The notes under the pieces were generated by a model. That model saw only the letters and a list, made by a program, of their open reading frames with translations, was not told the origin of the DNA and did no database searches. The translations under genes and the position numbers were made by a program. Of a stretch of DNA of 64,000 bases, positions 1 to 64,000 are shown one piece after another; position 1 is the stretch's first letter, and every line of letters begins with the position of its first letter. Origin of the DNA: an uncultured Bacteroidia bacterium (GTDB lineage Bacteria > Bacteroidota > Bacteroidia > Bacteroidales > Prolixibacteraceae); the NCBI GenBank assembly GCA_903897145.1, contig CAIUAN010000016.1, positions 1-64,000 of the forward strand. The letters are read 5' to 3'.

Positions 1-57
1 ATTTCAAATTCATTCTTTAAATAAAGAACTTCCCTTTTGAATGTTAAGAACTTGATG

Positions 58-131
58 AGCCGAATGTCAGATTCGAACTGACGACCCCGAGATTACAAAT
101 CACGTGCTCTGGCCAACTGAGCTAATCCGGC
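58..131 (-). tRNA. tRNA-Thr (anticodon TGT)
   Basis: Read on the minus strand, the 74 bases fold into a full cloverleaf. The acceptor stem is GCCGGAT with ATTCGGC (one G-U), the D-stem is GCTC/GAGC, the anticodon loop is TTTGTAA and the T-arm carries TTCGAAT. The anticodon TGT reads ACA threonine codons. One pair in the anticodon stem is broken: position 29 (base 102) and position 41 (base 90) form U-U. CCA is not encoded. The gene lies just downstream of the SRP RNA gene on the same strand, with two bases between them, so the two may share a transcript. Confidence 0.92.
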
Positions 132-133
132 AA

Positions 134-236
134 GTGGGTAAGCTACCTACATCGCACCGCTACAACCATCTACCCTTGCTGCCTTCCGGCCCTGGGGGAG
201 TTCAATAGGAGCTGATCGTGCAGGACTTACCCGCCG
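134..236 (-). ncRNA. ffs: Signal recognition particle RNA (4.5S type)
   Basis: The minus strand contains the hallmark apical loop of bacterial SRP RNA, GGCCGGAAGGCAGCAAGGG, near bases 176-194. This loop binds Ffh. The two ends pair (GGGTAAG near 230 with CTTACCC near 140) to close a hairpin of about 100 bases, the usual size of the short bacterial form. It is the RNA core of the particle that targets membrane proteins together with Ffh and the receptor FtsY, which is encoded at 41024. The exact ends are estimated from the closing stem. Confidence 0.9.
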
Positions 237-430
237 CAAAAGTATGAAAAAAACGTCTCGTGCCAAACAAAAGAAAAAATTAGTGTGCAATTTTTTTGAG
301 AATATTAATCAATTAATTTGATATCAGAGGGATATAGAATGAAACTATTTTTACGAACTCTCTTTTAGTGGGCTGTTTTGATAAGAATAAAGTATAATTG
401 TTATATGTTTGCAGTAAAACTAAAGCATAG

Positions 431-964
431 ATGGAAAATCAACCAAGTTCAGTAAACCATTTGACCATGACTTATGGTCTTTACATGGGATTGGCACTCA
501 TTTTAAATAGTGTTGTTTTTTATGTCATGGGATCACCTTTCTCCGTTGTAAATGGTTATATCGCCTATGCTATAATTATTGGCGCCACCTCTTTTGTGAT
601 GCGTGATTTTCGCGACAATAGTTCAGAACTAGGAGTTAGCTACAGTAAAGCGCTTGGACTAGGGACGAAACTCTCCTTCTACTCCTCGTTGGTGTATTCA
701 TTCTTTACTTATGTCTTGTTTAAACTCGTCGATAAGTCGCTCATGGATAAATTTATTGTTTTTATGGAAGAGCAACTTCTGAAATCAGGAACGCCAGAGA
801 GCCAAGTGGATACTATGATGGCCATGTATCGAAAAGTTTTGACGCCAGCCACCTATTCCATCGCTCAGATCTTATCCTTTACCTTTATGGGATTCTTCTT
901 TTCGTTGATCCTGGCTATTTTCTTTACTAAAAAAACGACCAACCCATTTGCTGGCGTTGAATAA
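431..964 (+). CDS. DUF4199 family membrane protein
   Basis: This 177-residue protein has four hydrophobic segments (about residues 14-34, 40-58, 78-98 and 142-166). A charged loop between the third and fourth contains a methionine-rich helix (VDTMMAMYRK). The arrangement matches the DUF4199 family, which is nearly confined to Bacteroidota. Its function is unknown. The gene lies 23 bases upstream of a membrane glycosyltransferase, a pairing I recall as common in this phylum, which suggests a role in an envelope glycan or lipid-linked sugar step. That role is inferred from context only. Confidence 0.8.
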   Translation: MENQPSSVNHLTMTYGLYMGLALILNSVVFYVMGSPFSVVNGYIAYAIIIGATSFVMRDFRDNSSELGVSYSKALGLGTKLSFYSSLVYSFFTYVLFKLVDKSLMDKFIVFMEEQLLKSGTPESQVDTMMAMYRKVLTPATYSIAQILSFTFMGFFFSLILAIFFTKKTTNPFAGVE

Positions 965-987
965 CTATCGTTTAATAAAACTATCTC

Positions 988-1941
988 ATGGATATATCAG
1001 TTGTTATACCACTCTATAACGAGGTTGAATCATTGCCTGAATTGCATCAGTGGATTGCTAAGGTCATGCAGTCACATGGATATTCCTATGAGATAATCTT
1101 AGTTGATGATGGAAGTAACGACGGCTCCTGGAACGTTGTTGAAGAATTATCTGCAAAAGATCGAAATGTCAAGGGTGTTCGATTTCGACGTAATTATGGA
1201 AAGTCAGCAGCTCTTCATACCGGATTTATTGAAGCCTCAGGCGATGTGGTGATCACAATGGATGCCGATCTGCAGGATAGTCCAGACGAAATACCTGGCC
1301 TCTATGCAATGATTAAAGAACAAGGTTATGACCTAGTCTCCGGCTGGAAGAAAAAACGGTATGACCCAATCTCTAAAACATTACCAAGTAAATTATACAA
1401 TGCTACTGCAAGCTATGTGACAGGAATTAAACTACACGATTTTAACTGCGGTTTAAAGGCTTATAAGCTCGAAGTGGTGAAAAGTATTGAAGTATATGGT
1501 GAAATGCATCGTTATATCCCTTATATGGCTAAGCAGGCAGGGTTTGGGAATATTGGCGAATGCGTGGTGCAGCATCAAGCCCGAAAATACGGCGTAACCA
1601 AATTTGGATTAAGTCGATTTATCTTTGGATACCTTGATTTGATGTCTATTTCATTTATATCTAAGTTTGGTAAACGCCCCATGCATCTCTTTGGAACCCT
1701 CGGATCTTTGATGTTTTTAGGAGGTTTTCTTTCGGCTGCCTGGCTGGGGATTTCTAAAATGGTCCATCTAGCACATGGCATTTTAATTGAGCGAATCACA
1801 CAGAACCCATACTTTTATCTGGCTTTAACCTTGATGATACTTGGGACTCAACTGTTCCTTGCCGGATTCTTAGGTGAGCTAATCTCACGCAATGGATCCG
1901 AGCGGAACCATTACTTAGTTGACAAAAAGGTAAATCTGTAA
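988..1941 (+). CDS. Family 2 glycosyltransferase, dolichyl/polyprenyl-phosphate sugar synthase type
   Basis: The 317-residue protein starts with a GT-A fold: VIPLYNE at residues 6-12, DDGSNDG near 40-46 and the metal-binding DADLQD near 92-97. Two C-terminal membrane spans follow, about residues 230-258 and 272-298. This is the layout of GtrB/ArnC/DPM1-like enzymes, which move a sugar from a nucleotide donor to a polyprenyl phosphate on the cytoplasmic face of the inner membrane. The sugar cannot be read from sequence. It is probably co-transcribed with the DUF4199 gene. It ends six bases from the stop of the convergent M16 peptidase gene, with no room for a separate terminator. Confidence 0.85.
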   Translation: MDISVVIPLYNEVESLPELHQWIAKVMQSHGYSYEIILVDDGSNDGSWNVVEELSAKDRNVKGVRFRRNYGKSAALHTGFIEASGDVVITMDADLQDSPDEIPGLYAMIKEQGYDLVSGWKKKRYDPISKTLPSKLYNATASYVTGIKLHDFNCGLKAYKLEVVKSIEVYGEMHRYIPYMAKQAGFGNIGECVVQHQARKYGVTKFGLSRFIFGYLDLMSISFISKFGKRPMHLFGTLGSLMFLGGFLSAAWLGISKMVHLAHGILIERITQNPYFYLALTLMILGTQLFLAGFLGELISRNGSERNHYLVDKKVNL

Positions 1942-1947
1942 TCTTTT

Positions 1948-3234
1948 TTATTGCTGGTTGGTCCCTGCAATAACAGTAATCATAGAAGCTGGCTTTAGGT
2001 ATTTCTTAGCTAGGGCCCTGATTTGTTGAGGCTTCATTGTTTTGAAAGTCTCAATAAGTTTGGTGTAATATTCAAAATCAAGATCAACTTCTCGCAGTGA
2101 TGCAAAGGTCTGAGCACGGGCAAATGGTCCATCAAAATCCTCTAGGATCCTTCCTAATAGATAATTTTGAATTGGTATCAACTCCTGTTCCGTAATTAAC
2201 TCTTTCGTTAACCGATCCATCTCGTAAAAGACCTCCTTAATGGCTTCTGATGTTTTATCCATTTTTACTTCCGCAAAGATTAGCAATACCCCTTCTTGCT
2301 GAAAGCTAATAGGAGAGGCCTGAATGCCATAGGTATACCCTTTCTCTTCACGGATATTGGTCATTAAGCGAGAGCCAAAATAGCCACCAAGAATGGTGCA
2401 GAGTAACTTTAATCCAGGAAAATCAGGATGATCTTGTTTCGGAAATAGCTTCCCTATCGCGATAGCATTTTGGTTGGCACCCTCTTTTTCAATGGTTATG
2501 CTCTTTTTAGCTTTAGGTAGGCGATAGCTATCTTTCGATGCTGCTGAGGCTTTATCTCCCCAAGACTGACTAAAATTGGTTGCTATTAAGTCGATCACTT
2601 CAGAGTCGATAAAACCAGAGGCAATGATAGACATGTTGTCTGATCGGTAAAAGTTTCTGTAATGCTGCTTTACTTCTGATAATAGCAGGGTATCATAAGT
2701 GTCCGGTGAGGCTACAGGGGCATAGGGATGACCCTCACCAAATAAATTACGTAAGAAACCTCTTTGTGCCACCAGACCAACTCTTTCGGCATCAACAAGG
2801 GCTTTTTGTTTTCTTTTCTGGCGAAGGATTTCAAACTCTGATTCTGGAAATGAGGCGTTTCTTAAAATATCAGAAACTAAAGGCAAGAGCTCTGGTAGAT
2901 ATTTATTTAGCGCAACTAGTGTCACATAATTATTATCATAAGAGGAGTTCGATGAAAATTGAGCCCCGTAAAAATCAAATGTATTGGCAATCTGTGAAGC
3001 ATTTAAGGTCTCAGTTCCTTCCTGAAGCATCAAGGCTGCCATCATACTATCTAAACGTGATTTAGCATACCAGCTCCCAGCCTTAAACATAAAGTCAAGC
3101 TTCACAACCTCTTGATCACCACTTTTCATGGTGAATAATTCAACTCCGTTCGAAAGTTTATGACACTTGGGTTCGATATATTCTACCCCATCAACACTAT
3201 ATATTTTAGGTGGTGTATTTCTGTTTAAACTCAT
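1948..3234 (-). CDS. M16-family peptidase-like protein, catalytically inactive partner
   Basis: The 428-residue protein has the two-half M16B fold. The N-terminal half lacks the zinc motif HxxEH; the equivalent stretch reads ALMLQEGTET. The C-terminal half keeps the substrate-binding R/Y signature (REEKGYTYG). It lies three bases downstream of a gene for an M16 protein with an intact zinc site. In the family, such active/inactive pairs form heterodimers, as in mitochondrial processing peptidase and several bacterial pairs. I infer that this subunit holds the peptide while the partner cuts. No signal peptide is visible. Confidence 0.85.
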   Translation of the reverse strand: MSLNRNTPPKIYSVDGVEYIEPKCHKLSNGVELFTMKSGDQEVVKLDFMFKAGSWYAKSRLDSMMAALMLQEGTETLNASQIANTFDFYGAQFSSNSSYDNNYVTLVALNKYLPELLPLVSDILRNASFPESEFEILRQKRKQKALVDAERVGLVAQRGFLRNLFGEGHPYAPVASPDTYDTLLLSEVKQHYRNFYRSDNMSIIASGFIDSEVIDLIATNFSQSWGDKASAASKDSYRLPKAKKSITIEKEGANQNAIAIGKLFPKQDHPDFPGLKLLCTILGGYFGSRLMTNIREEKGYTYGIQASPISFQQEGVLLIFAEVKMDKTSEAIKEVFYEMDRLTKELITEQELIPIQNYLLGRILEDFDGPFARAQTFASLREVDLDFEYYTKLIETFKTMKPQQIRALAKKYLKPASMITVIAGTNQQ

Positions 3235-3237
3235 GAA

Positions 3238-4479
3238 TTATTTCGTTAAGGATAAGTAGTTTAGCGTGTTTTTATTTCCTGGTCTAAGTATTTTTTCGGC
3301 AACCAGTCGAATTTGATCTGCGGTAACTGCGCGGTAGTGATCAAGCTGCGTGTTGATTAGATCTACATCGCCTAAAATTTCAAATGATGCCAGCTGCATA
3401 GCCTTTTCAAGATAACCGATTTCATTGAATACCTGCTCTGCCTCAATCTTGTTTTTTACTTTTTCAAGTTCTTTTGCGCTCACCAATGTTTCGGTCGTTT
3501 TCATCGCTTCGGCAACAATTTTCTCGCGGCCCAGATTGTAATCGACACCTTCGTTTAATTTACCGTTTGCAATAAATAACCCAGGGTCATTCTCGCCACT
3601 TAAGAAAATGTCTGCTTCTGTAAATAACTTTTCACCTTTTACAAGCTTTTCTTCAATGCGTGAGGAGTTGCCTCCGGACAAGATATCGGATAGTAAATCA
3701 GCCGCATAATAGTCCGGATCCAATCTAGATCCCATATGCCACGCCACATAAAAGCAGTCGATTGGAACAGCTCTTTGTACCGTTAACTCACGATCCTCCG
3801 TTTGTAAAGGCTCTTGCACAATCAGATGACTTTTAATCTCTCTTTGTGGAATATCGCTAAACCATTTTTCTGCCAACAGAAATGCTTTATCAGCATCAAT
3901 ATTTCCTGAGATAACTAAAACCGCGTTGTTGGGCGCGTAATGGTGAAAAAAGAACTCTTTAACCTCTTCCATGGTTGCTTCTTCGATATGTTGAGGCGTT
4001 AAACCAATGGTGGGCCAGCGATAAGGATGCACTTTATAGGCCAGGTCTCGTAAAAGGTGCCAAGTGTCGCCATAAGGCCTGTTTAGATTTCGTTGCCGAA
4101 ACTCTTCGATCACAACATTTCGCTGCACATCCAACCCTTTTTTAGTGAATTTTGGACCAACCATACGGTCCGACTCTAACCACAAGGCTGTTTCTATGTT
4201 GTTTGCAGGAACTGTAATGTAGTAGTTTGTTATGTCATTGGTGGTAAAGGCATTGTTGCTGCCTCCAACATTTTGTGTGGGGGTGTCAAAATCACGAATG
4301 TGCTTGGTTCCGCCAAAGGTTAAATGCTCAAAAAGATGAGCAAAACCAGTTCTTGATGGGCTTTCATTTTTTGCTCCCACATGATAGCAGACATTAACTG
4401 CTACAAATGGGGTGCTTCTATCGACATGGACAATCACCCGGAGCCCATTGGATAGGGTTATTTTTTCAAATGCAATCAT
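3238..4479 (-). CDS. M16-family zinc peptidase, catalytic subunit
   Basis: The 413-residue protein carries the inverted zinc motif HLFEH at residues 48-52. The third ligand is expected in the IEEF segment at 125-126. The C-terminal half is the second, non-catalytic M16 repeat. There is no signal peptide, so the enzyme is probably cytoplasmic or exported by another route. It is the first gene of a two-gene operon with the inactive partner. Family members degrade or process short peptides in a closed chamber. The substrate here is unknown. Confidence 0.88.
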   Translation of the reverse strand: MIAFEKITLSNGLRVIVHVDRSTPFVAVNVCYHVGAKNESPSRTGFAHLFEHLTFGGTKHIRDFDTPTQNVGGSNNAFTTNDITNYYITVPANNIETALWLESDRMVGPKFTKKGLDVQRNVVIEEFRQRNLNRPYGDTWHLLRDLAYKVHPYRWPTIGLTPQHIEEATMEEVKEFFFHHYAPNNAVLVISGNIDADKAFLLAEKWFSDIPQREIKSHLIVQEPLQTEDRELTVQRAVPIDCFYVAWHMGSRLDPDYYAADLLSDILSGGNSSRIEEKLVKGEKLFTEADIFLSGENDPGLFIANGKLNEGVDYNLGREKIVAEAMKTTETLVSAKELEKVKNKIEAEQVFNEIGYLEKAMQLASFEILGDVDLINTQLDHYRAVTADQIRLVAEKILRPGNKNTLNYLSLTK

Positions 4480-4597
4480 TTAGATTTTATATTTATCCTT
4501 GAAAGGTTATTCAGCAGGTAAAGATAGCCATTCTCATTTAGGAAATTTAGTCGTAGTTTTAGAGAAATATAATATTAACAATACAAGTCTCAACACG

Positions 4598-4984
4598 ATG
4601 TCTACAGAGAACCCTAAGTCGGAAAATGAGTTGGAAGAGAAAGCTGCTAAATTGATAGCTAAGGGAAAAGTTATAGCCAATCAGGCCACTGACTTTTTAG
4701 TCGATAAAGCCAAAGAGATTGAGAAGAGTGAAGCCGTAGGATCCATATCTCGTCTTTTTCACAAGGTTGGGAATTACCTCGATAAGAAGTCAGAGGAGTT
4801 GCATAATGGTGAAATGAATCGTAAATTAGAAATACTAAAGGAGCAAGCGGAAGAAAAAACTACGTCGTTTTTGAATAAAGCCAAAGAGACTAGTCGGAAA
4901 TTTGGCGATGCCGTGGATGATCAGCTTGAAGATTTAAAAGGAAAGAAAAATAAGCCGACCAACCAAGATGGTGGTGGAATTTGA
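4598..4984 (+). CDS. Small charged helical protein of unknown function
   Basis: I start this at the ATG at 4598 (128 residues). The frame stays open upstream to 4499, but the extra 33 residues look unlike the rest and would overlap the promoter region of the divergent peptidase operon. The product is almost wholly Lys/Glu/Ala-rich helix, with coiled-coil character over about residues 10-110 and a disordered tail ending in DGGGI. There are no membrane segments or cysteines. It superficially resembles late-embryogenesis-like or YtxH-like stress proteins, but I cannot assign it to a family. A strong bidirectional terminator follows. Confidence 0.65.
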   Translation: MSTENPKSENELEEKAAKLIAKGKVIANQATDFLVDKAKEIEKSEAVGSISRLFHKVGNYLDKKSEELHNGEMNRKLEILKEQAEEKTTSFLNKAKETSRKFGDAVDDQLEDLKGKKNKPTNQDGGGI

Positions 4985-5007
4985 TTATTGATGGGATGGA
5001 GAGAAAC

Positions 5008-5041
5008 AAAAAAGCTGTCAGAAATTCTGACAGCTTTTTTT
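5008..5041. terminator. Bidirectional intrinsic terminator
   Basis: AAAGCTGTCAG (5011-5021) pairs perfectly with CTGACAGCTTT (5027-5037) around a five-base loop. There is an A-run on the left and a T-run on the right, so it can end transcription from both sides. It sits between the helical-protein gene (+) and the GAPDH gene (-). Confidence 0.88.
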
Positions 5042-5061
5042 ATGGTAGTTGAAGAATAACC

Positions 5062-6078
<1,017 letters not shown>

Positions 6079-6130
6079 TTATTCGTTTTGAGAATTATAG
6101 ATTGAATCAAACCTCATTTAAATTTGAACA

Positions 6131-6138
6131 CAAAAGTA
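6131..6138 (-). promoter_or_regulatory. Promoter -7 box for gapA
   Basis: The minus strand reads TACTTTTG, an exact match to the Bacteroidota -7 consensus TAnnTTTG, 56 bases before the gapA start codon. I see no clear TTTG -33 box at the usual distance, so the call rests on one element. Confidence 0.45.
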
Positions 6139-6231
6139 ACAAAAATTATTTGAAATCTTCAGATAATTTAAGGTGTATTCAAAGGTTTTTACAGTTTCTT
6201 AACGTTGCTTGATAGATGCAACGAGATAAGT

Positions 6232-6360
6232 TTAATGCTTAAACCAAGTCATAGTTCTTTTTGCTTTTGGAGGCTTGAAGCCGCAATTGCAAGATTTACA
6301 CCGTACCAGCAAAAAGCAGGCAAGAAGCAGAACAACTGGAATGATCAGTTTTGTTTTCAT
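6232..6360 (-). CDS. Very small cysteine-rich membrane or lipoprotein peptide
   Basis: A 42-codon minus-strand reading frame starts at ATG 6360. It has a Lys-flanked hydrophobic stretch (residues 5-19), a possible lipobox LLAC at 12-15, then a CKSCNC cluster at 21-26 and a basic Pro/Lys tail ending TMTWFKH. This fits a short signal-anchored peptide or lipoprotein better than the overlapping plus-strand frame, which has no recognisable features. A TAATTTTG box (6365-6372, minus) lies only four bases before the ATG, so a transcript from it would be nearly leaderless. The function is unknown. It is the only candidate gene in the 443-base gap between gapA and the kinase gene. Confidence 0.5.
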   Translation of the reverse strand: MKTKLIIPVVLLLACFLLVRCKSCNCGFKPPKAKRTMTWFKH

Positions 6361-6518
6361 ACTGCAAAATTAATGACTATTTCGCTAAAATAAAATTAGT
6401 TATCCATTTAAAGTGATGGTTTTCTATCTTTGCTGGCAATTTAAATGAGATAATAGGGCTAGAAGAAGACGTTTAATTAAACTATTTTAGCTGCTAAATT
6501 AGTTCAATGTATTTTTAA

Positions 6519-7301
6519 ATGGTTAAAAAAAGATTTGAAGTAGCTCCTGCATATGCTGAATTAAAGGCTTGGGTTGGTGAATTGAATTCAACCTTTACAA
6601 ACTCAGGGATCTCCATTTTTAAGTCAAGGAATGAAGTGAAGATTTTCACTGTTGGCTCATATCAGCTCAATGTAAAATCATTCAAGATCCCCAACCTAAT
6701 TAATCAAGTTGTTTATGTCTATTTCCGAGGATCAAAAGCTGAGCGTTCATTTCGCTATGCGCAGAAATTACATGAATTAGGTGTCAATACCCCTGCTGCC
6801 GTTGGGTTTTTAGATCTGGTCGAGGTCGGGCTACTAAAGCAAAGCTATTATGTATCGCTTCATTTTAATGCCGACTACACCTTGCGGGAAGTTTTAAACT
6901 ATAAAGTTGATAATCGGGAAGAGATCTTGCGTCAGTGGGTGATCTTTACATTTGAGAAATTGCATAAAAATGAGATCTTTCACTTAGATTATTCTCCTGG
7001 GAATACCCTGATTCGCTGCGAAAATGGAATTTATCAGTTTCAGATTGTTGACCTAAATCGAATGAACTTTGGCTCAATCAACTTCGTAAAAGGGTTAAGT
7101 AATTTTCGACAGTTGGATACAGATATCGAAACATTAGAATTGATTGCTAAACAATATGCGCTAATTTGCGAGCAAGATCAAGCTAATGCCACAAACTTAC
7201 TACTTGAGTTTGATCAAAAAAATAAGTCAAGTCGCAAATTTAAAAGTGATGTGAAGCAATTTTTCAGATCCATCATAGGTTATAAGTCATCCGAGGAATA
7301 A
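6519..7301 (+). CDS. Lipopolysaccharide kinase-like protein (Kdo/WaaP family)
   Basis: The 260-residue protein has a protein-kinase-like core. The catalytic loop is HLDYSPGN (about 156-163), where D is the base and N binds metal. The DFG-equivalent is IVDLNRMNFG (about 176-185). The family phosphorylates Kdo or heptose in the lipid A-core region at the inner membrane. The end is four bases from the end of the convergent heptosyltransferase-type gene, which supports a role in envelope glycan assembly. The acceptor sugar is not predictable. Fungal-type small-molecule kinases share the fold, but the motif and context favour the LPS family. Confidence 0.75.
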   Translation: MVKKRFEVAPAYAELKAWVGELNSTFTNSGISIFKSRNEVKIFTVGSYQLNVKSFKIPNLINQVVYVYFRGSKAERSFRYAQKLHELGVNTPAAVGFLDLVEVGLLKQSYYVSLHFNADYTLREVLNYKVDNREEILRQWVIFTFEKLHKNEIFHLDYSPGNTLIRCENGIYQFQIVDLNRMNFGSINFVKGLSNFRQLDTDIETLELIAKQYALICEQDQANATNLLLEFDQKNKSSRKFKSDVKQFFRSIIGYKSSEE

Positions 7302-7305
7302 ACTT

Positions 7306-8373
7306 CTAATCTGCTAATCTTTTATTTTTTAGTACTCCCAGTTGAATTAATCTTTTCAAAACATCAGAAGGGGTAACCATCTCCATGCATTTAGGAGTAT
7401 CGTAAATACATGGTTTATTGCCAAATACAGAGCAAGGTCTGCATTTCAAGGAGGATGCTGGTGTTTGGATATGATGATCTAACGTTTGGCCTAGAGCAAA
7501 AAATCCGAATGCCGGATGTGTGCCTCCCCAAATGGATATGGTTGGGATTGCACATAACGTCGCTAGATGCATATTAGAAGAGTCCATCGAGATCATAAGA
7601 TCTAAACGCTGCACCAAGGCAATCTCCTCCGAAAGTTTTAATACCCCAGCAGCAAGATGCACATTTGACGCACAGGTTTTTAATTCATTAAGCTGCTTAA
7701 TCTCTTGTTCTCCACCTCCAAATAGCAGAAATTCGACCTCGAATTGTGAATTGATCAGGCTGATTAGGTTCTTGAAATTCTCAATACCCCACATCTTTGT
7801 CTGGTAAGTGGCAAATGGAGCCAAGCCAATCTTGAGTTTTAAAGGATGGATTTGATTATTTTCAAGAAATAAATCAGCATTCCTTCTGGCCTGATCTTCA
7901 ACAGCTAAATAGGGCGCTTTGCCAAGACTCCCTTTTATTCCTGCTTTTTCAAATGTTTCAAAATAGCGAACTGTTGAATGTTTTAGAATTCGGATGTATT
8001 TTGATTTAAGTAAGAACTTCTTCTCTTTCCTCCCTTTGTCAATCGCAAAACTTTTAGCACCAGTAAGAGTAAATAAGAATGAGATTAATTGTGTTCTAAT
8101 AACACCATGTAAATCAATCACTTTTTGGAAAGGACCTTGTTTCTTGAGTTCGAAAAAAAGTTTAATCAATCCCAGGAATCCCTTATGCTTCCCATTTAAA
8201 TCGGGATAGATAAGGTTTACACGAGGAATTCCGTAAAAAAAAGGTCCAAAAAATTGGCGAGTTACAAGGGTGATTTCAAGATCGCTGTTTGACTCAAGGA
8301 TACCTTTAATGACTGGGACGGTAAGCAAAACATCGCCCATTGCAGACAATCTGAATACGATAATCTTTTTCAT
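7306..8373 (-). CDS. Family 9 glycosyltransferase (heptosyltransferase type)
   Basis: The 355-residue protein shows a GT-B, family 9 pattern. The N-terminal VFRLSAMGDVLLTVPV (near residues 5-20) matches the RxxxxGD acceptor-side signature. A C-terminal ISMDSSNMHLA and IWGGTHP segment forms the donor site. Three cysteines near the end (CRPCSVFGNKPC) are also typical of this family. Such enzymes add heptose or related sugars to the lipopolysaccharide inner core. It follows the DUF6165 gene on the same strand by 37 bases, likely one operon. Confidence 0.85.
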   Translation of the reverse strand: MKKIIVFRLSAMGDVLLTVPVIKGILESNSDLEITLVTRQFFGPFFYGIPRVNLIYPDLNGKHKGFLGLIKLFFELKKQGPFQKVIDLHGVIRTQLISFLFTLTGAKSFAIDKGRKEKKFLLKSKYIRILKHSTVRYFETFEKAGIKGSLGKAPYLAVEDQARRNADLFLENNQIHPLKLKIGLAPFATYQTKMWGIENFKNLISLINSQFEVEFLLFGGGEQEIKQLNELKTCASNVHLAAGVLKLSEEIALVQRLDLMISMDSSNMHLATLCAIPTISIWGGTHPAFGFFALGQTLDHHIQTPASSLKCRPCSVFGNKPCIYDTPKCMEMVTPSDVLKRLIQLGVLKNKRLAD

Positions 8374-8410
8374 GGTAAGTTTAGCTGTGTCGGCTCACAA
8401 AAAAGGCCGA

Positions 8411-8782
8411 TTAATATTTTTCGTAGCTTTTTTCTTCGATTAAGTTTGAGCCAGTAAGTTCATTAATGGCACGCTTGACATCCGAGCGTTGGTCGTTTAT
8501 GACATATACTGAGCGAGCAGTCTGAATAAAATCATCGCCAAAATCTTTCACACGTTCTAGATCTCGAATATGATCTTCGATATTCCAAAGATTGGCATTA
8601 ATGCGATATAAATCAAGGTACAGTGGGTGTTTCTTATCGATGATTTCAGCAACAGCATCGTTTAGAACGATATACTCTTTTTGCAAATTCTCAAGTTTTG
8701 CTAGGTCTTTAATTTTAGAGATTTTAAGCTCAATAATTGTAAGCTTGTCGACTATTTCACCGTTTGATACTTCAATTTTCAT
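8411..8782 (-). CDS. DUF6165 family protein
   Basis: This 123-residue, mostly helical protein starts MKIEVSNGEIVDKLTIIELK, which I recognise as the DUF6165 type. It has no signal peptide or membrane segment. The family has no established function but often sits beside LPS-core glycosyltransferases, as here, where it is the first gene ahead of the GT9 transferase. An accessory role in envelope glycan synthesis is inferred from that position only. Confidence 0.7.
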   Translation of the reverse strand: MKIEVSNGEIVDKLTIIELKISKIKDLAKLENLQKEYIVLNDAVAEIIDKKHPLYLDLYRINANLWNIEDHIRDLERVKDFGDDFIQTARSVYVINDQRSDVKRAINELTGSNLIEEKSYEKY

Positions 8783-8840
8783 GCTGAAAAATTTTTAACA
8801 AAGGTACTTAATTATTCTTTTTATGTATCACTGCGCCGAA

Positions 8841-9599
8841 TTACCTTCTTCGGTAATCACGCGCGCTAGCTTGATCTGTCGGCATAATGATCAACTCTTC
8901 AATGTTGACATGTAAAGGTCGATTAACCATGAAAAGTATCGATTCAGCAATGTCCTGCGCATAGAGTGGCGTTAATCCTTGGTATACATTATCCGCCTTG
9001 GTCTTATCTCCTTTAAAGCGGACCAATGAAAATTCGGTATCCACCATCCCTGGACTGATCGCGCTCACTTTTATTCCATAAGGAAGAAGCTCCATGCGCA
9101 TCGCTTTTGTAATTGCTTTTACAGCATGTTTCGTTCCACAGTAGGCAGCCCCATTGGGATAATACTCGTGGCCAGCAATCGATGAGATATTGATAATATG
9201 CCCTGCCTGCTTGGCTACCATGCGCGGAGAGATAAGTTTTGACACATAAAGTAGACCTTTGATATTGGTGTCGATCATTCTCTCCCAATCATCGATTACA
9301 CCTTCATGGACCGGGTTTAATCCCACCGCTAACCCTGCATTATTAATTAGGAGGCTAATATCGCTCCACTCTGCCGGTATTGATGCGATGGCATGCTCAG
9401 TAGCTTGCAAGTCTCTCACATCGAAATTTAAAACATATACCTTAGCTTGGGTCTCATTTTCTATTGAACTCGATAAATCAGTTAGCAATTCCGAGCGTCT
9501 TCCCGTTAAAATTAAGTTATAACCGTTTTGCGCAAGGATTTCAGCAGTAGCTTTTCCAATTCCAGAAGTAGCACCTGTAATTAAAGCAATTTTTCTCAT
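8841..9599 (-). CDS. Short-chain dehydrogenase/reductase (YdfG-like)
   Basis: The 252-residue enzyme has the classical SDR layout: TGATSGIG at residues 8-15, the NNAG motif near 86-89, catalytic Ser near 140 (NISSIAG) and YCGTK with Tyr153 and Lys157. Arg after the glycine motif (TGRRSE near 36-41) suggests NADP(H). Overall resemblance is to YdfG-type 3-hydroxy acid/serine dehydrogenases. The substrate cannot be fixed by sequence. It is monocistronic, 58 bases upstream of the DUF6165 gene on the same strand, so readthrough is possible. Confidence 0.85.
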   Translation of the reverse strand: MRKIALITGATSGIGKATAEILAQNGYNLILTGRRSELLTDLSSSIENETQAKVYVLNFDVRDLQATEHAIASIPAEWSDISLLINNAGLAVGLNPVHEGVIDDWERMIDTNIKGLLYVSKLISPRMVAKQAGHIINISSIAGHEYYPNGAAYCGTKHAVKAITKAMRMELLPYGIKVSAISPGMVDTEFSLVRFKGDKTKADNVYQGLTPLYAQDIAESILFMVNRPLHVNIEELIIMPTDQASARDYRRR

Positions 9600-9660
9600 T
9601 TGAATTCAATTAATTGATCTGCTAAAATAATAAAAATCGATCATTATAAAGCTAGCAAAG

Positions 9661-9692
9661 TTGCTTTGATTTAATTTAAAGGATTAATTTTG
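9661..9692 (+). promoter_or_regulatory. Promoter for the PurM-like/ubiE genes
   Basis: TTG at 9661-9663 and TAATTTTG at 9685-9692 are separated by 21 bases. They resemble the Bacteroidota -33 and -7 elements. The start codon of the PurM-like gene follows 20 bases later. Confidence 0.45.
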
Positions 9693-9711
9693 TATCGTTT
9701 TAAATCCTATT

Positions 9712-10758
9712 ATGATGTCTGAACTAAACGGCTCTGTTTTTACGATCGATCAGATTCCAGAACCTGACGATTTGCGAAATGTGATTTATTCAATGATCGC
9801 TATTCCACATTTGTCGCCTGTTAATATCTTCAATGAATTTTCTCCTGTATCCATTGACTCAAATCAAATTGGAAAAGATGATTTAAGTGGTGTTGGAGTA
9901 TTTGAAACAGATGCGGCTGGTAACTCTTTTTCACAAACTATTTATGTTGACTATAAGCGACTTGCAATCGATCCTTTTGTGGCCGCTCAGATTATTGTTG
10001 CAAAAGCAGTTCGACGATTAATATGCAATGGTGCCGAGCCAATTGCCATGAGTGCATTTATCAATAATGTAGATTTTGCTAGTCCATTGGCGGAAGAGAT
10101 GGTGACAGCAGCTCGATTAGGTCTGAATGCTGCAGCGACAGCTTTTAATCTTCAGTTTCCAAATTCAAAGATTTTTTACGAGCATGCCAACAGCGCTGTT
10201 GCCGCTCCTCCAACCTTAATTGTAAGTTTGGTAGGTAAGCTGCTAACGCCTGTGAAGACAGATAAGAATAGCCTAAAGAAAAAAGGTAATCATATTCTGT
10301 TAATTGGTCGTTCAGCAAATGATATCAATGCCTCTGAATATTTATCGCATATTCATGAGGTGAACGACAGTCCCTTGATGCCATTTAACTTAAGCTTTGA
10401 AAATAAGCTTATGACTGCGACTAAGGAGCTAATTAAAAATAATTTGGTTGTCTCAGCGAGTCCAGTAGGGATGGGCGGTTTGTTCTTCACGCTTCTTCGC
10501 GATGCCTTGCCTCATGAATTAGGATTTGATATAACCACTGATGCAGAAATTCGTACCGACGCATTTCTTTTCGGAGAAGCCATGGGACGCATTGTTGTCT
10601 CGGTTGAGGAGGAGAAAGAGAATGATTTTGTCGATTTCTTATACGATCAAAAAATACCCGTTATGACGTTGGGACATGTTACCAAAGGTGAGATCCGAAT
10701 TGATGATCAGTCATTAGGTTTCGTAGACAAGGGTATTATTGGTGAATATTCAGAATAA
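9712..10758 (+). CDS. AIR synthase/FGAM synthase-related protein
   Basis: The 348-residue protein matches the PurM/PurL superfamily in two places. The N-terminal half has a segment like PurL (VAAQIIVAKAVRRLICNGAEPIA, split as about residues 89-111) followed by an NNVDF turn. The C-terminal half has the glycine-rich SPVGMGGLFFTLLRDAL stretch. It is about a quarter of full PurL length and lacks the glutaminase domain. It also lacks the usual PurM N-terminal lysine-glycine motif. A stand-alone PurL-like ATPase of unknown substrate is the best description. The next codon is also ATG, so either may start. It probably shares a transcript with ubiE. Confidence 0.65.
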   Translation: MMSELNGSVFTIDQIPEPDDLRNVIYSMIAIPHLSPVNIFNEFSPVSIDSNQIGKDDLSGVGVFETDAAGNSFSQTIYVDYKRLAIDPFVAAQIIVAKAVRRLICNGAEPIAMSAFINNVDFASPLAEEMVTAARLGLNAAATAFNLQFPNSKIFYEHANSAVAAPPTLIVSLVGKLLTPVKTDKNSLKKKGNHILLIGRSANDINASEYLSHIHEVNDSPLMPFNLSFENKLMTATKELIKNNLVVSASPVGMGGLFFTLLRDALPHELGFDITTDAEIRTDAFLFGEAMGRIVVSVEEEKENDFVDFLYDQKIPVMTLGHVTKGEIRIDDQSLGFVDKGIIGEYSE

Positions 10759-10762
10759 ATTT

Positions 10763-11488
10763 ATGCCTGTGATAACTCCCTATCGTGATTCAGCCAAAGG
10801 TAAAAAGGAACAAGTGGCTGAGATGTTTGATAATATTGCCCCTAAATACGACTTTCTAAATCATTTTTTGTCTTTTGGCATCGATAAGATTTGGCGAAAA
10901 AAGGCAATTAAAATGGTCGTAAACCATCAGCCAGAATATGTTCTTGATGTGGCAACCGGAACTGCTGATTTTGCGCTGGAGTGTTTGAAGACGGGTGCGA
11001 GCCATATTGTTGGTGTTGACATATCAGAAGAGATGCTTAACGTTGGAAGAACTAAAATTCAAAAATTAGGGGCTGGCGATCGCGTGGTCCTTCAAAGTGG
11101 GGATGCCGAAAATTTAGCATTTGCCGATTCTTATTTTGATGCTGTAACGGTAGCCTTTGGTGTTCGAAATTTTGAAAATCTGACTCAGGGAATAGGTGAG
11201 ATTTATCGGGTGTTAAAACCTGGAGGGATGATCTGTGTGCTTGAATTTTCTAAGCCAACAGTATTTCCGGTCAAGCAATTCTATAGTTTCTATTCGTACT
11301 TTATACTCCCTTTTTTAGGTCGTTTGTTCTCGAAAGATAATTCAGCCTATCGTTATCTGCCTGAATCGGTGGAACAATTTCCGGATGGAGAAAATTTTCT
11401 TGAAGTGCTTAGTAAGATTGGATTTACGCAGACAAGGCAACATAGACAAACATTTGGGATCGCCACCATATATATTGGGTTTCGGTAG
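10763..11488 (+). CDS. ubiE: Demethylmenaquinone methyltransferase
   Basis: The 241-residue class I SAM methyltransferase contains the family signature MFDNIAPKYDFLNH near residues 22-35, the SAM-binding DVATGTADFA (about 63-72) and the RVLKPGG post-motif. It methylates demethylmenaquinone in the last step of menaquinone synthesis. I use the ATG at 10763. An upstream TTG frame exists but would overlap the previous gene by 20 bases and add residues absent from the family. It is four bases after the PurM-like gene and followed by porT, a gene order I recognise from other Bacteroidota. Confidence 0.92.
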   Translation: MPVITPYRDSAKGKKEQVAEMFDNIAPKYDFLNHFLSFGIDKIWRKKAIKMVVNHQPEYVLDVATGTADFALECLKTGASHIVGVDISEEMLNVGRTKIQKLGAGDRVVLQSGDAENLAFADSYFDAVTVAFGVRNFENLTQGIGEIYRVLKPGGMICVLEFSKPTVFPVKQFYSFYSYFILPFLGRLFSKDNSAYRYLPESVEQFPDGENFLEVLSKIGFTQTRQHRQTFGIATIYIGFR

Positions 11489-11542
11489 GCTTCTCGAAGT
11501 TCACCATTTATTCCAGGACAGTTAAACTAATCTATTTTACAA

Positions 11543-12331
11543 TTGAATTTTTTTAAGTTAAGATATATCATCATATTGCTTCCGTTAATTGTTAGCTCAT
11601 TTTATGCGAATGCTCAACTAAAAGGCTTCGATAACTTGACCTACTTTGATGAAAGAAAGATCCATTTTGGCTTCTATCTGGGTCTGAATACCATGGATTA
11701 TCGTTTAAGAAACTACAATAATGTTTATGATAATCCAGTTTTTTTAAATAATGACCCACTGAAAGCTAATGCTGCTTTGAAATACGATGGCATGAGCAGT
11801 TTTGCTGCCGAAATCTATCAGATTATGCCTGGATTTACAGTCGGTGGGGTTACTAACTATAGGCTTGGTCGTGATTTTGACTTACGCTTTACTCCCGGTA
11901 TGTCATTAGGAAACAGGCATTTTAACTATATCGGTGTTAAACCGTCACCTATAAGTGGTCAAGATCTAAACACTTATTTGACCACTGCATCTGCATACGT
12001 CGATTTACCACTCGGTTTACGCTATAAAGGTTTTCGACATCGAAACCTACGACCCTATATCTACAGTGGAGCCGCTTATCGTCTCGACCTCGAAAATAAA
12101 CGTATTTCTGAAAGTGTCATACATTTAAAAAAAACAGGAGCTTATGCAGAACTTGGATTGGGACTTGACTCATACCTTGAATATTTCCGATTTACAATGG
12201 AATTTCGCTTTTCTTATGGTTTGAATAACCTTATTCGCCATGATTCGGATCCACTTAATACCCCTTATTATGGTTATATTTTTAAGGAGGTTAACTCAAA
12301 TATATTCACGCTGATCTTCTATTTCGAGTAA
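11543..12331 (+). CDS. porT: Type IX secretion system protein PorT
   Basis: The 262-residue protein has an N-terminal signal peptide (hydrophobic residues 8-20, cleavage after YANA-Q). A predicted outer-membrane beta-barrel follows, rich in Tyr/Arg strands and ending in the aromatic strand FTLIFYFE. The early motif GFDNLTYFDERKIHFGFYLG and the position just after ubiE match PorT, needed for the gliding/secretion machinery of Bacteroidota. The only plausible start that keeps the signal peptide is TTG at 11543. No ATG occurs before residue 50. Confidence 0.83.
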   Translation: MNFFKLRYIIILLPLIVSSFYANAQLKGFDNLTYFDERKIHFGFYLGLNTMDYRLRNYNNVYDNPVFLNNDPLKANAALKYDGMSSFAAEIYQIMPGFTVGGVTNYRLGRDFDLRFTPGMSLGNRHFNYIGVKPSPISGQDLNTYLTTASAYVDLPLGLRYKGFRHRNLRPYIYSGAAYRLDLENKRISESVIHLKKTGAYAELGLGLDSYLEYFRFTMEFRFSYGLNNLIRHDSDPLNTPYYGYIFKEVNSNIFTLIFYFE

Positions 12332-12342
12332 CTTGAGAAGGC

Positions 12343-13107
12343 TTATTTAATTCTTCTTCTAAATTCAGCACAAACAATAGCTGTGGCTATCGCTACATTT
12401 AAAGATTCTGAGGTTGGCTGGTCCGTTGGATAGGATGAGATCGTTAGTTTTCTTGAAATCTTAGAAGCTAGATTTGGTGATATACCGTTCCCTTCATTGC
12501 CCATAATCACGATTCCAGATTCACCTATTTCTGCCGTGTAAATGTTCTCCCCTTCCAAAAAAGTTCCATAGATTGGGATACGAAGTTTCAATGCTTGATC
12601 GAGAAGGTTTTCGAGGTTTGTATAGTGAACATTTACTCGCGCAAATCCACCCATCGTCGATTGAATAACTTTAGGATTATAGAGGTCAGCACTGTTTTCT
12701 GAGCAGATAATGGTGCGAATACCAAACCAGTCGGCAAGACGGATAATCGTACCTAAATTACCAGGATCCTGTATCTCATCGAGCACAAGGGTAAGCTCAT
12801 TTTTAAGCGTATTCCAATTTATTTCAGCGATTGGAATTTTGCAAATTGCAACAATATTTGATGGTGTCTTTAAAAAACTAATTCTTGAGATCTCTTCTTT
12901 GGAAACTAGTTCCAAAACTGCGCTTGATTTCGTATTCAAGACAAGTTTTTCGAGCTCCTTCGTATAGAAAAGTTCCGATATTTCGATTCCACTTTGTAAT
13001 AAATCAAAAATCATCTTTTCACCTTCAGCAACAAATAGTCCTGCGGCAGCTCGATTTTTCTTTAATTCAAGCGAACGAATTAGTTTAATTTTGTTTTTTG
13101 AAAGCAC
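12343..13107 (-). CDS. TrmH-family (SpoU) RNA 2'-O-methyltransferase
   Basis: Starting at GTG 13107 gives 254 residues opening with LSKNKIKLIRSLELKK, as in the family. An upstream ATG at 13146 would add 13 untypical residues. An N-terminal substrate-binding domain is followed by the SPOUT trefoil-knot domain with LDEIQDPGNLGTIIR (motif 1), MGNEGNGI (motif 2) and PTDQPTSESLNVAIA (motif 3). The enzyme methylates ribose in rRNA or tRNA. The exact site is not predictable. It is divergent from tamL. Confidence 0.85.
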   Translation of the reverse strand: MLSKNKIKLIRSLELKKNRAAAGLFVAEGEKMIFDLLQSGIEISELFYTKELEKLVLNTKSSAVLELVSKEEISRISFLKTPSNIVAICKIPIAEINWNTLKNELTLVLDEIQDPGNLGTIIRLADWFGIRTIICSENSADLYNPKVIQSTMGGFARVNVHYTNLENLLDQALKLRIPIYGTFLEGENIYTAEIGESGIVIMGNEGNGISPNLASKISRKLTISSYPTDQPTSESLNVAIATAIVCAEFRRRIK

Positions 13108-13166
13108 AAATATTGGATTAATTGGTTCATCCCAAAAATAATTCATTTTTAATAGGTCAGGTTAAT

Positions 13167-13174
13167 TATCTTTG
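13167..13174 (+). promoter_or_regulatory. -7 box of tamL
   Basis: TATCTTTG matches TAnnTTTG exactly. A transcript would begin near 13180. That puts the long upstream part of the tamL reading frame (from 13122) outside the message and supports the TTG start at 13200. Confidence 0.5.
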
Positions 13175-13199
13175 TTTAAGTTTTAAAAACGATGCTATT

Positions 13200-15536
13200 T
13201 TGGTTTTTCGTACCTCATATAATTCTTTATTCTTACTCTTAACGGTCATCCTGATGGGACTTTCATCCTGCCAGATGGTTAAGTATATTCCTGATAATCA
13301 GTTTTTATTGGCTAAATCTCAGATTTTAGTTGATCGTAAAATAGTTGATAATCAGGAATTAAAAATATTACTGAAGCAACGGTCAAATACAAAAATATTT
13401 GGATTCTGGAAGTTTCATCTAGGGCTGTATAATCTCTCCAATACAAAAAAAGAGGACGGAATATTTAAACGGATAGGGGAGGCACCTGTTATTTATAATG
13501 CAGAGCTAACGCGAAAATCCATGAATGAGATGTCTCGCTACCTTCATAATAAAGGATATTACAACGCTGTTGTCACGGACTCTGTGATTTTCAAGAAGAA
13601 TAAGAAAGCAGAAGTTTATTACAAGGTTTCGACTCGGATACCAACGACTATTGCTAGTTATAACACTGAAATACGGGATGGCGCTATTCATGCCTTTGAG
13701 GTTCATGACTCTTTGAAATCGTCGATCAAACGCAACGATCTTTTTGATACCGATGTCTTATCGGCTGAAAGTAAAAGAATTTTAAGCGCCTATCAAAACG
13801 ATGGTTTTTATCGCTTAAATAAAAATCAGATCTATTTTGAGGCCGACACAACTTTTAAGGCTAATCGGGTAAACCTTAAGCTAGTTGTTGAGAAGGAAAA
13901 TATCTCTGATGACCCTACGGTGGTTAAAATGCAAGATCATCAGCGATTTACATTCAGGAACTTTTATTTCTACACCGATTTTGATGCGCGAAAATCTAGC
14001 AGTACTGTCGAGAATGGTTTTGATCAGGAATTGAAAAATGATACGGTTCATATCGCTAATCAATATTTTATTTCCAAAGGAAAGATGAAATATCGTCCAG
14101 AACTATTATCCAATATGAATCATATTGGTGATCTGGGTTATTATAACTTGCGTTTAGTTGAGCGCACCTACAACGACTTATTTTTACTCCGGTTGTTTAA
14201 GCTTATTAATATTCGATTTGTCGAAACGAATAAAGTTGACTCTTTAGGAAATCCTACCCTTGATTGTATTATTCAACTCTCTCCCGCTGTCCGGCAATCG
14301 TATTCAGTCTCTGCCGAGGGGACAAACTCTCTTGGTAATTTAGGCGTTGCTGGTAATCTTGGGTATCAACATAAGAATATTTTTGGTGGAGGTGAGTTAT
14401 TGGATATTAATTTGCTTGGGGCCACTCAGCAACAAAAATATGGTAAAGGTGATAGCATTCATACTTTTCATTCATACGAGTCTGGCATTGAAACAAAGAT
14501 AACCTTGCCTAAATTTTTAGCACCCATAAAGCCTTTGAATTTTTTTAAATTTGCGACTCCTCAAACCTTGATAGGCTTGTCGTATAACTATCAGAGTCGC
14601 CCCGATTATACCCGTACCATTTTGCGGGCTAGTATGGGCTATCAATGGAAAACTTCAGATATAACTACCCATCGCATCAATGTTATTGATATGAATATGG
14701 TCAAGATGTTTGCCTATGATTCTGCATTTGTTGCACGGATTGAAAACCTATACATTAAAAGCTCCTATACAGATCATACCATATCTGCTTGGAATTATAG
14801 CTTTATTCGCAATACACAAAATGTTCAGAAACAGTCTAATTATACCTATCTCCGAGCAAATTTTGAGACTGCAGGGACTGTGCTTTATGGGGCGAGCAAG
14901 CTTTTTGATCGTAAACTGCATGCGACTGATTCACCCGGTAATTACAAATACCATTTCCTAGGTACCCCATTTGCGCAATATGTCAAGACAGATTTTGAGT
15001 ATCGAAAAGGCTTTGTGATTGATAAGTATAACACATTTGTAGTTAGAGGATTCTCTGGTATTGCAGTTCCATTTGGCAACTCAGATCAGGTGCCCTTTGA
15101 GCGTAAATATTTTACCGGAGGCGCAAATGGGATTCGTGCTTGGACGGTTCGCACTTTAGGACCTGGATCATTCAAGGCAAACTCGAATGAGTTTCCAAAT
15201 CAATCGGGTGACATTAAACTAGAGTCAAATGCTGAGTATCGATTTAAAATGTTTGGACCTTTAGAAGGAGCGCTGTTTGCTGACATGGGTAATATCTGGT
15301 CGCTAAAGGATAATCGACCTGGTGCAGAATTCGCCTTCTCTCGTTTTTATAAAGAGATTGCTATAGGCAGTGGGGCTGGGCTTCGCTATGACTTTTCGTT
15401 TGTAATCATCCGCGTAGACCTTGGAATTAAACTTCATGACCCTTCCCTGGATGAAGGTTCTCGTTGGATCCCTGCTCATGCGATGTTCACTAAAAACAAC
15501 CTAAACTTAGCTTTTGCAATCGGCTATCCATTCTGA
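13200..15536 (+). CDS. tamL: TamL-type BamA/TamA family outer membrane lipoprotein
   Basis: With TTG at 13200 as start, the protein opens with a basic residue, a hydrophobic stretch (about 9-19) and a lipobox LSSC at residues 21-24. This is the lipoprotein form of TamA seen in Bacteroidota. POTRA-like domains fill about residues 30-370. A 16-strand barrel follows, with the loop-6 signature GGANGIRAW and the C-terminal strand LAFAIGYPF ending in Phe. TamA/TamL inserts outer-membrane proteins or moves lipids with TamB. TamB is not in the window. About 778 residues is typical. An earlier start at 13122 is possible but lies before the promoter box and the signal peptide. Confidence 0.82.
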   Translation: MVFRTSYNSLFLLLTVILMGLSSCQMVKYIPDNQFLLAKSQILVDRKIVDNQELKILLKQRSNTKIFGFWKFHLGLYNLSNTKKEDGIFKRIGEAPVIYNAELTRKSMNEMSRYLHNKGYYNAVVTDSVIFKKNKKAEVYYKVSTRIPTTIASYNTEIRDGAIHAFEVHDSLKSSIKRNDLFDTDVLSAESKRILSAYQNDGFYRLNKNQIYFEADTTFKANRVNLKLVVEKENISDDPTVVKMQDHQRFTFRNFYFYTDFDARKSSSTVENGFDQELKNDTVHIANQYFISKGKMKYRPELLSNMNHIGDLGYYNLRLVERTYNDLFLLRLFKLINIRFVETNKVDSLGNPTLDCIIQLSPAVRQSYSVSAEGTNSLGNLGVAGNLGYQHKNIFGGGELLDINLLGATQQQKYGKGDSIHTFHSYESGIETKITLPKFLAPIKPLNFFKFATPQTLIGLSYNYQSRPDYTRTILRASMGYQWKTSDITTHRINVIDMNMVKMFAYDSAFVARIENLYIKSSYTDHTISAWNYSFIRNTQNVQKQSNYTYLRANFETAGTVLYGASKLFDRKLHATDSPGNYKYHFLGTPFAQYVKTDFEYRKGFVIDKYNTFVVRGFSGIAVPFGNSDQVPFERKYFTGGANGIRAWTVRTLGPGSFKANSNEFPNQSGDIKLESNAEYRFKMFGPLEGALFADMGNIWSLKDNRPGAEFAFSRFYKEIAIGSGAGLRYDFSFVIIRVDLGIKLHDPSLDEGSRWIPAHAMFTKNNLNLAFAIGYPF

Positions 15537-15636
15537 TCCATTTTATTTCTTAAGTTTATAATTGTATTCCCGATTTCTATTTCATATTCTCTTTGCGTAA
15601 CTTAGTTGAAGTAAGACAAATTTTAATTTTGCTTCG

Positions 15637-16554
15637 ATGAGGATTGAATGGCTGAATGAATTATTTGATTTCTCGCGAAAGGATCGGAATGGCATTCTAA
15701 TCCTTCTTTGTGTCATCTTCATTCTTTTAGTGCTTCGAATAACGCTTCCTTGGCTTATTCCTGATCGAAAAGTTGATTTCTCCGCCTGGAATGCTGAAGT
15801 CGACCAATTTCTAATAACCCAACAAATTCAGAGGGCTGATAGTTCTCATATGGCCCCTTTTGATCCCAATAAAGTAGATTCTGTAACACTTCTTCAGGTT
15901 GGTGTTCCAATTCGAGTGGTTGGATTTTGGTTGAATTATCGACGGAAAGGCGGGGTTTTTCGTGACTTAGCCAGTATTAGGCGAATCTATGGGATGTCAC
16001 CAATGATTGTTGATAAATTTCAAGGTTTATTGCTATTTGAAAAACCTGTTGCTCCTCAGTTAAAAATTAAAAAAGACGATGAGAAAACTTCACACACAGC
16101 TATAGTAAAGGATAAGAGTCCATTTGATCACTATGTTTCGAAATCAAAACCTAGACTTGCAAGTTTAGAAATAAATGGTGCTGATTCTCTCTCTTTGATT
16201 CAAATTCCTGGAATTGGTTCCGTCTTGGCTTCTCGAATTATCCGTTATCGAAAATTGCTAGGAGGCTATTACGGGATTGATCAGTTAAGAGAGGTATATG
16301 GGTTACGCCCCACAAATTTTGAAACACTTTCACCTTATCTTACAATTGATCGCTCTTTATTTTTAATATTCAATGTTAATTTATCTACTTTTCAAGAGTT
16401 GTGTCATCATCCTTATATTGGGTATAAGCTAGCAAAGAAAATTATTCGATTCAGAGATCATAACGGGAAGTTTTCCTATGTCAATGATCTTTCCTCATTG
16501 GTTGGAGCTGATTCTTTAAGTCGATTAAGGCCTTATTTAAGATTTTCCGATTAG
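15637..16554 (+). CDS. Helix-hairpin-helix (ComEA-like) membrane-anchored protein
   Basis: The 305-residue protein has one N-terminal membrane span (about 20-40). Three helix-hairpin-helix units follow: PFDPNKVDSVTLLQVG near 73-88, LIQIPGIGSVLASRII near 186-201, and a third near 250-300. The second keeps the PGIG turn that contacts DNA backbone. The FDPN-x-x-D-S opening is frequent in Bacteroidota HhH proteins of unknown role. It could bind DNA at the outer face of the inner membrane, as ComEA does, but no competence genes lie nearby. Confidence 0.75.
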   Translation: MRIEWLNELFDFSRKDRNGILILLCVIFILLVLRITLPWLIPDRKVDFSAWNAEVDQFLITQQIQRADSSHMAPFDPNKVDSVTLLQVGVPIRVVGFWLNYRRKGGVFRDLASIRRIYGMSPMIVDKFQGLLLFEKPVAPQLKIKKDDEKTSHTAIVKDKSPFDHYVSKSKPRLASLEINGADSLSLIQIPGIGSVLASRIIRYRKLLGGYYGIDQLREVYGLRPTNFETLSPYLTIDRSLFLIFNVNLSTFQELCHHPYIGYKLAKKIIRFRDHNGKFSYVNDLSSLVGADSLSRLRPYLRFSD

Positions 16555-16609
16555 TATTTTATGAATTCAGCTCCTGTAAATTCATTTTTATAATTATTTA
16601 GCACGATAC

Positions 16610-16640
16610 TTTGAATAGTTATAGAAAATATATAGATTTG
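16610..16640 (+). promoter_or_regulatory. Promoter of rpsU
   Basis: TTTG at 16610-16613, a 19-base spacer and TAGATTTG at 16633-16640 give a full match to the Bacteroidota housekeeping promoter. The rpsU start codon follows 47 bases later after an A/T-rich leader. Confidence 0.7.
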
Positions 16641-16687
16641 CCGACCGAAATATTGAATTTTTAAAATAAAAACAAAATAAGAATTGT

Positions 16688-16879
16688 ATGATTGTTATTC
16701 CAGTTAAAGACGGCGAAAACATTGAGCGTGCGTTAAAGCGTTTCAAAAGAAAAGTAGAAAAAACAGGAGTTGTAAAGGAGCTTCGTGGCCGCCAGGCTTT
16801 CGAAAAACCGTCTATTACTCGCCGTACTGAGATTAAAAAGGCGATCTATATCGAGAATTTACAGCGTTCAGAAGAGTAA
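16688..16879 (+). CDS. rpsU: 30S ribosomal protein S21
   Basis: This 63-residue basic protein begins MIVIPVKDGENIERALKRF and matches S21 over its whole length. S21 sits on the 30S platform near the 3' end of 16S rRNA. It has its own strong promoter and a weak terminator hairpin, ahead of xerC. The leader is A-rich with no Shine-Dalgarno sequence. Confidence 0.96.
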   Translation: MIVIPVKDGENIERALKRFKRKVEKTGVVKELRGRQAFEKPSITRRTEIKKAIYIENLQRSEE

Positions 16880-16886
16880 ATCTGCC

Positions 16887-16918
16887 CCCAAGAATTATTT
16901 TGGGTTAATCGGTTTTTT
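16887..16918 (+). terminator. Weak intrinsic terminator after rpsU
   Basis: CCCAA (16887-16891) pairs with TTGGG (16900-16904), followed after nine bases by a run of seven T. The stem is short, so partial readthrough into xerC is likely. Confidence 0.45.
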
Positions 16919-16952
16919 TCGTATCTTGATTGCGAAATCTTGCTCGTTTTAA

Positions 16953-17837
16953 ATGATGAACCTCGAAATATTTCTTAACTTTCTGAAGTACGAAAAGCGG
17001 TATTCTGTAAATACTATTACTGCTTACGAGAACGATTTAAATCAGTTTATTCTTTTTGGGAATCAGATAGTCGATGATTTCTCGCTCGAGCAAGTCGATT
17101 ATCATTTGATTCGTCAATGGATCATATCCTTGATGAATGAAGGTTCGGTATCTCGAACTGTCAATCGAAAAATATCAACTCTCAAATCTTTTTATCGCTT
17201 CTTGCATCGGGAGGGTGTCATCGACACTAATCCGACGGATCAGGTTATCATGCCTAAGATGGCGAAGAAATTACCTGAATTTGTTCAAGAGAAGGAGATT
17301 AACTTTTTGTTGGATGGTCAGTTTTTTGGGTCCGATTTTGATGGTGTTCGTGATCGAGCAATTCTAACCTTTTTCTATAGTTCAGGAATACGGTTATCTG
17401 AGTTAGTAAATCTTCGTTTGGCCGATGTTGATTTGGATGCGCAGGTTGTTAAAGTGACTGGTAAGCGCAACAAGGATCGTTTGATCCCGTTCCCCGCTGA
17501 AATGAGCCAAGTACTGAAGGTCTATATTCAGATGAGAGATGCGCTTTTCCCCGATGCTGGAAACATCCTTTTTTTAACCAGCACTGGTGATCCTGTTTAT
17601 TCAAAGTTGATCTATCGGGTGGTCAATAAGCATTTATCGCTAGTGACAACTATCGACAAAAAGAGTCCGCATATTTTAAGACATAGTTATGCGACCCATT
17701 TATTGAATAGGGGAGCCGACTTAAATGCGATTAAGGAGTTATTGGGGCACGCTAATTTAGCGGCTACTCAAGTTTATACCCATAATTCTTTTGAACAGTT
17801 AAAGAAAGTGTACAAACAGGCTCATCCAAGAGCTTAA
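16953..17837 (+). CDS. xerC: Tyrosine recombinase XerC/XerD
   Basis: The 294-residue enzyme has the SAM-like core-binding domain (about 1-90) and the catalytic domain. All active-site residues are visible: Arg147 in SGIRLSE, Lys in TGKRN near 171, His240 and Arg243 in HILRH, His266 in LLGHAN and the nucleophile Tyr275 in QVYTH. It resolves chromosome dimers at dif. The link to rpsU and hpf is conserved in the phylum and argues for a housekeeping Xer protein rather than a mobile-element integrase. The second codon is also ATG. Confidence 0.9.
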   Translation: MMNLEIFLNFLKYEKRYSVNTITAYENDLNQFILFGNQIVDDFSLEQVDYHLIRQWIISLMNEGSVSRTVNRKISTLKSFYRFLHREGVIDTNPTDQVIMPKMAKKLPEFVQEKEINFLLDGQFFGSDFDGVRDRAILTFFYSSGIRLSELVNLRLADVDLDAQVVKVTGKRNKDRLIPFPAEMSQVLKVYIQMRDALFPDAGNILFLTSTGDPVYSKLIYRVVNKHLSLVTTIDKKSPHILRHSYATHLLNRGADLNAIKELLGHANLAATQVYTHNSFEQLKKVYKQAHPRA

Positions 17838-17856
17838 ATTTAGAGGAGGTAAAATT

Positions 17857-18159
17857 ATGGAAGTAACTTTTCAGAGTGTTCATTTTAAGGCCGATCAAAA
17901 GCTGATTGATTTCTGCGAGAAACGAGTTGGCAAATTAGGTCTGTTTTTTGAAGGTGTTATTGCGTCTGAAGTGATCTTAAAACTTGAAAAAGACGAAGAT
18001 CACGAGAATAAAGTGGCTGAGATTAAACTTTCTGTGCCGTTAAATGAGTATCTTTTTGCAAAAAAGCAGGCAAAATCGTTCGAGGAGGCGGTTGATTTAG
18101 CGGTGGATGCGCTTCGTAAACAGCTAGATAAATACAAAATGAAAGTCAAATCTAAATAA
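17857..18159 (+). CDS. hpf: Short ribosome hibernation-promoting factor
   Basis: The 100-residue protein is the short HPF/RaiA type, with a beta-alpha-beta-beta-beta-alpha fold and a basic C-terminus (QLDKYKMKVKSK). It binds the decoding centre of idle 30S subunits. It lacks the C-terminal dimerisation domain of long HPF. It is preceded by an unusually strong Shine-Dalgarno sequence, AGGAGG at 17844-17849, seven bases before ATG. It lies 19 bases after xerC and is probably co-transcribed with it. Confidence 0.9.
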   Translation: MEVTFQSVHFKADQKLIDFCEKRVGKLGLFFEGVIASEVILKLEKDEDHENKVAEIKLSVPLNEYLFAKKQAKSFEEAVDLAVDALRKQLDKYKMKVKSK

Positions 18160-18205
18160 TTTTTAAAAAAGTAATTTAAATAGCTTCTAAGAAAAAAAAA
18201 TAGTT

Positions 18206-18213
18206 TAAATTTG
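18206..18213 (+). promoter_or_regulatory. -7 box of the tRNA-tuf transcript
   Basis: TAAATTTG matches TAnnTTTG exactly. It lies 68 bases upstream of tRNA-Tyr in an A-rich stretch. A clear -33 TTTG is not visible. Confidence 0.5.
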
Positions 18214-18258
18214 CAGACCATTTTTGAGGAGAGATCTTATTAAATGGTCTGTTCTTTT
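18214..18258 (+). promoter_or_regulatory. Inverted repeat at the head of the tRNA-tuf transcript (attenuator or operator)
   Basis: CAGACCATTT (18214-18223) and AAATGGTCTG (18242-18251) form a perfect 10-base inverted repeat with an 18-base loop. TTCTTTTTAT follows at once. It starts directly after the -7 box. As RNA it would act as an early terminator; as DNA it could be a repressor site covering the transcription start. If transcription begins about five bases after the box, the left arm is only partly transcribed, which weakens the attenuator reading. Confidence 0.5.
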
Positions 18259-18281
18259 TATATGATTGAATAAATACTCTT

Positions 18282-18364
18282 GGGGAAATACCAAAGCGGC
18301 CAACTGGGGCAGACTGTAAATCTGCTGGCGTACGCCTTCGTAGGTTCGAATCCTGCTTTCCCCA
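18282..18364 (+). tRNA. tRNA-Tyr (anticodon GTA)
   Basis: This 83-base type II tRNA has acceptor GGGGAAA/TTTCCCC, anticodon loop CTGTAAA with GTA, a long variable arm (about 18322-18338) and T-loop TTCGAAT. The discriminator is A; CCA is not encoded. It is first in a Tyr-Gly-Thr tRNA run leading into tuf. Confidence 0.95.
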
Positions 18365-18400
18365 CGATTTCTTTTGGCAAACCTTTAAAAGGAGTATTAA

Positions 18401-18473
18401 GCGGGAGTAGCTCAGTTGATAGAGCATTAGCCTTCCAAGCTGAGGGTCGCGGGTTTGAGTCCCGTCTCCCGCT
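18401..18473 (+). tRNA. tRNA-Gly (anticodon TCC)
   Basis: This 73-base cloverleaf has acceptor GCGGGAG/CTCCCGC, anticodon loop CTTCCAA and T-loop TTTGAGT. The anticodon TCC reads GGA/GGG. All stems pair well. Confidence 0.95.
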
Positions 18474-18480
18474 CAAGTTT

Positions 18481-18552
18481 GCCAGTGTAGCTCAGGGGTA
18501 GAGCGCTTCCTTGGTAAGGAAGAGGTCATGAGTTCAATTCTCATCACAGGCT
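18481..18552 (+). tRNA. tRNA-Thr (anticodon GGT)
   Basis: This 72-base cloverleaf has anticodon loop TTGGTAA (GGT reads ACC/ACU), a perfect CTTCC/GGAAG anticodon stem and T-loop TTCAATT. The acceptor stem GCCAGTG/CACAGGC has one A-A mismatch at pair 4:69 (bases 18484 and 18548). The rest is intact, so it is probably still functional. It is the last tRNA before tuf. Confidence 0.92.
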
Positions 18553-18610
18553 CTGAATGAAAGATGACTAGAAAATAAGTATTAAACGCAAAAAAAAAAA
18601 AATTAAAATT

Positions 18611-19798
18611 ATGGCTAAAGAGCATTATGACAGATCGAAACCCCATGTAAACATTGGTACAATCGGTCACGTTGATCACGGAAAGACAACTCTTACTTCT
18701 GCAATTACCATGGTATTGTCAAAAAAAGGTCTTTGCGACATTAAATCATTCGATTCAATCGACAACGCACCTGAAGAAAAAGAGCGTGGTATTACTATTA
18801 ATACTGCACACGTTGAGTACGCTACTGAAAACCGTCACTACGCGCACGTTGATTGCCCTGGGCATGCTGACTACGTGAAGAACATGGTAACTGGTGCGGC
18901 CCAAATGGACGGAGCTATTATCGTTGTTGCGGCAACTGATGGTCCTATGCCTCAGACTCGTGAGCATATCTTGCTTGCTCGTCAGGTAAACGTTCCTCGT
19001 TTGGTTGTTTTCATGAATAAAGTTGACATGGTTGAGGATCCTGAGATTCTTGAACTAGTTGAGATGGAAATTCGTGACCTATTATCATTTTATGATTTTG
19101 ATGGTGACAACACTCCTGTTATTCAAGGTTCTGCACTTGGTGCATTGAATGGCGAACCAGCATGGGAAGAAAAAGTTATGGAACTTATGAATGCTGTTGA
19201 CACGTGGATTCCAATTCCTCCACGTGATGTTGATAAACCATTCTTGATGCCAGTAGAAGATGTATTCTCGATCACTGGTCGTGGTACTGTTGCGACAGGT
19301 CGTATCGAAACTGGTAAGATTCACACGGGTGATGAGATTGAAATTATCGGTCTAGGCGCTGAAAATCGCAAGACTATCTGTACTGGAGTAGAGATGTTCC
19401 GTAAGATTCTTGATGATGGACAAGCTGGAGATAACGTTGGTCTATTGCTTCGTGGTGTTGATAAGAAAGAGATCAAACGTGGTCAAATTTTGGCTAAGTC
19501 TGGTTCTATCACTCCTCACACTAGCTTCAAGGCAGAGGTTTATATCTTGAAAAAAGAAGAGGGTGGTCGTCATACACCATTCCACAACAAATATCGTCCA
19601 CAATTCTATATCCGTACCTTGGATATTACCGGTGAGATCAACCTTCCTGCTGGAACGGAAATGATTATGCCAGGTGATAACGTTACCATTACGGTTGAAT
19701 TGATCTACCCAGTTGCTTTGAACCTTGGTCTTCGTTTCGCTATCCGTGAGGGTGGTCGTACCGTAGGTGCAGGTCAGGTTACTGAGATCTTGAAATAA
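18611..19798 (+). CDS. tuf: Elongation factor Tu
   Basis: The 395-residue GTPase delivers aminoacyl-tRNA to the ribosome. P-loop GHVDHGKT is at residues 19-26, the switch [10 protein letters not shown] is near 81-88 and NKVD near 136-139. Domains 2 and 3 are complete, ending [13 protein letters not shown] run of 13 A precedes ATTAAAATT and the ATG, in place of a Shine-Dalgarno site. It follows three tRNA genes, with a hairpin and tRNA-like remnant downstream before secE. Confidence 0.98.
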
Positions 19799-19820
19799 GA
19801 ACTATAAGAATTCTATAATT

Positions 19821-19847
19821 GCAGTCCTGAGCATGGCTTGGGACTGC
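19821..19847 (+). terminator. Hairpin after tuf
   Basis: GCAGTCC (19821-19827) pairs with GGACTGC (19841-19847), with a nested AGC/GCT in the loop. The tail ATTTA is not a good T-run. It may be a partial terminator or an RNA-processing/stability hairpin between tuf and secE. Confidence 0.5.
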
Positions 19848-19851
19848 ATTT

Positions 19852-19902
19852 ACGGATAAACTCAATTGGGAGTTTTAGTAGGTTCGATTCTTACTATCCG
19901 AC
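19852..19902 (+). pseudogene. tRNA-like remnant without anticodon arm, probable tRNA-Trp relic
   Basis: About 50 bases can be drawn as a tRNA missing its middle. CGGATA (19853-19858) pairs with TATCCG (19895-19900). The D-arm is ACTC-AATTGG-GAGT (19860-19873). The T-arm is GTAGG-TTCGATT-CTTAC (about 19878-19894). Between D- and T-arms only TTTA remains, so the anticodon arm and variable loop (about 22 bases) are absent. Base 1 and base 72 do not pair (A-A). Many Bacteroidales carry tRNA-Trp at exactly this place between tuf and secE, so I read it as its decayed copy. It cannot decode as it stands. Confidence 0.65.
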
Positions 19903-19935
19903 GATCATTATTTTATAACAAAACTTGTCACTAAA

Positions 19936-20127
19936 ATGAAATTAACAAATTATTTTAACGAGTCTTACACAGAGCTTGTCCATAAGGTTTCATGGCCGAC
20001 TTGGAGTGAACTGCGTAATAGTGCTATAGTAGTAATGGTTGCTTCCTTTATAATTGCGCTGTTGATATTTCTCATCGACTCCGGCTTCCGCGGAATGATG
20101 AAAGTCATTTACAGTTTTTTTTATTAA
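19936..20127 (+). CDS. secE: Preprotein translocase subunit SecE
   Basis: This 63-residue protein has an amphipathic N-terminal helix with the conserved [10 protein letters not shown] (residues 17-26) and a single membrane span (about 31-50). It stabilises SecY in the inner-membrane translocase. It begins the secE-nusG-ribosomal protein-rpoBC block. Confidence 0.95.
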
Positions 20128-20147
20128 TTATATTCTGGAGGTCAGTA

Positions 20148-20696
20148 ATGAGCGATAATCAACTAAAATGGTATGTTCTTCGAGCCATAGGAGGCAAAGA
20201 GAAAAAGGTGAAGGAATATATCGAGAATGAAGTTGCGAATTCTGGACTTAAGGAATTTGTTTCCCAAGTCTTAATCCCTGTGGAGAAGGTTTATCAGATC
20301 CGGAATGGGAAAAAAGTGGCAAAAGACCGCAACTTTTTCCCTGGTTACATTCTGATCGAAGCTGCACTGGTGGGCGAAATATCCCATATGCTTAGAAACA
20401 TTCCTAATGTGATTGGTTTTTTAGGAGATACAAAAGGGGGCGAACCTGTTCCCATGCGTCAATCCGAAATTAACCGTATCTTAGGTAAAGTTGATGAGCT
20501 TCAGGAAGGCGGAGTAGAGCTTGATAATCCTTTCATCGTAGGAGAGACAGTAAAAGTGATCGACGGGCCATTTAACGGTTTCAACGGAACCATTGAAGAA
20601 ATCAATGTGGAGAAGAAGAAATTAAAAGTTATGGTTAAAATTTTCGGTCGTAAAACTCCCTTGGAGCTTAGCTTCATGCAAGTAGAAAAGGAATAA
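20148..20696 (+). CDS. nusG: Transcription termination/antitermination factor NusG
   Basis: The 182-residue protein has the NGN domain (about 1-115), with [11 protein letters not shown] near the start and FFPGYILIE near 63-71. The C-terminal KOW domain contains [13 protein letters not shown]. It binds RNA polymerase and couples it to Rho or the ribosome. It is preceded by a Shine-Dalgarno-like GGAGGT (20137-20142), unusual for this phylum. It is 20 bases after secE. Confidence 0.97.
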
Positions 20697-20717
20697 GTAA
20701 ATTTTTTAATAAAAGTT

Positions 20718-21161
20718 ATGGCTAAAGACATTGCTGGATTTATAAAGTTACAGATTAAAGGTGGTGCAGCGAATCCTTCACCACCAGTAGGGCCCGCATT
20801 GGGTTCTAAAGGCGTGAATATCATGCAATTCTGTAAGCTTTTCAATGCCAAAACCCAAGATCAGGCTGGCAAAGTACTACCGGTGGTTATTACCGTTTAC
20901 GGTGATAAATCATTCGATTTTATTGTAAAAAACCCGCCTGTAGCCGTTCAGTTAATTGAGTTGTCGAAGGTTAAAAAAGGATCTTCAGAACCTCACGTTA
21001 ACAAAGTTGGCTCTGTTTCCTGGGATCAGGTTAGAGAAATTGCAGAAATCAAAATGCCAGACTTAAACTGCTTCTCATTAGAAGCGGCGATGAGTATGGT
21101 TGCTGGTACTGCAAGAAGCATGGGGATTACCGTAACAGGTAAATCACCAATTATTAACTAA
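20718..21161 (+). CDS. rplK: 50S ribosomal protein L11
   Basis: The 147-residue protein has the proline-rich [11 protein letters not shown] hinge near residues 18-28, the site linked to thiostrepton binding, and the C-terminal rRNA-binding domain ending [11 protein letters not shown]. It is part of the ribosomal stalk base. The leader is A/T-rich, 21 bases after nusG. Confidence 0.97.
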
Positions 21162-21178
21162 TTAAAGTTAAGGTTGTA

Positions 21179-21874
21179 ATGGCAAAAGTTACCAAGAATA
21201 AGAAGGCTGCATTGGCAATACTCGAAGCTGAAAAGGTCTATGGTTTACTGGAAGCTACTGAATTAGTAAAGAAAATTACTTTTACAAAATTCGACGCTTC
21301 GGTAGATGTTGACGTAAGGCTAGGGGTAGACCCTCGTAAGGCTAATCAAATGGTTCGTGGTGTAGTAACTTTGCCCCATGGTACCGGAAGACAGGTTCGG
21401 GTTTTAGCATTAGTAACTCCTGATAAGGAGGCTGAAGCGCTAGAAGCTGGAGCTGATTTTGTTGGTCTTGACGACTATATCGATAAAATCAAAAATGGTT
21501 GGACCGATATCGACGTTGTGATCACCATGCCACCGGTAATGGGAAAAGTTGGGGCGTTAGGCCGTATTTTAGGACCTCGTAGTCTTATGCCTAACCCTAA
21601 GAGCGGAACTGTAACTATGGAAGTCGGTAAAGCCATCAGAGAAGTTAAGATGGGTAAGATCGATTTCAAAGTAGACAAGTTCGGCATTATACACGCTTCC
21701 GTAGGTAAAGTATCCTTCGACCCACAACAAATTGTGGAAAATACTAGAGAATTCGTTCACACTATTCAGAAATTAAAACCCGCTGCTGCAAAAGGTACTT
21801 ACATAAAAAGCATTTTTGTGTCTAGTACTATGAGCCCCGGCATCCAAGTAGAACCTAAAACTTGCTTGGAATAA
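21179..21874 (+). CDS. rplA: 50S ribosomal protein L1
   Basis: The 231-residue two-domain protein has the typical [19 protein letters not shown] segment (about 124-142). L1 forms the mobile L1 stalk and helps release tRNA. In other bacteria L1 represses the L11-L1 message; I cannot see a clear copy of its rRNA-like target here. It is 17 bases after rplK. Confidence 0.97.
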
Positions 21875-21889
21875 GATACTAATGTTGAG

Positions 21890-22411
21890 ATGAAAAGATC
21901 AGAAAAAATAGCGGTTATTGAACAATTGACCAAAGAGATCAATTCATACAACCATTACTACCTTGCCGATATCTCTAACCTAAATGCTGAGCTCACTACT
22001 GAACTCAGAAGGTTATGTAACAAAAGGGAAGTTAAACTGGTTGTAGTTAAGAACACCATCCTCCGTAAAGCTCTTGAGAATTCTGAGAAGAATTCAGAAG
22101 AACTTTATGATGTACTTGTAAATAACACATCAATCTTGTTTTCAAATAGCGGTAACGTTCCTGCAAAACTTATTAAAGAGTTTAGCAAGATCAACAAAAA
22201 ACCGGTGTTGAAAGCAGCGTACGTTGAACAATGTATCTATATAGGTGCAAATCAACTTGAAGCATTGGTTAATGTTAAATCAAAAGAAGAACTACTTGGC
22301 GGCATTATTGCAACGCTACAGTCACCAATGAAAAATGTTTTGTCGGCCCTACAATCGGGAGGACAAACTATCTCAGGTGTGCTTAAAACGTTGGAAACTC
22401 GTAACGCTTAG
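21890..22411 (+). CDS. rplJ: 50S ribosomal protein L10
   Basis: The 173-residue protein has the L10 fold with the conserved LRRLCNKREVKLVVVKNTI stretch (about 39-57) and a C-terminal helix that holds L7/L12 dimers. It lies between rplA and rplL as in nearly all bacteria. Confidence 0.96.
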   Translation: MKRSEKIAVIEQLTKEINSYNHYYLADISNLNAELTTELRRLCNKREVKLVVVKNTILRKALENSEKNSEELYDVLVNNTSILFSNSGNVPAKLIKEFSKINKKPVLKAAYVEQCIYIGANQLEALVNVKSKEELLGGIIATLQSPMKNVLSALQSGGQTISGVLKTLETRNA

Positions 22412-22464
22412 TTAAATTATTAGTGTAATTAAAGAATCAATTAAATATTTAAATCTCAAGTAAA

Positions 22465-22842
22465 ATGGCAGATCTTAAAAAACTTGCAGAAGAACTAGTT
22501 AACCTAACTGTTAAAGAAGTTAACGAGCTTGCAGGTATCCTAAAATCAGAGTACGGTATTGAGCCAGCTGCAGCAGCAGTTGCAGTAGCAGCTCCTTCAG
22601 CTTCAGCTGAAGCTGACGTTGCTGTTGAAAAAACTGAATTTGACGTTATCCTTAAATTCGGTGGCCAATCAAAATTAGCAGTTGTAAAACTTGTTAAGGA
22701 CCTTACAGGTCTTGGACTAAAAGAAGCTAAAGACTTGGTTGATAATGCTCCAAAGCCTATCAAAGAAAAAGCTTCAAAAGAAGAAGCAGAATCCCTTAAA
22801 GCTCAATTGGAAGAAGCTGGCGCAGAAGTTGAAATTAAATAA
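22465..22842 (+). CDS. rplL: 50S ribosomal protein L7/L12
   Basis: This 125-residue acidic stalk protein has an N-terminal dimerisation helix, an Ala-rich hinge (about 35-55) and a C-terminal domain with [16 protein letters not shown]. The C-terminal domain recruits elongation factors. A 13-base-pair hairpin follows before rpoB. Confidence 0.97.
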
Positions 22843-22872
22843 TATTTCAGCCTGTACTACAAGGTTATATGC

Positions 22873-22918
22873 GGTTTAGAATCCCGTCAAGGGATTCTAA
22901 ACCTTTTCACGTTTTTAT
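22873..22918 (+). promoter_or_regulatory. Attenuator hairpin between rplL and rpoB
   Basis: GGTTTAGAATCCC (22873-22885) and GGGATTCTAAACC (22891-22903) are perfectly complementary around a five-base loop, then TTTTCACGTTTTTATATTTT. It looks like a strong terminator, yet no separate strong promoter is obvious before rpoB, which starts 43 bases after the stem. By analogy with enterobacteria, it may lower rpoBC output relative to ribosomal proteins or be an RNase site. Confidence 0.75.
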
Positions 22919-22945
22919 ATTTTGGTTCCTTAATCTTGGCCTATA

Positions 22946-25900
22946 ATGTCCTCAAATAACATAAATCAAAGGATTAGCTTTGCGTCTACTCGGAGCAAAC
23001 TAGAGTACCCCGATTTTCTGGAGGTGCAGATTAAATCTTTTAAAGAATTTTTCCAGTTGGGAACCTCTCCGGAAGATCGTAAGAATGAAGATCTTTATCA
23101 GGTTTTTCAGGAGAATTTTCCTATCTCAGATACCAGAAATAATTTTGTTCTCGAATTTATCGATTACCAAGTTGATCCCCCTCGCTATAGTATCGAGGAG
23201 TGTATCGAACGTGGTTTGACATATAGCGTACCCCTTAAGGCAAAACTTAAGCTCTTCTGTACTGACCCTGAACACGAAGATTTTGATACCGTTGTACAAG
23301 ATGTCTACCTGGGAACTGTCCCATATATGACCTCTACCGGTTCATTCGTGATCAATGGAGCAGAAAGAGTGGTGGTTTCACAGCTTCACCGTTCACCAGG
23401 GGTGTTCTTTGGACAGAGTGTTCATGCAAATGGTACTAAACTTTATTCAGCAAGAGTAATACCTTTTAAAGGCTCTTGGATCGAATTCGCAACCGACATC
23501 AACAATGTGATGTTTGCTTATATCGATCGAAAGAAAAAATTACCGGTTACCACCCTGCTTCGCGCCATTGGGTACGAAAGTGATAAAGACATCCTCGAAA
23601 TATTTGACCTTGCTGACGAAATTAAAGTTTCGAAAACAGCCTTGAAAAAATATGTCGGTCGGAAACTTGCTGCTCGTGTATTAAAAACATGGGTAGAAGA
23701 TTTCGTGGATGAAGATACTGGCGAGGTGGTTTCTATCGAACGTAACGAAGTAATCGTCGACCGTGAGGTGATTATTACCAACGAACACGTTGAAGAGATC
23801 CTAGATTCTGGCACTAAAACGATTCTTTTACATAAAGAAGAGGCTGGCTCTGGCGATTTCGCAATCATCTATAACACGCTACAGAAAGATCCTTGTAACT
23901 CAGAAAAGGAAGCTGTACTTCATATTTACCGTCAACTTCGTAACTCAGAACCGCCTGATGAAGCAACCGCTCGCGATGTAATCGATAAGCTGTTCTTCTC
24001 TGAAGTGCGCTATGACTTAGGCGAAGTGGGCCGGTTCCGTATCAATAGGAAATTAGGTTTGAATATTGATAACACCACTCGCGTACTTACTAAACTTGAT
24101 ATTATCGAGATCATTAAGTACCTCATTAAGTTGATTAACTCAAAAACTGATGTTGATGATATTGATCACCTTTCAAACAGAAGAGTTCGCACAGTAGGTG
24201 AGCAAATGTTCACCCAATTTGGCGTTGGTCTTGCCCGTATGGCTCGTACCATCCGCGAAAGGATGAATGTGAGAGATAATGAAGTCTTTACACCAATCGA
24301 CTTGATTAACTCAAAAACATTAGTCTCTGTAATCAACTCATTCTTTGGAACAAACGCTCTTTCTCAGTTTATGGATCAAACAAATCCATTGGCCGAGATG
24401 ACACATAAACGACGTATGTCGGCACTGGGACCTGGTGGTCTTTCACGTGAACGTGCAGGTTTCGAGGTTCGAGATGTGCATTATACTCACTACGGCCGTC
24501 TATGCCCAATTGAAACTCCTGAGGGACCGAATATCGGTCTTATCTCTTCACTATGCGTATTTGCTAAAATTAACGACCTAGGATTTATTTCAACTCCTTA
24601 TCGTAGTGCTAGCAATGGTAAAGTAAACTTGAATAACGACGATGTCGCTTATTTCACTGCAGAAGAGGAAGAAGGTAAAATTATCGCTCAGGCTAATGCT
24701 GTGATCGATGAAAATGGTAATTTCCTAAATGCTAAAGTTAAAGCTCGTCTTGACGCCGATTACCCATTGGCTAACAAGGAAGAGGCTAACTTGATGGATG
24801 TAGGTCCTAACCAAATCGCGTCTATTGCCGCTTCGCTAATCACGTTCTTAGAACATGATGATGCCAACCGTGCATTGATGGGATCTAACATGATGCGCCA
24901 GGCCGTTCCATTATTACGTCCTGAAGCACCAATCGTTGGTACTGGATTAGAATCAAGTATCGCTCGTGACGCTCGTATTAATATCTCGGCTGAAGGTCCT
25001 GGAGTTGTTGACTATGTTGATGCTTCGAAGATCATTATCCGCTATGATATGTCAGAAGAAGAGCGTTATGTAAGCTTCGATCCTGATTTCAAAAGCTATA
25101 ATTTATCAAAATACAAAAAAACCAACCAAGGTACTTGTATCGACTTAAAACCACTTGTTCGTAAAGGACAACGCGTGAATACAGGCGATATCCTAACTGA
25201 AGGTTATGCTACAGCTAATGGAGAATTAGCTCTTGGTCGTAACTTGAAAGTTGCCTTCATGCCTTGGCAAGGTTATAACTACGAGGATGCTATCGTGATC
25301 TCCGAACGGATCGTTCGTGATGATATCTTTACCTCAATTCATATTGACGAATATTCTCTAGAAGTACGCGACACAAAACGTGGTGCTGAAGAGTTTACTT
25401 CTGATATTCCAAATGTTAGCGAAGAAGCAACCCGTAACCTCGATGAGAATGGGCTAATTCGTATTGGAGCAATCGTTAAACCAGGCGATATATTAATTGG
25501 AAAAATTACCCCGAAGGGTGAGTCTGATCCATCTCCGGAAGAAAAACTCTTAAGAGCTATCTTCGGTGATAAAGCTGGCGACGTAAAAGACGCTTCATTG
25601 AAAGCTTCTCCTTCATTAAATGGTGTGGTTATCGACAAAAAACTTTTCTCTCGTGTAGTAAAAGAGAAAAAAGGGAAAAGCGCAACTAAACCATTGTTGG
25701 AAATTATTGATGCAGAGCTAGAGACTGAAACAGCTAGACTTCGTGAAGTACTTATAGATAAACTTTTCAATCTTGTGAATGGTAAAACATCACAAGGTGT
25801 TAAAGATTATTTCAATGCTGATTTAATTACTAAGGGTAATAAATTCACGTTGAAACAGTTACAAGGTATCGATTTCTTGAATGTGAATCCAAATAAATGG

Positions 25901-26758
25901 ACCACCGACAAAGATAAAAACGATATGATTGCTGCCTTAGCGAATAATTTCATCATGAAATATAAAGAAGCTGAAGCGGTAGCGCGTCGTAAACGTTACA
26001 ATGTAACTATCGGTGATGAACTTCCTGCTGGAATTCTTCAGTTGGCTAAGGTTTACATCGCTAAAAAACGTAAACTTCAGATCGGTGATAAGATGGCTGG
26101 TCGTCACGGAAATAAAGGTATCGTTTCACGTATTGTGCGTGATGAAGATCTTCCTTTCCTTGCTGACGGAACTCCTGTCGATATCGTTCTTAACCCACTT
26201 GGGGTACCTTCTCGTATGAACCTTGGACAGATTTACGAAACTGTACTTGGTTGGGCAGGTAAAGAACTTGGTCTTACTTTTGCAACTCCTATTTTTGATG
26301 GTGCTACGTTAACACAGATCTCTGAATATACTGATAAAGCTGGTATTCCTCGTTTTGGAAAAACCCATCTTTATGACGGTGAGACTGGTGAGCCATTCGA
26401 TCAACCAGCAACAGTTGGTGTGATCTATATGCTTAAACTAGGCCACATGGTTGAAGATAAAATGCACGCACGTTCAATCGGACCATACTCTCTTATCACT
26501 CAGCAACCACTTGGCGGTAAAGCGCAATTTGGAGGCCAGCGTTTTGGTGAGATGGAGGTTTGGGCACTCGAAGCATTCGGTGCAGCTAATATTCTTCAGG
26601 AGATCCTAACGGTTAAATCGGATGATGTAATCGGAAGAGCAAAAGCATATGAAGCAATTGTCAAAGGCGATCCGCTTCCACTACCTGGAATCCCAGAATC
26701 ACTAAACGTGCTATTGCATGAACTTAGAGGTCTAGGATTAAGTGTAAACCTGGAGTAG
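22946..26758 (+). CDS. rpoB: DNA-directed RNA polymerase beta subunit
   Basis: The 1270-residue protein is full length for this phylum. The rifampicin pocket reads [19 protein letters not shown] then [14 protein letters not shown], with wild-type Asp, His and Ser at the main resistance positions. The catalytic-loop lysines ([10 protein letters not shown]) and the C-terminal region binding beta-prime ([21 protein letters not shown]) are intact. It is co-transcribed with rpoC 98 bases downstream. Confidence 0.98.
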
Positions 26759-26856
26759 TACGATTGAATAGAACTGGTTATAGCCTGCTGTAATCAGTTC
26801 TAATCAGTCATTGAGAATAAAATCAGTTATATTCTACATTTTTTTTTCAAACAATT

Positions 26857-29800
26857 ATGGCATTCAGACGAGATAATAAGGTTAAAAGTAACTTCACAAA
26901 GATTAGTATCAGTTTAGCTTCACCAGAAGAGATTCTTGAGCGTTCACATGGAGAAGTTCTTAAACCTGAGACGATTAACTACAGAACGTATAAGCCTGAG
27001 CGTGACGGTCTATTTTGCGAGCGAATTTTTGGTCCTGTAAAGGATTACGAATGTCATTGCGGAAAATACAAACGTATTCGCTATCGTGGCATTGTTTGCG
27101 ATCGTTGTGGTGTCGAAGTAACAGAGAAGAAAGTGCGTCGCGAAAGAATGGGACATATCTCTTTGGTAGTTCCAGTGGTGCATATTTGGTACTTCAAATC
27201 ATTACCGAATAAAGTGGGTTACTTGTTAGGTCTTCCTACCAAGAAACTTGATATGATTATCTATTACGAACGTTATGTCGTAATCAACCCAGGTATCAAA
27301 GAAACCGACGGTGTTAAATACCTTGATTTCTTGACCGAGGAAGAGTACATAGATATTCTAGAATCATTACCAAAAGAAAATCAACAATTAGATGACGACC
27401 ATCCAGATAAGTTTATTGCTGACATGGGTGCGATCGCATTGCATAAATTATTAGAAAGACTTGAACTTGATGAGCTTTCTTATGATCTACGTCACAAAGC
27501 AGGAAACGAAACATCTCAACAACGTAAGAACGAGGCTCTAAAACGTCTTAACGTTGTTGAAGCATTCCGTTCTTCTAAAGGAAAAAATCAGCCTGAATGG
27601 ATGATTGTGAAGGTCGTTCCAGTTATACCACCTGATTTACGTCCTTTGGTGCCATTGGATGGAGGTCGTTTTGCAACTTCTGATTTAAATGACCTTTATC
27701 GTCGTGTAATCATACGTAATAACCGTCTTAAACGATTAATAGAGATCAAAGCTCCTGAGGTAATTCTCCGCAACGAGAAACGTATGCTTCAAGAGGCTGT
27801 AGATTCATTATTCGATAATAGCCGTAAATCAAATGCGGTTAAAACGGATAACAACCGTCCATTGAAATCACTTTCTGATTCCTTGAAAGGTAAACAAGGA
27901 CGTTTCCGTCAAAACTTATTAGGAAAACGTGTCGATTATTCAGCTCGTTCTGTAATCGTCGTTGGACCACACCTTAAACTTCATGAGTGTGGTATTCCTA
28001 AAGATATGGCTGCTGAGCTTTACAAACCATTCGTGATCCGTAAATTGATCGAGCGTGGAATTGTGAAAACAGTTAAGTCTGCTAAGAAAATCGTTGATCG
28101 TAAAGATCCAGTAGTTTGGGATATCCTAGAAAACGTGATGAGAGGTCATCCAGTTCTTCTAAACCGTGCTCCAACACTACATAGACTTTCGATCCAATCA
28201 TTCCAACCTGTTCTTGTAGAAGGTAAAGCTATTCGTCTGCACCCTCTAGTTTGTACTGGTTTCAACGCCGATTTCGATGGTGACCAGATGGCAGTCCATC
28301 TTCCGTTAGGAAATGCTGCAATCCTAGAGGCACAAGTGCTAATGCTTTCATCTCATAACCTTTTAAACCCTGCGAACGGAGCTCCAATCACTGTTCCATC
28401 TCAGGACATGGTTCTTGGTCTATATTACATGACCAAGGCTCGTAAAGGTGCAAAGGGTGAAGGTTTATCATTCTACTCTCCTGAAGAAGCAATTATTGCT
28501 TACAACGAAGGTAAAGTTGATATGCACGCGATCGTTAACGTAAGATCTCAAGATCTTGACGAGAATGGCGAACTTAAAACAATGATGATTGACACTACTT
28601 TAGGACGTATTCTATTTAATGAGCACGTTCCAAAAGCTGCTGGATATATCAACAAAATATTAACAAAGAAAGCATTACGTGATATTATCGCTGAGATTCT
28701 GAAAAGAACAGATAACTCAATTACGGCTCAATTCCTAGATGACATCAAAGATTTGGGTTATAAAATGGCTTATCGTGGCGGTCTTTCATTCAACCTTGAT
28801 GACGTGATCATACCAGAAGTAAAATCTACGATGGTTGCTGAAGGTTATGCTGAGGTTGAAGAGGTCTTGAATAACTATAACATGGGATTCATTACCAACA
28901 ACGAAAGATACAATGGAGTAATCGATATCTGGACACATGTGAACGCTCGCCTGACACAAAGTGTTATGCAGACCATTAGTACCGATAAACAAGGTTTCAA
29001 CTCGGTTTATATGATGTTGGATTCTGGTGCCCGTGGTTCTAAAGAGCAGATTCGTCAGCTTTGTGGAATGCGTGGATTGATGGCTAAGCCTCAAAAATCA
29101 GGTTCTACTGGTTCTCAGATTATCGAAAACCCGATCCTTGCTAACTTTAAAGAGGGACTTTCAGTACTTGAGTACTTTATTTCTACTCACGGTGCTCGTA
29201 AGGGTCTTGCTGATACGGCATTAAAAACGGCTGATGCGGGTTACCTTACTCGTCGTCTTGTTGATGTTGCTCAGGATGTTATCATCAATCTTGACGATTG
29301 TGGTACTCTTCGTGGTCTTATTGCGATGGCTCTAAAAAACAACGAAGAAGTTGTTGCATCACTCTCTGAACGTATCCTTGGACGTACCACAGTTCACGAC
29401 ATCTATCATCCACTTACTGGCAAGCTAATCGTTAGCTCTGGTGAAGAGATTATCGAAGAAGTGGCTGCAGTGATCGAAGACTCACCAATCGAACGGGTGG
29501 AAATTCGTTCTGTATTGACTTGTGAGGCTGAAAATGGCGTTTGTGCTAAATGTTATGGCCGAAATCTAGCTACCGCGAAGATGATTCAACTCGGAGAGGC
29601 TGTTGGTGTAATATCTGCACAGTCAATCGGAGAGCCAGGAACACAGCTTACACTTCGTACCTTCCACGTAGGGGGTATTGCAGGTAACGTTTCTACTCAA
29701 TCAACTGTTGTGGCTCGTTATGATGGTATTGCTGAAATCGAAGAACTTCGTTCCGTTGAGTCAATCGACGAAAAGGGAGATATCATCGATATCGTTGTTA

Positions 29801-31146
29801 GCCGTCTTGCGGAACTAAAAATTATCGATAAAAATACAGGAATCACCCTTTCAACACATAGTATGCCTTACGGTTCTAAACTATTTGTGAAGAATGGTGC
29901 TGACATTAAGAAAGATGCTGTGATCTGCGAGTGGGATCCTTACAATGGGGTTATTATCAATGAGTTTAACGGACGTGTTTCGTATAGTGACTTAATTGAT
30001 GGTGTGACCTGTCGTGAGGAATCTGATGAGCAAACAGGTTACAAAGAGAAGGTAATCATCGAAACTAGAGATAAGACAAAAAATCCAACTCTACAGATCG
30101 TTGATGAAAATGGAGTAGAAATTCGCTCTTATAACCTTCCTGTTGGTGGTCACTTAAGTGTTGACGACAACCAGGCAGTTAAAAGTGGGGAAGTATTGGT
30201 TAAGATTCCACGTGCATCAGGTAAAGCTGGTGATATCACGGGTGGTCTTCCACGTGTTACGGAGCTTTTCGAGGCTCGTAACCCTTCTAATCCAGCTGTT
30301 GTATCTGAGATCGATGGAGAGGTAACCCTTGGTAAAATTAAAAGAGGTAACCGCGAAGTGGTCATTTCATCACGTACTGGTGAAGTGAAAAAATACTTGG
30401 TTCCTTTATCTCGCCAGATTCTAGTGCAAGAAAGCGATTATGTACGCGCTGGTATTGCCCTTTCTGATGGCGCAATTACACCTTCAGATATCCTTGCTAT
30501 TAAAGGTCCTACAAAAGTTCAGGAGTATATCGTGAATGAAGTACAGGACGTCTATCGTATGCAAGGTGTGAAAATCAATGACAAACACTTCGAAGTAATT
30601 GTTCGTCAGATGATGCGTAAGGTTGAAATTGAAGATGCCGGTGATACTCGATTCCTTGAGAAACAAATCGTTGACAAGAGTGATTTTACAACTGAAAACG
30701 ACTGGGTATTTGCTAAGAAAATCGTTCTAGACGGAGGTGACTCTGAAACGTTACGTCCAGGTATGATTATCACAGCCCGTCGCTTAAGAGATGAAAACTC
30801 ATTGCTTAAACGAAAGGATAAGAAAGTCGTTGACGCTCGTGATGCAGTCCCTGCAACTTCTAGCCAAGTGCTACAAGGAATCACCCGCGCTTCGCTTCAA
30901 ACGAAATCGTGGATGTCTGCTGCTTCGTTCCAGGAAACTACTAAGGTATTGAACGAGGCTGCTATCAATGGCAAAATCGACTACCTAGAAGGACTTAAAG
31001 AGAACGTTATTTGCGGTCACTTAATCCCTGCTGGTACTGGTAACCCGATGTTTAAAAATATCGTGGTTGGCTCTAAAGATGAATACGATCGTTTGATCGA
31101 TTCAAATAAATCGGATTCAACAGAAGGCGAAGAAGAAGATTTTTAA
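26857..31146 (+). CDS. rpoC: DNA-directed RNA polymerase beta-prime subunit
   Basis: The 1429-residue protein has the N-terminal zinc ribbon ([20 protein letters not shown], about 65-84), the catalytic NADFDGDQM near 470-478 with its three magnesium-binding Asp, the second zinc site ([13 protein letters not shown]) and the trigger-loop region. It ends in an acidic tail (EGEEEDF). It holds the active site together with RpoB. Confidence 0.98.
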
Positions 31147-31157
31147 TATCGATTGCT

Positions 31158-31472
31158 ATGAAAGAAGAATTTCAGGAACAGCTTAATATTGAGCTTACCG
31201 AAGAGATCGCTCAAGGAACCTATTCAAACCTTGCCATAATCACTCACTCTCCTTCAGAGTTTGTTGTTGATTTTGTGCTCGCTATGCCTGGTATCCCTAA
31301 AGCAAATGTAAAATCTCGGATAATTCTTACTCCAGAACATGCTAAAAGACTAATGTTGGCTATTCAAGACAACATTACGAAATACGAATCCATTCATGGT
31401 CCAATTCAAATTCATGAAGGACAAGTAAATATTCAACCAATGACCTATAGCGGTCCTACCGGACAAGCTTAA
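31158..31472 (+). CDS. DUF3467 family protein
   Basis: This 104-residue protein lies 11 bases after rpoC. The motif FVVDFVLAMPG and the central LTPEHAKRLMLAIQDNI are diagnostic of DUF3467, found behind rpoC in Bacteroidota. It has no known function. The tight link suggests it is made in step with RNA polymerase. A terminator directly after it closes the whole block. Confidence 0.88.
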   Translation: MKEEFQEQLNIELTEEIAQGTYSNLAIITHSPSEFVVDFVLAMPGIPKANVKSRIILTPEHAKRLMLAIQDNITKYESIHGPIQIHEGQVNIQPMTYSGPTGQA

Positions 31473-31494
31473 ACAATTGGCTTATTCAATACTG

Positions 31495-31527
31495 AAAGCT
31501 CTTCTCGAACGGGAAGAGCTTTTTTTT
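31495..31527 (+). terminator. Intrinsic terminator closing the rpoBC block
   Basis: AAAGCTCTTC (31495-31504) pairs with GAAGAGCTTT (31513-31522), followed by a run of T. This is a textbook strong terminator. Confidence 0.9.
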
Positions 31528-31568
31528 GCCCTTTAGCGAACACCGCAGCCCCATTTTATTCTATAATC

Positions 31569-31696
31569 ATTCTAAATTATGCCCTTCTAAATCAGAGTCT
31601 TAATTGGTTTTTGTACTCTTTTGATCGCCATGTTATTTTCTAACGACTTGTTATTCAGTTTAATTAGAATATTGATAATTTAGAATCATTCTTAAT
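31569..31696. repeat. Cluster of AGAAT/ATTCT dyads upstream of the etf operon (possible operators)
   Basis: ATTCTAAATTAT (31569-31580) and ATAATTTAGAAT (31675-31686) are perfect inverted copies. The second is also half of a near-palindrome TTTAGAATCATTCTTAA (31679-31695), with another TAGAAT nearby. They sit in the 322-base gap between DUF3467 and etfB, 36-186 bases before the etf promoter. A TetR- or FadR-like operator is conceivable; nothing in the window names the regulator. I see no other gene in this gap. Confidence 0.4.
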
Positions 31697-31731
31697 ATGC
31701 TGATAGTTAGCATTTTGAGTCTATTTATTGG

Positions 31732-31763
31732 CTTGGTAAGCCCGATTTGAAGGCTTATATTTG
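31732..31763 (+). promoter_or_regulatory. Promoter of the etf operon
   Basis: CTTG (31732-31735), a 20-base spacer and TATATTTG (31756-31763) resemble the -33 and -7 boxes. The predicted start near 31769 lies inside the upstream TTG-initiated frame and before the ATG at 31795, favouring the ATG as translation start. Confidence 0.6.
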
Positions 31764-31794
31764 CTATCCTAGACACCTAAATCTAAACCAAGCT

Positions 31795-32673
31795 ATGAAA
31801 AAGGGTTTTAGAATTATTGTACTTGCTAAGCAAGTTCCCGATACCCGAAATGTGGGTAAAGATGCCATGAAAGCCGATGGGACTGTTAACCGCGCCGCAC
31901 TTCCTGCGATATTTAATCCTGAAGATCTAAATGCTCTCGAGCTGGCTTTGCGGATCAAAGATAATAACCCAGGAACTACCGTTACCTTACTTACTATGGG
32001 ACCTGGTCGCGCGGCAGAAATAGTTCGTGAAGGACTTTATCGAGGAGCCGACGATGGTGTGCTATTGACCGATCGAGCCTTTGCCGGCTCTGATACTTTA
32101 GCCACATCTTATGCGCTAGCTCAGACCATCAAAGTTATGGGTGAGTTTGATCTGATTGTCTCAGGTCGTCAAGCTATTGATGGAGATACAGCTCAGGTTG
32201 GGCCTCAGGTGGCTGAGAAATTAAAAATAAATCAAATTACATATGTTGAAGAGGTGTTGCAAGTTGATCCAGATTTTCTTGTAGTTAGGCGTCGTCTAGA
32301 TAATGGAGTCGAGACCTTAAAGGCACCTCTGCCATTGTTGTTGACCGTGAATAGTTCTGCTCCTAATTGTCGGTCTCGGAACGCTAAGCTATTAATGCGT
32401 TATAAACAGGCACGAACGGTTACCGAACGTCAGGAAGCTGCCGAGGATTATCTCTATCTCTACGATTCGCGTCCGTTCTTAAACATCTTGGAGATAACAG
32501 CCAGTGAGATCTTTGCAACTCCTGATCTACTTGGATTGTCGGGATCGCCAACGAAGGTTAAGCGGATAGAAAATGTGGTTCTTCAAGCTAAAGATGCCGT
32601 GCGATTGAATACCAACGATGAAGGGATTCACGATTTGATGAAAGAGTTGATAGAGAGCCATGTGATTGGATAA
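31795..32673 (+). CDS. etfB: Electron transfer flavoprotein beta subunit
   Basis: The 292-residue protein opens MKKGFRIIVLAKQVPDTRN and has the family segment NPEDLNALELALRIKD and GRQAIDGDTAQVGPQ, which bind AMP or FAD. EtfAB carries electrons from acyl-CoA dehydrogenases to the respiratory chain or, in bifurcating types, to ferredoxin. I start at ATG 31795, because the upstream TTG adds 16 untypical residues and overlaps the promoter. It is first in an etfB-etfA-acyl-CoA dehydrogenase operon. Confidence 0.93.
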   Translation: MKKGFRIIVLAKQVPDTRNVGKDAMKADGTVNRAALPAIFNPEDLNALELALRIKDNNPGTTVTLLTMGPGRAAEIVREGLYRGADDGVLLTDRAFAGSDTLATSYALAQTIKVMGEFDLIVSGRQAIDGDTAQVGPQVAEKLKINQITYVEEVLQVDPDFLVVRRRLDNGVETLKAPLPLLLTVNSSAPNCRSRNAKLLMRYKQARTVTERQEAAEDYLYLYDSRPFLNILEITASEIFATPDLLGLSGSPTKVKRIENVVLQAKDAVRLNTNDEGIHDLMKELIESHVIG

Positions 32674-32705
32674 ACGCATTTAATTAGACCTCAAATACTC
32701 AGGAA

Positions 32706-33725
32706 ATGAATAATCTGTTTGTTTATTGTGAAGTTGAAGATGGTGTTGTGGCCGATGTTAGCCTCGAGCTGCTAACTAAAGGCCGTAATTTGGCAAATGA
32801 ATTAAAATGTCAGCTCGAAGCTGTGGTGATTGGTTCTTCATTGGATCAGATTGAAGATCAAATTTCCCCTTTTGGTGCTGATGTTATTTATCTCTTCGAT
32901 GACCCCCGATTGGCTCCGTATACAACTGCTCCGCATGCCTCTATACTCATAAAGCTCTTTCAACAAGAGCAGCCTCAGATCGTGTTGCTTGGAGCAACGC
33001 CCATTGGACGAGATCTTGGACCAAGAGTATCATCTGCTTTGCATAGTGGATTAACAGCCGATTGCACCAGTTTGGAGATTGGCGACCACGAGGATAAAAA
33101 AGCAAATAAAGTATACAAAGATCTTTTATATCAAATCAGACCTGCATTTGGAGGAAACATTATTGCATGGATCATTAACCCTGACTGCAGACCTCAGATG
33201 GCTACGGTTCGCGAAGGTGTGATGCGAAAACAAGCTATTGATGCAAAATACAAAGCAATTGTTCACCGACCTATTATAGCGGATTATGTTTCTGAAACCG
33301 ATTTTGCAGTTCAGATCATTGAACGCCATCTCGAAAAACGAAAACTAAATATTAAAGGGGCATCTATTGTCGTATCTGGAGGCTACGGCGTGGGTTCTAA
33401 AGAGAATTTCAAACTACTTTATGACCTTGCCGATGTCTTGGGTGCCGAAGTTGGTGCTTCAAGGGCTGCTGTGGATGCAGGATATGTTGACCATGAAAGA
33501 CAGATTGGTCAGACTGGCATCACCGTTCGTCCAAAACTATATATCGCATGTGGCATTTCTGGTCAAGTGCAGCATCGTGCAGGTATGGAAGAGTCGGCTC
33601 AGGTTATTGCAATAAATACCGATCCTGAAGCGCCAATTAATGCGTTGGCCGATTATGTGATCACTGGCGACCTAGCAGAGGTGATCCCTAAAATGATTCG
33701 CTACTACAAAGAAAATACCAAATAA
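32706..33725 (+). CDS. etfA: Electron transfer flavoprotein alpha subunit
   Basis: The 339-residue protein has the C-terminal FAD domain with the SGGYGVGSKENF loop (about 220-231), GASRAAVDAGYV, QIGQTG and CGISGQVQHRAGM. These residues wrap the FAD. It forms a heterodimer with EtfB, 32 bases upstream. The neighbouring acyl-CoA dehydrogenase is the likely electron donor. Confidence 0.94.
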   Translation: MNNLFVYCEVEDGVVADVSLELLTKGRNLANELKCQLEAVVIGSSLDQIEDQISPFGADVIYLFDDPRLAPYTTAPHASILIKLFQQEQPQIVLLGATPIGRDLGPRVSSALHSGLTADCTSLEIGDHEDKKANKVYKDLLYQIRPAFGGNIIAWIINPDCRPQMATVREGVMRKQAIDAKYKAIVHRPIIADYVSETDFAVQIIERHLEKRKLNIKGASIVVSGGYGVGSKENFKLLYDLADVLGAEVGASRAAVDAGYVDHERQIGQTGITVRPKLYIACGISGQVQHRAGMEESAQVIAINTDPEAPINALADYVITGDLAEVIPKMIRYYKENTK

Positions 33726-33758
33726 ACGAAGGTTCAACCGATCTAAAATCAAGTGATA

Positions 33759-35465
33759 ATGGCAAATTTATACAACGATAATAGAGACCTGAAGTTTCAT
33801 CTGACCCATCCGATGATGCAAAAGCTGGTGCGACTTAAAGAGCGCGATTTTGAAGAGAAATCGACATTCGATTATGCTCCGCTCGATTTTGAAGACGCCA
33901 TGGATAGTTATGATCGCGTTTTGGAGGTGGTGGGAGAGATCAGTGGAGATATTATAGCCCCGAATGCGGAGTCTATCGATGCTGAAGGGCCTCAAGTTGT
34001 TGATGGTCGTGTGATCTATGCCAGAGGTACCCAAGAGAATTTAGATGCACTTATTAAAGCCGGACTGCTTGGTATTACCTTACCTCGTCGTTTTGGTGGC
34101 TTGAATTTCCCCGTAGTCCCATATATTATGGCAGCCGATATTGTCTCGCGCGCCGATGCTGGCTTTGTAAATATCTGGGGTCTGCAAGATTGTGCAGAGA
34201 CCTTGAACGAGTTTGCCTCTGAAGATCAAAAGGAGCGTTGGCTAACCCGAGTCGTGAATGGTGAAACGATGGCGATGGATCTCACAGAGCCTGATGCAGG
34301 ATCTGATTTACAAGCCGTTCAACTTAAAGCTAGCTACTCCGAACAGAAAGGTGGCTGGGTCTTAAATGGGGTAAAACGATTTATTACCAATGGCGATGGC
34401 GATATAGCGCTAGTTTTAGCCCGTTCTGAGGAAGGAACGCGCGATGGTAGGGGTTTGTCGATGTTTGTCTACGATAAGCGAAATGGGGGCGTTACAGTGC
34501 GCCGAATCGAGCATAAGATGGGTATCATTGGCTCGCCGACCTGTGAGCTGGTATTTAAAGATGCTCCGGGAGAATTAATTGGTAGTCGCAAGCTTGGACT
34601 TATAAAATATGTGATGGCTCTTATGAATGGAGCTCGATTGGGTATTGCCGCGCAGGCCGTTGGTCTTTCAGAGGCAGCTTATCGTGAGGCTTTGAGTTAT
34701 GCCAAAGAGCGTGCTCAGTTTGGAAAGACCATCATTCATTTTCCTGCGATCTATGAGATGCTATCTGGTATGAAAGCCAAGCTAGATGCATCTAGGACGT
34801 TACTCTATGAAACGGCCCGATTTGTTGATTTGTATAAAACGTATCAGCATATTTCTGAAGAGCGTAAGCTGAGCAATGAAGAGCGAGACGAGATGAAGAC
34901 TTATCAGCATTTAGCCGATCTCTTTACCCCTTTAGCTAAAGGGATTACCTCTGAATTTTGTAATCAAAATGCTTACGATGCGATTCAGATCCATGGCGGT
35001 TCAGGGTTTATGAAAGATTATGCCGTTGAACGAATCTACCGCGATGCCCGCATTACCTCAATCTACGAAGGGACTACGCAGCTTCAAATCGTTGCGGCCA
35101 TTCGAGGCGTTACCACTGGCGGCTATCTAAAACAGATTAGGGTTTATGAAAAAGAAGATCTTCGTCCAGACCTTGAGAAATATCGACGAGTATTGATCTC
35201 TCTAACGCAAGATTTTGAGGAGGCAGCAGAGAAAGTTTTGGCAACAGGAGATCAGGAGTTCTTAGATTTCCATGCTCGACGTTTGGTCGAAATAGCTGGT
35301 TACATAATTATGAGCTATCTATTAGTCTTAGATGCTAATCGTGACCAAGAATATCTGCGGTCGGTACAAAATTTCAATAAGATGGCGAAGGGTGAAGTTA
35401 AGGCAAGAGCCGAATTTATTAGAGCCACATCGATGGAAGATATTGGCCATTATAAATATCAATAG
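33759..35465 (+). CDS. Acyl-CoA dehydrogenase
   Basis: The 568-residue FAD enzyme has the acyl-CoA dehydrogenase signature MDLTEPDAGSDLQAVQL, the middle-domain WVLNGVKRFITNG and the C-terminal IYEGTTQLQIVAAIRG. The Glu of YEGT is at the usual position of the catalytic base. A C-terminal extension of about 110 residues, beyond the usual 380-residue core, is typical of a Bacteroidota subgroup. The reaction is alpha,beta-desaturation of an acyl-CoA with EtfAB as acceptor. The chain length is not predictable. ATG 33759 is preferred over the GTG six bases earlier. Confidence 0.92.
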   Translation: MANLYNDNRDLKFHLTHPMMQKLVRLKERDFEEKSTFDYAPLDFEDAMDSYDRVLEVVGEISGDIIAPNAESIDAEGPQVVDGRVIYARGTQENLDALIKAGLLGITLPRRFGGLNFPVVPYIMAADIVSRADAGFVNIWGLQDCAETLNEFASEDQKERWLTRVVNGETMAMDLTEPDAGSDLQAVQLKASYSEQKGGWVLNGVKRFITNGDGDIALVLARSEEGTRDGRGLSMFVYDKRNGGVTVRRIEHKMGIIGSPTCELVFKDAPGELIGSRKLGLIKYVMALMNGARLGIAAQAVGLSEAAYREALSYAKERAQFGKTIIHFPAIYEMLSGMKAKLDASRTLLYETARFVDLYKTYQHISEERKLSNEERDEMKTYQHLADLFTPLAKGITSEFCNQNAYDAIQIHGGSGFMKDYAVERIYRDARITSIYEGTTQLQIVAAIRGVTTGGYLKQIRVYEKEDLRPDLEKYRRVLISLTQDFEEAAEKVLATGDQEFLDFHARRLVEIAGYIIMSYLLVLDANRDQEYLRSVQNFNKMAKGEVKARAEFIRATSMEDIGHYKYQ

Positions 35466-35482
35466 ATTGACTCTCTTATAAA

Positions 35483-36151
35483 CTATTTTCCCTCTTCGTT
35501 TCCGTTAATCATTCCAGATACAATACCTTTTGCATGGCGGTTATCGGCGATGATGACTCCGCACAAGTGAATGAAAACGTACCCATACATGAGGTATTGG
35601 CAAAATTCATGCACCTTTTTAATAAGTCTATGGTTCTGATCAAAAAAGGCTAGGTCGTGCTCGAAGGCTAATCCAAGTCCAGTAAATACAACGGTCAAGA
35701 GTAGTAAATAAAAGATCAAATAGCCTCGTTTTACGAGTAGGTAGTGTTTTATTTCTTTAAGATTATCTGTTGGGGTAGTTGTTAGTTTTAATGCCGCTTT
35801 AATTCGTGTTCGAATCTTGTCTCCATTGGGTTGAACCACTTCGATTAAGAACCGCGATAGGAGTAAAAAGGCTAATCCATACCCAATTAGTTTATGCACA
35901 TCCCACATCTTGTCGTCATATCCATGTGCGACCGAAAATGCTTGTTCGTCAGTCACCGTCACCCCTTTGTTGGCTAATCGTTCTTGCACGAATTTAATAT
36001 TCTGACGAGGCTTAAGGGCTGTTGAAGCAAGTAGAACAGTGATCATTAGCGAGGCGATGGTTAGAAATGTTAGCCAATGCCAGATTCTAATTAAAACGGT
36101 ATGTCTTTGCAGAAAAGGTGACGTTTCACCAGTTTGGCTTTTCTTAGTCAT
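35483..36151 (-). CDS. Cytochrome b561-family membrane protein
   Basis: The 222-residue protein has four main membrane spans (about 20-42, 83-104, 136-157 and 181-203). Haem-ligand histidines lie in spans 1, 2 and 4 (RIWHWL, DVHKLIGYG, KKVHEFCQYLMYGYVFIHLCG). A soluble loop of about 40 residues joins spans 1 and 2. It belongs to the b561/nickel-type cytochrome superfamily and probably passes electrons between quinone and a partner. It is convergent with the acyl-CoA dehydrogenase gene, 17 bases away. A functional link to EtfAB is possible but unproven. Confidence 0.8.
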   Translation of the reverse strand: MTKKSQTGETSPFLQRHTVLIRIWHWLTFLTIASLMITVLLASTALKPRQNIKFVQERLANKGVTVTDEQAFSVAHGYDDKMWDVHKLIGYGLAFLLLSRFLIEVVQPNGDKIRTRIKAALKLTTTPTDNLKEIKHYLLVKRGYLIFYLLLLTVVFTGLGLAFEHDLAFFDQNHRLIKKVHEFCQYLMYGYVFIHLCGVIIADNRHAKGIVSGMINGNEEGK

Positions 36152-36284
36152 GGGTTAGATTTATTAGAAGCTTAAATTCTGTTTTAATAACTAGAACGTA
36201 TTATCAAAAATAGTATAATTAATTCGTCCTTTTAATTTTTATTGCAATTGTTGAGCTGTATAGGTTTTATTTAACTAAAATGAG

Positions 36285-36334
36285 ACTCAATATTTTGTGC
36301 CTTGGTGGCTTGGTGGCTATTTTAAAAATTGAGT
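36285..36334. repeat. Intergenic inverted repeat with a 9-base tandem
   Basis: ACTCAAT (36285-36291) and ATTGAGT (36328-36334) form a stem around a loop holding CTTGGTGGC followed directly by TTGGTGGC (36301-36317). The loop is G-rich in an otherwise A/T-rich 378-base gap between the cytochrome and PPi-PFK genes. No gene is visible in the gap. The role is unknown. Confidence 0.45.
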
Positions 36335-36476
36335 TTTTAGTCTTAAATATGAAAAGTCTACATCGATTTAATTCTATTGTTTACTTGAAAATTAGGTTGT
36401 CATTTTTTAGATATTAATTATTTCTTAATTCAAATTTCTTCCAGGTCCTTAATTTTTCACCATGGCATAATTTGAT

Positions 36477-36484
36477 TAATTTTG
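36477..36484 (+). promoter_or_regulatory. -7 box of the PPi-PFK gene
   Basis: TAATTTTG matches TAnnTTTG exactly, 45 bases before the start codon. A good -33 TTTG is lacking, though a T-run lies at about the right place (36453-36457). Confidence 0.45.
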
Positions 36485-36529
36485 TGTCACTTTTTAAAAG
36501 TTTAGTGTTTCAATCTTAATTTTATCCAA

Positions 36530-38185
36530 ATGCTTAAAAGTATATTTCAGCTTGAACGTTCAAAGTATGCACCAAAGATGCCAAAAGCTTTGTCAGGTTC
36601 AGTAAAGGTTGTTGAAGGTGGTCGGACAAACTCTATCGCAGATCAACAAGAGATTCAGAAATTTTTCCCTGGTACCTATGGAATGCCCATTATTACGTTT
36701 GAAGCGGGGAGTGATGGTAAATCATATCCTGGTCTTAATGTTGGTGTGATCTTATCTGGTGGTCAGGCCCCGGGCGGTCATAATGTGATATCTGGCATTT
36801 TTGACGGATTGAAAAAACTCAATCCATCAAATAAATTATATGGTTTTCTAGGTGGACCTGGAGGATTAGTCGATCATAAATACATTGAACTTACTTCCGA
36901 TATTATTGATGAATACCGTAATACTGGTGGTTTCGATATCATTGGCTCTGGTCGTACTAAATTGGAGGAGACCGCTCAGTTTGACAAAGGTGTTGAGATC
37001 TGTAATAAATTAGGCATTCGTGCGATTGTAGTTATTGGAGGTGATGACTCAAATACCAATGCCTGTGTATTGGCAGAATATTATCTAAGTAAAAATACAG
37101 GAATTCAAGTTATTGGCTGTCCTAAAACCATTGATGGTGACTTGAAAAACGAGATGATCGAGGCTTCATTTGGCTTTGATACAGCTTGTAAAACATACTG
37201 TGAGTTGATCGGAAATATTATGAGAGACTCCAATTCAGCTAAGAAATATTGGCATTTTATCAAGCTAATGGGACGATCAGCTTCTCATATTGGTTTAGAA
37301 TGTGCCTTGCAGTCGCATCCAAATGTTTGTCTGATCTCGGAAGAGGTAGCAGAGAAGAAGCAGACTCTTGAGCAAATTGTAAATGACATTACTGATATCG
37401 TTGTTAAGAGAGCACAAAACAATGAAACATTCGGCGTGGCCTTAATCCCAGAGGGATTGGTTGAGTTTATCCCCGAGATGAAAGTACTTATCAGTGAACT
37501 AAATGATTTATTAGCCGAAGGTCATGCTCCTGCTGAGAAATTCCAGAGTTTAACAACAAATACAGAGAAGCGTGATTTCGTTATTGATACGTTGTCTCCT
37601 CAGTCGTCTAGGGTCTATGCATCGTTGCCAAACGGTATTGCACGTCAGCTAACACTTGATCGTGATCCTCATGGTAACGTTCAAGTTTCTCGTATTGAGA
37701 CAGAACGTTTATTGATCGAGATGGTTGAGAAGCGATTGGCTGAACTTAGACGGAACGGTCTTAAGATTAATTTCTCGGCACAGAACCATTTCTTTGGGTA
37801 TGAAGGTCGTTGTGCTGCCCCTTCGAATTTTGATTCTGACTATTGTTATTCATTGGGTTTTGTAGCCTCTTTGCTGATTGCAAATGGCAAAACAGGTTAC
37901 TTATCCTCCATACGAAATACAACTGCTCCTGCTTCTGAGTGGATCCCTGGTGGAGTTCCAATTACGATGATGATGAATATGGAACGTCGTCATGGTGAGA
38001 TGAAACCAGTTATTCAAAAAGCTCTAGTTTCTTTAGATGGTGCTCCATTTAAGGCTTTTGCTGAAAAGAGAGATGAGTGGGCTATAAAGACTTCCTTCGT
38101 GTATCCTGGTCCGATTCAATATTGGGGACCATCAACGGTTTGCGATGCTCCAACACGCACGCTGATACTTGAAAGCGGAAAATAA
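36530..38185 (+). CDS. pfp: Pyrophosphate-dependent 6-phosphofructokinase
   Basis: The 551-residue enzyme is the long PPi-PFK type. The phosphoryl-donor loop has [11 protein letters not shown], with GGDD (not GGDG) marking PPi rather than ATP use. [13 protein letters not shown] binds the donor, and [10 protein letters not shown] holds the catalytic TIDGD. It reversibly phosphorylates fructose-6-phosphate, saving ATP and working in both glycolysis and gluconeogenesis. It is monocistronic, with its own promoter-like box and terminator. Confidence 0.94.
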
Positions 38186-38246
38186 TCAATTCCTGAATAG
38201 TTGCTTTGCAGCCTAGTGATGGGTTGTATAATTTTTAATCATCGAA

Positions 38247-38280
38247 AATAACTCTAGTGTTTACTGGAGTTATTTTTTTT
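38247..38280 (+). terminator. Intrinsic terminator after PPi-PFK
   Basis: AATAACTCTAGT (38247-38258) pairs with ACTGGAGTTATT (38263-38274) with one G-U pair, then a run of T. Its left flank is A-rich, so it may also serve the convergent rsmE gene. Confidence 0.85.
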
Positions 38281-38282
38281 TG

Positions 38283-38984
38283 CTATTGATTGATCAGATT
38301 TATCGTGTGACAGGCCACTAAAGCTGCCGTTTCTGTTCGAAGACGAGCCTCTCCAAGCGATATAGGCCTAAATCCTGCTACAAGGGCTGCTTCAATCTCT
38401 TCTGTTGAGAAATCTCCTTCAGGGCCAATCAATATTAAGGTGTTAGCCCCTTTGATCGCAGCATCTCGGAGTAGAGATTTGGACCCATCGGCACAATGGG
38501 CAATAAACTTAAGTCCGTCAAACGGAGATGCAATCAAGGATTTAAAACTCTGTATGGGTTTTATCTGCGGTAGATATGCTTTTATTGATTGTTTTATGGC
38601 TGCAATAGTTACTTTCTCAAGTCTTTCTGGCTTAATCTCTTTTCGTTCCGAATACCGACTTATAATAGGTATTATGGTGTCGATGCCAATCTCGGTAGCT
38701 TTCTCCAAAAACCATTCGTAACGGTCGATATTTTTTGTTGGAGCCACAGCGATGGTGAGATTGAAATCACGTTTGCCATATTCAGGTGTGCGGCTAAGTA
38801 TTTTAAGCTCACAACCTTTGGGATGGGCCAGTGTTATCGTTGCTTCACACTTCAAACCTTTGCCATCGATTAATACCAGTTGATCGCCTTCCGATAGCCG
38901 CAGAACTCTCACGCAATGCTTCGACTCCTCTTCACTAAGTCGGTAGGTATTCTCCTTGAGATCGGGCGTATAAAATAGATGCAT
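38283..38984 (-). CDS. rsmE: 16S rRNA m3U1498 methyltransferase
   Basis: The 233-residue protein has the N-terminal PUA-like domain (SEEESKHCVRVLRL near 17-30) and the C-terminal SPOUT knot with LILIGPEGDFSTEEI and LGEARLRTETAALVA. It methylates U1498 at N3 in 16S rRNA using SAM. It is full length for the family. It stands alone on the minus strand between PPi-PFK and the CPBP gene. Confidence 0.93.
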   Translation of the reverse strand: MHLFYTPDLKENTYRLSEEESKHCVRVLRLSEGDQLVLIDGKGLKCEATITLAHPKGCELKILSRTPEYGKRDFNLTIAVAPTKNIDRYEWFLEKATEIGIDTIIPIISRYSERKEIKPERLEKVTIAAIKQSIKAYLPQIKPIQSFKSLIASPFDGLKFIAHCADGSKSLLRDAAIKGANTLILIGPEGDFSTEEIEAALVAGFRPISLGEARLRTETAALVACHTINLINQ

Positions 38985-39063
38985 TTCAAGTTTGAGTTTG
39001 ATATTTGCTTGGCGAATATAGCTTGTTTTGGCCTATTTATCCGTTCTAATTCACTTCTCTAAT

Positions 39064-39873
39064 TTAATCTTGTATTAATTTCTTACTGCTAGCTGCAATG
39101 AGAAGCAGTCCAATCACAAATAATATTAGATATAAAAAATAGTTCGTTGGTTCGCCCGATTTCATGATAGCAAGCTCTTTAAGATCTTTGTAGTAGTAGG
39201 CTGATAAAAATACCAGCGCATTGTGGGTGGCATGACCTGCAATACAAGCCAGAACAGATCCTGTTCGAATTCTAATCCATCCTAAGACAATTCCCAACGA
39301 GAAGGCTGCCGCAAACTGCCAAGGATTTAGATGAAATAGGGCAAAAAGTAAGGCTGATAGAATTATAGCCACTGCAGGGCGGTAATTACGTGAGAATCCC
39401 GACATGATGAGGCCTCTAAAGATCACCTCTTCCACGATTGGAGCAATGATCACGATGCGAAGTATACCTCCCCAGATACCTAAATCAGAAGTAAATAGTC
39501 GATTGAATAGTTCCATAAACCAGCCAGGAGGGGGTAGGACGTGTTCAAAATGAATATTGGCTTCATTTAAAAAGTATTGAAGTCCGCCGAACGTTATCAG
39601 CATCGAGGGGAGCAATAGCCAATTGAATTTTTTCAATGAGAATGTTTGGCTAAAGGGAAGGCCAGAGAAGCGGAATCCTAAATATAGAATAAACAGGGTA
39701 GAGCCTAAGAATATCGGCACTTTTAGCCATGGTTGATAGAGCCAATCGGTTCCATGATTGTAATCGTAAATTGCCAAGGGAAGATCTATCATGGTCTGGA
39801 TAAAGATATAGATCACGATCAGGTTGGCAGCCTGCCAAAATGAAGGGTAGTATTTTAAGTCAGATCCTTTCAC
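39064..39873 (-). CDS. CPBP-family intramembrane glutamic protease
   Basis: The 269-residue protein has about eight membrane spans and all three CAAX/CPBP motifs: EEVIFR (motif 1), FALFH (motif 2) and HATHN (motif 3). Bacterial members process or modify membrane proteins or bacteriocin-like peptides. Targets are unknown here. A minus-strand TAATTTTG box (39897-39904) lies 23 bases before the start codon. Confidence 0.88.
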   Translation of the reverse strand: MKGSDLKYYPSFWQAANLIVIYIFIQTMIDLPLAIYDYNHGTDWLYQPWLKVPIFLGSTLFILYLGFRFSGLPFSQTFSLKKFNWLLLPSMLITFGGLQYFLNEANIHFEHVLPPPGWFMELFNRLFTSDLGIWGGILRIVIIAPIVEEVIFRGLIMSGFSRNYRPAVAIILSALLFALFHLNPWQFAAAFSLGIVLGWIRIRTGSVLACIAGHATHNALVFLSAYYYKDLKELAIMKSGEPTNYFLYLILFVIGLLLIAASSKKLIQD

Positions 39874-40227
39874 AGTTTCTTGAGTTTAGCACTACCCAAA
39901 ATTAATGAAAGGATCGAATTTATGCGCTTAGGTGTGCTAAAATTTATTTGTTTTGAAAAGTTAGCTATCCGTTAGACAGTTTTACTAAGATTTGGCGGTC
40001 GTACTTTATGTAAAATCAAGGTTGATAAGGCTAGCGTGACGCCAATTGTGGTCGGTTGATTTGTTATTATTTGCAATTCAATAGAAATATCTACACTATT
40101 TCGAGTTTTGATCCTATAATTTTAAAGATTTATACTCTTGAGTAATCTTTTTAATCTTCATTATATCAATGTGATACGACTTTGAATGTTTTATTGAGTG
40201 CATTGCTGATAAAAAAGAGGTGAAGAG
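39874..40227. other. Intergenic region without detectable gene
   Basis: A/T-rich gap between the CPBP protease and rpmB. Besides the CPBP promoter-like box at 39897-39904, I find no coding frame longer than about 20 codons with any feature, no tRNA and no hairpin with a T-tail. Confidence 0.5.
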
Positions 40228-40259
40228 TTTGATTATTTGAACAAAAAGTCTTTACTTTG
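40228..40259 (+). promoter_or_regulatory. Promoter of the rpmB-rpmG operon
   Basis: TTTG (40228-40231), a 20-base spacer and TTACTTTG (40252-40259, one base off TAnnTTTG) precede the rpmB start by 45 bases. Confidence 0.55.
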
Positions 40260-40304
40260 CGATCTGTTTGAAAAATATAGAAAGCAAGTTTAAAATTACT
40301 CAAA

Positions 40305-40547
40305 ATGTCTAGAGTTTGTCAGATAACAGGTAAGAAAGTGATGTTTGGGAACAATGTTTCTCATTCAAAGCGGAGAACCAATCGAAAATTTATGGTGAAT
40401 ATCTTCACCAAACGATTTTATCTTCCTGAAGAGGATAGATGGATAAAATTGAATGTTACAGCCGCAGGGTTGAGAACAATTAATAAAAACGGTTTGGCAG
40501 CTACTTTAAAAACAGCTAAAGCCAAAGGTTATTTAGAAAATATTTAA
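40305..40547 (+). CDS. rpmB: 50S ribosomal protein L28
   Basis: The 80-residue protein opens [21 protein letters not shown] and has the [10 protein letters not shown] segment of L28. One early Cys remains, and no second zinc pair is present, so it is the zinc-free type. It begins a three-gene operon with rpmG and DUF4295. Confidence 0.95.
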
Positions 40548-40561
40548 TAAGTTACTGAGCA

Positions 40562-40744
40562 ATGGCAAAAAAGGGTAACAGAGTACAGGTAATATTGGAG
40601 TGTACAGAACACAAAGCTAGCGGGCAGCCAGGAACTTCTCGTTATGTGACAAAAAAGAACCGGAAGAATACACCGGAGCGCCTGGAACTGAAAAAATTTA
40701 ATCCGATTCTTAAACGTATTACCGTTCACCGGGAAATTAAATAA
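40562..40744 (+). CDS. rpmG: 50S ribosomal protein L33
   Basis: The 60-residue protein has the L33 core [19 protein letters not shown]. Only a single cysteine (LECTEH) is left, so the CxxC zinc pairs are absent and it is the zinc-independent form. It lies 14 bases after rpmB. Confidence 0.95.
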
Positions 40745-40752
40745 ATTGAATT

Positions 40753-40908
40753 ATGGCAAAGAAAGTAGTTGCGTCACTTCAAAAGGGAGCCGGTAAATCT
40801 TATTCTAAAGTAATTAAGATGGTTAAGTCTGAAAAGACCGGAGCATACAAATTCATAGAGGAAATTATTCCTAATGACTCAGTAACAGATTATTTTAAAG
40901 GTAAATAG
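40753..40908 (+). CDS. DUF4295 family protein
   Basis: A 51-codon gene eight bases after rpmG encodes a basic protein opening MAKKVVASLQKGAGKSYSK and ending SVTDYFKGK. It matches DUF4295, a tiny Bacteroidota protein always next to L33 in genomes I know of. A ribosome-associated role is inferred from context. An intrinsic terminator follows. Confidence 0.9.
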   Translation: MAKKVVASLQKGAGKSYSKVIKMVKSEKTGAYKFIEEIIPNDSVTDYFKGK

Positions 40909-40927
40909 TCTATAGTCTAGATAGAAG

Positions 40928-40966
40928 AAGAGCTTTCGTCGTAATGGATGAAAGCTCTTTTTTTAT
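40928..40966 (+). terminator. Intrinsic terminator after DUF4295
   Basis: AAGAGCTTTC (40928-40937) pairs with GAAAGCTCTT (40950-40959) and is followed by a T-run. It ends the rpmB-rpmG-DUF4295 message. Confidence 0.88.
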
Positions 40967-41023
40967 TTTCTATGTTTCTGTTTCTGAAATGTATACTTTT
41001 AAGGTCGTCAAAATTATTTATTC

Positions 41024-41971
41024 ATGGGCATTTTTAGTTGGACCAAATCAAAGAAGGAGAGTTTAGACAAAGGTCTAGAGAAAACTAAAGAGGGTGTATT
41101 TCAGAAACTCTCTAGAGCGATCATAGGCAAAACTGTCGTCGATGACGAAGTTCTAGATAACCTCGAAGAGATACTTATCTCTTCTGATGTTGGCGTTAAA
41201 ACAACCTTAAAGATTATCGAGCGCATTGAAAAACGAGTGGCTGCCGATAAATATATGAATACCTCTGAGCTTAATCGAATCCTTAAAGAGGAGATTGTGG
41301 CCCTTCTATCCGAGAATAATACTACCGACGTAACTGATTTCGAACTTCCTAAAACTGGTCAACCCTATGTGATCATGGTGGTAGGTGTAAATGGCGTTGG
41401 TAAAACAACCACCATTGGCAAATTAGCGCATCAATTTAAGAGCGCTGGTAAAAAAGTGGTGCTTAGTGCTGCCGATACTTTTCGTGCTGCTGCAATCGAT
41501 CAATTGCAAATCTGGGCCGATCGGGTAGGTGTGGAATTGGTACGTCAAAATATGGGCTCTGATCCCGCTTCAGTGGCATTCGATACCCTTCAATCGGCTA
41601 AGGCAATGAATGCCGATGTGGTGATCATCGATACCGCTGGTCGTTTGCACAATAAGATCAACCTGATGAACGAGCTTTCTAAGATTAAGAAAGTGATGCA
41701 GAAAGTTTATGAGAGTGCTCCGGATGAAGTGTTGCTCGTACTGGATGGTTCAACCGGACAGAATGCCTTTGAACAGGCAAAGCAGTTTACTCTGGCAACA
41801 GAGGTCACAGCCATGGCCTTGACAAAACTTGATGGCACTGCCAAAGGGGGAGTGGTAATCGGTATCTCCGATCAGTTTAAAATCCCTGTAAAATATATCG
41901 GTGTGGGTGAGGGCCTCGATGACCTTCAAATCTTTCATCGAACCGAATTTGTTGATTCCTTGTTTAAATAA
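41024..41971 (+). CDS. ftsY: Signal recognition particle receptor FtsY
   Basis: The 315-residue SRP GTPase has a short N-domain and no long acidic A-domain. G1 is GVNGVGKTT (about 121-129), then DTFRAAAIDQL, DTAGR near 206-210 and TKLDGTAKGG. It docks the SRP-ribosome complex at SecYEG. It follows the rpmB operon after a terminator and precedes rimO, an arrangement found elsewhere in the phylum. Confidence 0.96.
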   Translation: MGIFSWTKSKKESLDKGLEKTKEGVFQKLSRAIIGKTVVDDEVLDNLEEILISSDVGVKTTLKIIERIEKRVAADKYMNTSELNRILKEEIVALLSENNTTDVTDFELPKTGQPYVIMVVGVNGVGKTTTIGKLAHQFKSAGKKVVLSAADTFRAAAIDQLQIWADRVGVELVRQNMGSDPASVAFDTLQSAKAMNADVVIIDTAGRLHNKINLMNELSKIKKVMQKVYESAPDEVLLVLDGSTGQNAFEQAKQFTLATEVTAMALTKLDGTAKGGVVIGISDQFKIPVKYIGVGEGLDDLQIFHRTEFVDSLFK

Positions 41972-42041
41972 CCCTGGAATTTAGTTTTCTATTTTTAATT
42001 GTATTTTCTCCCCTTTTGTGGGCCTTGTGATAGTTCAGATT

Positions 42042-43337
42042 ATGAAAAAAAAGATCAATGTTGTCTCTTTAGGTTGTTCCAAAAATCTTGTGGATTCTGA
42101 GCTATTTTTAGCTCAAATGGCCTCGAATGGTTATGAGGTTTCTCATGATGCCAATGGCACAGATTCTCGTATTGTGGCGATAAATACTTGCGGTTTTATT
42201 GGAGACGCTAAAGAAGAGTCGGTTAATACCATCTTGGGATATGCTGATGCTAAAAACAAGGGACTTATTGATAAACTCTATGTTTTTGGTTGTTTATCAG
42301 AACGTTACAAGGATGATTTAAAGCTTGAGATTCCTGAAGTAGATGGTATCTATGGCAAGTTTCAAATCAAGAAAATGGTTGAAGATCTGAATGCAGACTA
42401 TAAAATGTCACTTTCACGTGAACGTTATTTAACCACACCATCGCATTTTGCTTATTTGAAAATTTCAGAAGGATGTAACCGGACTTGCTCTTATTGTGCC
42501 ATACCTCGTATGACCGGTAAACATATTTCGGTACCAATGGATAAATTGCTTATCGAAGCCAAAAGTTTAGCTAGTCAAGGTGTTAAAGAGCTTTTGATTA
42601 TTGCGCAGGATTTATCAGACTATGGCTTAGACCGTTATAAAGAACCTAAATTAGCTGAGTTATTAACGATGCTATCTGAGGTCGAAGGTATTGAGTGGAT
42701 TAAACTTCATTATGCTTATCCTGTTAATTTCCAGTATGATATTCTTCCAGTAATGGCGCAAAAGCCCAATATGGCCCGTTATTTGGATATCGCTTTGCAA
42801 CATTGCAGTGATAATATGCTGACCTTAATGCGTCGTAATATCACCAAAGCTGGTACTTTAAAATTACTCAAAAGACTCCGTGACGAAGTTCCAGGAATTC
42901 ATATCCGCACCACCTTGTTAGTCGGTCATCCAGGCGAGACTGAAGAGGATTTTGAAGAGCTTAAAGAATTTGTTCGTGAGATCCGTTTTGAACGATTAGG
43001 TGTATTCACTTATTCACACGAAGAAGGGACTATTGCTGGAGAACTTTATGAAGATGATGTGCCTGCTGAAGTTAAACAAGCGCGTGCTGATGAGATCATG
43101 GCTATCCAACAACAAATCTCAGCCGAGATAAATACCACTAAAATTGGTCAGACGATGAAGGTTGTGATCGACCGTTTAGAAGGTGATTATTTTATCGGAC
43201 GCACAGAATATGATTCAGCAGAAGTCGATGGCGAAGTGTTGATCTCTTCCGCACAGAAACTAAATATTGGTCAATATTATCAGGTAGAGATTACCAGTTC
43301 TGATGATTTTGATCTGTATGGATCTGCTAGGTTATAG
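42042..43337 (+). CDS. rimO: Ribosomal protein S12 methylthiotransferase
   Basis: From ATG 42042 the protein has 431 residues. The N-terminal UPF0004 domain has three cluster cysteines (LGCSKN, NTCGF, FGCLSE). The radical-SAM motif is CNRTCSYCAIP, and there is a C-terminal TRAM domain. It adds a methylthio group to Asp near position 89 of S12, using two 4Fe-4S clusters. The frame extends upstream to 42018, but the extra eight residues are not family-like. It ends seven bases from the convergent aminotransferase. Confidence 0.94.
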   Translation: MKKKINVVSLGCSKNLVDSELFLAQMASNGYEVSHDANGTDSRIVAINTCGFIGDAKEESVNTILGYADAKNKGLIDKLYVFGCLSERYKDDLKLEIPEVDGIYGKFQIKKMVEDLNADYKMSLSRERYLTTPSHFAYLKISEGCNRTCSYCAIPRMTGKHISVPMDKLLIEAKSLASQGVKELLIIAQDLSDYGLDRYKEPKLAELLTMLSEVEGIEWIKLHYAYPVNFQYDILPVMAQKPNMARYLDIALQHCSDNMLTLMRRNITKAGTLKLLKRLRDEVPGIHIRTTLLVGHPGETEEDFEELKEFVREIRFERLGVFTYSHEEGTIAGELYEDDVPAEVKQARADEIMAIQQQISAEINTTKIGQTMKVVIDRLEGDYFIGRTEYDSAEVDGEVLISSAQKLNIGQYYQVEITSSDDFDLYGSARL

Positions 43338-43344
43338 CCGTTTG

Positions 43345-44544
43345 TTAAAGTGTCCGTCCTGGATAAACCGTTAAAGCTACCTTTAAACACTCAACAGCAT
43401 GTTTTAGATCTTCAAGATTTAAAACATAAGCTACGCGCACCTCATTTTTTCCAACCCCTTTGGTAGAGTAGAAGCCAGAAGCTGGTGCCATCATCACTGT
43501 TTCGTTGTTGTATTCAAACTCTTCAAGCATCCACTGACAGAATTTATCGCTGTCGTCGATTGGTAGTCTGACAATGGCATAAAACGCACCCATTGGCATA
43601 GGCGCATAGACACCTGGGATCTCGTTTAAAGCATTGATAAAGTAGTTTCGTCGGTCAAGATATTCTTTGTAGACCTCCTCCATATATTCAGGAGGTGAAT
43701 CAACAGCAGCTTCTGCAACAACTTGTCCGAGCATCGGAGGACAAAGTCGAGCCATCGCGAGTTTTAGAATTGATTTGATGATCATTTTATTTTTTGAAAC
43801 CACCGATCCAATCCGAATACCACAAGCGCTAAATCGCTTGGAGATGGAATCAATCATGATTACGTTGTTGCTAATTCCTTCAAGTTCTAAAGCTGAGTAA
43901 TGTATTTTTCCGTCATACACAAATTCACTGTAAACCTCATCAGAAATAAGGTATAGGTCGTACTTTAATACCAATGCCCTAAGTTGCTCTAGCTCCTCTT
44001 TGGTATAAACATATCCCGTTGGATTATTCGGATTACAAATAAATATACCCTTCGTCTTAGGATTGATAACTTTTTCAAATTCGGATATGGCAGGAAGTTG
44101 AAAGCCATCCTCTATATACGAAGGTATTGGCCGGATAACCACATCTGTAGCAATAGCAAAGGAGAGGTAGTTGGCATAAAATGGTTCCGGGATAATGATC
44201 TCATCACCAGGGTTAAAACAGACCATGAAAGAGAAGGAGATTGCTTCTGAACCACCAGTGGTGATAAGGATCTCATTGGCATCAACATCTAAATTTCGGT
44301 CTCTATAATATTGAGCTAATTTCTTGCGGTAGGAGTCATTTCCAAAAGAATGGCCGTAAGGGATCAATTCGAAATCGAAATTCCGAATCCGTTCAATGGC
44401 GTGAGGAGGAGTTTTGATATCGGGCTGACCAATATTTAAATGGTAAACCTTTCTTCCTTTGGCTTTAGCCTTCTCAGAATACGGCACTAACTTTCGAATA
44501 GCTGACTCTGGTAATAATTCTCCTCGGTTTGATATTTTAGGCAT
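43345..44544 (-). CDS. Class I/II pyridoxal-phosphate aminotransferase (aspartate aminotransferase-like)
   Basis: The 399-residue enzyme has the fold-type I pattern: ITTGGSEAI near 86-94, FICNPNNPTGYV near 166-177, LISDEVYSEF and the PLP lysine in SISKRFSACGIRIGS near 235-249. The C-terminal Arg region reads GVGKNEVRVAYV. It probably transfers amino groups between aspartate or an aromatic/aliphatic amino acid and 2-oxoglutarate. The exact substrate is unclear. Confidence 0.87.
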   Translation of the reverse strand: MPKISNRGELLPESAIRKLVPYSEKAKAKGRKVYHLNIGQPDIKTPPHAIERIRNFDFELIPYGHSFGNDSYRKKLAQYYRDRNLDVDANEILITTGGSEAISFSFMVCFNPGDEIIIPEPFYANYLSFAIATDVVIRPIPSYIEDGFQLPAISEFEKVINPKTKGIFICNPNNPTGYVYTKEELEQLRALVLKYDLYLISDEVYSEFVYDGKIHYSALELEGISNNVIMIDSISKRFSACGIRIGSVVSKNKMIIKSILKLAMARLCPPMLGQVVAEAAVDSPPEYMEEVYKEYLDRRNYFINALNEIPGVYAPMPMGAFYAIVRLPIDDSDKFCQWMLEEFEYNNETVMMAPASGFYSTKGVGKNEVRVAYVLNLEDLKHAVECLKVALTVYPGRTL

Positions 44545-44660
44545 TCTTCTATTTTAGTATTGAATAGTTACAAATATACAATTATAATGGCTCCATTTTA
44601 AAGCCTAGCCAGATCCTTTCAAGCTTTAATCAACCGAGTTTTGAACAGTTTGTAGTCGTG

Positions 44661-47300
44661 TTATAAGGATGCTTTGAATGAGATTAGGCGTTCTTGCAGC
44701 ATCTTAATCTTATCTTCAGCATCAGTCTGCTTTTTACGTTCTAGTTCAACTACGTTTGCTGGTGCGCTACTCATAAAACGCTCATTCATAGTTTTCTTCT
44801 TAACCGATTCTAAGAATCCAAGGGTGTATTTTAGTTCCTCTTCAATCTTTACAATCTCCTCTTTTATGTTTACCACCTCGGCAAGAGGAATGTAATAGGT
44901 TGAAGTTTGTACACGGAATGACAAAGCACCTTCAACTTCCTTGTCCGAAATAGATAGCTCGGAAAGGTTCCCTATCTTCTCTAAAATGGTGTTATATACG
45001 GGAAAGAAACCTTTCTCACCTGGGACGATGATAAGTTTGAGTAGCTCTTTATTGGCGATGTTTTTCTCTTTACGTACCGCCCGAATGCCTGTGATCGCCT
45101 CTTTAATAGATTCAAATTGAGCACAGATTCCACTGCGGTCGTTTCTGGTCGTTGGCCATTGAGAAATCATGATTGAATCACCTTGATCTCTGGTCTTTAG
45201 CAATTGCCAGATCTCTTCGGTAATAAATGGCATAAAAGGGTGCAGAAGGCGCAATACTTCATCAAACAACTCCGAAACTTCTTGAAGTGTTTTAGCATCA
45301 ATCGGCTCTTGGTAGGCTGGTTTGATAATCTCCAATAACCATCCTGAGAATTCATCACGGACAATATTGTAAATGGTCATCAAGGCGTCGTTCAGTCGAT
45401 ATTTATCGAAATGATCGTCCATGGTGATGGTAACCTCATTGAGTTTCGCTTTAAACCATTCAATCCCAAGTCTAGAGTGCTCCGGTTGAGGCAGCGATGC
45501 ATCAACTTCCCATCCTTTAATCAAACGGAACGAGTTCCAGATCTTCGAGCTGAAATTACGCCCTTGTTCTGATAGTGATTCGTCAAATAAGATGTCGTTT
45601 CCTGCAGGTGAACAAAATAGCATACCTACTCGCACTCCATCTGCACCATACTTGGCTATCAGATCAAGTGGATCGGGAGAGTTTCCTAATGATTTCGACA
45701 TCTTGCGACGTAATTTGTCACGCACAATACCGGTGAAATAGACATTCTTAAATGGTAATGTACCTCGATATTCATAACCTGCAATGATCATACGTGCAAC
45801 CCAAAAGAAGATAATCTCAGGAGCCGTAACTAAATCATTTGTTGGATAATAGTAGTTGATCTCCTTGTTGTCGGGCTCATTAATGCCATCGAATACCGAG
45901 ATTGGCCACAGCCATGAAGATGCCCATGTGTCTAAAACATCTTCATCTTGACGAAGGTCTGCTATCGTAAGTTTTGTGTCGTCACTTTTTATTTTCGCCA
46001 TCTCAAGGGCCTTTTCTTCGCAGTCGGCAACAACAAAAGATCCATCTGCAAGATAATATACCGGAATGCGATGGCCCCACCATAGCTGACGCGAGATGCA
46101 CCAGTCTTTGATGTTTTCCATCCAGTGACGGTAAAGATTTTTGAATTTCGGTGGATAGAACTTGATATCTTCCACCTCTACCGCATCGAGTGCCGGCTTG
46201 GTGATGTCGCTCATCTTCAAAAACCATTGCGCTGAGAGTTTTGGCTCAATCGCCACATCCGTTCGTTCTGAATATCCTACTTTATTGGTGTAGTCTTCGA
46301 TCTTCACCAGGTTACCCGATGCCTCAAGCATTGGGATGATCTGTTTGCGAGCTTCAAAACGATCTACGCCAACCAATAGTTGTGCTTTTTCGCTGAGTGT
46401 TCCATCATCATTAAACGTATCGATCACTTCAAGGTTATGACGCAACCCAATCTCATAGTCATTGATGTCGTGTGCTGGTGTGATCTTCAAACATCCAGTA
46501 CCAAACTCCATATCCACATAGGTATCTTGAATAATTGGAACAAGACGATTTACCAGTGGAACGATCACTTTTTTCCCTGCCAGATGACGAAACCGATCAT
46601 CGTTTGGATTCACACATATAGCAGTGTCACCTAAGATGGTTTCTGGTCGCGTGGTGGCTACAGTAACATATTCCGTAGTTCCCTCAATTTGATACCGAAC
46701 GTAATATAGTTTTGATTTTTCTTCTTTGTGGTTTACCTCTTCGTCTGAAAGGGCAGTTTTAGCTGCAGGATCCCAGTTTACCATTCGCACACCACGGTAG
46801 ATTAGACCTTTGTTGTAAAGGTCTACAAAGACTTTAATAACCGATTCTGAGCGAACCTTGTCCATGGTAAATGCTGTACGATCCCAATCGCAAGAGGCCC
46901 CTAATTTCTTGAGTTGCTCTAAAATAATTCCACCATGTTTATCGGTCCATTCCCAGGCATGAGCTAAGAATTCATCACGAGTAAGACTATCTTTAGATAT
47001 CCCTTCTTTGCGCAACTTGTCAACCACCTTGGCCTCTGTAGCAATGGAAGCATGGTCGGTACCAGGCACCCAACACGCATTTTTTCCTTGCATCCTAGCC
47101 CGTCGCACCAAGATATCTTGGATTGAATTATTGAGCATATGACCCATATGGAGCACACCTGTTACATTCGGTGGCGGTATTACGATGGTATAAGGCTCGC
47201 GTTCGTCTGGCTCCGAATGGAAAAACTTCTGGTCCATCCAGTATTTATACCATTTGTCTTCTACCGCAGAGGGGTCGTATTTACTTGGAATATCAGTCAT
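44661..47300 (-). CDS. valS: Valyl-tRNA synthetase
   Basis: The 879-residue class I synthetase has HMGH (the HIGH motif) at residues 51-54 and KMSKS near 533-537. It carries the CP1 editing domain ([13 protein letters not shown]) and the C-terminal coiled-coil arm rich in Lys/Glu. It charges tRNA-Val and hydrolyses misactivated threonine. It is a single gene, divergent from the YkgJ-type gene. Confidence 0.96.
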
Positions 47301-47559
47301 TATATTTCTTTCGTTTCTGTCTTAAATTATAGGCTAGAATGGCATAAATGCCTATTCGCGCGAATTGAGAACAAAAATAGGAAAATCAAGAGAAAAGGAA
47401 AGGCTTGTGTGATAAAGAATCATAACAAAAACGTGATTACGAAGAAAAAAGTTTAGTACTCTAATTAAATATTAGGATAATCTCTCAGGATTGCTGGAAA
47501 TGTTATGACTTGGTTTATGCGGAAAAGACTAATTTTGCCACCTCAAACCACCATGTGCT

Positions 47560-48087
47560 ATGACTATTCCTGCGAAATCTTTCTTTAACTCTTATAATCA
47601 ACTGAATAAGGATATCGACGCCTTGTCTTTGTCCTTAGAGAAGACCCATGCGAAGCATATCAATTGTAAGATGGGGTGCGACTTATGTTGTATGGCAATA
47701 TCTGTTTTTCCAGTCGAATTTCACGCAATAAAAACCGAATTGGAAAAGTCAGAAATGACCATTTTGCCTAAACCAAAAGATCCATCGCGTTGTCGATTTC
47801 TGGTGGATCATAGTTGTACGATATATGAACACAGACCTGTGATCTGTCGAACACATGGCCTGCCCTTAGTTTACATGAGCATGGATACCGATGAATATGA
47901 GCTTTCACTCTGCGAGTTAAATTTTACGGAGTTTGATTTTGAAGAGTTTGATGAGGAAAATACCTTTCCATTGGATAAAATTAATAGCCGACTTTATCAG
48001 ATTAATAAGCAATTTGTGGCCGGATTTGAGGGTGGTAGATATTCCGAGCAAGACCGTATTTCGCTATCTGATCTAATGGGAGAATAG
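47560..48087 (+). CDS. YkgJ-family cysteine-cluster protein
   Basis: The 175-residue protein has the family cysteine set CKMGCDLCC (about 37-45), then CRFLVDHSC near 87-95 and CRTHGLP near 106-112. They probably bind zinc or an iron-sulfur cluster. A TAATTTTG box (47530-47537) lies 22 bases before the start codon. The function is not established. It has no partner in the neighbourhood other than fumarase 99 bases downstream. Confidence 0.8.
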   Translation: MTIPAKSFFNSYNQLNKDIDALSLSLEKTHAKHINCKMGCDLCCMAISVFPVEFHAIKTELEKSEMTILPKPKDPSRCRFLVDHSCTIYEHRPVICRTHGLPLVYMSMDTDEYELSLCELNFTEFDFEEFDEENTFPLDKINSRLYQINKQFVAGFEGGRYSEQDRISLSDLMGE

Positions 48088-48090
48088 CAT

Positions 48091-48136
48091 GGGCAAACTG
48101 CGAGCTCATTGATTTTTTATGTATTTTTGTTTGCCC
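48091..48136. promoter_or_regulatory. Inverted repeat over the fumarase promoter region
   Basis: GGGCAAAC (48091-48098) and GTTTGCCC (48129-48136) are perfect inverted copies 30 bases apart. Between them is the -7-like TATTTTTG (48122-48129), so the repeat frames the likely promoter. It could be a regulator site or a weak hairpin after the YkgJ gene. Confidence 0.4.
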
Positions 48137-48186
48137 TAACCCGATAGCGTTTGTTTTAAGAATTGATAATCAGAAAAAATAGTAAG

Positions 48187-49794
48187 ATGTCAGAATTTAG
48201 TTATCAGAAGCCATTTCCAATTACAAAAGATACCACTCAGTATCGCTTGTTGTCAACGAATTATGTTTCAACCTTAGAGGTTGAAGGTCGTAAGATTTTA
48301 AAGGTCGATCCGCAAGCATTGGAGTTATTGGCACGAGCTGGATTTTCTGACGTCTCATTTTATCTTCGAGAAGCCCATCTTGAGAAATTGGCTTCTATCT
48401 TGCAAGACAAGGAGGCCAGTGATAACGATACCTTCGTCGCTTATACGATGTTGTTAAACCAAGTTGTATCTGCAGAAGGTGAGTTGCCAACCTGCCAGGA
48501 TACCGGCACTGCAATTGTTTTAGCCAAAAAAGGGGAAAATGTTTGGACCGGTGGTGACGATGCTAAGACCTTATCAAAAGGGATCTTTGAGACATTTCGC
48601 GATCGCAACCTTCGTTATTCTCAGGTGGTGCCAACTTCCATGTTTGACGAGAAAAATACTGGAAGTAATCTTCCAGCTCAGATTGATATCTATGCCACCG
48701 AAGGAAATAGTTACGAATTTTTGTTCGTGACTAAAGGCGGTGGTTCAGCGAATAAAACATTTCTTTACCAGCAGACTAAATCACTGTTGAACGAAGAGAG
48801 TCTATCTAATTTTATCCGCGAGAAGATTAAAGATTTAGGAACTTCAGCTTGCCCACCATACCATCTTGCGATTGTTATAGGGGGTACTTCGGCTGAGGCC
48901 ACACTATCAACAGTTAAGAAAGCCTCTGCGGGCTATCTCGATCATCTACCAACTGAAGGGAATGACGGTGGTCAGGCTTTCCGCGATCTAGAATGGGAAG
49001 ATAAAATCACTAAGATTTGCCGTGAGAGTGGGATAGGAGCTCAGTTTGGTGGCAAGTATTTCGTACACGATGTGCGGGTGATTCGGTTACCACGTCATGC
49101 CGCTTCATGTCCAGTAGGTATTGGAGTAAGCTGCAGCGCCGACCGCAATATCAAAGGAAAGATCACCGAAGATGGAATCTTCTTAGAGGTGTTAGAGCGC
49201 AATCCAGCTCGCTTTTTACCTAAATCGGCCCCATTTATGATGCCTGCAGTGGACATCGATCTTGATAAGCCAATGGACGAAGTGTTACGGGAACTTTCGA
49301 AATACCCGGTTAAAACCAGGTTGAACCTGAAAGGAACGTTGATTGTAGCACGTGATATTGCTCATGCAAAAATTAAAGAGTTAGTAGACGCAGGCAAGCC
49401 AATTCCAGAATATTTTAAAAATCACCCAGTCTATTATGCTGGACCAGCAAAAACTCCAAAGGGAATGGCCTCTGGAAGCTTCGGACCAACGACAGCTGGT
49501 CGCATGGATAGTTATGTTGATCTTTTTCAGGCTCTTGGAGGATCGAAAATTATGCTGGCTAAGGGTAACCGGTCAAAAGGTGTTACCGAAGCTTGTAAGA
49601 AACATGGTGGTTTCTATTTAGGCTCTATTGGCGGTCCAGCAGCGATACTTGCCAAAGATAGCATCAAGTCGGTTGAGATTATCGATTTTGAGGAGTTGGG
49701 AATGGAAGCAGTGCGGAAGATTACGGTTGAAAATTTCCCAGCATTCATTATTGTCGACGATAAGGGGAACGACTTTTTTGCGGAGCTGAAATAA
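48187..49794 (+). CDS. fumB: Class I fumarate hydratase (fused alpha-beta)
   Basis: From ATG 48187 the protein has 535 residues. It is the one-chain, iron-sulfur fumarase. The cluster cysteines are seen in [17 protein letters not shown] and AASCPVGIG. The C-terminal beta-domain has [14 protein letters not shown] and [11 protein letters not shown]. It converts fumarate and malate in the TCA cycle or the reductive succinate branch and is oxygen-sensitive. The frame runs upstream to 48163 from TTG, but those residues are not family-like. Confidence 0.93.
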
Positions 49795-49806
49795 GTTTAA
49801 TTCGGA

Positions 49807-49893
49807 TTATTTAGCGTTAAAAGCTTGAATTAAATCAATTATTTCTTTCGCTGAAATGGCTGTTGTCTCGCTTTTGTCGGGCAGCTGATCTTA
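49807..49893 (-). pseudogene. Possible C-terminal gene remnant
   Basis: The minus strand has an open stretch of about 28 codons ending SAKEIIDLIQAFNAK then TAA. It is preceded in frame by TAA at about 49891, with no start codon. It looks like the helical tail of a lost protein just downstream of the toxin-antitoxin genes. I do not recognise the parent. It may be chance. Confidence 0.3.
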
Positions 49894-49910
49894 CAGCTAG
49901 CCCTTGGTTC

Positions 49911-50216
49911 TCATAAAAGAGTCAATCGTATTTTTCGGCCTAGTCCGGTTTCGAATATTTTATATAATGTTGAAACTTGAATATCGGCTTTCCCGTTTTC
50001 TAGCCTGGATATATAGCTTTTCTTCGTACCGATTCTGTCTGCCAACTGCTCTTGAGTAATATGAGCTTCTTTTCTAGCCTCTTTCAACATTTCGGAAATG
50101 ACAAAGTAATTTGCCTTAACTTCATATTCGTCTCTTGTCGAGGAACCTATTTTGCCATATTTAATGTCCAATAATTCATCAAATGTTTTTGCGTTTTTAA
50201 TTGCTTCTTCTTTCAT
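49911..50216 (-). CDS. HigA-type antitoxin, XRE-family DNA-binding protein
   Basis: The 101-residue protein has a C-terminal helix-turn-helix of the XRE type (TQEQLADRIGTKKSYISRLENG, split as about 57-78) and an N-terminal helical part (about 1-45) that would cover the toxin. The ATG overlaps the stop of the toxin gene by four bases (ATGA). Toxin-first order is typical of HigBA systems. The antitoxin probably represses its own operon and blocks the toxin. Confidence 0.85.
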   Translation of the reverse strand: MKEEAIKNAKTFDELLDIKYGKIGSSTRDEYEVKANYFVISEMLKEARKEAHITQEQLADRIGTKKSYISRLENGKADIQVSTLYKIFETGLGRKIRLTLL

Positions 50217-50599
50217 TTTTTTGAGTTTTTTAATTCAAAATACTCACGCTTTAACCTGAGCGCCTTCTCAATTTCTTTCAGCGGAGTTTTCTGCGTTTTT
50301 TTCTGAAATCCGTTGAATAAAACAACGAGATTTCCGTTGTCAAAGCAGCAAAAAATCCTGTAGATATTAGAACTATATTCAACTCTTACTTCATAAAGTC
50401 CATCAGCGCCAGCAATTGGACTGAGAAATTTCTTTGAGACTCTCTCAACCTGTCTGATAATGCGGAGTATATATTCTATTTTCTCCTGAACTTTTGTCGT
50501 TTGTTCGAGATAAAAGTCAGCAAAGTGACTGCCATGAAATATGATTTTTCTTTCTGTAAAGTTAACTATTAAGTCAACATTTACAAGATTTTTTTTCAT
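50213..50599 (-). CDS. HigB/RelE-type toxin
   Basis: The 128-residue protein is of the phage Gp49/HigB-like RelE superfamily. It has a helical start, then SPIAGADGLYEVRVEYSSN (about 62-80), with basic strands YRIFCCF and LVVLFNGFQKKTQKTP, and a C-terminal helix. Family members cut mRNA on the ribosome. It comes 9 bases after a truncated toxin gene and directly before the HigA antitoxin. Confidence 0.83.
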   Translation of the reverse strand: MKKNLVNVDLIVNFTERKIIFHGSHFADFYLEQTTKVQEKIEYILRIIRQVERVSKKFLSPIAGADGLYEVRVEYSSNIYRIFCCFDNGNLVVLFNGFQKKTQKTPLKEIEKALRLKREYFELKNSKK

Positions 50600-50608
50600 G
50601 TTCTTAAA

Positions 50609-50809
50609 TTATAGAATGCAGCTCTTGATTTTGTTGGTAACTGCCAGTCGAATCTTGTAGGTTTGATGTCCTAATGGTTTCCCTAGTTTGGGATTCTCTA
50701 TTAATTTATGCTTAAGTAAATTTAATACATCACTTAAAGATAAATATTTTTTGAGTAAGGGTTTTGATTGCTTTTTAAAACTTTGAGTAATCTTAACTTC
50801 TACTTTCAT
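50609..50809 (-). pseudogene. Truncated RelE/ParE-like toxin
   Basis: 66 residues match the first two-thirds of a RelE-type toxin: SFKKQSKPLLKKYLSL, then LGKPLGHQTYKIRLAV. After KIRLAV the expected strands with basic catalytic residues are missing and the frame ends NKIKSCIL. About 30 residues seem deleted. The start overlaps the end of a broken antitoxin frame by 17 bases, as in intact antitoxin-toxin pairs. It is probably inactive. Confidence 0.7.
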
Positions 50810-51007
50810 TTACAAAGGCTGAGAGAGATTGTAAATTAGTCCCATTGTTTTTTGTGATTTTTAATTCGATCAACCCATCCTGAATAGATCGCAACACCTC
50901 TAGCTTTTTCTGATTTTTTTATAATCGGCTTTTTCTTTTCCTTCAGAAGTGTTAGTATCCTTTATGATTTCGTGGATTTCAGCCTTGGTTGATGCGTATT
51001 TTTTCAT
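50793..51007 (-). pseudogene. Frameshifted antitoxin remnant
   Basis: The minus strand starts at ATG 51007 and reads 35 codons to TAG at 50900. In the frame one base back, an open stretch continues to TAA 50793 with a typical antitoxin tail: LEVLRSIQDGLIELK then SLSAFVNES. The two join at a run of seven A (minus strand; 50914-50920). A single-base change there would restore a 71-residue protein overlapping the truncated toxin start. A shift the other way gives a different tail (RGVAIYSGWVDRIK to 50836), so the parent frame is not certain. Confidence 0.5.
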
Positions 51008-51092
51008 TTTGCAGACTTTTCACTAATTTAATCATTTTGAGATCCAATTGCAAACTAATTTCTGAATATTTAAAAAGGCATTAGGTCTTCTT

Positions 51093-52877
51093 TTACATCC
51101 TTTCCGGTACGTTGATTCCTAATAAAGAGAACCCATTTTTTATCGTCTTGCCAATGGTTTGCGCCAACAGCAGTCTGAACTTTCGTACCTCTTCGTCGGG
51201 CTCATTCATAATCGTAACATCGTGATAGAACTGGTTAAACTCCTTCACTAGTTCATAAACATAATTAGCCACTAGGGCTGGACTATGTTTCTCGCCTGCT
51301 TCTTGAACCGCTTCTGGAAACTCGGTAAGGGCTTTAATTAAACTAGCCTCTTTCTCACTTAGTTCAACTGCTGGGACTTCAGTTGGAATGGTTATTCCAG
51401 CATCGGCAGCTTTTCGTAATACACTCTGAATTCGCGCATACGTGTATTGAATAAATGGTCCGGTATTACCATTGAAATCAATAGACTCTTCTGGATTAAA
51501 GAGCATGGTTTTCTTCGGATCGACCTTTAAAATGAAATATTTCAAAGCTCCTAGAGCAACCATTTCATAGATATGTTGCTTCTCTTGATCGCTATAATTA
51601 TCTAGTTTGCCTAGCTCTTCTGACACTTTTCGTGCCACTTCAACCATGCCAACTACAAGATCGTCAGCATCTACAACAGTCCCTTCACGTGATTTCATCC
51701 TCCCTTGGGGTAGTTCAACCATTCCATAGGAGAAATGATAAAGGTCCTTACCCCATTTATACCCTAGCTTGTCGAGTAACAAGGATAAAACCTGGAAGTG
51801 ATAATTTTGCTCGTTTCCAACCACATAAATCATATGGTCTATTGGGAAATCGGTATAGCGGATTTTAGCTGTGCCAATATCTTGCGTCATATAAACCGAT
51901 GTGCCATCTGAGCGAAGCAGAATCTTGCGGTCTAGACCATCGCCTTCAAGGTTAGCCCAGACAGATGTATCGTCCATCTGCTCGAAGATTCCCTCTTTGA
52001 CACCACGCAAAACTTCGTCGCGACCAACGGTATAGGTATTTGATTCGTAATAGATCTTATCAAAATCGACCCCTAAAGTTTTATACGTCTCATCGAAACC
52101 AGCATAAACCCAAGTATTCATCATCGACCAAAGCTCACGTGTCGCTGGATCATTCGCCTCCCACAAACGAAGCATCTCACGCGCCTCGTTAATGATTGGG
52201 GCTTGCTCCTTAGCCAACTCTTCAGTTAGACCTGATGCTATCAGCGCTGCAATCTCTTTTTTATAGAGCTGATCGAACTTCACATAATATTCACCCACTA
52301 AATGATCACCTTTTTTGCCTGATGATTGAGGCGTCTCTCCATTGCCAAGCTTCTTCCAGGCAAGCATCGACTTACAGATATGAATTCCGCGGTCGTTAAC
52401 GATATTTGTTTTTACGACTTTGTTTCCATTGGCTTTCATGATCTCACTAATCGAAAATCCCAAGAGGTTATTTCGAATATGACCAAGATGAAGTGGTTTA
52501 TTGGTGTTAGGCGATGAATATTCAATCATCACCACTTCGGAATCTTTTGTTACTGGCTTAAATCCGTAATTTGGATCTGAGATAGCTTTGTTTAATAGAT
52601 TGACCCAGTAGCTGTTATGGAATACAAGGTTTAAGAAACCTTTCACGATATTATACGACGCAATCACTTCAATGGTCTCGACTAGATAATTCCCTAGCTC
52701 TTCAGCAGTCTGCTCGGCACTCTTTTTCGAAATCCTTAAAAGAGGGAAGACAACAACGGTTTTATCACCGTTAAACTCCTTGCGAGTGGTCTGCACTTGA
52801 ACTTGATTTTCGTCAATGCCCTGACCATAAAGAGTTTCGATAGCTTGAATTACTTTATTCCTAATTAAGATTTCCAT
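51093..52877 (-). CDS. argS: Arginyl-tRNA synthetase
   Basis: The 594-residue class I enzyme has an N-terminal additional domain, the signature SPNTNKPLHLGHIRNN (HLGH equals HIGH) near 125-140, YMTQDIGTAK and the C-terminal anticodon-binding domain with FIQYTYARIQSVL. The KMSKS site is degenerate (GRMKSREG), which is normal for ArgS. It charges tRNA-Arg. It is monocistronic, upstream of the toxin-antitoxin patch. Confidence 0.95.
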   Translation of the reverse strand: MEILIRNKVIQAIETLYGQGIDENQVQVQTTRKEFNGDKTVVVFPLLRISKKSAEQTAEELGNYLVETIEVIASYNIVKGFLNLVFHNSYWVNLLNKAISDPNYGFKPVTKDSEVVMIEYSSPNTNKPLHLGHIRNNLLGFSISEIMKANGNKVVKTNIVNDRGIHICKSMLAWKKLGNGETPQSSGKKGDHLVGEYYVKFDQLYKKEIAALIASGLTEELAKEQAPIINEAREMLRLWEANDPATRELWSMMNTWVYAGFDETYKTLGVDFDKIYYESNTYTVGRDEVLRGVKEGIFEQMDDTSVWANLEGDGLDRKILLRSDGTSVYMTQDIGTAKIRYTDFPIDHMIYVVGNEQNYHFQVLSLLLDKLGYKWGKDLYHFSYGMVELPQGRMKSREGTVVDADDLVVGMVEVARKVSEELGKLDNYSDQEKQHIYEMVALGALKYFILKVDPKKTMLFNPEESIDFNGNTGPFIQYTYARIQSVLRKAADAGITIPTEVPAVELSEKEASLIKALTEFPEAVQEAGEKHSPALVANYVYELVKEFNQFYHDVTIMNEPDEEVRKFRLLLAQTIGKTIKNGFSLLGINVPERM

Positions 52878-52978
52878 TACTTTTGTTGTGTCGTTTTAAA
52901 GAGCACAAATATAGAAAAATAGTCCCTATTTTTCAGCTCCGTAAAGCACTCGGATAACATCAAGGAAAAATTGAGATT

Positions 52979-53296
52979 ATGGTAAAAAATCGAATAGCCG
53001 GACAAGAGGAGCAGATCAATGAGATGATTGAGCGAATTTTCGAGATCTCGGGTAAGTTTCTCCCCATTGGAGCGACCATTGGTATGATTGGCAAAGTGAT
53101 ACAGATGCGTGAAAATGGAGCTGAAGAGTTGGCTATTCGGAAACAAGTTTCGGGTGTTACCGGGATTGGTTTACAAGATCCTCGCATCGATGAAGTACTT
53201 TTTGAGATAGAGGAGAAACCAGCTCAAAATACGTATATGCCATTTAAGATTAGTCAGTTCGAGGATCTTAAGAAGAAATTAAAAAATGAAGAGTAA
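52979..53296 (+). CDS. Small protein of unknown function
   Basis: The 105-residue helical protein begins at ATG 52979, right after argS on the opposite strand. It has a glycine-rich turn (GATIGMIGKVIQM, about 32-44) and a second half with GIGLQDPRIDEVLFEIEE. There are no signal peptide or cysteines. I do not recognise it. Two antisense frames cover the same DNA but look less protein-like. It may share a transcript with the next gene, 71 bases on. Confidence 0.6.
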   Translation: MVKNRIAGQEEQINEMIERIFEISGKFLPIGATIGMIGKVIQMRENGAEELAIRKQVSGVTGIGLQDPRIDEVLFEIEEKPAQNTYMPFKISQFEDLKKKLKNEE

Positions 53297-53367
53297 GAAA
53301 TTCAACCGGTTGAGATAACCAATTAGCGATTAAAAACATTTATCTTTCGAAAAAAAATATTTTCCTT

Positions 53368-53886
53368 ATGAAGACTTCAAAATACTTAATCTGTAACGAT
53401 TTAAATGCAGCAGAAGATCAACCAGCTGAGTTTATTCTACATAACCACCATCCTCGCTTTTTGGCTAAAGTTGAAGAGTTAGATTTTGAAGAAATAGGAA
53501 CTATTCCAGAGAAACCTTTCGCCGATATCTTATATGTGAATGGTGCTGGCGCTATGGTTATTTATCGTTTAACCGTGACTGAATTCTACGAGAAAGCGGA
53601 AGAAGACGATGTGCTTGATGAGCTATTTCCTGCACGCGATTATTACACGCAATATATTCAAGACATTGAAGCTGAAGAGGGCGGTAATGAAGGTTATCCT
53701 GTAAAAGATTTTAACCCAGAATTACCAGGGTTAAAGATTTTACGTTCTTCGGTCAATTGGACGGTTATCTACAATGGCGTGATTGCTGAGTTTGCCACCG
53801 AAGAGGAGATGGATGAGTTTTTAGAGACCGAATTGGATATAGAGCCAGAGCTACTAGATAAAGGGATAATTAACGAGTTTGAGTAG
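53368..53886 (+). CDS. Acidic protein of unknown function
   Basis: The 172-residue, strongly acidic protein has an early HNHHPRFLAKVEE segment (about 25-37) and three Glu-rich stretches. One strand, LKILRSSVNWTVIYNG, suggests a small alpha/beta fold. No signal peptide, membrane span or known motif is visible. Its 3' end overlaps the end of the convergent transporter gene by 17 bases. Confidence 0.65.
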   Translation: MKTSKYLICNDLNAAEDQPAEFILHNHHPRFLAKVEELDFEEIGTIPEKPFADILYVNGAGAMVIYRLTVTEFYEKAEEDDVLDELFPARDYYTQYIQDIEAEEGGNEGYPVKDFNPELPGLKILRSSVNWTVIYNGVIAEFATEEEMDEFLETELDIEPELLDKGIINEFE

Positions 53887-54790
53887 TCTTTTCTTGACGT
53901 TTCAGGTAATAGTGGTACAAGGGGTAGCCTAGTACTGAAGTAAGGATAATACCAGTCCCTGCATAAAACCCACTGGTCATATGCTCACTCTCTCCAAAAA
54001 TTAGCCAAGCCATGATGATGCCATAGACTGGCTCGAGGTTGATGGCTAAGGCTACTACATAAGCCGACAGATGCTTCATAAGTTCTACCTGCGCGGCAAA
54101 AGCATAAGCGGTGCAGACTACGCCCAAGGCGAGTAAATAGATAAAATCTGTCCAAGATAAACTCAGCCATGGAGCTTCTCCTGGATCTGTCAGTAGGGTA
54201 TAAACAGTTATTAAGACTACTCCGCCTAACATTTCATAGAAACTGATCACTGTGGCTTTATGAGTGCCTATCATCTTCTTATTTAACACCGAAAATAGCC
54301 CAGCTAGCAAGGCTGCAGACAGTCCGACCACAATCCCCAACGCATAATTGATTTCAAATCGAAAGATCAGGTAAATACCGATTAGAATCAAAAGTCCAAT
54401 GATTACCTCTATCGGATTGATCTTTTTTCGAAAAAATAGCGGTTCGAGTATACTTGTAAAGAAGGTGCTAGTCGCCAAGCATCCTAAGGCAACAGATACA
54501 TTGGCAATCTTAACTGCACCAAAGAACGCCAACCAATGAATTGCAACAAGCATCCCGATGCCAATTAATTTGTAAAACTCCTTTTTAGAAACCTTTAAAT
54601 CTGTTTTCGTCCATTTTATTAGGATGGAAAATGCGATCAGCGCAATTGCCATTCGATACCACACCAATTGAATCGCTGGAAGAGTGATCAATTTGCCTAA
54701 AATGGCTGTGAAGCCATAGATCAAGACAATCAGATGGAGTCTAAGATGGCTGGTAAAGAGTTTGCTTTTCAAATGAATATTTTTTTTCAA
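53870..54790 (-). CDS. DMT-superfamily (EamA) transporter
   Basis: The 306-residue protein has ten membrane spans formed by two EamA repeats (about 15-140 and 150-300). The second repeat has NLEPVYGIIMAWLIFGE, a common EamA stretch. The family exports metabolites or amino acids; the substrate is not predictable. Confidence 0.88.
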   Translation of the reverse strand: MKKNIHLKSKLFTSHLRLHLIVLIYGFTAILGKLITLPAIQLVWYRMAIALIAFSILIKWTKTDLKVSKKEFYKLIGIGMLVAIHWLAFFGAVKIANVSVALGCLATSTFFTSILEPLFFRKKINPIEVIIGLLILIGIYLIFRFEINYALGIVVGLSAALLAGLFSVLNKKMIGTHKATVISFYEMLGGVVLITVYTLLTDPGEAPWLSLSWTDFIYLLALGVVCTAYAFAAQVELMKHLSAYVVALAINLEPVYGIIMAWLIFGESEHMTSGFYAGTGIILTSVLGYPLYHYYLKRQEKTTQTR

Positions 54791-54973
54791 AGATAACAGA
54801 AGCTTTAATTAAAGTAATGTTTTAGCTGTCTTGCAAGTTTTACGGTTGAAAAACAATTCGCTAAAGACTGAAATCTCTGAAGAATATTTGCTAATTTTAA
54901 ATCAACATAATAAAGGGATTTGGTCTATTTAAAATCTTGATTTATTTATAGTTAGAATTTAAATTCAATTGCC

Positions 54974-55669
54974 ATGAATAGGTTAATTATTTTGCTTGTA
55001 TTTTTTGTCGGGTTATCTACCTCGTTGCAGGCTCAGTATGAATTAAAGAATAAACCTTTTATGGATAATGTTCGGTTCACCAAGATCATGAATGGAACCT
55101 ATCTTCCGAACAATCTCAAACTTTCAGATATCCAAGGATCACCTTATCTATCTGAAAAATTTGAACTGGGTCAGATTCGGACTCCTGAAGATTCTGTTTT
55201 CACGAACCTTGGTCTAAGGTATAATGCCTACAGCGATGAATTGGAATTTCAAAAGGGACCCGATATCTACAATGTGGCCTTTAAGACAATAGTCAAAAGG
55301 GCTGAATTTGGTGGCAGCGCATTCACCTGCAAGTCGTTTGAGGTTGATGGGATAAAGCACGAAGGCTTCTTTAAAATTCTCGCTGAAGGTAAGGCAACTT
55401 TGTTAGTTAAATACAAGATTAGGTTCCTCGATAGGAAGGAGGTAGGCGCCTTTACAGACTACCAGCCTGCTCGTTTTGAAGAGCCATCTGTTCAGTATTT
55501 TATTGCTTTCAAGGGTCATGATGCAAAAATGTTTTACTCCAAAAAGCAATTGTTGGCTTTGCTGAAAGATCAGAGCGGGGCGATCACCGTTTATCTATCG
55601 AAAAATAAATTTTCTTTGACAGATGAGCAGGGGTTGGTCAAATTGATGTCTTATTATAATACTCTGTAA
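54974..55669 (+). CDS. Secreted protein of unknown function
   Basis: The 231-residue protein has a clean signal peptide (hydrophobic 4-17, cleavage after SLQA-Q). A beta-rich domain follows with a single Cys in FTCKSFEVDG. It ends in a short helix (LVKLMSYYNTL) with no lipobox and no type IX sorting domain. I do not recognise it. It is probably periplasmic. Confidence 0.65.
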   Translation: MNRLIILLVFFVGLSTSLQAQYELKNKPFMDNVRFTKIMNGTYLPNNLKLSDIQGSPYLSEKFELGQIRTPEDSVFTNLGLRYNAYSDELEFQKGPDIYNVAFKTIVKRAEFGGSAFTCKSFEVDGIKHEGFFKILAEGKATLLVKYKIRFLDRKEVGAFTDYQPARFEEPSVQYFIAFKGHDAKMFYSKKQLLALLKDQSGAITVYLSKNKFSLTDEQGLVKLMSYYNTL

Positions 55670-55835
55670 TATAGGTTTTTAATCTCTCTTTAGCTTGATT
55701 TTAAATCCGTATATTTAAGTGTGAGTCGGGTAATTTATTGCGCTGTTAAAAGATTCCATCCTCTTCAATTAAACTTCTGATTATACTTTTTGTAATATTG
55801 TATTCTTAATCTGACTGACTTTCTAAACCACAATC

Positions 55836-57959
55836 ATGATGAGAAAAATTTTAATCCCGCTGACTGTCATTTGCATGATGGCATCATGCACTACTCAAGA
55901 GAAAAAAATAAAATCCATGAATCCATTTTTAGAGGCCTACACCACGCCATTCGAAGTTCCACCGTTCGACAAGATCTTAAATGCCCATTATCTGCCTGCC
56001 TTTGAGGAGGGGATTAAACAGCATAATGCAGAGATTAAAAGCATCACCGATAATCTAGCAGCACCCGATTTCGAAAATACAATCGAAGCCTTAGATGGCA
56101 GTGGAGCATTGTTGGGTCGAGTGAACCATGTCTTCTCAAATTTAAAGGAGGCTCTCTCAAACGATTCGTTGCGTGAGATAGCCCGTAAATTGGCTCCAAT
56201 ATTGTCACAGCATTCAGATGCAGTTAACTTAAATGCAAAGCTATTTGCACGTGTTAAACAGGTTTATGAGAATAAATCAGCTTTGAAGCTTAATGGAGAA
56301 CAGTCGAAATTGCTAGATGATACCTATAAACATTTTGTTCGCGGAGGAGCTAACCTAACGGTAGAGCAAAAGAAACAACTGAAACAGGTTAATGAAGAGC
56401 TCTCCTTGCTTGATTTGAAATTTGGTGATAACATGCTTGCTGAGACCAATGCCTTTAAGATGGTTGTTGATAAAAAAGAGGATCTTGAAGGTCTTTCTGA
56501 AAATGTGATTGCTGGAGCTGTCGAAGATGCAAAAGAGGCCCATCTAGATGGCAAATGGGTGTTTACACTTCAAAAACCAAGCTGGATCCCTTTCGTTACC
56601 TATGCTAAAAACCGGAGCTTGCGCGAGAAACTTTACAAAGCAATGTATAGCCGCAGTAACAATGGCAATGAGCACGACAATAAATCGGTTATCGTTAAGT
56701 TGGTGAATCTGAGATTAAAGAAGGCGAATATCATGGGTTTTGATAGCTGGTCGGCTTATGTTCTTGACGACTGCATGGCCAAAACACCTGCGAACGTCTA
56801 TAAACTTCTGCACGAAATTTGGACTCCAGCTATCAATCGGGCGAAGGAAGAGGCGAAGGATATTCAAGCTATGATTGAGAAAGAAGGTGGAAAATTTAAG
56901 TTAGAAAGCTGGGATTGGTGGTACTATTCCGAAAAGGTGAGGAAGGAAAAATACGATCTAGATGAAGAGCAGATGCGTCCCTATTTTGAGCTGAATCACG
57001 TCCGTGATGGGGCCTTTTATGTGGCTAATAAATTATACGGACTTACTTTTTCACGCCTAATAGATATGCCTCTATATCATCCAGAATGTGAGGTTTATGA
57101 GGTGAAAGATGTCGATGGAACAGCAAAAGGTATCTTGTATATGGACTTTTTCCCACGCGCCTCTAAAAAGGGGGGAGCCTGGATGACAAACTTCAGAGAT
57201 CAGTCAGTGACTAAATCGGGCAAGGATATTCGTCCGGTAATCTCTGTGACCTGCAACTTTTCTAAGCCTACAGGCGAAAAACCAGCCTTGTTAAGCTTTG
57301 ATGAGGTGGAGACTTTGTTTCATGAGTTTGGACATAGTCTGCATGGATTGTTATCGAAATGTCATTATCAAGGGTTATCAGGAACGAATGTAGCGCGCGA
57401 TTTTGTGGAGTTACCATCACAGGTCATGGAACATTGGGCCTCTGAGCCAGAAGTGATGAAAGTTTACGCGAAGCACTATAGTACTGGAGCCGTTATTCCT
57501 CAAGAATTGGTCGACAAAGTTGTGAAGGCTGGTAAGTTTAATCAAGGGTTTGCTACCGTTGAATATTTGGCAGCTGCAATCTTAGATATGGATTATCATA
57601 CCATCACCCAAAGCGGCGATTTTGATGTGGAGAAATTCGAGATTAATTCAATGAATAAGGCAGGTCTAATGAATGAAATAATCCCTCGTTATAAATCAAC
57701 CTATTTCGCACATATCTTCTCCGGTGGAGGCGAATATTCTAGTGGTTATTATAGTTATTTATGGGCTCAGGTTCTCGACACCGATACCTTCCAAGCTTTC
57801 AAAGAAGCAGGTGATATCTTCGATCCTAAGGTGGCAACATCCTTTAAGACGAATGTTCTGGAGCGTGGTGGCACCGAAGATGCCATGACCCTTTATGTGA
57901 AATTTAGAGGCAAAGAGCCGTCGACTGATCCTTTGTTGAAAAGTAGGGGTTTGAAATAG
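55836..57959 (+). CDS. dcp: M3-family peptidyl-dipeptidase lipoprotein (Dcp-like)
   Basis: The 707-residue protein has a lipoprotein signal with MASC at about 15-18, so it is anchored in the periplasm or outer membrane. The catalytic zinc motif is HEFGH (in ETLFHEFGHSLHGLLSK), with the downstream Glu ligand in ARDFVELPSQ. It removes dipeptides or cleaves short peptides. Many Bacteroidota Dcp proteins are lipoproteins like this, unlike cytoplasmic E. coli Dcp. Confidence 0.92.
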   Translation: MMRKILIPLTVICMMASCTTQEKKIKSMNPFLEAYTTPFEVPPFDKILNAHYLPAFEEGIKQHNAEIKSITDNLAAPDFENTIEALDGSGALLGRVNHVFSNLKEALSNDSLREIARKLAPILSQHSDAVNLNAKLFARVKQVYENKSALKLNGEQSKLLDDTYKHFVRGGANLTVEQKKQLKQVNEELSLLDLKFGDNMLAETNAFKMVVDKKEDLEGLSENVIAGAVEDAKEAHLDGKWVFTLQKPSWIPFVTYAKNRSLREKLYKAMYSRSNNGNEHDNKSVIVKLVNLRLKKANIMGFDSWSAYVLDDCMAKTPANVYKLLHEIWTPAINRAKEEAKDIQAMIEKEGGKFKLESWDWWYYSEKVRKEKYDLDEEQMRPYFELNHVRDGAFYVANKLYGLTFSRLIDMPLYHPECEVYEVKDVDGTAKGILYMDFFPRASKKGGAWMTNFRDQSVTKSGKDIRPVISVTCNFSKPTGEKPALLSFDEVETLFHEFGHSLHGLLSKCHYQGLSGTNVARDFVELPSQVMEHWASEPEVMKVYAKHYSTGAVIPQELVDKVVKAGKFNQGFATVEYLAAAILDMDYHTITQSGDFDVEKFEINSMNKAGLMNEIIPRYKSTYFAHIFSGGGEYSSGYYSYLWAQVLDTDTFQAFKEAGDIFDPKVATSFKTNVLERGGTEDAMTLYVKFRGKEPSTDPLLKSRGLK

Positions 57960-57998
57960 CCGACTACAGAGGGCTTCCTAAATTTAATATTCTCCTTT

Positions 57999-59807
57999 AT
58001 GTTGAATGCGATTAAGCAAGAGTATTTAATTCAAATACAAGAAGTTAAAGCGATCAAGGATGGTTTTTTGCAAAAAGCAAAATTTCTGCCAACCCTAAGG
58101 TTGCTTACCTTTTTATTGATCTTTATCTTGTTCTATAGGTATTTGATCGTTAGTAATAAACTTTATTTGCCTGGTTCGGCTTTTGCTATTTTAAGCTTTG
58201 TGCTTCTGACTTGGCGTGATGGGGTGCTTAAGCGGAAGATCGAACGCTGCGAGCGGATCATAAAGTTGTGCGAGAACGAGATTGAAGGGTTGAATGGCGA
58301 CTATTCCTCATTTGATCAAGGTGCTCAGTATATCGATTCAGATCATGAGTATGCTTTTGACTTAGATTTGTTTGGTTCCAACTCACTATATCATGCGATA
58401 TCGAGATGTGTCACTGTTTTTGGCAAGGATCGATTAGCCTATTCACTTACCAATTCTATCGAGTTAAGTGGATCACTTAATCAAAGGCAGGAGGCGATTG
58501 CGGAACTTTCAAAAGACAAACCGTTTATTCAAGAGTCGCAATTGATTTTTTATGATCAAGTAAGTTCGACTAAAGATCGCGGAGAACTCCTAGAATGGCT
58601 GAATTCAGAAAATAACTTTTTAGATAAGAAGCTATTTCATTTGGTACGAATAGCACTGCCAGTTTTTACTATTACCTCCATATTGCTAGCTATTTTCGGT
58701 CTAATTTCTGCTAGTGTTCCATCGGCCATGGTGCTTATCCAGCTTTTCATCGTTTCAGTTTTTGCTCCACATTTGTTAAGTAGCCAGGCAGCAGTCACGT
58801 CAAAGGTGAAGATATTATCCAAATTTGCTCAGTTTTTGGGCTTAATCGAGTCACGTCAGTTTCAATCGACCTATTTGGTGAAGCTAAAACAACAACTGAA
58901 ATTTCAACAACACGAGTCTTCTTCGCAAATTATTAAGCATCTATTTCAGCTCTCTAATCTGTTGGATGCAAACTTGAATTTACTAGTCGCCATACTTTTA
59001 AATGGTCTCTTTATGTTCAACCTACATCTGTTGGTTTCCATCGAGAAATGGAAGTCGAAATATCGGGAGGTGGTTCCCCTCTGGTTTGATACCATCGGTG
59101 AGGTGGATGCACTAATTTCAATCTCTAATTTTGCTGCCAATAATCCGGCTTTTACTTATCCGAAGGCCAGTTATGATACATTTAAATTTGAGGCTTCACA
59201 GCTCGGACATCCCTTGATTCGGCCAGATGAATGTGTTAAGAATGAGGTGTCGTTATCGGGGTGGAGTCAGTATGGCATTGTTACAGGGGCTAATATGTCT
59301 GGTAAGAGTACTTTCTTGCGCACCATTGGCGTTAATTATGTCTTAGCGATGATGGGTTCTCCAGTGTGTGCTAATTCGATGGTTTTTACCCCTATTCAGC
59401 TCTATAGTAGCATCCGAACGAGCGACTCCTTGGCACGCAAAGAGTCGTTTTTCTTTGCTGAATTGAAGCGATTAAAACTTATTATGGATCAGATGCGCGA
59501 TGGTCATCAGATCTTTATCCTTTTGGATGAGATCTTGAAAGGGACCAACTCAACGGATAAACAATCGGGTTCGATGGCTTTGATGCGACAGTTAGTCAAT
59601 TATGAGTCGGTGGGCTTTATTGCTACTCATGATCTCATATTGGGAGAATTAAGTGATGAATTTCCAACTCATATTCGTAATTTTTGTTTCGAGATTGAGA
59701 TCGTCGGTGACCAGATGAAGATCGACTATCGACTTAAAGATGGGATTTGCCAAAATCTTAATGCGTCCTTTCTTATGCGAAAAATGGGTATTGTTATTAG
59801 TTCGTAA
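57999..59807 (+). CDS. MutS-family ATPase with membrane segments
   Basis: The 602-residue protein has membrane spans near 29-48 and 55-70, and more near 213-235 and 240-256. The C-terminal half is the MutS ATPase: Walker A GANMSGKST near 430-438 and Walker B FILLDEILKGTNS near 505-517. It lacks the mismatch-recognition domain I and is shorter than MutS and MutS2. The lever/clamp helices are partly replaced by membrane segments. The function is unknown. It is 39 bases after dcp and 28 bases before the thioesterase. Confidence 0.85.
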   Translation: MLNAIKQEYLIQIQEVKAIKDGFLQKAKFLPTLRLLTFLLIFILFYRYLIVSNKLYLPGSAFAILSFVLLTWRDGVLKRKIERCERIIKLCENEIEGLNGDYSSFDQGAQYIDSDHEYAFDLDLFGSNSLYHAISRCVTVFGKDRLAYSLTNSIELSGSLNQRQEAIAELSKDKPFIQESQLIFYDQVSSTKDRGELLEWLNSENNFLDKKLFHLVRIALPVFTITSILLAIFGLISASVPSAMVLIQLFIVSVFAPHLLSSQAAVTSKVKILSKFAQFLGLIESRQFQSTYLVKLKQQLKFQQHESSSQIIKHLFQLSNLLDANLNLLVAILLNGLFMFNLHLLVSIEKWKSKYREVVPLWFDTIGEVDALISISNFAANNPAFTYPKASYDTFKFEASQLGHPLIRPDECVKNEVSLSGWSQYGIVTGANMSGKSTFLRTIGVNYVLAMMGSPVCANSMVFTPIQLYSSIRTSDSLARKESFFFAELKRLKLIMDQMRDGHQIFILLDEILKGTNSTDKQSGSMALMRQLVNYESVGFIATHDLILGELSDEFPTHIRNFCFEIEIVGDQMKIDYRLKDGICQNLNASFLMRKMGIVISS

Positions 59808-59835
59808 TCGGTATAGTAAAATATAAATTAATTCA

Positions 59836-60582
59836 ATGGAGTCAATTTGGAAGGAGTATTTTGAGGTCAAATCATATAGTGTAGATTTTCAGCAGCAGCT
59901 GAAGCCTTCGGCACTGATGCAGTTTTTTCAGGAGGTGGCGACTAATCATGCCGCTAGTCTCGGCGCTGGTTATGATCCCTTGATGGAGAAGGGGCTTTTT
60001 TGGGCCCTTTCGCGGCTGAAAGTTGAAATCACACGAATGCCCCAGATCGATGAGAAGATTTGCATCGAAACCTGGCCGTGTGGTTATGAAGGGCTGTTTT
60101 TTAGACGTGATTTTATCATTTACGATCAGGAGCAAAACGTCCTTATTCGAGGGATCTCTGCCTGGCTGCTCTTGGCTGTTAATACCCTTCGGCCACAACG
60201 CCCAAATGTGTTAACGATAAATATTCCAACCAATGAAGGTAAACGGGCGCTTGCCGACTTCCCCGATCGGCTTTTGACACAAACCGTTCGAACTGCCTAT
60301 TTTAAAACCGTTGGATACAATGAGATCGACCTGAATTTACATGTGAACAATACCCGCTATGTCGATTGGGCGACTGACTGTTTTCTATTAGACCAGTACC
60401 AGAATTTTAATTTAATTGGATTCGCACTTGAATTTTTAGCGGAAACACATTGGGGTGATGAAATTGAGATGCGCCTTGGCGATGAATCCGTTTGTGTTGA
60501 TATAGAGGCCGTTGATAGAACATCACAGATTGCTCTATTTAAAGCTCAATTAAAATGGGAACCTAAAGTAGCGCAGGAGTAG
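59836..60582 (+). CDS. Acyl-ACP thioesterase (FatA/FatB type)
   Basis: The 248-residue protein is a double hot-dog fold. The first half has YSVDFQQQLKPSALMQFFQE. The active-site segment DLNLHVNNTRYVDW lies near 166-179, with Asn and His of the FatA pattern. It releases fatty acids from acyl carrier protein. The tail end lies 66 bases before the convergent M67 gene, with a large inverted repeat between them. Confidence 0.88.
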   Translation: MESIWKEYFEVKSYSVDFQQQLKPSALMQFFQEVATNHAASLGAGYDPLMEKGLFWALSRLKVEITRMPQIDEKICIETWPCGYEGLFFRRDFIIYDQEQNVLIRGISAWLLLAVNTLRPQRPNVLTINIPTNEGKRALADFPDRLLTQTVRTAYFKTVGYNEIDLNLHVNNTRYVDWATDCFLLDQYQNFNLIGFALEFLAETHWGDEIEMRLGDESVCVDIEAVDRTSQIALFKAQLKWEPKVAQE

Positions 60583-60602
60583 GGTGAAAGATTGAATCGT
60601 TT

Positions 60603-60654
60603 CTTTAAACTAAGTTTAGTACTTCTCAATCTGTAGAGCAAACTCAGTTTAAAG
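60603..60654. terminator. Bidirectional hairpin between convergent operons
   Basis: CTTTAAACTAAGTTT (60603-60617) and AAACTCAGTTTAAAG (60640-60654) pair over 14 of 15 positions with a 22-base loop. It overlaps the last codons of the M67 gene. There is no T-run on the plus side, so termination may be Rho-assisted or it may serve as 3'-end protection. Confidence 0.6.
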
Positions 60655-61047
60655 GGTAATAATGATCTCTTCAGCTTCCACTTCTCCATTCCGGATACGA
60701 AACGATTTAACAGCTGGTATTTCAGCATGAAGCGAAACAATGAGGTAGCTAATATCTGGATCATAAGCCAGTCGGATATCCTCTACGGAAGGTCGAGCAG
60801 GTGATGCTGGATGACTATGGTAATTCGCTAATAAAACTTGGCCTGCATTACGAACTTCTCTCGCAACTTTGAACTGCTCAGCAGGATCGAAGGAAAAGTG
60901 CTCTGGACTGTGATCAATATTGGTCATGATATGCTGAGTGGTGATCACCCGATCGATGCCCGACAGATAGCCGCACACCTCTTCTGGCAAGCCAGATTTA
61001 GCGTGAATGATGAGCTGTTCGATAAGTTGTTCCGAGATATATAGCAT
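60649..61047 (-). CDS. JAMM/MPN+ (M67) metalloprotease of a sulfur-carrier system
   Basis: The 132-residue protein has the complete JAMM zinc signature: Glu22/23 in LPEEVCG, His77 and His79 in NYHSHP, Ser87 and Asp90 in RPSVED. Such small stand-alone forms (Mec+, HcyD) clip C-terminal residues from ThiS/MoaD-like carriers. The carrier in this operon ends GGGSSC, which needs such trimming. It is the last gene of the operon, six bases after tusA. Confidence 0.85.
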   Translation of the reverse strand: MLYISEQLIEQLIIHAKSGLPEEVCGYLSGIDRVITTQHIMTNIDHSPEHFSFDPAEQFKVAREVRNAGQVLLANYHSHPASPARPSVEDIRLAYDPDISYLIVSLHAEIPAVKSFRIRNGEVEAEEIIITL

Positions 61048-61053
61048 AGTCTA

Positions 61054-61278
61054 CTATTTTTCAATGATCACCTTGTGTACCTGTCCTTCAACATGTGAAA
61101 TATCAAGGACTTTAAAGCCTTGCTCTCGAGCACTCTTAGGGACATTTTGAAGTGGCTCACCCTCCATGAGTAAGACCTCCAAAATATCACCCGATTGGAG
61201 TTTCGATAGTTGTATCTTGGTCTTTACGAAAGTCATTGGACAATGCTCTGCGGTAATATCTAATTTGACTGTGGTCAT
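61054..61278 (-). CDS. TusA-family sulfurtransferase
   Basis: The 74-residue protein has the TusA fold with catalytic Cys13 in HCPMTFVKTK. The family CPxP is here CPMT, with Thr in place of the second Pro. It ends with an EKxxx-type strand. It carries persulfide sulfur to a partner. It sits between dsrE and the M67 gene and may hand sulfur to the carrier protein. Confidence 0.85.
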   Translation of the reverse strand: MTTVKLDITAEHCPMTFVKTKIQLSKLQSGDILEVLLMEGEPLQNVPKSAREQGFKVLDISHVEGQVHKVIIEK

Positions 61279-61293
61279 AGCTTCAGCTGAATA

Positions 61294-61806
61294 TTATATG
61301 AATAATGTTCTTCCCCCTTCGGAGATCTCCAGGAATGTCGCGACGCCAAGAACATCCTTCACCTCGTGAATGAAGTCGCTCTTTTGAAGGCCGAGAATAT
61401 GCATGGCCATTTCGCAAGCATACATGTTAACCTCCAACACCTTTGCGGCCTCCACAAGCTCCTCAAGGGTCGCTACGTTTTTCTTTCGCATGAGATAGCG
61501 GAAGATCTTAGGACTTAATCCTAGGAAGTTCAAGCGGCTCACGGGTGCACTTCGCAGTCCGCCCATGAAAAAGCCGAATATCTTCGGCAAGAAACCTTTG
61601 CCTACAAAGGCTCTACCTTGTTTTTGCTTGATCGCATCAAGACCCCAGAAGGTGAAAAATATATGCACTTCATAACCGATCGCGGCAGCACCTGTGGCCA
61701 GGGTAAAGGTGGCGACCAGCTTGTCGAAATCACCACTAAAACTGATGATTGATAGCTTTTTAGGCTCCTTCACAGGAAGGGATGTTAGGATATCTGAAAT
61801 TTCCAT
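61294..61806 (-). CDS. DsrE/DsrF-like sulfur relay protein
   Basis: The 170-residue protein has the alpha/beta DsrE-like (DrsE2) fold: LSIISFSGDFDKLVATF near 19-35, YEVHIFFTFWGL, and a conserved Cys in NMYACEMAMHILG (about 130). The region FMGGLRSAPVSRLN is typical of the larger DsrE-like group. It likely stores or passes persulfide. It lies five bases after the E1-like gene and 15 bases before tusA. Confidence 0.82.
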   Translation of the reverse strand: MEISDILTSLPVKEPKKLSIISFSGDFDKLVATFTLATGAAAIGYEVHIFFTFWGLDAIKQKQGRAFVGKGFLPKIFGFFMGGLRSAPVSRLNFLGLSPKIFRYLMRKKNVATLEELVEAAKVLEVNMYACEMAMHILGLQKSDFIHEVKDVLGVATFLEISEGGRTLFI

Positions 61807-61811
61807 AGCTC

Positions 61812-62618
61812 TTATTTTTGTTTTATTTCACAAGTTGCTTGTTCGTAGTCCACTAATTCTGTCAGTGTCGGATGGGTACCGCAAACCTGGCACGAAGTAT
61901 GCTGTTTTACTTTGATAGTTCTGAATTCCATTGTTTTGGCGTTGAAGGTTAAGAGTCTGTTGGTTAACAGATCACCTACGCCAGTGAGATATTTGAGCGC
62001 CTCGGCCGCCTGAATCGTTCCTAGCATACCGGCAATGGCACCTAATACGCCTGCTTGCGAACAAGTTGGTACCGCATTCGGTGGAGGAGGAGCGTGGAAC
62101 ACACAGCGATAACAGGCCGTGCCTGGCACTACCGTGATCGTTTGTCCATCGAAACGCAAGATACCCCCATGAGAGAAAGGTTTTTTCGCCATCACACAAG
62201 CATCGTTAATCAGAAATTTAACCGGAAAATTATCGGTCCCATCAACGACAAAATCATATTCTTTAATGATCTCCAGCGCATTACTAGCCGTTAAAAGCTG
62301 ATGATAAGTGATCACCTTCACATCTGGATTTAACTGATTGATCTTCTCTTTGGCCGACAAGACCTTTGATTTATGAACGTCTGGTGTAAAATGTATGATC
62401 TGTCGTTGTAGATTTGAAAGATCCACCACGTCGCCATCGATAATTCCTATCGTACCCACGCCAGCTGCTGCTAAATAGAGCGCTACTGGCGCCCCAAGAC
62501 CGCCAGCACCAATGATCAAGACCTTCCCATTGCTGATTTTTTCCTGACCTTCGACACCCACATCTTGCAATAAAATATGGCGGCTATAGCGCTGAATCTG
62601 ATCTTCCGTAAAATCCAT
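61812..62618 (-). CDS. ThiF/HesA/MoeB-family E1-like enzyme
   Basis: The 268-residue protein has the adenylation fold: nucleotide loop GAGGLGAP near 36-43, DGDVVDLSNLQRQI near 62-75 and VVDGTDNF. The zinc cysteines are CYRC and CQVC. It would activate the carrier's C-terminal Gly as acyl-adenylate and help form the thiocarboxylate. In Wolinella the equivalent is HcyF. It is three bases after metY. It lacks a rhodanese domain, so sulfur may come from the DsrE/TusA pair. Confidence 0.9.
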   Translation of the reverse strand: MDFTEDQIQRYSRHILLQDVGVEGQEKISNGKVLIIGAGGLGAPVALYLAAAGVGTIGIIDGDVVDLSNLQRQIIHFTPDVHKSKVLSAKEKINQLNPDVKVITYHQLLTASNALEIIKEYDFVVDGTDNFPVKFLINDACVMAKKPFSHGGILRFDGQTITVVPGTACYRCVFHAPPPPNAVPTCSQAGVLGAIAGMLGTIQAAEALKYLTGVGDLLTNRLLTFNAKTMEFRTIKVKQHTSCQVCGTHPTLTELVDYEQATCEIKQK

Positions 62619-62621
62619 TGG

Positions 62622-63866
62622 TTACTTTAATTTTGTGATTGCTTGTGCGATATCATCTTTTAAATCTTCAAGATCCTCTATGCCTAAGGAGAGTCTTAAC
62701 ATCGTGTCGTAGACCTGAAGACTTTCGCGTTTTTGCTGATCAAAATCGCAATAAATGGTCGAGGCCGGATGCAGGATAAGTGTTTTATTGTCGTAGACAT
62801 TGGTCGCACGACGTATCAACTGAAGATTGTTCATAAAGTCAAAAGCACTCTCCCGCGAATCAAAATCGATAGTCAGCATCGCACCTGGAAAGTTTCCAAA
62901 TTGCTTTGCGCTGATCTGATCATAAGGTGATCCTTTGATACCAGGGTAGTTCACGCATTTGATTTGTGGAATTGTTAACAGATATGTGGCCAAATCACGA
63001 CAGTTGTTAGCCGCTTTTTCGAAGCGCATCTGAAGTGTTTCGAGTCCTAAACTTTGAAGGTAGGCTGCAAATGGAGATAAGCAGGCACCCAGATTTCGGA
63101 ATATCTCTCTTCTTAATTTGTAGTTAAATGCAAAAGGACCATATTTTTTTGATAATGGAGCTAGCTTTTTTGATTTACTCCAGTCGAAGGTGCCATAATC
63201 AATGATTAATCCGCCCACACTGGTTCCACCACCCGAGATACATTTAGTGCTTGAGATAATTTCAAGATCAACACCAAAAGACTTGGCACAAAAGGTGTTG
63301 GGTGGGGTAAGGGTTGAATCGGCAATAAGTGGTATATGGCCGTTGTGAGCGGTCTCGGCAAGTGCTGCTAGATCTGCAACTTCAAGCTGAGGATTGGTTA
63401 TAGTCTCCACAAATATTCCGATGGTCTGACTGTCGATATTCGCTTTTACCTCTTCCATATTGGTGAGATCACAGAACCGAACCTCAATGCCAAAATCGCG
63501 TATGGTTGATTCGAAAAAAATATAGGTGTTCCCAAACAAGTATTTTGAGGCAATTAGGTTGCTGCCAGATGAGGCCAGTAAGAGTATGGTGTTCGACACG
63601 GCTGCCATGCCAGAACTTAAGGCTGTCACATTAAGAGCGCCGGTGATCTCTTTTATTCGTAATTCGAAATTCTCTACTGTTGGATTTGAGATCCTTGAGT
63701 AGGAGTGGACTGGAAGCCTCCCTTGAAAGGCAAGTTCCATCTGTTCAGCTGACTCAAAATCAAATGCAGCGTTACTATAGATAGGTTGTTGCAAAGCGCG
63801 ATTGGCATCTTCTCTGGCAAATGGAGTGTGGATAACCTTTGTCGCGAATCCCTTAGGTTTTAGCAT
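62622..63866 (-). CDS. metY: MetY-type O-acetylhomoserine sulfhydrylase
   Basis: The 414-residue Cys/Met-metabolism PLP enzyme has the lysine in ISSTKCISGGGTSVGG (about 206-221) and the early YSRISNPTVENFE. It closely resembles O-acetylhomoserine sulfhydrylases rather than cystathionine synthases. In known systems, it uses sulfide or a carrier thiocarboxylate to make homocysteine. Its ATG overlaps the stop of the carrier gene, so both are translated together. Cystathionine gamma-synthase is a less likely alternative. Confidence 0.83.
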   Translation of the reverse strand: MLKPKGFATKVIHTPFAREDANRALQQPIYSNAAFDFESAEQMELAFQGRLPVHSYSRISNPTVENFELRIKEITGALNVTALSSGMAAVSNTILLLASSGSNLIASKYLFGNTYIFFESTIRDFGIEVRFCDLTNMEEVKANIDSQTIGIFVETITNPQLEVADLAALAETAHNGHIPLIADSTLTPPNTFCAKSFGVDLEIISSTKCISGGGTSVGGLIIDYGTFDWSKSKKLAPLSKKYGPFAFNYKLRREIFRNLGACLSPFAAYLQSLGLETLQMRFEKAANNCRDLATYLLTIPQIKCVNYPGIKGSPYDQISAKQFGNFPGAMLTIDFDSRESAFDFMNNLQLIRRATNVYDNKTLILHPASTIYCDFDQQKRESLQVYDTMLRLSLGIEDLEDLKDDIAQAITKLK

Positions 63867-64000
63867 GAACTTCCTCCCCCCATAAAGAATAGAAAGTCGA
63901 CTTCGTCGTTTGGTTGAATCAGTGTCGACTCGAAGTTCTCGCGGCTCACAAATTCGCCATTTACTTGGATGGATACCATCTCAGGCTGCTCTACCTTGTT
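63860..64000 (-). CDS. ThiS/MoaD-like sulfur carrier with encoded C-terminal tail (partial)
   Basis: The last 46 codons of a small beta-grasp protein are visible; the start lies beyond the window. Segments QVNGEFVSRENF and LIQPNDEVDFLFFMGGG are typical of ThiS/MoaD. Unlike ThiS, the chain continues past the diglycine as GGGSSC, then TAA. The terminal residues would block adenylation and must be removed, presumably by the M67 protease of the same operon. The stop overlaps metY by seven bases. Confidence 0.82.
   Translation of the reverse strand, partial: NKVEQPEMVSIQVNGEFVSRENFESTLIQPNDEVDFLFFMGGGSSC

Follow-up and report, generated by a model that had tools for sequence, protein, structure and literature searches.

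A six-gene operon of an uncultured Bacteroidia bacterium places a DsrE-TusA pair within a putative protein-thiocarboxylate route to homocysteine

In this study, we describe an operon that, with moderate confidence, we propose makes homocysteine by means of a ubiquitin-like carrier, with DsrE and TusA supplying sulfur as cysteine persulfide to an E1-like enzyme. The observed basis is the gene anatomy, the family assignments, the recurrence of the gene set, invariant cysteines, a carrier and an E1 that are the sole members of their families found in the genome, and a search of that genome that found no ThiG.

The window, that is, the whole 64,000-nucleotide stretch analyzed, carries the six ORFs on the minus strand in one direction. 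The first encodes an HcyS/ThiS-like sulfur carrier (63860..64075, of which 63860..64000 is inside the window; 71 aa; Pfam ThiS, 46 bits), and its start lies 75 bases beyond the window edge at 64,000. It is followed by MetY, an O-acetylhomoserine sulfhydrylase of the Wolinella carrier-using type (62622..63866; 414 aa; Pfam Cys_Met_Meta_PP, 315 bits), an E1-like adenylating enzyme of the HcyF/MoeB/ThiF family (61812..62618; 268 aa; Pfam ThiF, 279 bits), a DsrE2-like protein (61294..61806; 170 aa; Pfam DrsE_2, 136 bits), a TusA of the DsrE-associated type (61054..61278; 74 aa; Pfam TusA, 70 bits), and an HcyD-like JAMM/JAB peptidase (60649..61047; 132 aa; Pfam Prok-JAB, 78 bits). All six assignments exceed the curated Pfam cut-offs. 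A convergent acyl-ACP thioesterase gene lies beyond the JAMM gene (59836-60582), and Rfam gave no match in the 20 kb around the operon. In transcription order, the gaps are -7, 3, 5, 15, and 6 bases, in agreement with the preliminary description, which had claimed tight packing with gaps of 15 bases or less or overlaps. The same six genes in the same order were found in 18 operons including that of the window, 16 in our main census and two in a phylum sample, and the packing is therefore not due to chance; two more DsrE operons are interrupted by contig ends. Out of 329 relatives, ordered by the similarity of their sequence to the MetY of the window, the main census covers the best 80; its counts are therefore not natural frequencies.

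Judged by its sequences, the core of the operon fits a Wolinella-type protein-thiocarboxylate homocysteine route, and the likeness to the HcyS-MetY-HcyF-HcyD set that had been suggested earlier held up. Among PDB chains, MetY matched the Wolinella structure 3ri6 best, at 447 bits, with the next structure at 281 bits, a lead of 166 bits that places it in the carrier-using subfamily; its type was also placed by a tree. This subfamily includes copies with no carrier nearby (50 of 112 loci in the census of the best 80 of 329 relatives, 11 of these 50 having short flanks with contig ends close), and a residue scan of operon versus stand-alone copies gave one separating column, P244. The carrier has a ThiS fold and ends, as in the Wolinella pathway, in glycines and a presumably removable tail, reading FMGGG-SSC when compared with the tails of its relatives. 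The end of its gene overlaps the start of metY in the sequence ATGCTAA. A functional role for the C-terminal cysteine of the tail (SSC, SRC) was considered and set aside, because its codon stems from this overlap and other branches are without it.

By analogy with the Wolinella precedent, the JAMM peptidase would trim the carrier tail to the glycines, the E1 would use ATP to form the carrier adenylate, the carrier would be converted into a thiocarboxylate, MetY would join this thiocarboxylate to O-acetylhomoserine, and the JAMM peptidase would then cleave the carrier off to give free homocysteine. To these steps our analysis adds a putative delivery of sulfur, in which DsrE and its partner TusA would carry it as cysteine persulfide to the E1, with C186 and the mobile C263 as candidate acceptors. 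The residues that these steps would call on are conserved. In the JAMM peptidase, whose nearest structure is 2kks (126 bits), E23, H77, H79, and D90, which we take to be the metal-site motif, are at 1.00 in a 48-row alignment. In the E1, C169, C172, C243, and C246, presumably the Zn site, and R10, R13, R72, K85, and D129, presumably the nucleotide site, are invariant in the alignment of relatives. C186, which we take to align with the position of ThiF C184, is also invariant, as is C263 (58 of 58). The predicted E1 model has a pLDDT of 88.8, falling below 50 for residues 263-268, which puts C263 in a tail predicted to be disordered and mobile. E1-rhodanese proteins have a cysteine at the same linker as C263, which may thus not be peculiar to the present family, and the E1 of the window is without a rhodanese domain according to Pfam.

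It is very improbable that MetY is incidental and that the carrier, E1, and JAMM peptidase belong to a system for thiamine, molybdenum cofactor, or ubiquitin-like protein modification. Such a system would agree with the score of the carrier against the NCBI ThiS model (59.9 bits, above the cut-off of 37.45) and with the resemblance of the E1 to MoeB and the SAMP-activating enzyme, although the E1 falls below most of those NCBI cut-offs. However, a search for ThiG gave 0 matches in the window's genome, whereas the same search detected it in 14 of 14 control genomes. As the carrier is the sole PF02597 match of this genome and the E1 its sole PF00899 match, MetY is the only evident customer of the carrier. 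In addition, the carrier gene adjoins or is fused to that of MetY in 58 of 61 operons (census of the best 80 of 329 relatives), the fusions being found in three Omnitrophota.

DsrE has a single conserved cysteine, C131 in a YACEM motif, which is present in all complete alignment rows. It scores 76.7 bits against the NCBI DsrE2 model NF047629, below the cut-off of 210, and its predicted model is of middling quality (pLDDT 69.8). The nearest solved structure is 2qs7, which is SSO1126, a Sulfolobus DsrE2B, according to PMC4175335; the same paper reports that the DsrE2B of Metallosphaera cuprina was unreactive in vitro with all six sulfur compounds tried, which speaks against the proposed relay. 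The cysteine of TusA is C13, in the CP motif of EHCPMTFVKTK. The DsrE-adjacent TusA proteins read CPMTFV in 19 of 19 cases, whereas the other TusA domains of these operons read CPxN in 39 of 40, the remaining one being unmatched by the pattern; three weak matches of 20-22 bits were excluded from this survey.

The pair is not confined to one genome. Across the census of the best 80 of 329 relatives and the 198-genome phylum sample, 19 genomes, all of the Bacteroidota/Chlorobiota kind, have DsrE at this position, in a total of 20 operons, and the objection that the neighborhood might occur in this genome only thus fails. DsrE is followed by TusA and then by the JAMM gene in all 19 operons legible beyond DsrE, which puts the pair between the E1 and the JAMM peptidase. 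DsrE and TusA could be co-transcribed with the operon yet serve another acceptor, in Fe-S assembly, tRNA thiolation, or persulfide detoxification, as both families work in other routes elsewhere (some described in PMC4175335). We consider this improbable, because in the 198-genome sample all three DsrE matches of at least 200 bits, from two classes of the phylum, lie within this operon, and none of the six weaker matches inspected is near it.

A relay of sulfur through DsrE and TusA into the carrier is likely because of the DsrE-linked TusA motif, the reductase-TusA fusions of operons without DsrE, and a clade that has DsrE-TusA and no reductase beside the operon. In the census of the best 80 of 329 relatives, 43 of 61 operons are without DsrE. 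A siroheme (sulfite) reductase with TusA as its last domain adjoins 21 of these 43, an architecture checked by Pfam on three fusions, and any reductase adjoins 29 of them; the fusions link TusA to sulfur delivery. Two operons, L080 and L111, showed neither DsrE nor TusA, and L082 has the DsrE-type TusA without DsrE; like the absence of DsrE from the 43 operons, these cases speak against the relay. In the window's own clade, no reductase adjoins the operon, which has DsrE-TusA only, and no reductase match was found in the 20 kb of the window's locus (L002). Eleven DsrE operons have no adjacent reductase, a count to be read with the fact that hardly any DNA is present upstream of the genes in L078 and L087.

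Among the family's genomes, the fusion-type reductase occurs in seven of 60. Among the 10 genomes with the operon, the five without this reductase all have DsrE, and of the five with it, two have DsrE. G045 has DsrE together with a CysI-like gene and, elsewhere, a reductase of the fusion type, and DsrE is therefore not a strict substitute for the reductase. In the window's genome, the search for the fusion-type reductase matched the free TusA alone. We rejected the idea that this genome is short of sulfite reductase and hence needs DsrE: its separate NIR_SIR gene is cysI, beside cysJ.

The preliminary description had claimed that a persulfide relay feeds the thiocarboxylate instead of free sulfide. 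The relay gains from the dedicated DsrE-TusA pair of the 20 operons, but the exclusion of free sulfide is not supported so far. The genome encodes CysJ and CysI, both above NCBI cut-offs and on a contig other than that of the operon, as well as CysK, two proteins of the PAPS_reduct family, and an ordinary second MetY beside an acetyl-type MetA. Within the genus, NIR_SIR genes occur in 10 of 11 genomes with the operon-type MetY versus two of seven without it (p 0.013, ignoring kinship), as expected if sulfide were the source. These observations, together with the bisulfide attack on the adenylate in Wolinella, would suit a plain Wolinella chemistry, with bisulfide from CysJI attacking the carrier adenylate, DsrE-TusA just scavenging, storing, or tuning sulfur, and the operon serving as a second, perhaps sulfide-thrifty, route to homocysteine beside the ordinary MetY. 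We regard this explanation as rather unlikely, if worth serious attention; it fits poorly with a DsrE that always has its own TusA type where the DNA is legible, with the place of the pair inside the operon, and with the pair's presence in a clade without an adjacent reductase. For the persulfide relay that we favor, the ultimate sulfur source may be CysJI sulfide, cysteine persulfide, or sulfane sulfur from outside. A stricter form of this relay can be put forward tentatively. The DsrE2B-like protein and its own TusA would constitute a persulfide line charging the carrier through the E1, the mobile C-terminal cysteine replacing a rhodanese domain; this line would stand in for the line from sulfite reductase to fused TusA of the relatives, and the sulfur would be protein-bound throughout, never free sulfide.

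If the proposed relay is true, DsrE/TusA trafficking and ubiquitin-like thiocarboxylate carriers, mostly studied apart, are united in one short operon whose six genes would suffice to reconstruct it. The relatives, some of which carry reductase-TusA fusions, others DsrE-TusA, both, or MetY alone, form a natural comparison set and, together with the six-gene operon, make the sulfur source of the carrier directly testable.

The core route is a known but uncommon way to homocysteine, and the DsrE-TusA pair recurs in related bacteria. Krishnamoorthy and Begley reportedly described the protein-thiocarboxylate methionine route of Wolinella succinogenes, HcyS-HcyF-HcyD-MetY, in 2011, and bisulfide is said to attack the carrier adenylate there. 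Their work is cited in PMC5764234 and PMC6271081. Both systems bring together a ThiS-like carrier with residues past the glycines, an E1, a JAMM peptidase, and a 3ri6-type MetY. Unlike the Wolinella route, the operon of the window holds DsrE and its own TusA type with no adjacent sulfite reductase, and its genome also has an ordinary MetY. Iyer, Burroughs, and Aravind listed in 2006, for Wolinella and others, operons (row 4e) that combine ThiS/MoaD, JAB, E1, SirA, O-acetylhomoserine sulfhydrylase, and sulfate-assimilation genes (PMC1779556). The same kinds of genes are found here, including SirA (that is, TusA) and an E1 without a rhodanese domain, whereas the window's operon is without adjacent sulfate-assimilation or sulfite reductase genes. 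TusA as such, a regular member of those 2006 operons, is therefore not an addition, contrary to what had first been claimed; the claim stands for DsrE, which has 0 mentions in the main text of that paper, and for its TusA type. Sulfur oxidizers carry rhd-tusA-dsrE2 and dsrE3A-dsrE2B-tusA modules (PMC4175335), which share with the window a dsrE-type gene adjoining tusA, the nearest solved DsrE being that of Sulfolobus. In contrast to those modules, the pair of the window is joined to carrier, E1, and MetY genes rather than to Dsr/Hdr oxidation genes, its DsrE has one conserved cysteine, and its TusA motif is CPMT. As far as the literature searched shows, the novelty of the operon is thus a DsrE with its own TusA type.

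The six packed genes of the preliminary description are real and lie in the claimed order on the minus strand of contig CAIUAN010000016.1 (60649-64075), with gaps of -7, 3, 5, 15 and 6 bases. They encode, in turn, the carrier (71 aa), MetY (414 aa), E1 (268 aa), DsrE (170 aa), TusA (74 aa) and JAMM (132 aa), and each product passes its Pfam cut-off. The carrier gene starts at 64075, 75 bases outside the window, which holds just its later part; its 3′ end overlaps the MetY start, and the carrier C-terminus reads FMGGG-SSC.

The proposed likeness to the Wolinella homocysteine route holds, as MetY matches the Wolinella succinogenes sulfhydrylase 3ri6 at 447 bits, ahead of the second-best PDB chain at 281. 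The nearest structures are 2kks for JAMM and 2k5p/3cwi for the carrier. The NCBI ThiS model scores the carrier at 59.9 bits (cut-off 37.45), and the resulting name, ThiS, could hide its role. A thiamine set was considered and rejected: in this 2.8 Mb, 97% complete genome, the ThiS-family search hit the carrier alone, the ThiF-family search hit E1 alone, and ThiG gave no match, whereas the same searches were positive in 11, 12 and 14 of 14 control genomes, respectively. Therefore, within the three families searched (ThiS, ThiF and ThiG), MetY is the carrier's only evident customer.

The Wolinella pathway is said to provide precedents for carrier trimming, adenylation, coupling and release, and secondary statements give a protein thiocarboxylate as its sulfur source. 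In the window operon, JAMM would trim the carrier tail and E1 would adenylate the trimmed carrier. For the loading step, we infer that DsrE charges TusA, which would pass sulfur to C186 or C263 of E1. The carrier thiocarboxylate would then form, MetY would make carrier-homocysteine, and JAMM would free homocysteine from the carrier. Four conserved cysteines of E1 are of a Zn-binding kind; C186 lies at the position of ThiF C184, which we take to be sulfur-accepting, and C263, invariant across the alignment (58 of 58), sits in a tail modelled as disordered. In three Omnitrophota loci, carrier and MetY share one reading frame (L091:9788-11224, L092:1130-2569 and L095:9764-11224) with a GGG-SGL or GGG-NGL junction. 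Freeing the glycine end at these loci would thus take a cut, in keeping with the role given to JAMM; the fusion resembles a ubiquitin precursor, with JAMM as the peptidase that would need to process it.

MetY of the window's subfamily (at least 390 bits) occurs in 38 of 60 genomes of its family, Prolixibacteraceae; carrier and E1 adjoin it in 10 of the 60, and DsrE is present in 7 of these 10. Scanning one genome per species with a MetY alignment of nine rows, we obtained 329 relatives; the best 80 of these, together with the window, one more locus from its genus and 30 family loci, make up 112 classified loci. Taking carrier and/or E1 beside MetY as an operon, we found one at 61 of these, 18 with DsrE and 43 without. 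At 50 others neither carrier nor E1 lies in the available flanking DNA (11 have short flanks), and one, L058, has a split MetY frame and was not called. In the MetY tree, most of these carrier-less copies (e.g., L140, L102, L138 and L143) group into two clades that branch from within the operon-borne ones, a possible return to free sulfide. An Rrf2-type regulator lies near 27 of 63 operon loci in many lineages (e.g., L148:1014-1637), three of them DsrE-type (Pfam run on one).

The gene set is not confined to this genome. With two operons from another class of the same phylum (L250 and L251), DsrE operons number 20 in 19 genomes, L083 and L084 belonging to one MAG. The order DsrE, free TusA, JAMM is kept in all 19 readable beyond DsrE; L072 ends inside it. 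The named organisms carry Bacteroidota or Chlorobiota labels, that of the "Chlorobiota" MAG L142 being doubtful. Among the classified loci, which include the best 80 of 329, no DsrE was found in operons of Omnitrophota, Planctomycetota, Thermodesulfobacteriota, Spirochaetota or others. In a 198-genome phylum sample, every DsrE match of at least 200 bits (three, one of them from the window) belongs to this operon type, and none of six weaker matches inspected does. The DsrE distribution takes six changes on the MetY tree, at least four forced by well-supported branches, and six on the E1 tree, at least two forced; either an early gain with later losses or repeated transfer may account for it.

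DsrE and its own TusA type are a pair. The TusA adjoining DsrE carries CPMTFV in 17 of 17 classified loci and in both L250 and L251, whose upstream TusA has N at the same motif position. The other TusA domains of the classified loci (>35 bits) carry CP-x-N in 37 of 38 cases, with one outside the pattern; three weak matches (20-22 bits; L091, L092 and L095) were excluded. The sole CPMTFV TusA without DsrE is at L082, which likely lost DsrE, since its close relatives L083, L084 and L224 carry it. C131 of DsrE is present in every complete alignment row.

The usual operon partner is a siroheme reductase of the sulfite/nitrite reductase family, often fused to TusA. Among the classified loci (best 80 of 329 included), a match lies beside 29 of 43 DsrE-less operons, five being short or JAMM-fused forms of 58-78 bits, and TusA is the last domain of the reductase in 21 of the 43 (Pfam run on three fusions). 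Other DsrE-less operons have free TusA, JAMM-TusA fusions (L133 and L148) or, at L107, a JAMM-reductase fusion plus free TusA. TusA was not seen in nine of the 43, most broken by contig ends except L080 and L111; in the L080 genome, a reductase-TusA fusion is encoded on a different contig. JAMM is fused to the reductase domain at L144:12030-13313, L098:12241-13620, L118:7386-9447 and, with an added 4Fe-4S domain, L107:5359-6630; free TusA follows in three of the four. NCBI models place the reductase nearest the NirA family, below cut-off. Because genes for PAPS reductase, sulfate adenylylation and siroheme lie near many of the operons, its substrate is probably sulfite. Of the 20 operons with DsrE, 8 also have a reductase beside them, 11 (the window's among them) show none within the available flanking DNA, and one is broken off. 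The 12 operons likest the window's form a single clade, with no reductase seen beside any. In two genomes of the family whose MetY showed no adjoining carrier operon, the same reductase, encoded on the minus strand, has a rhodanese-like domain at its end in place of TusA (L226:9322-11697, Pfam-confirmed; L227:8987-11359, by sequence similarity), a swap of sulfur-acceptor domains.

The suggestion that a DsrE/TusA relay works "instead of free sulfide" was not borne out. The window genome encodes CysJ (686 versus a 668-bit cut-off), CysI (779 versus 757), two PAPS_reduct-family proteins and a CysK 62% identical to that adjoining a related operon. The same contig carries, 17 kb away from the operon, an ordinary MetY gene with an acetyl-type MetA gene after it (81159-83481; L071:6660-8982), which suggests two homocysteine routes in this genome. 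Among 18 genomes of the genus, NIR_SIR genes are present in 10 of the 11 that have window-type MetY versus 2 of the 7 that lack it (p 0.013, uncorrected for kinship), and in 9 of 10 versus 0 of 3 at completeness of at least 90% and any contamination. Sulfide is thus available, and the operon's sulfur may ultimately come from it. The solved structure nearest to the window DsrE is that of a DsrE2B, and the DsrE2B of Metallosphaera cuprina was unreactive towards all six sulfur compounds tried (PMC4175335).

Finally, the Wolinella pathway was reportedly published in 2011. The exact set had been thought undescribed, which stands for DsrE, as the literature searched (most subscription journals lay outside it) gave no description of it in such operons, but not for the core, already in print in PMC1779556. 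Against that literature, DsrE is the new part: carrier, E1, JAB (the JAMM family), SirA (TusA) and sulfhydrylase are common to those operons and ours, and DsrE is the window operon's addition.
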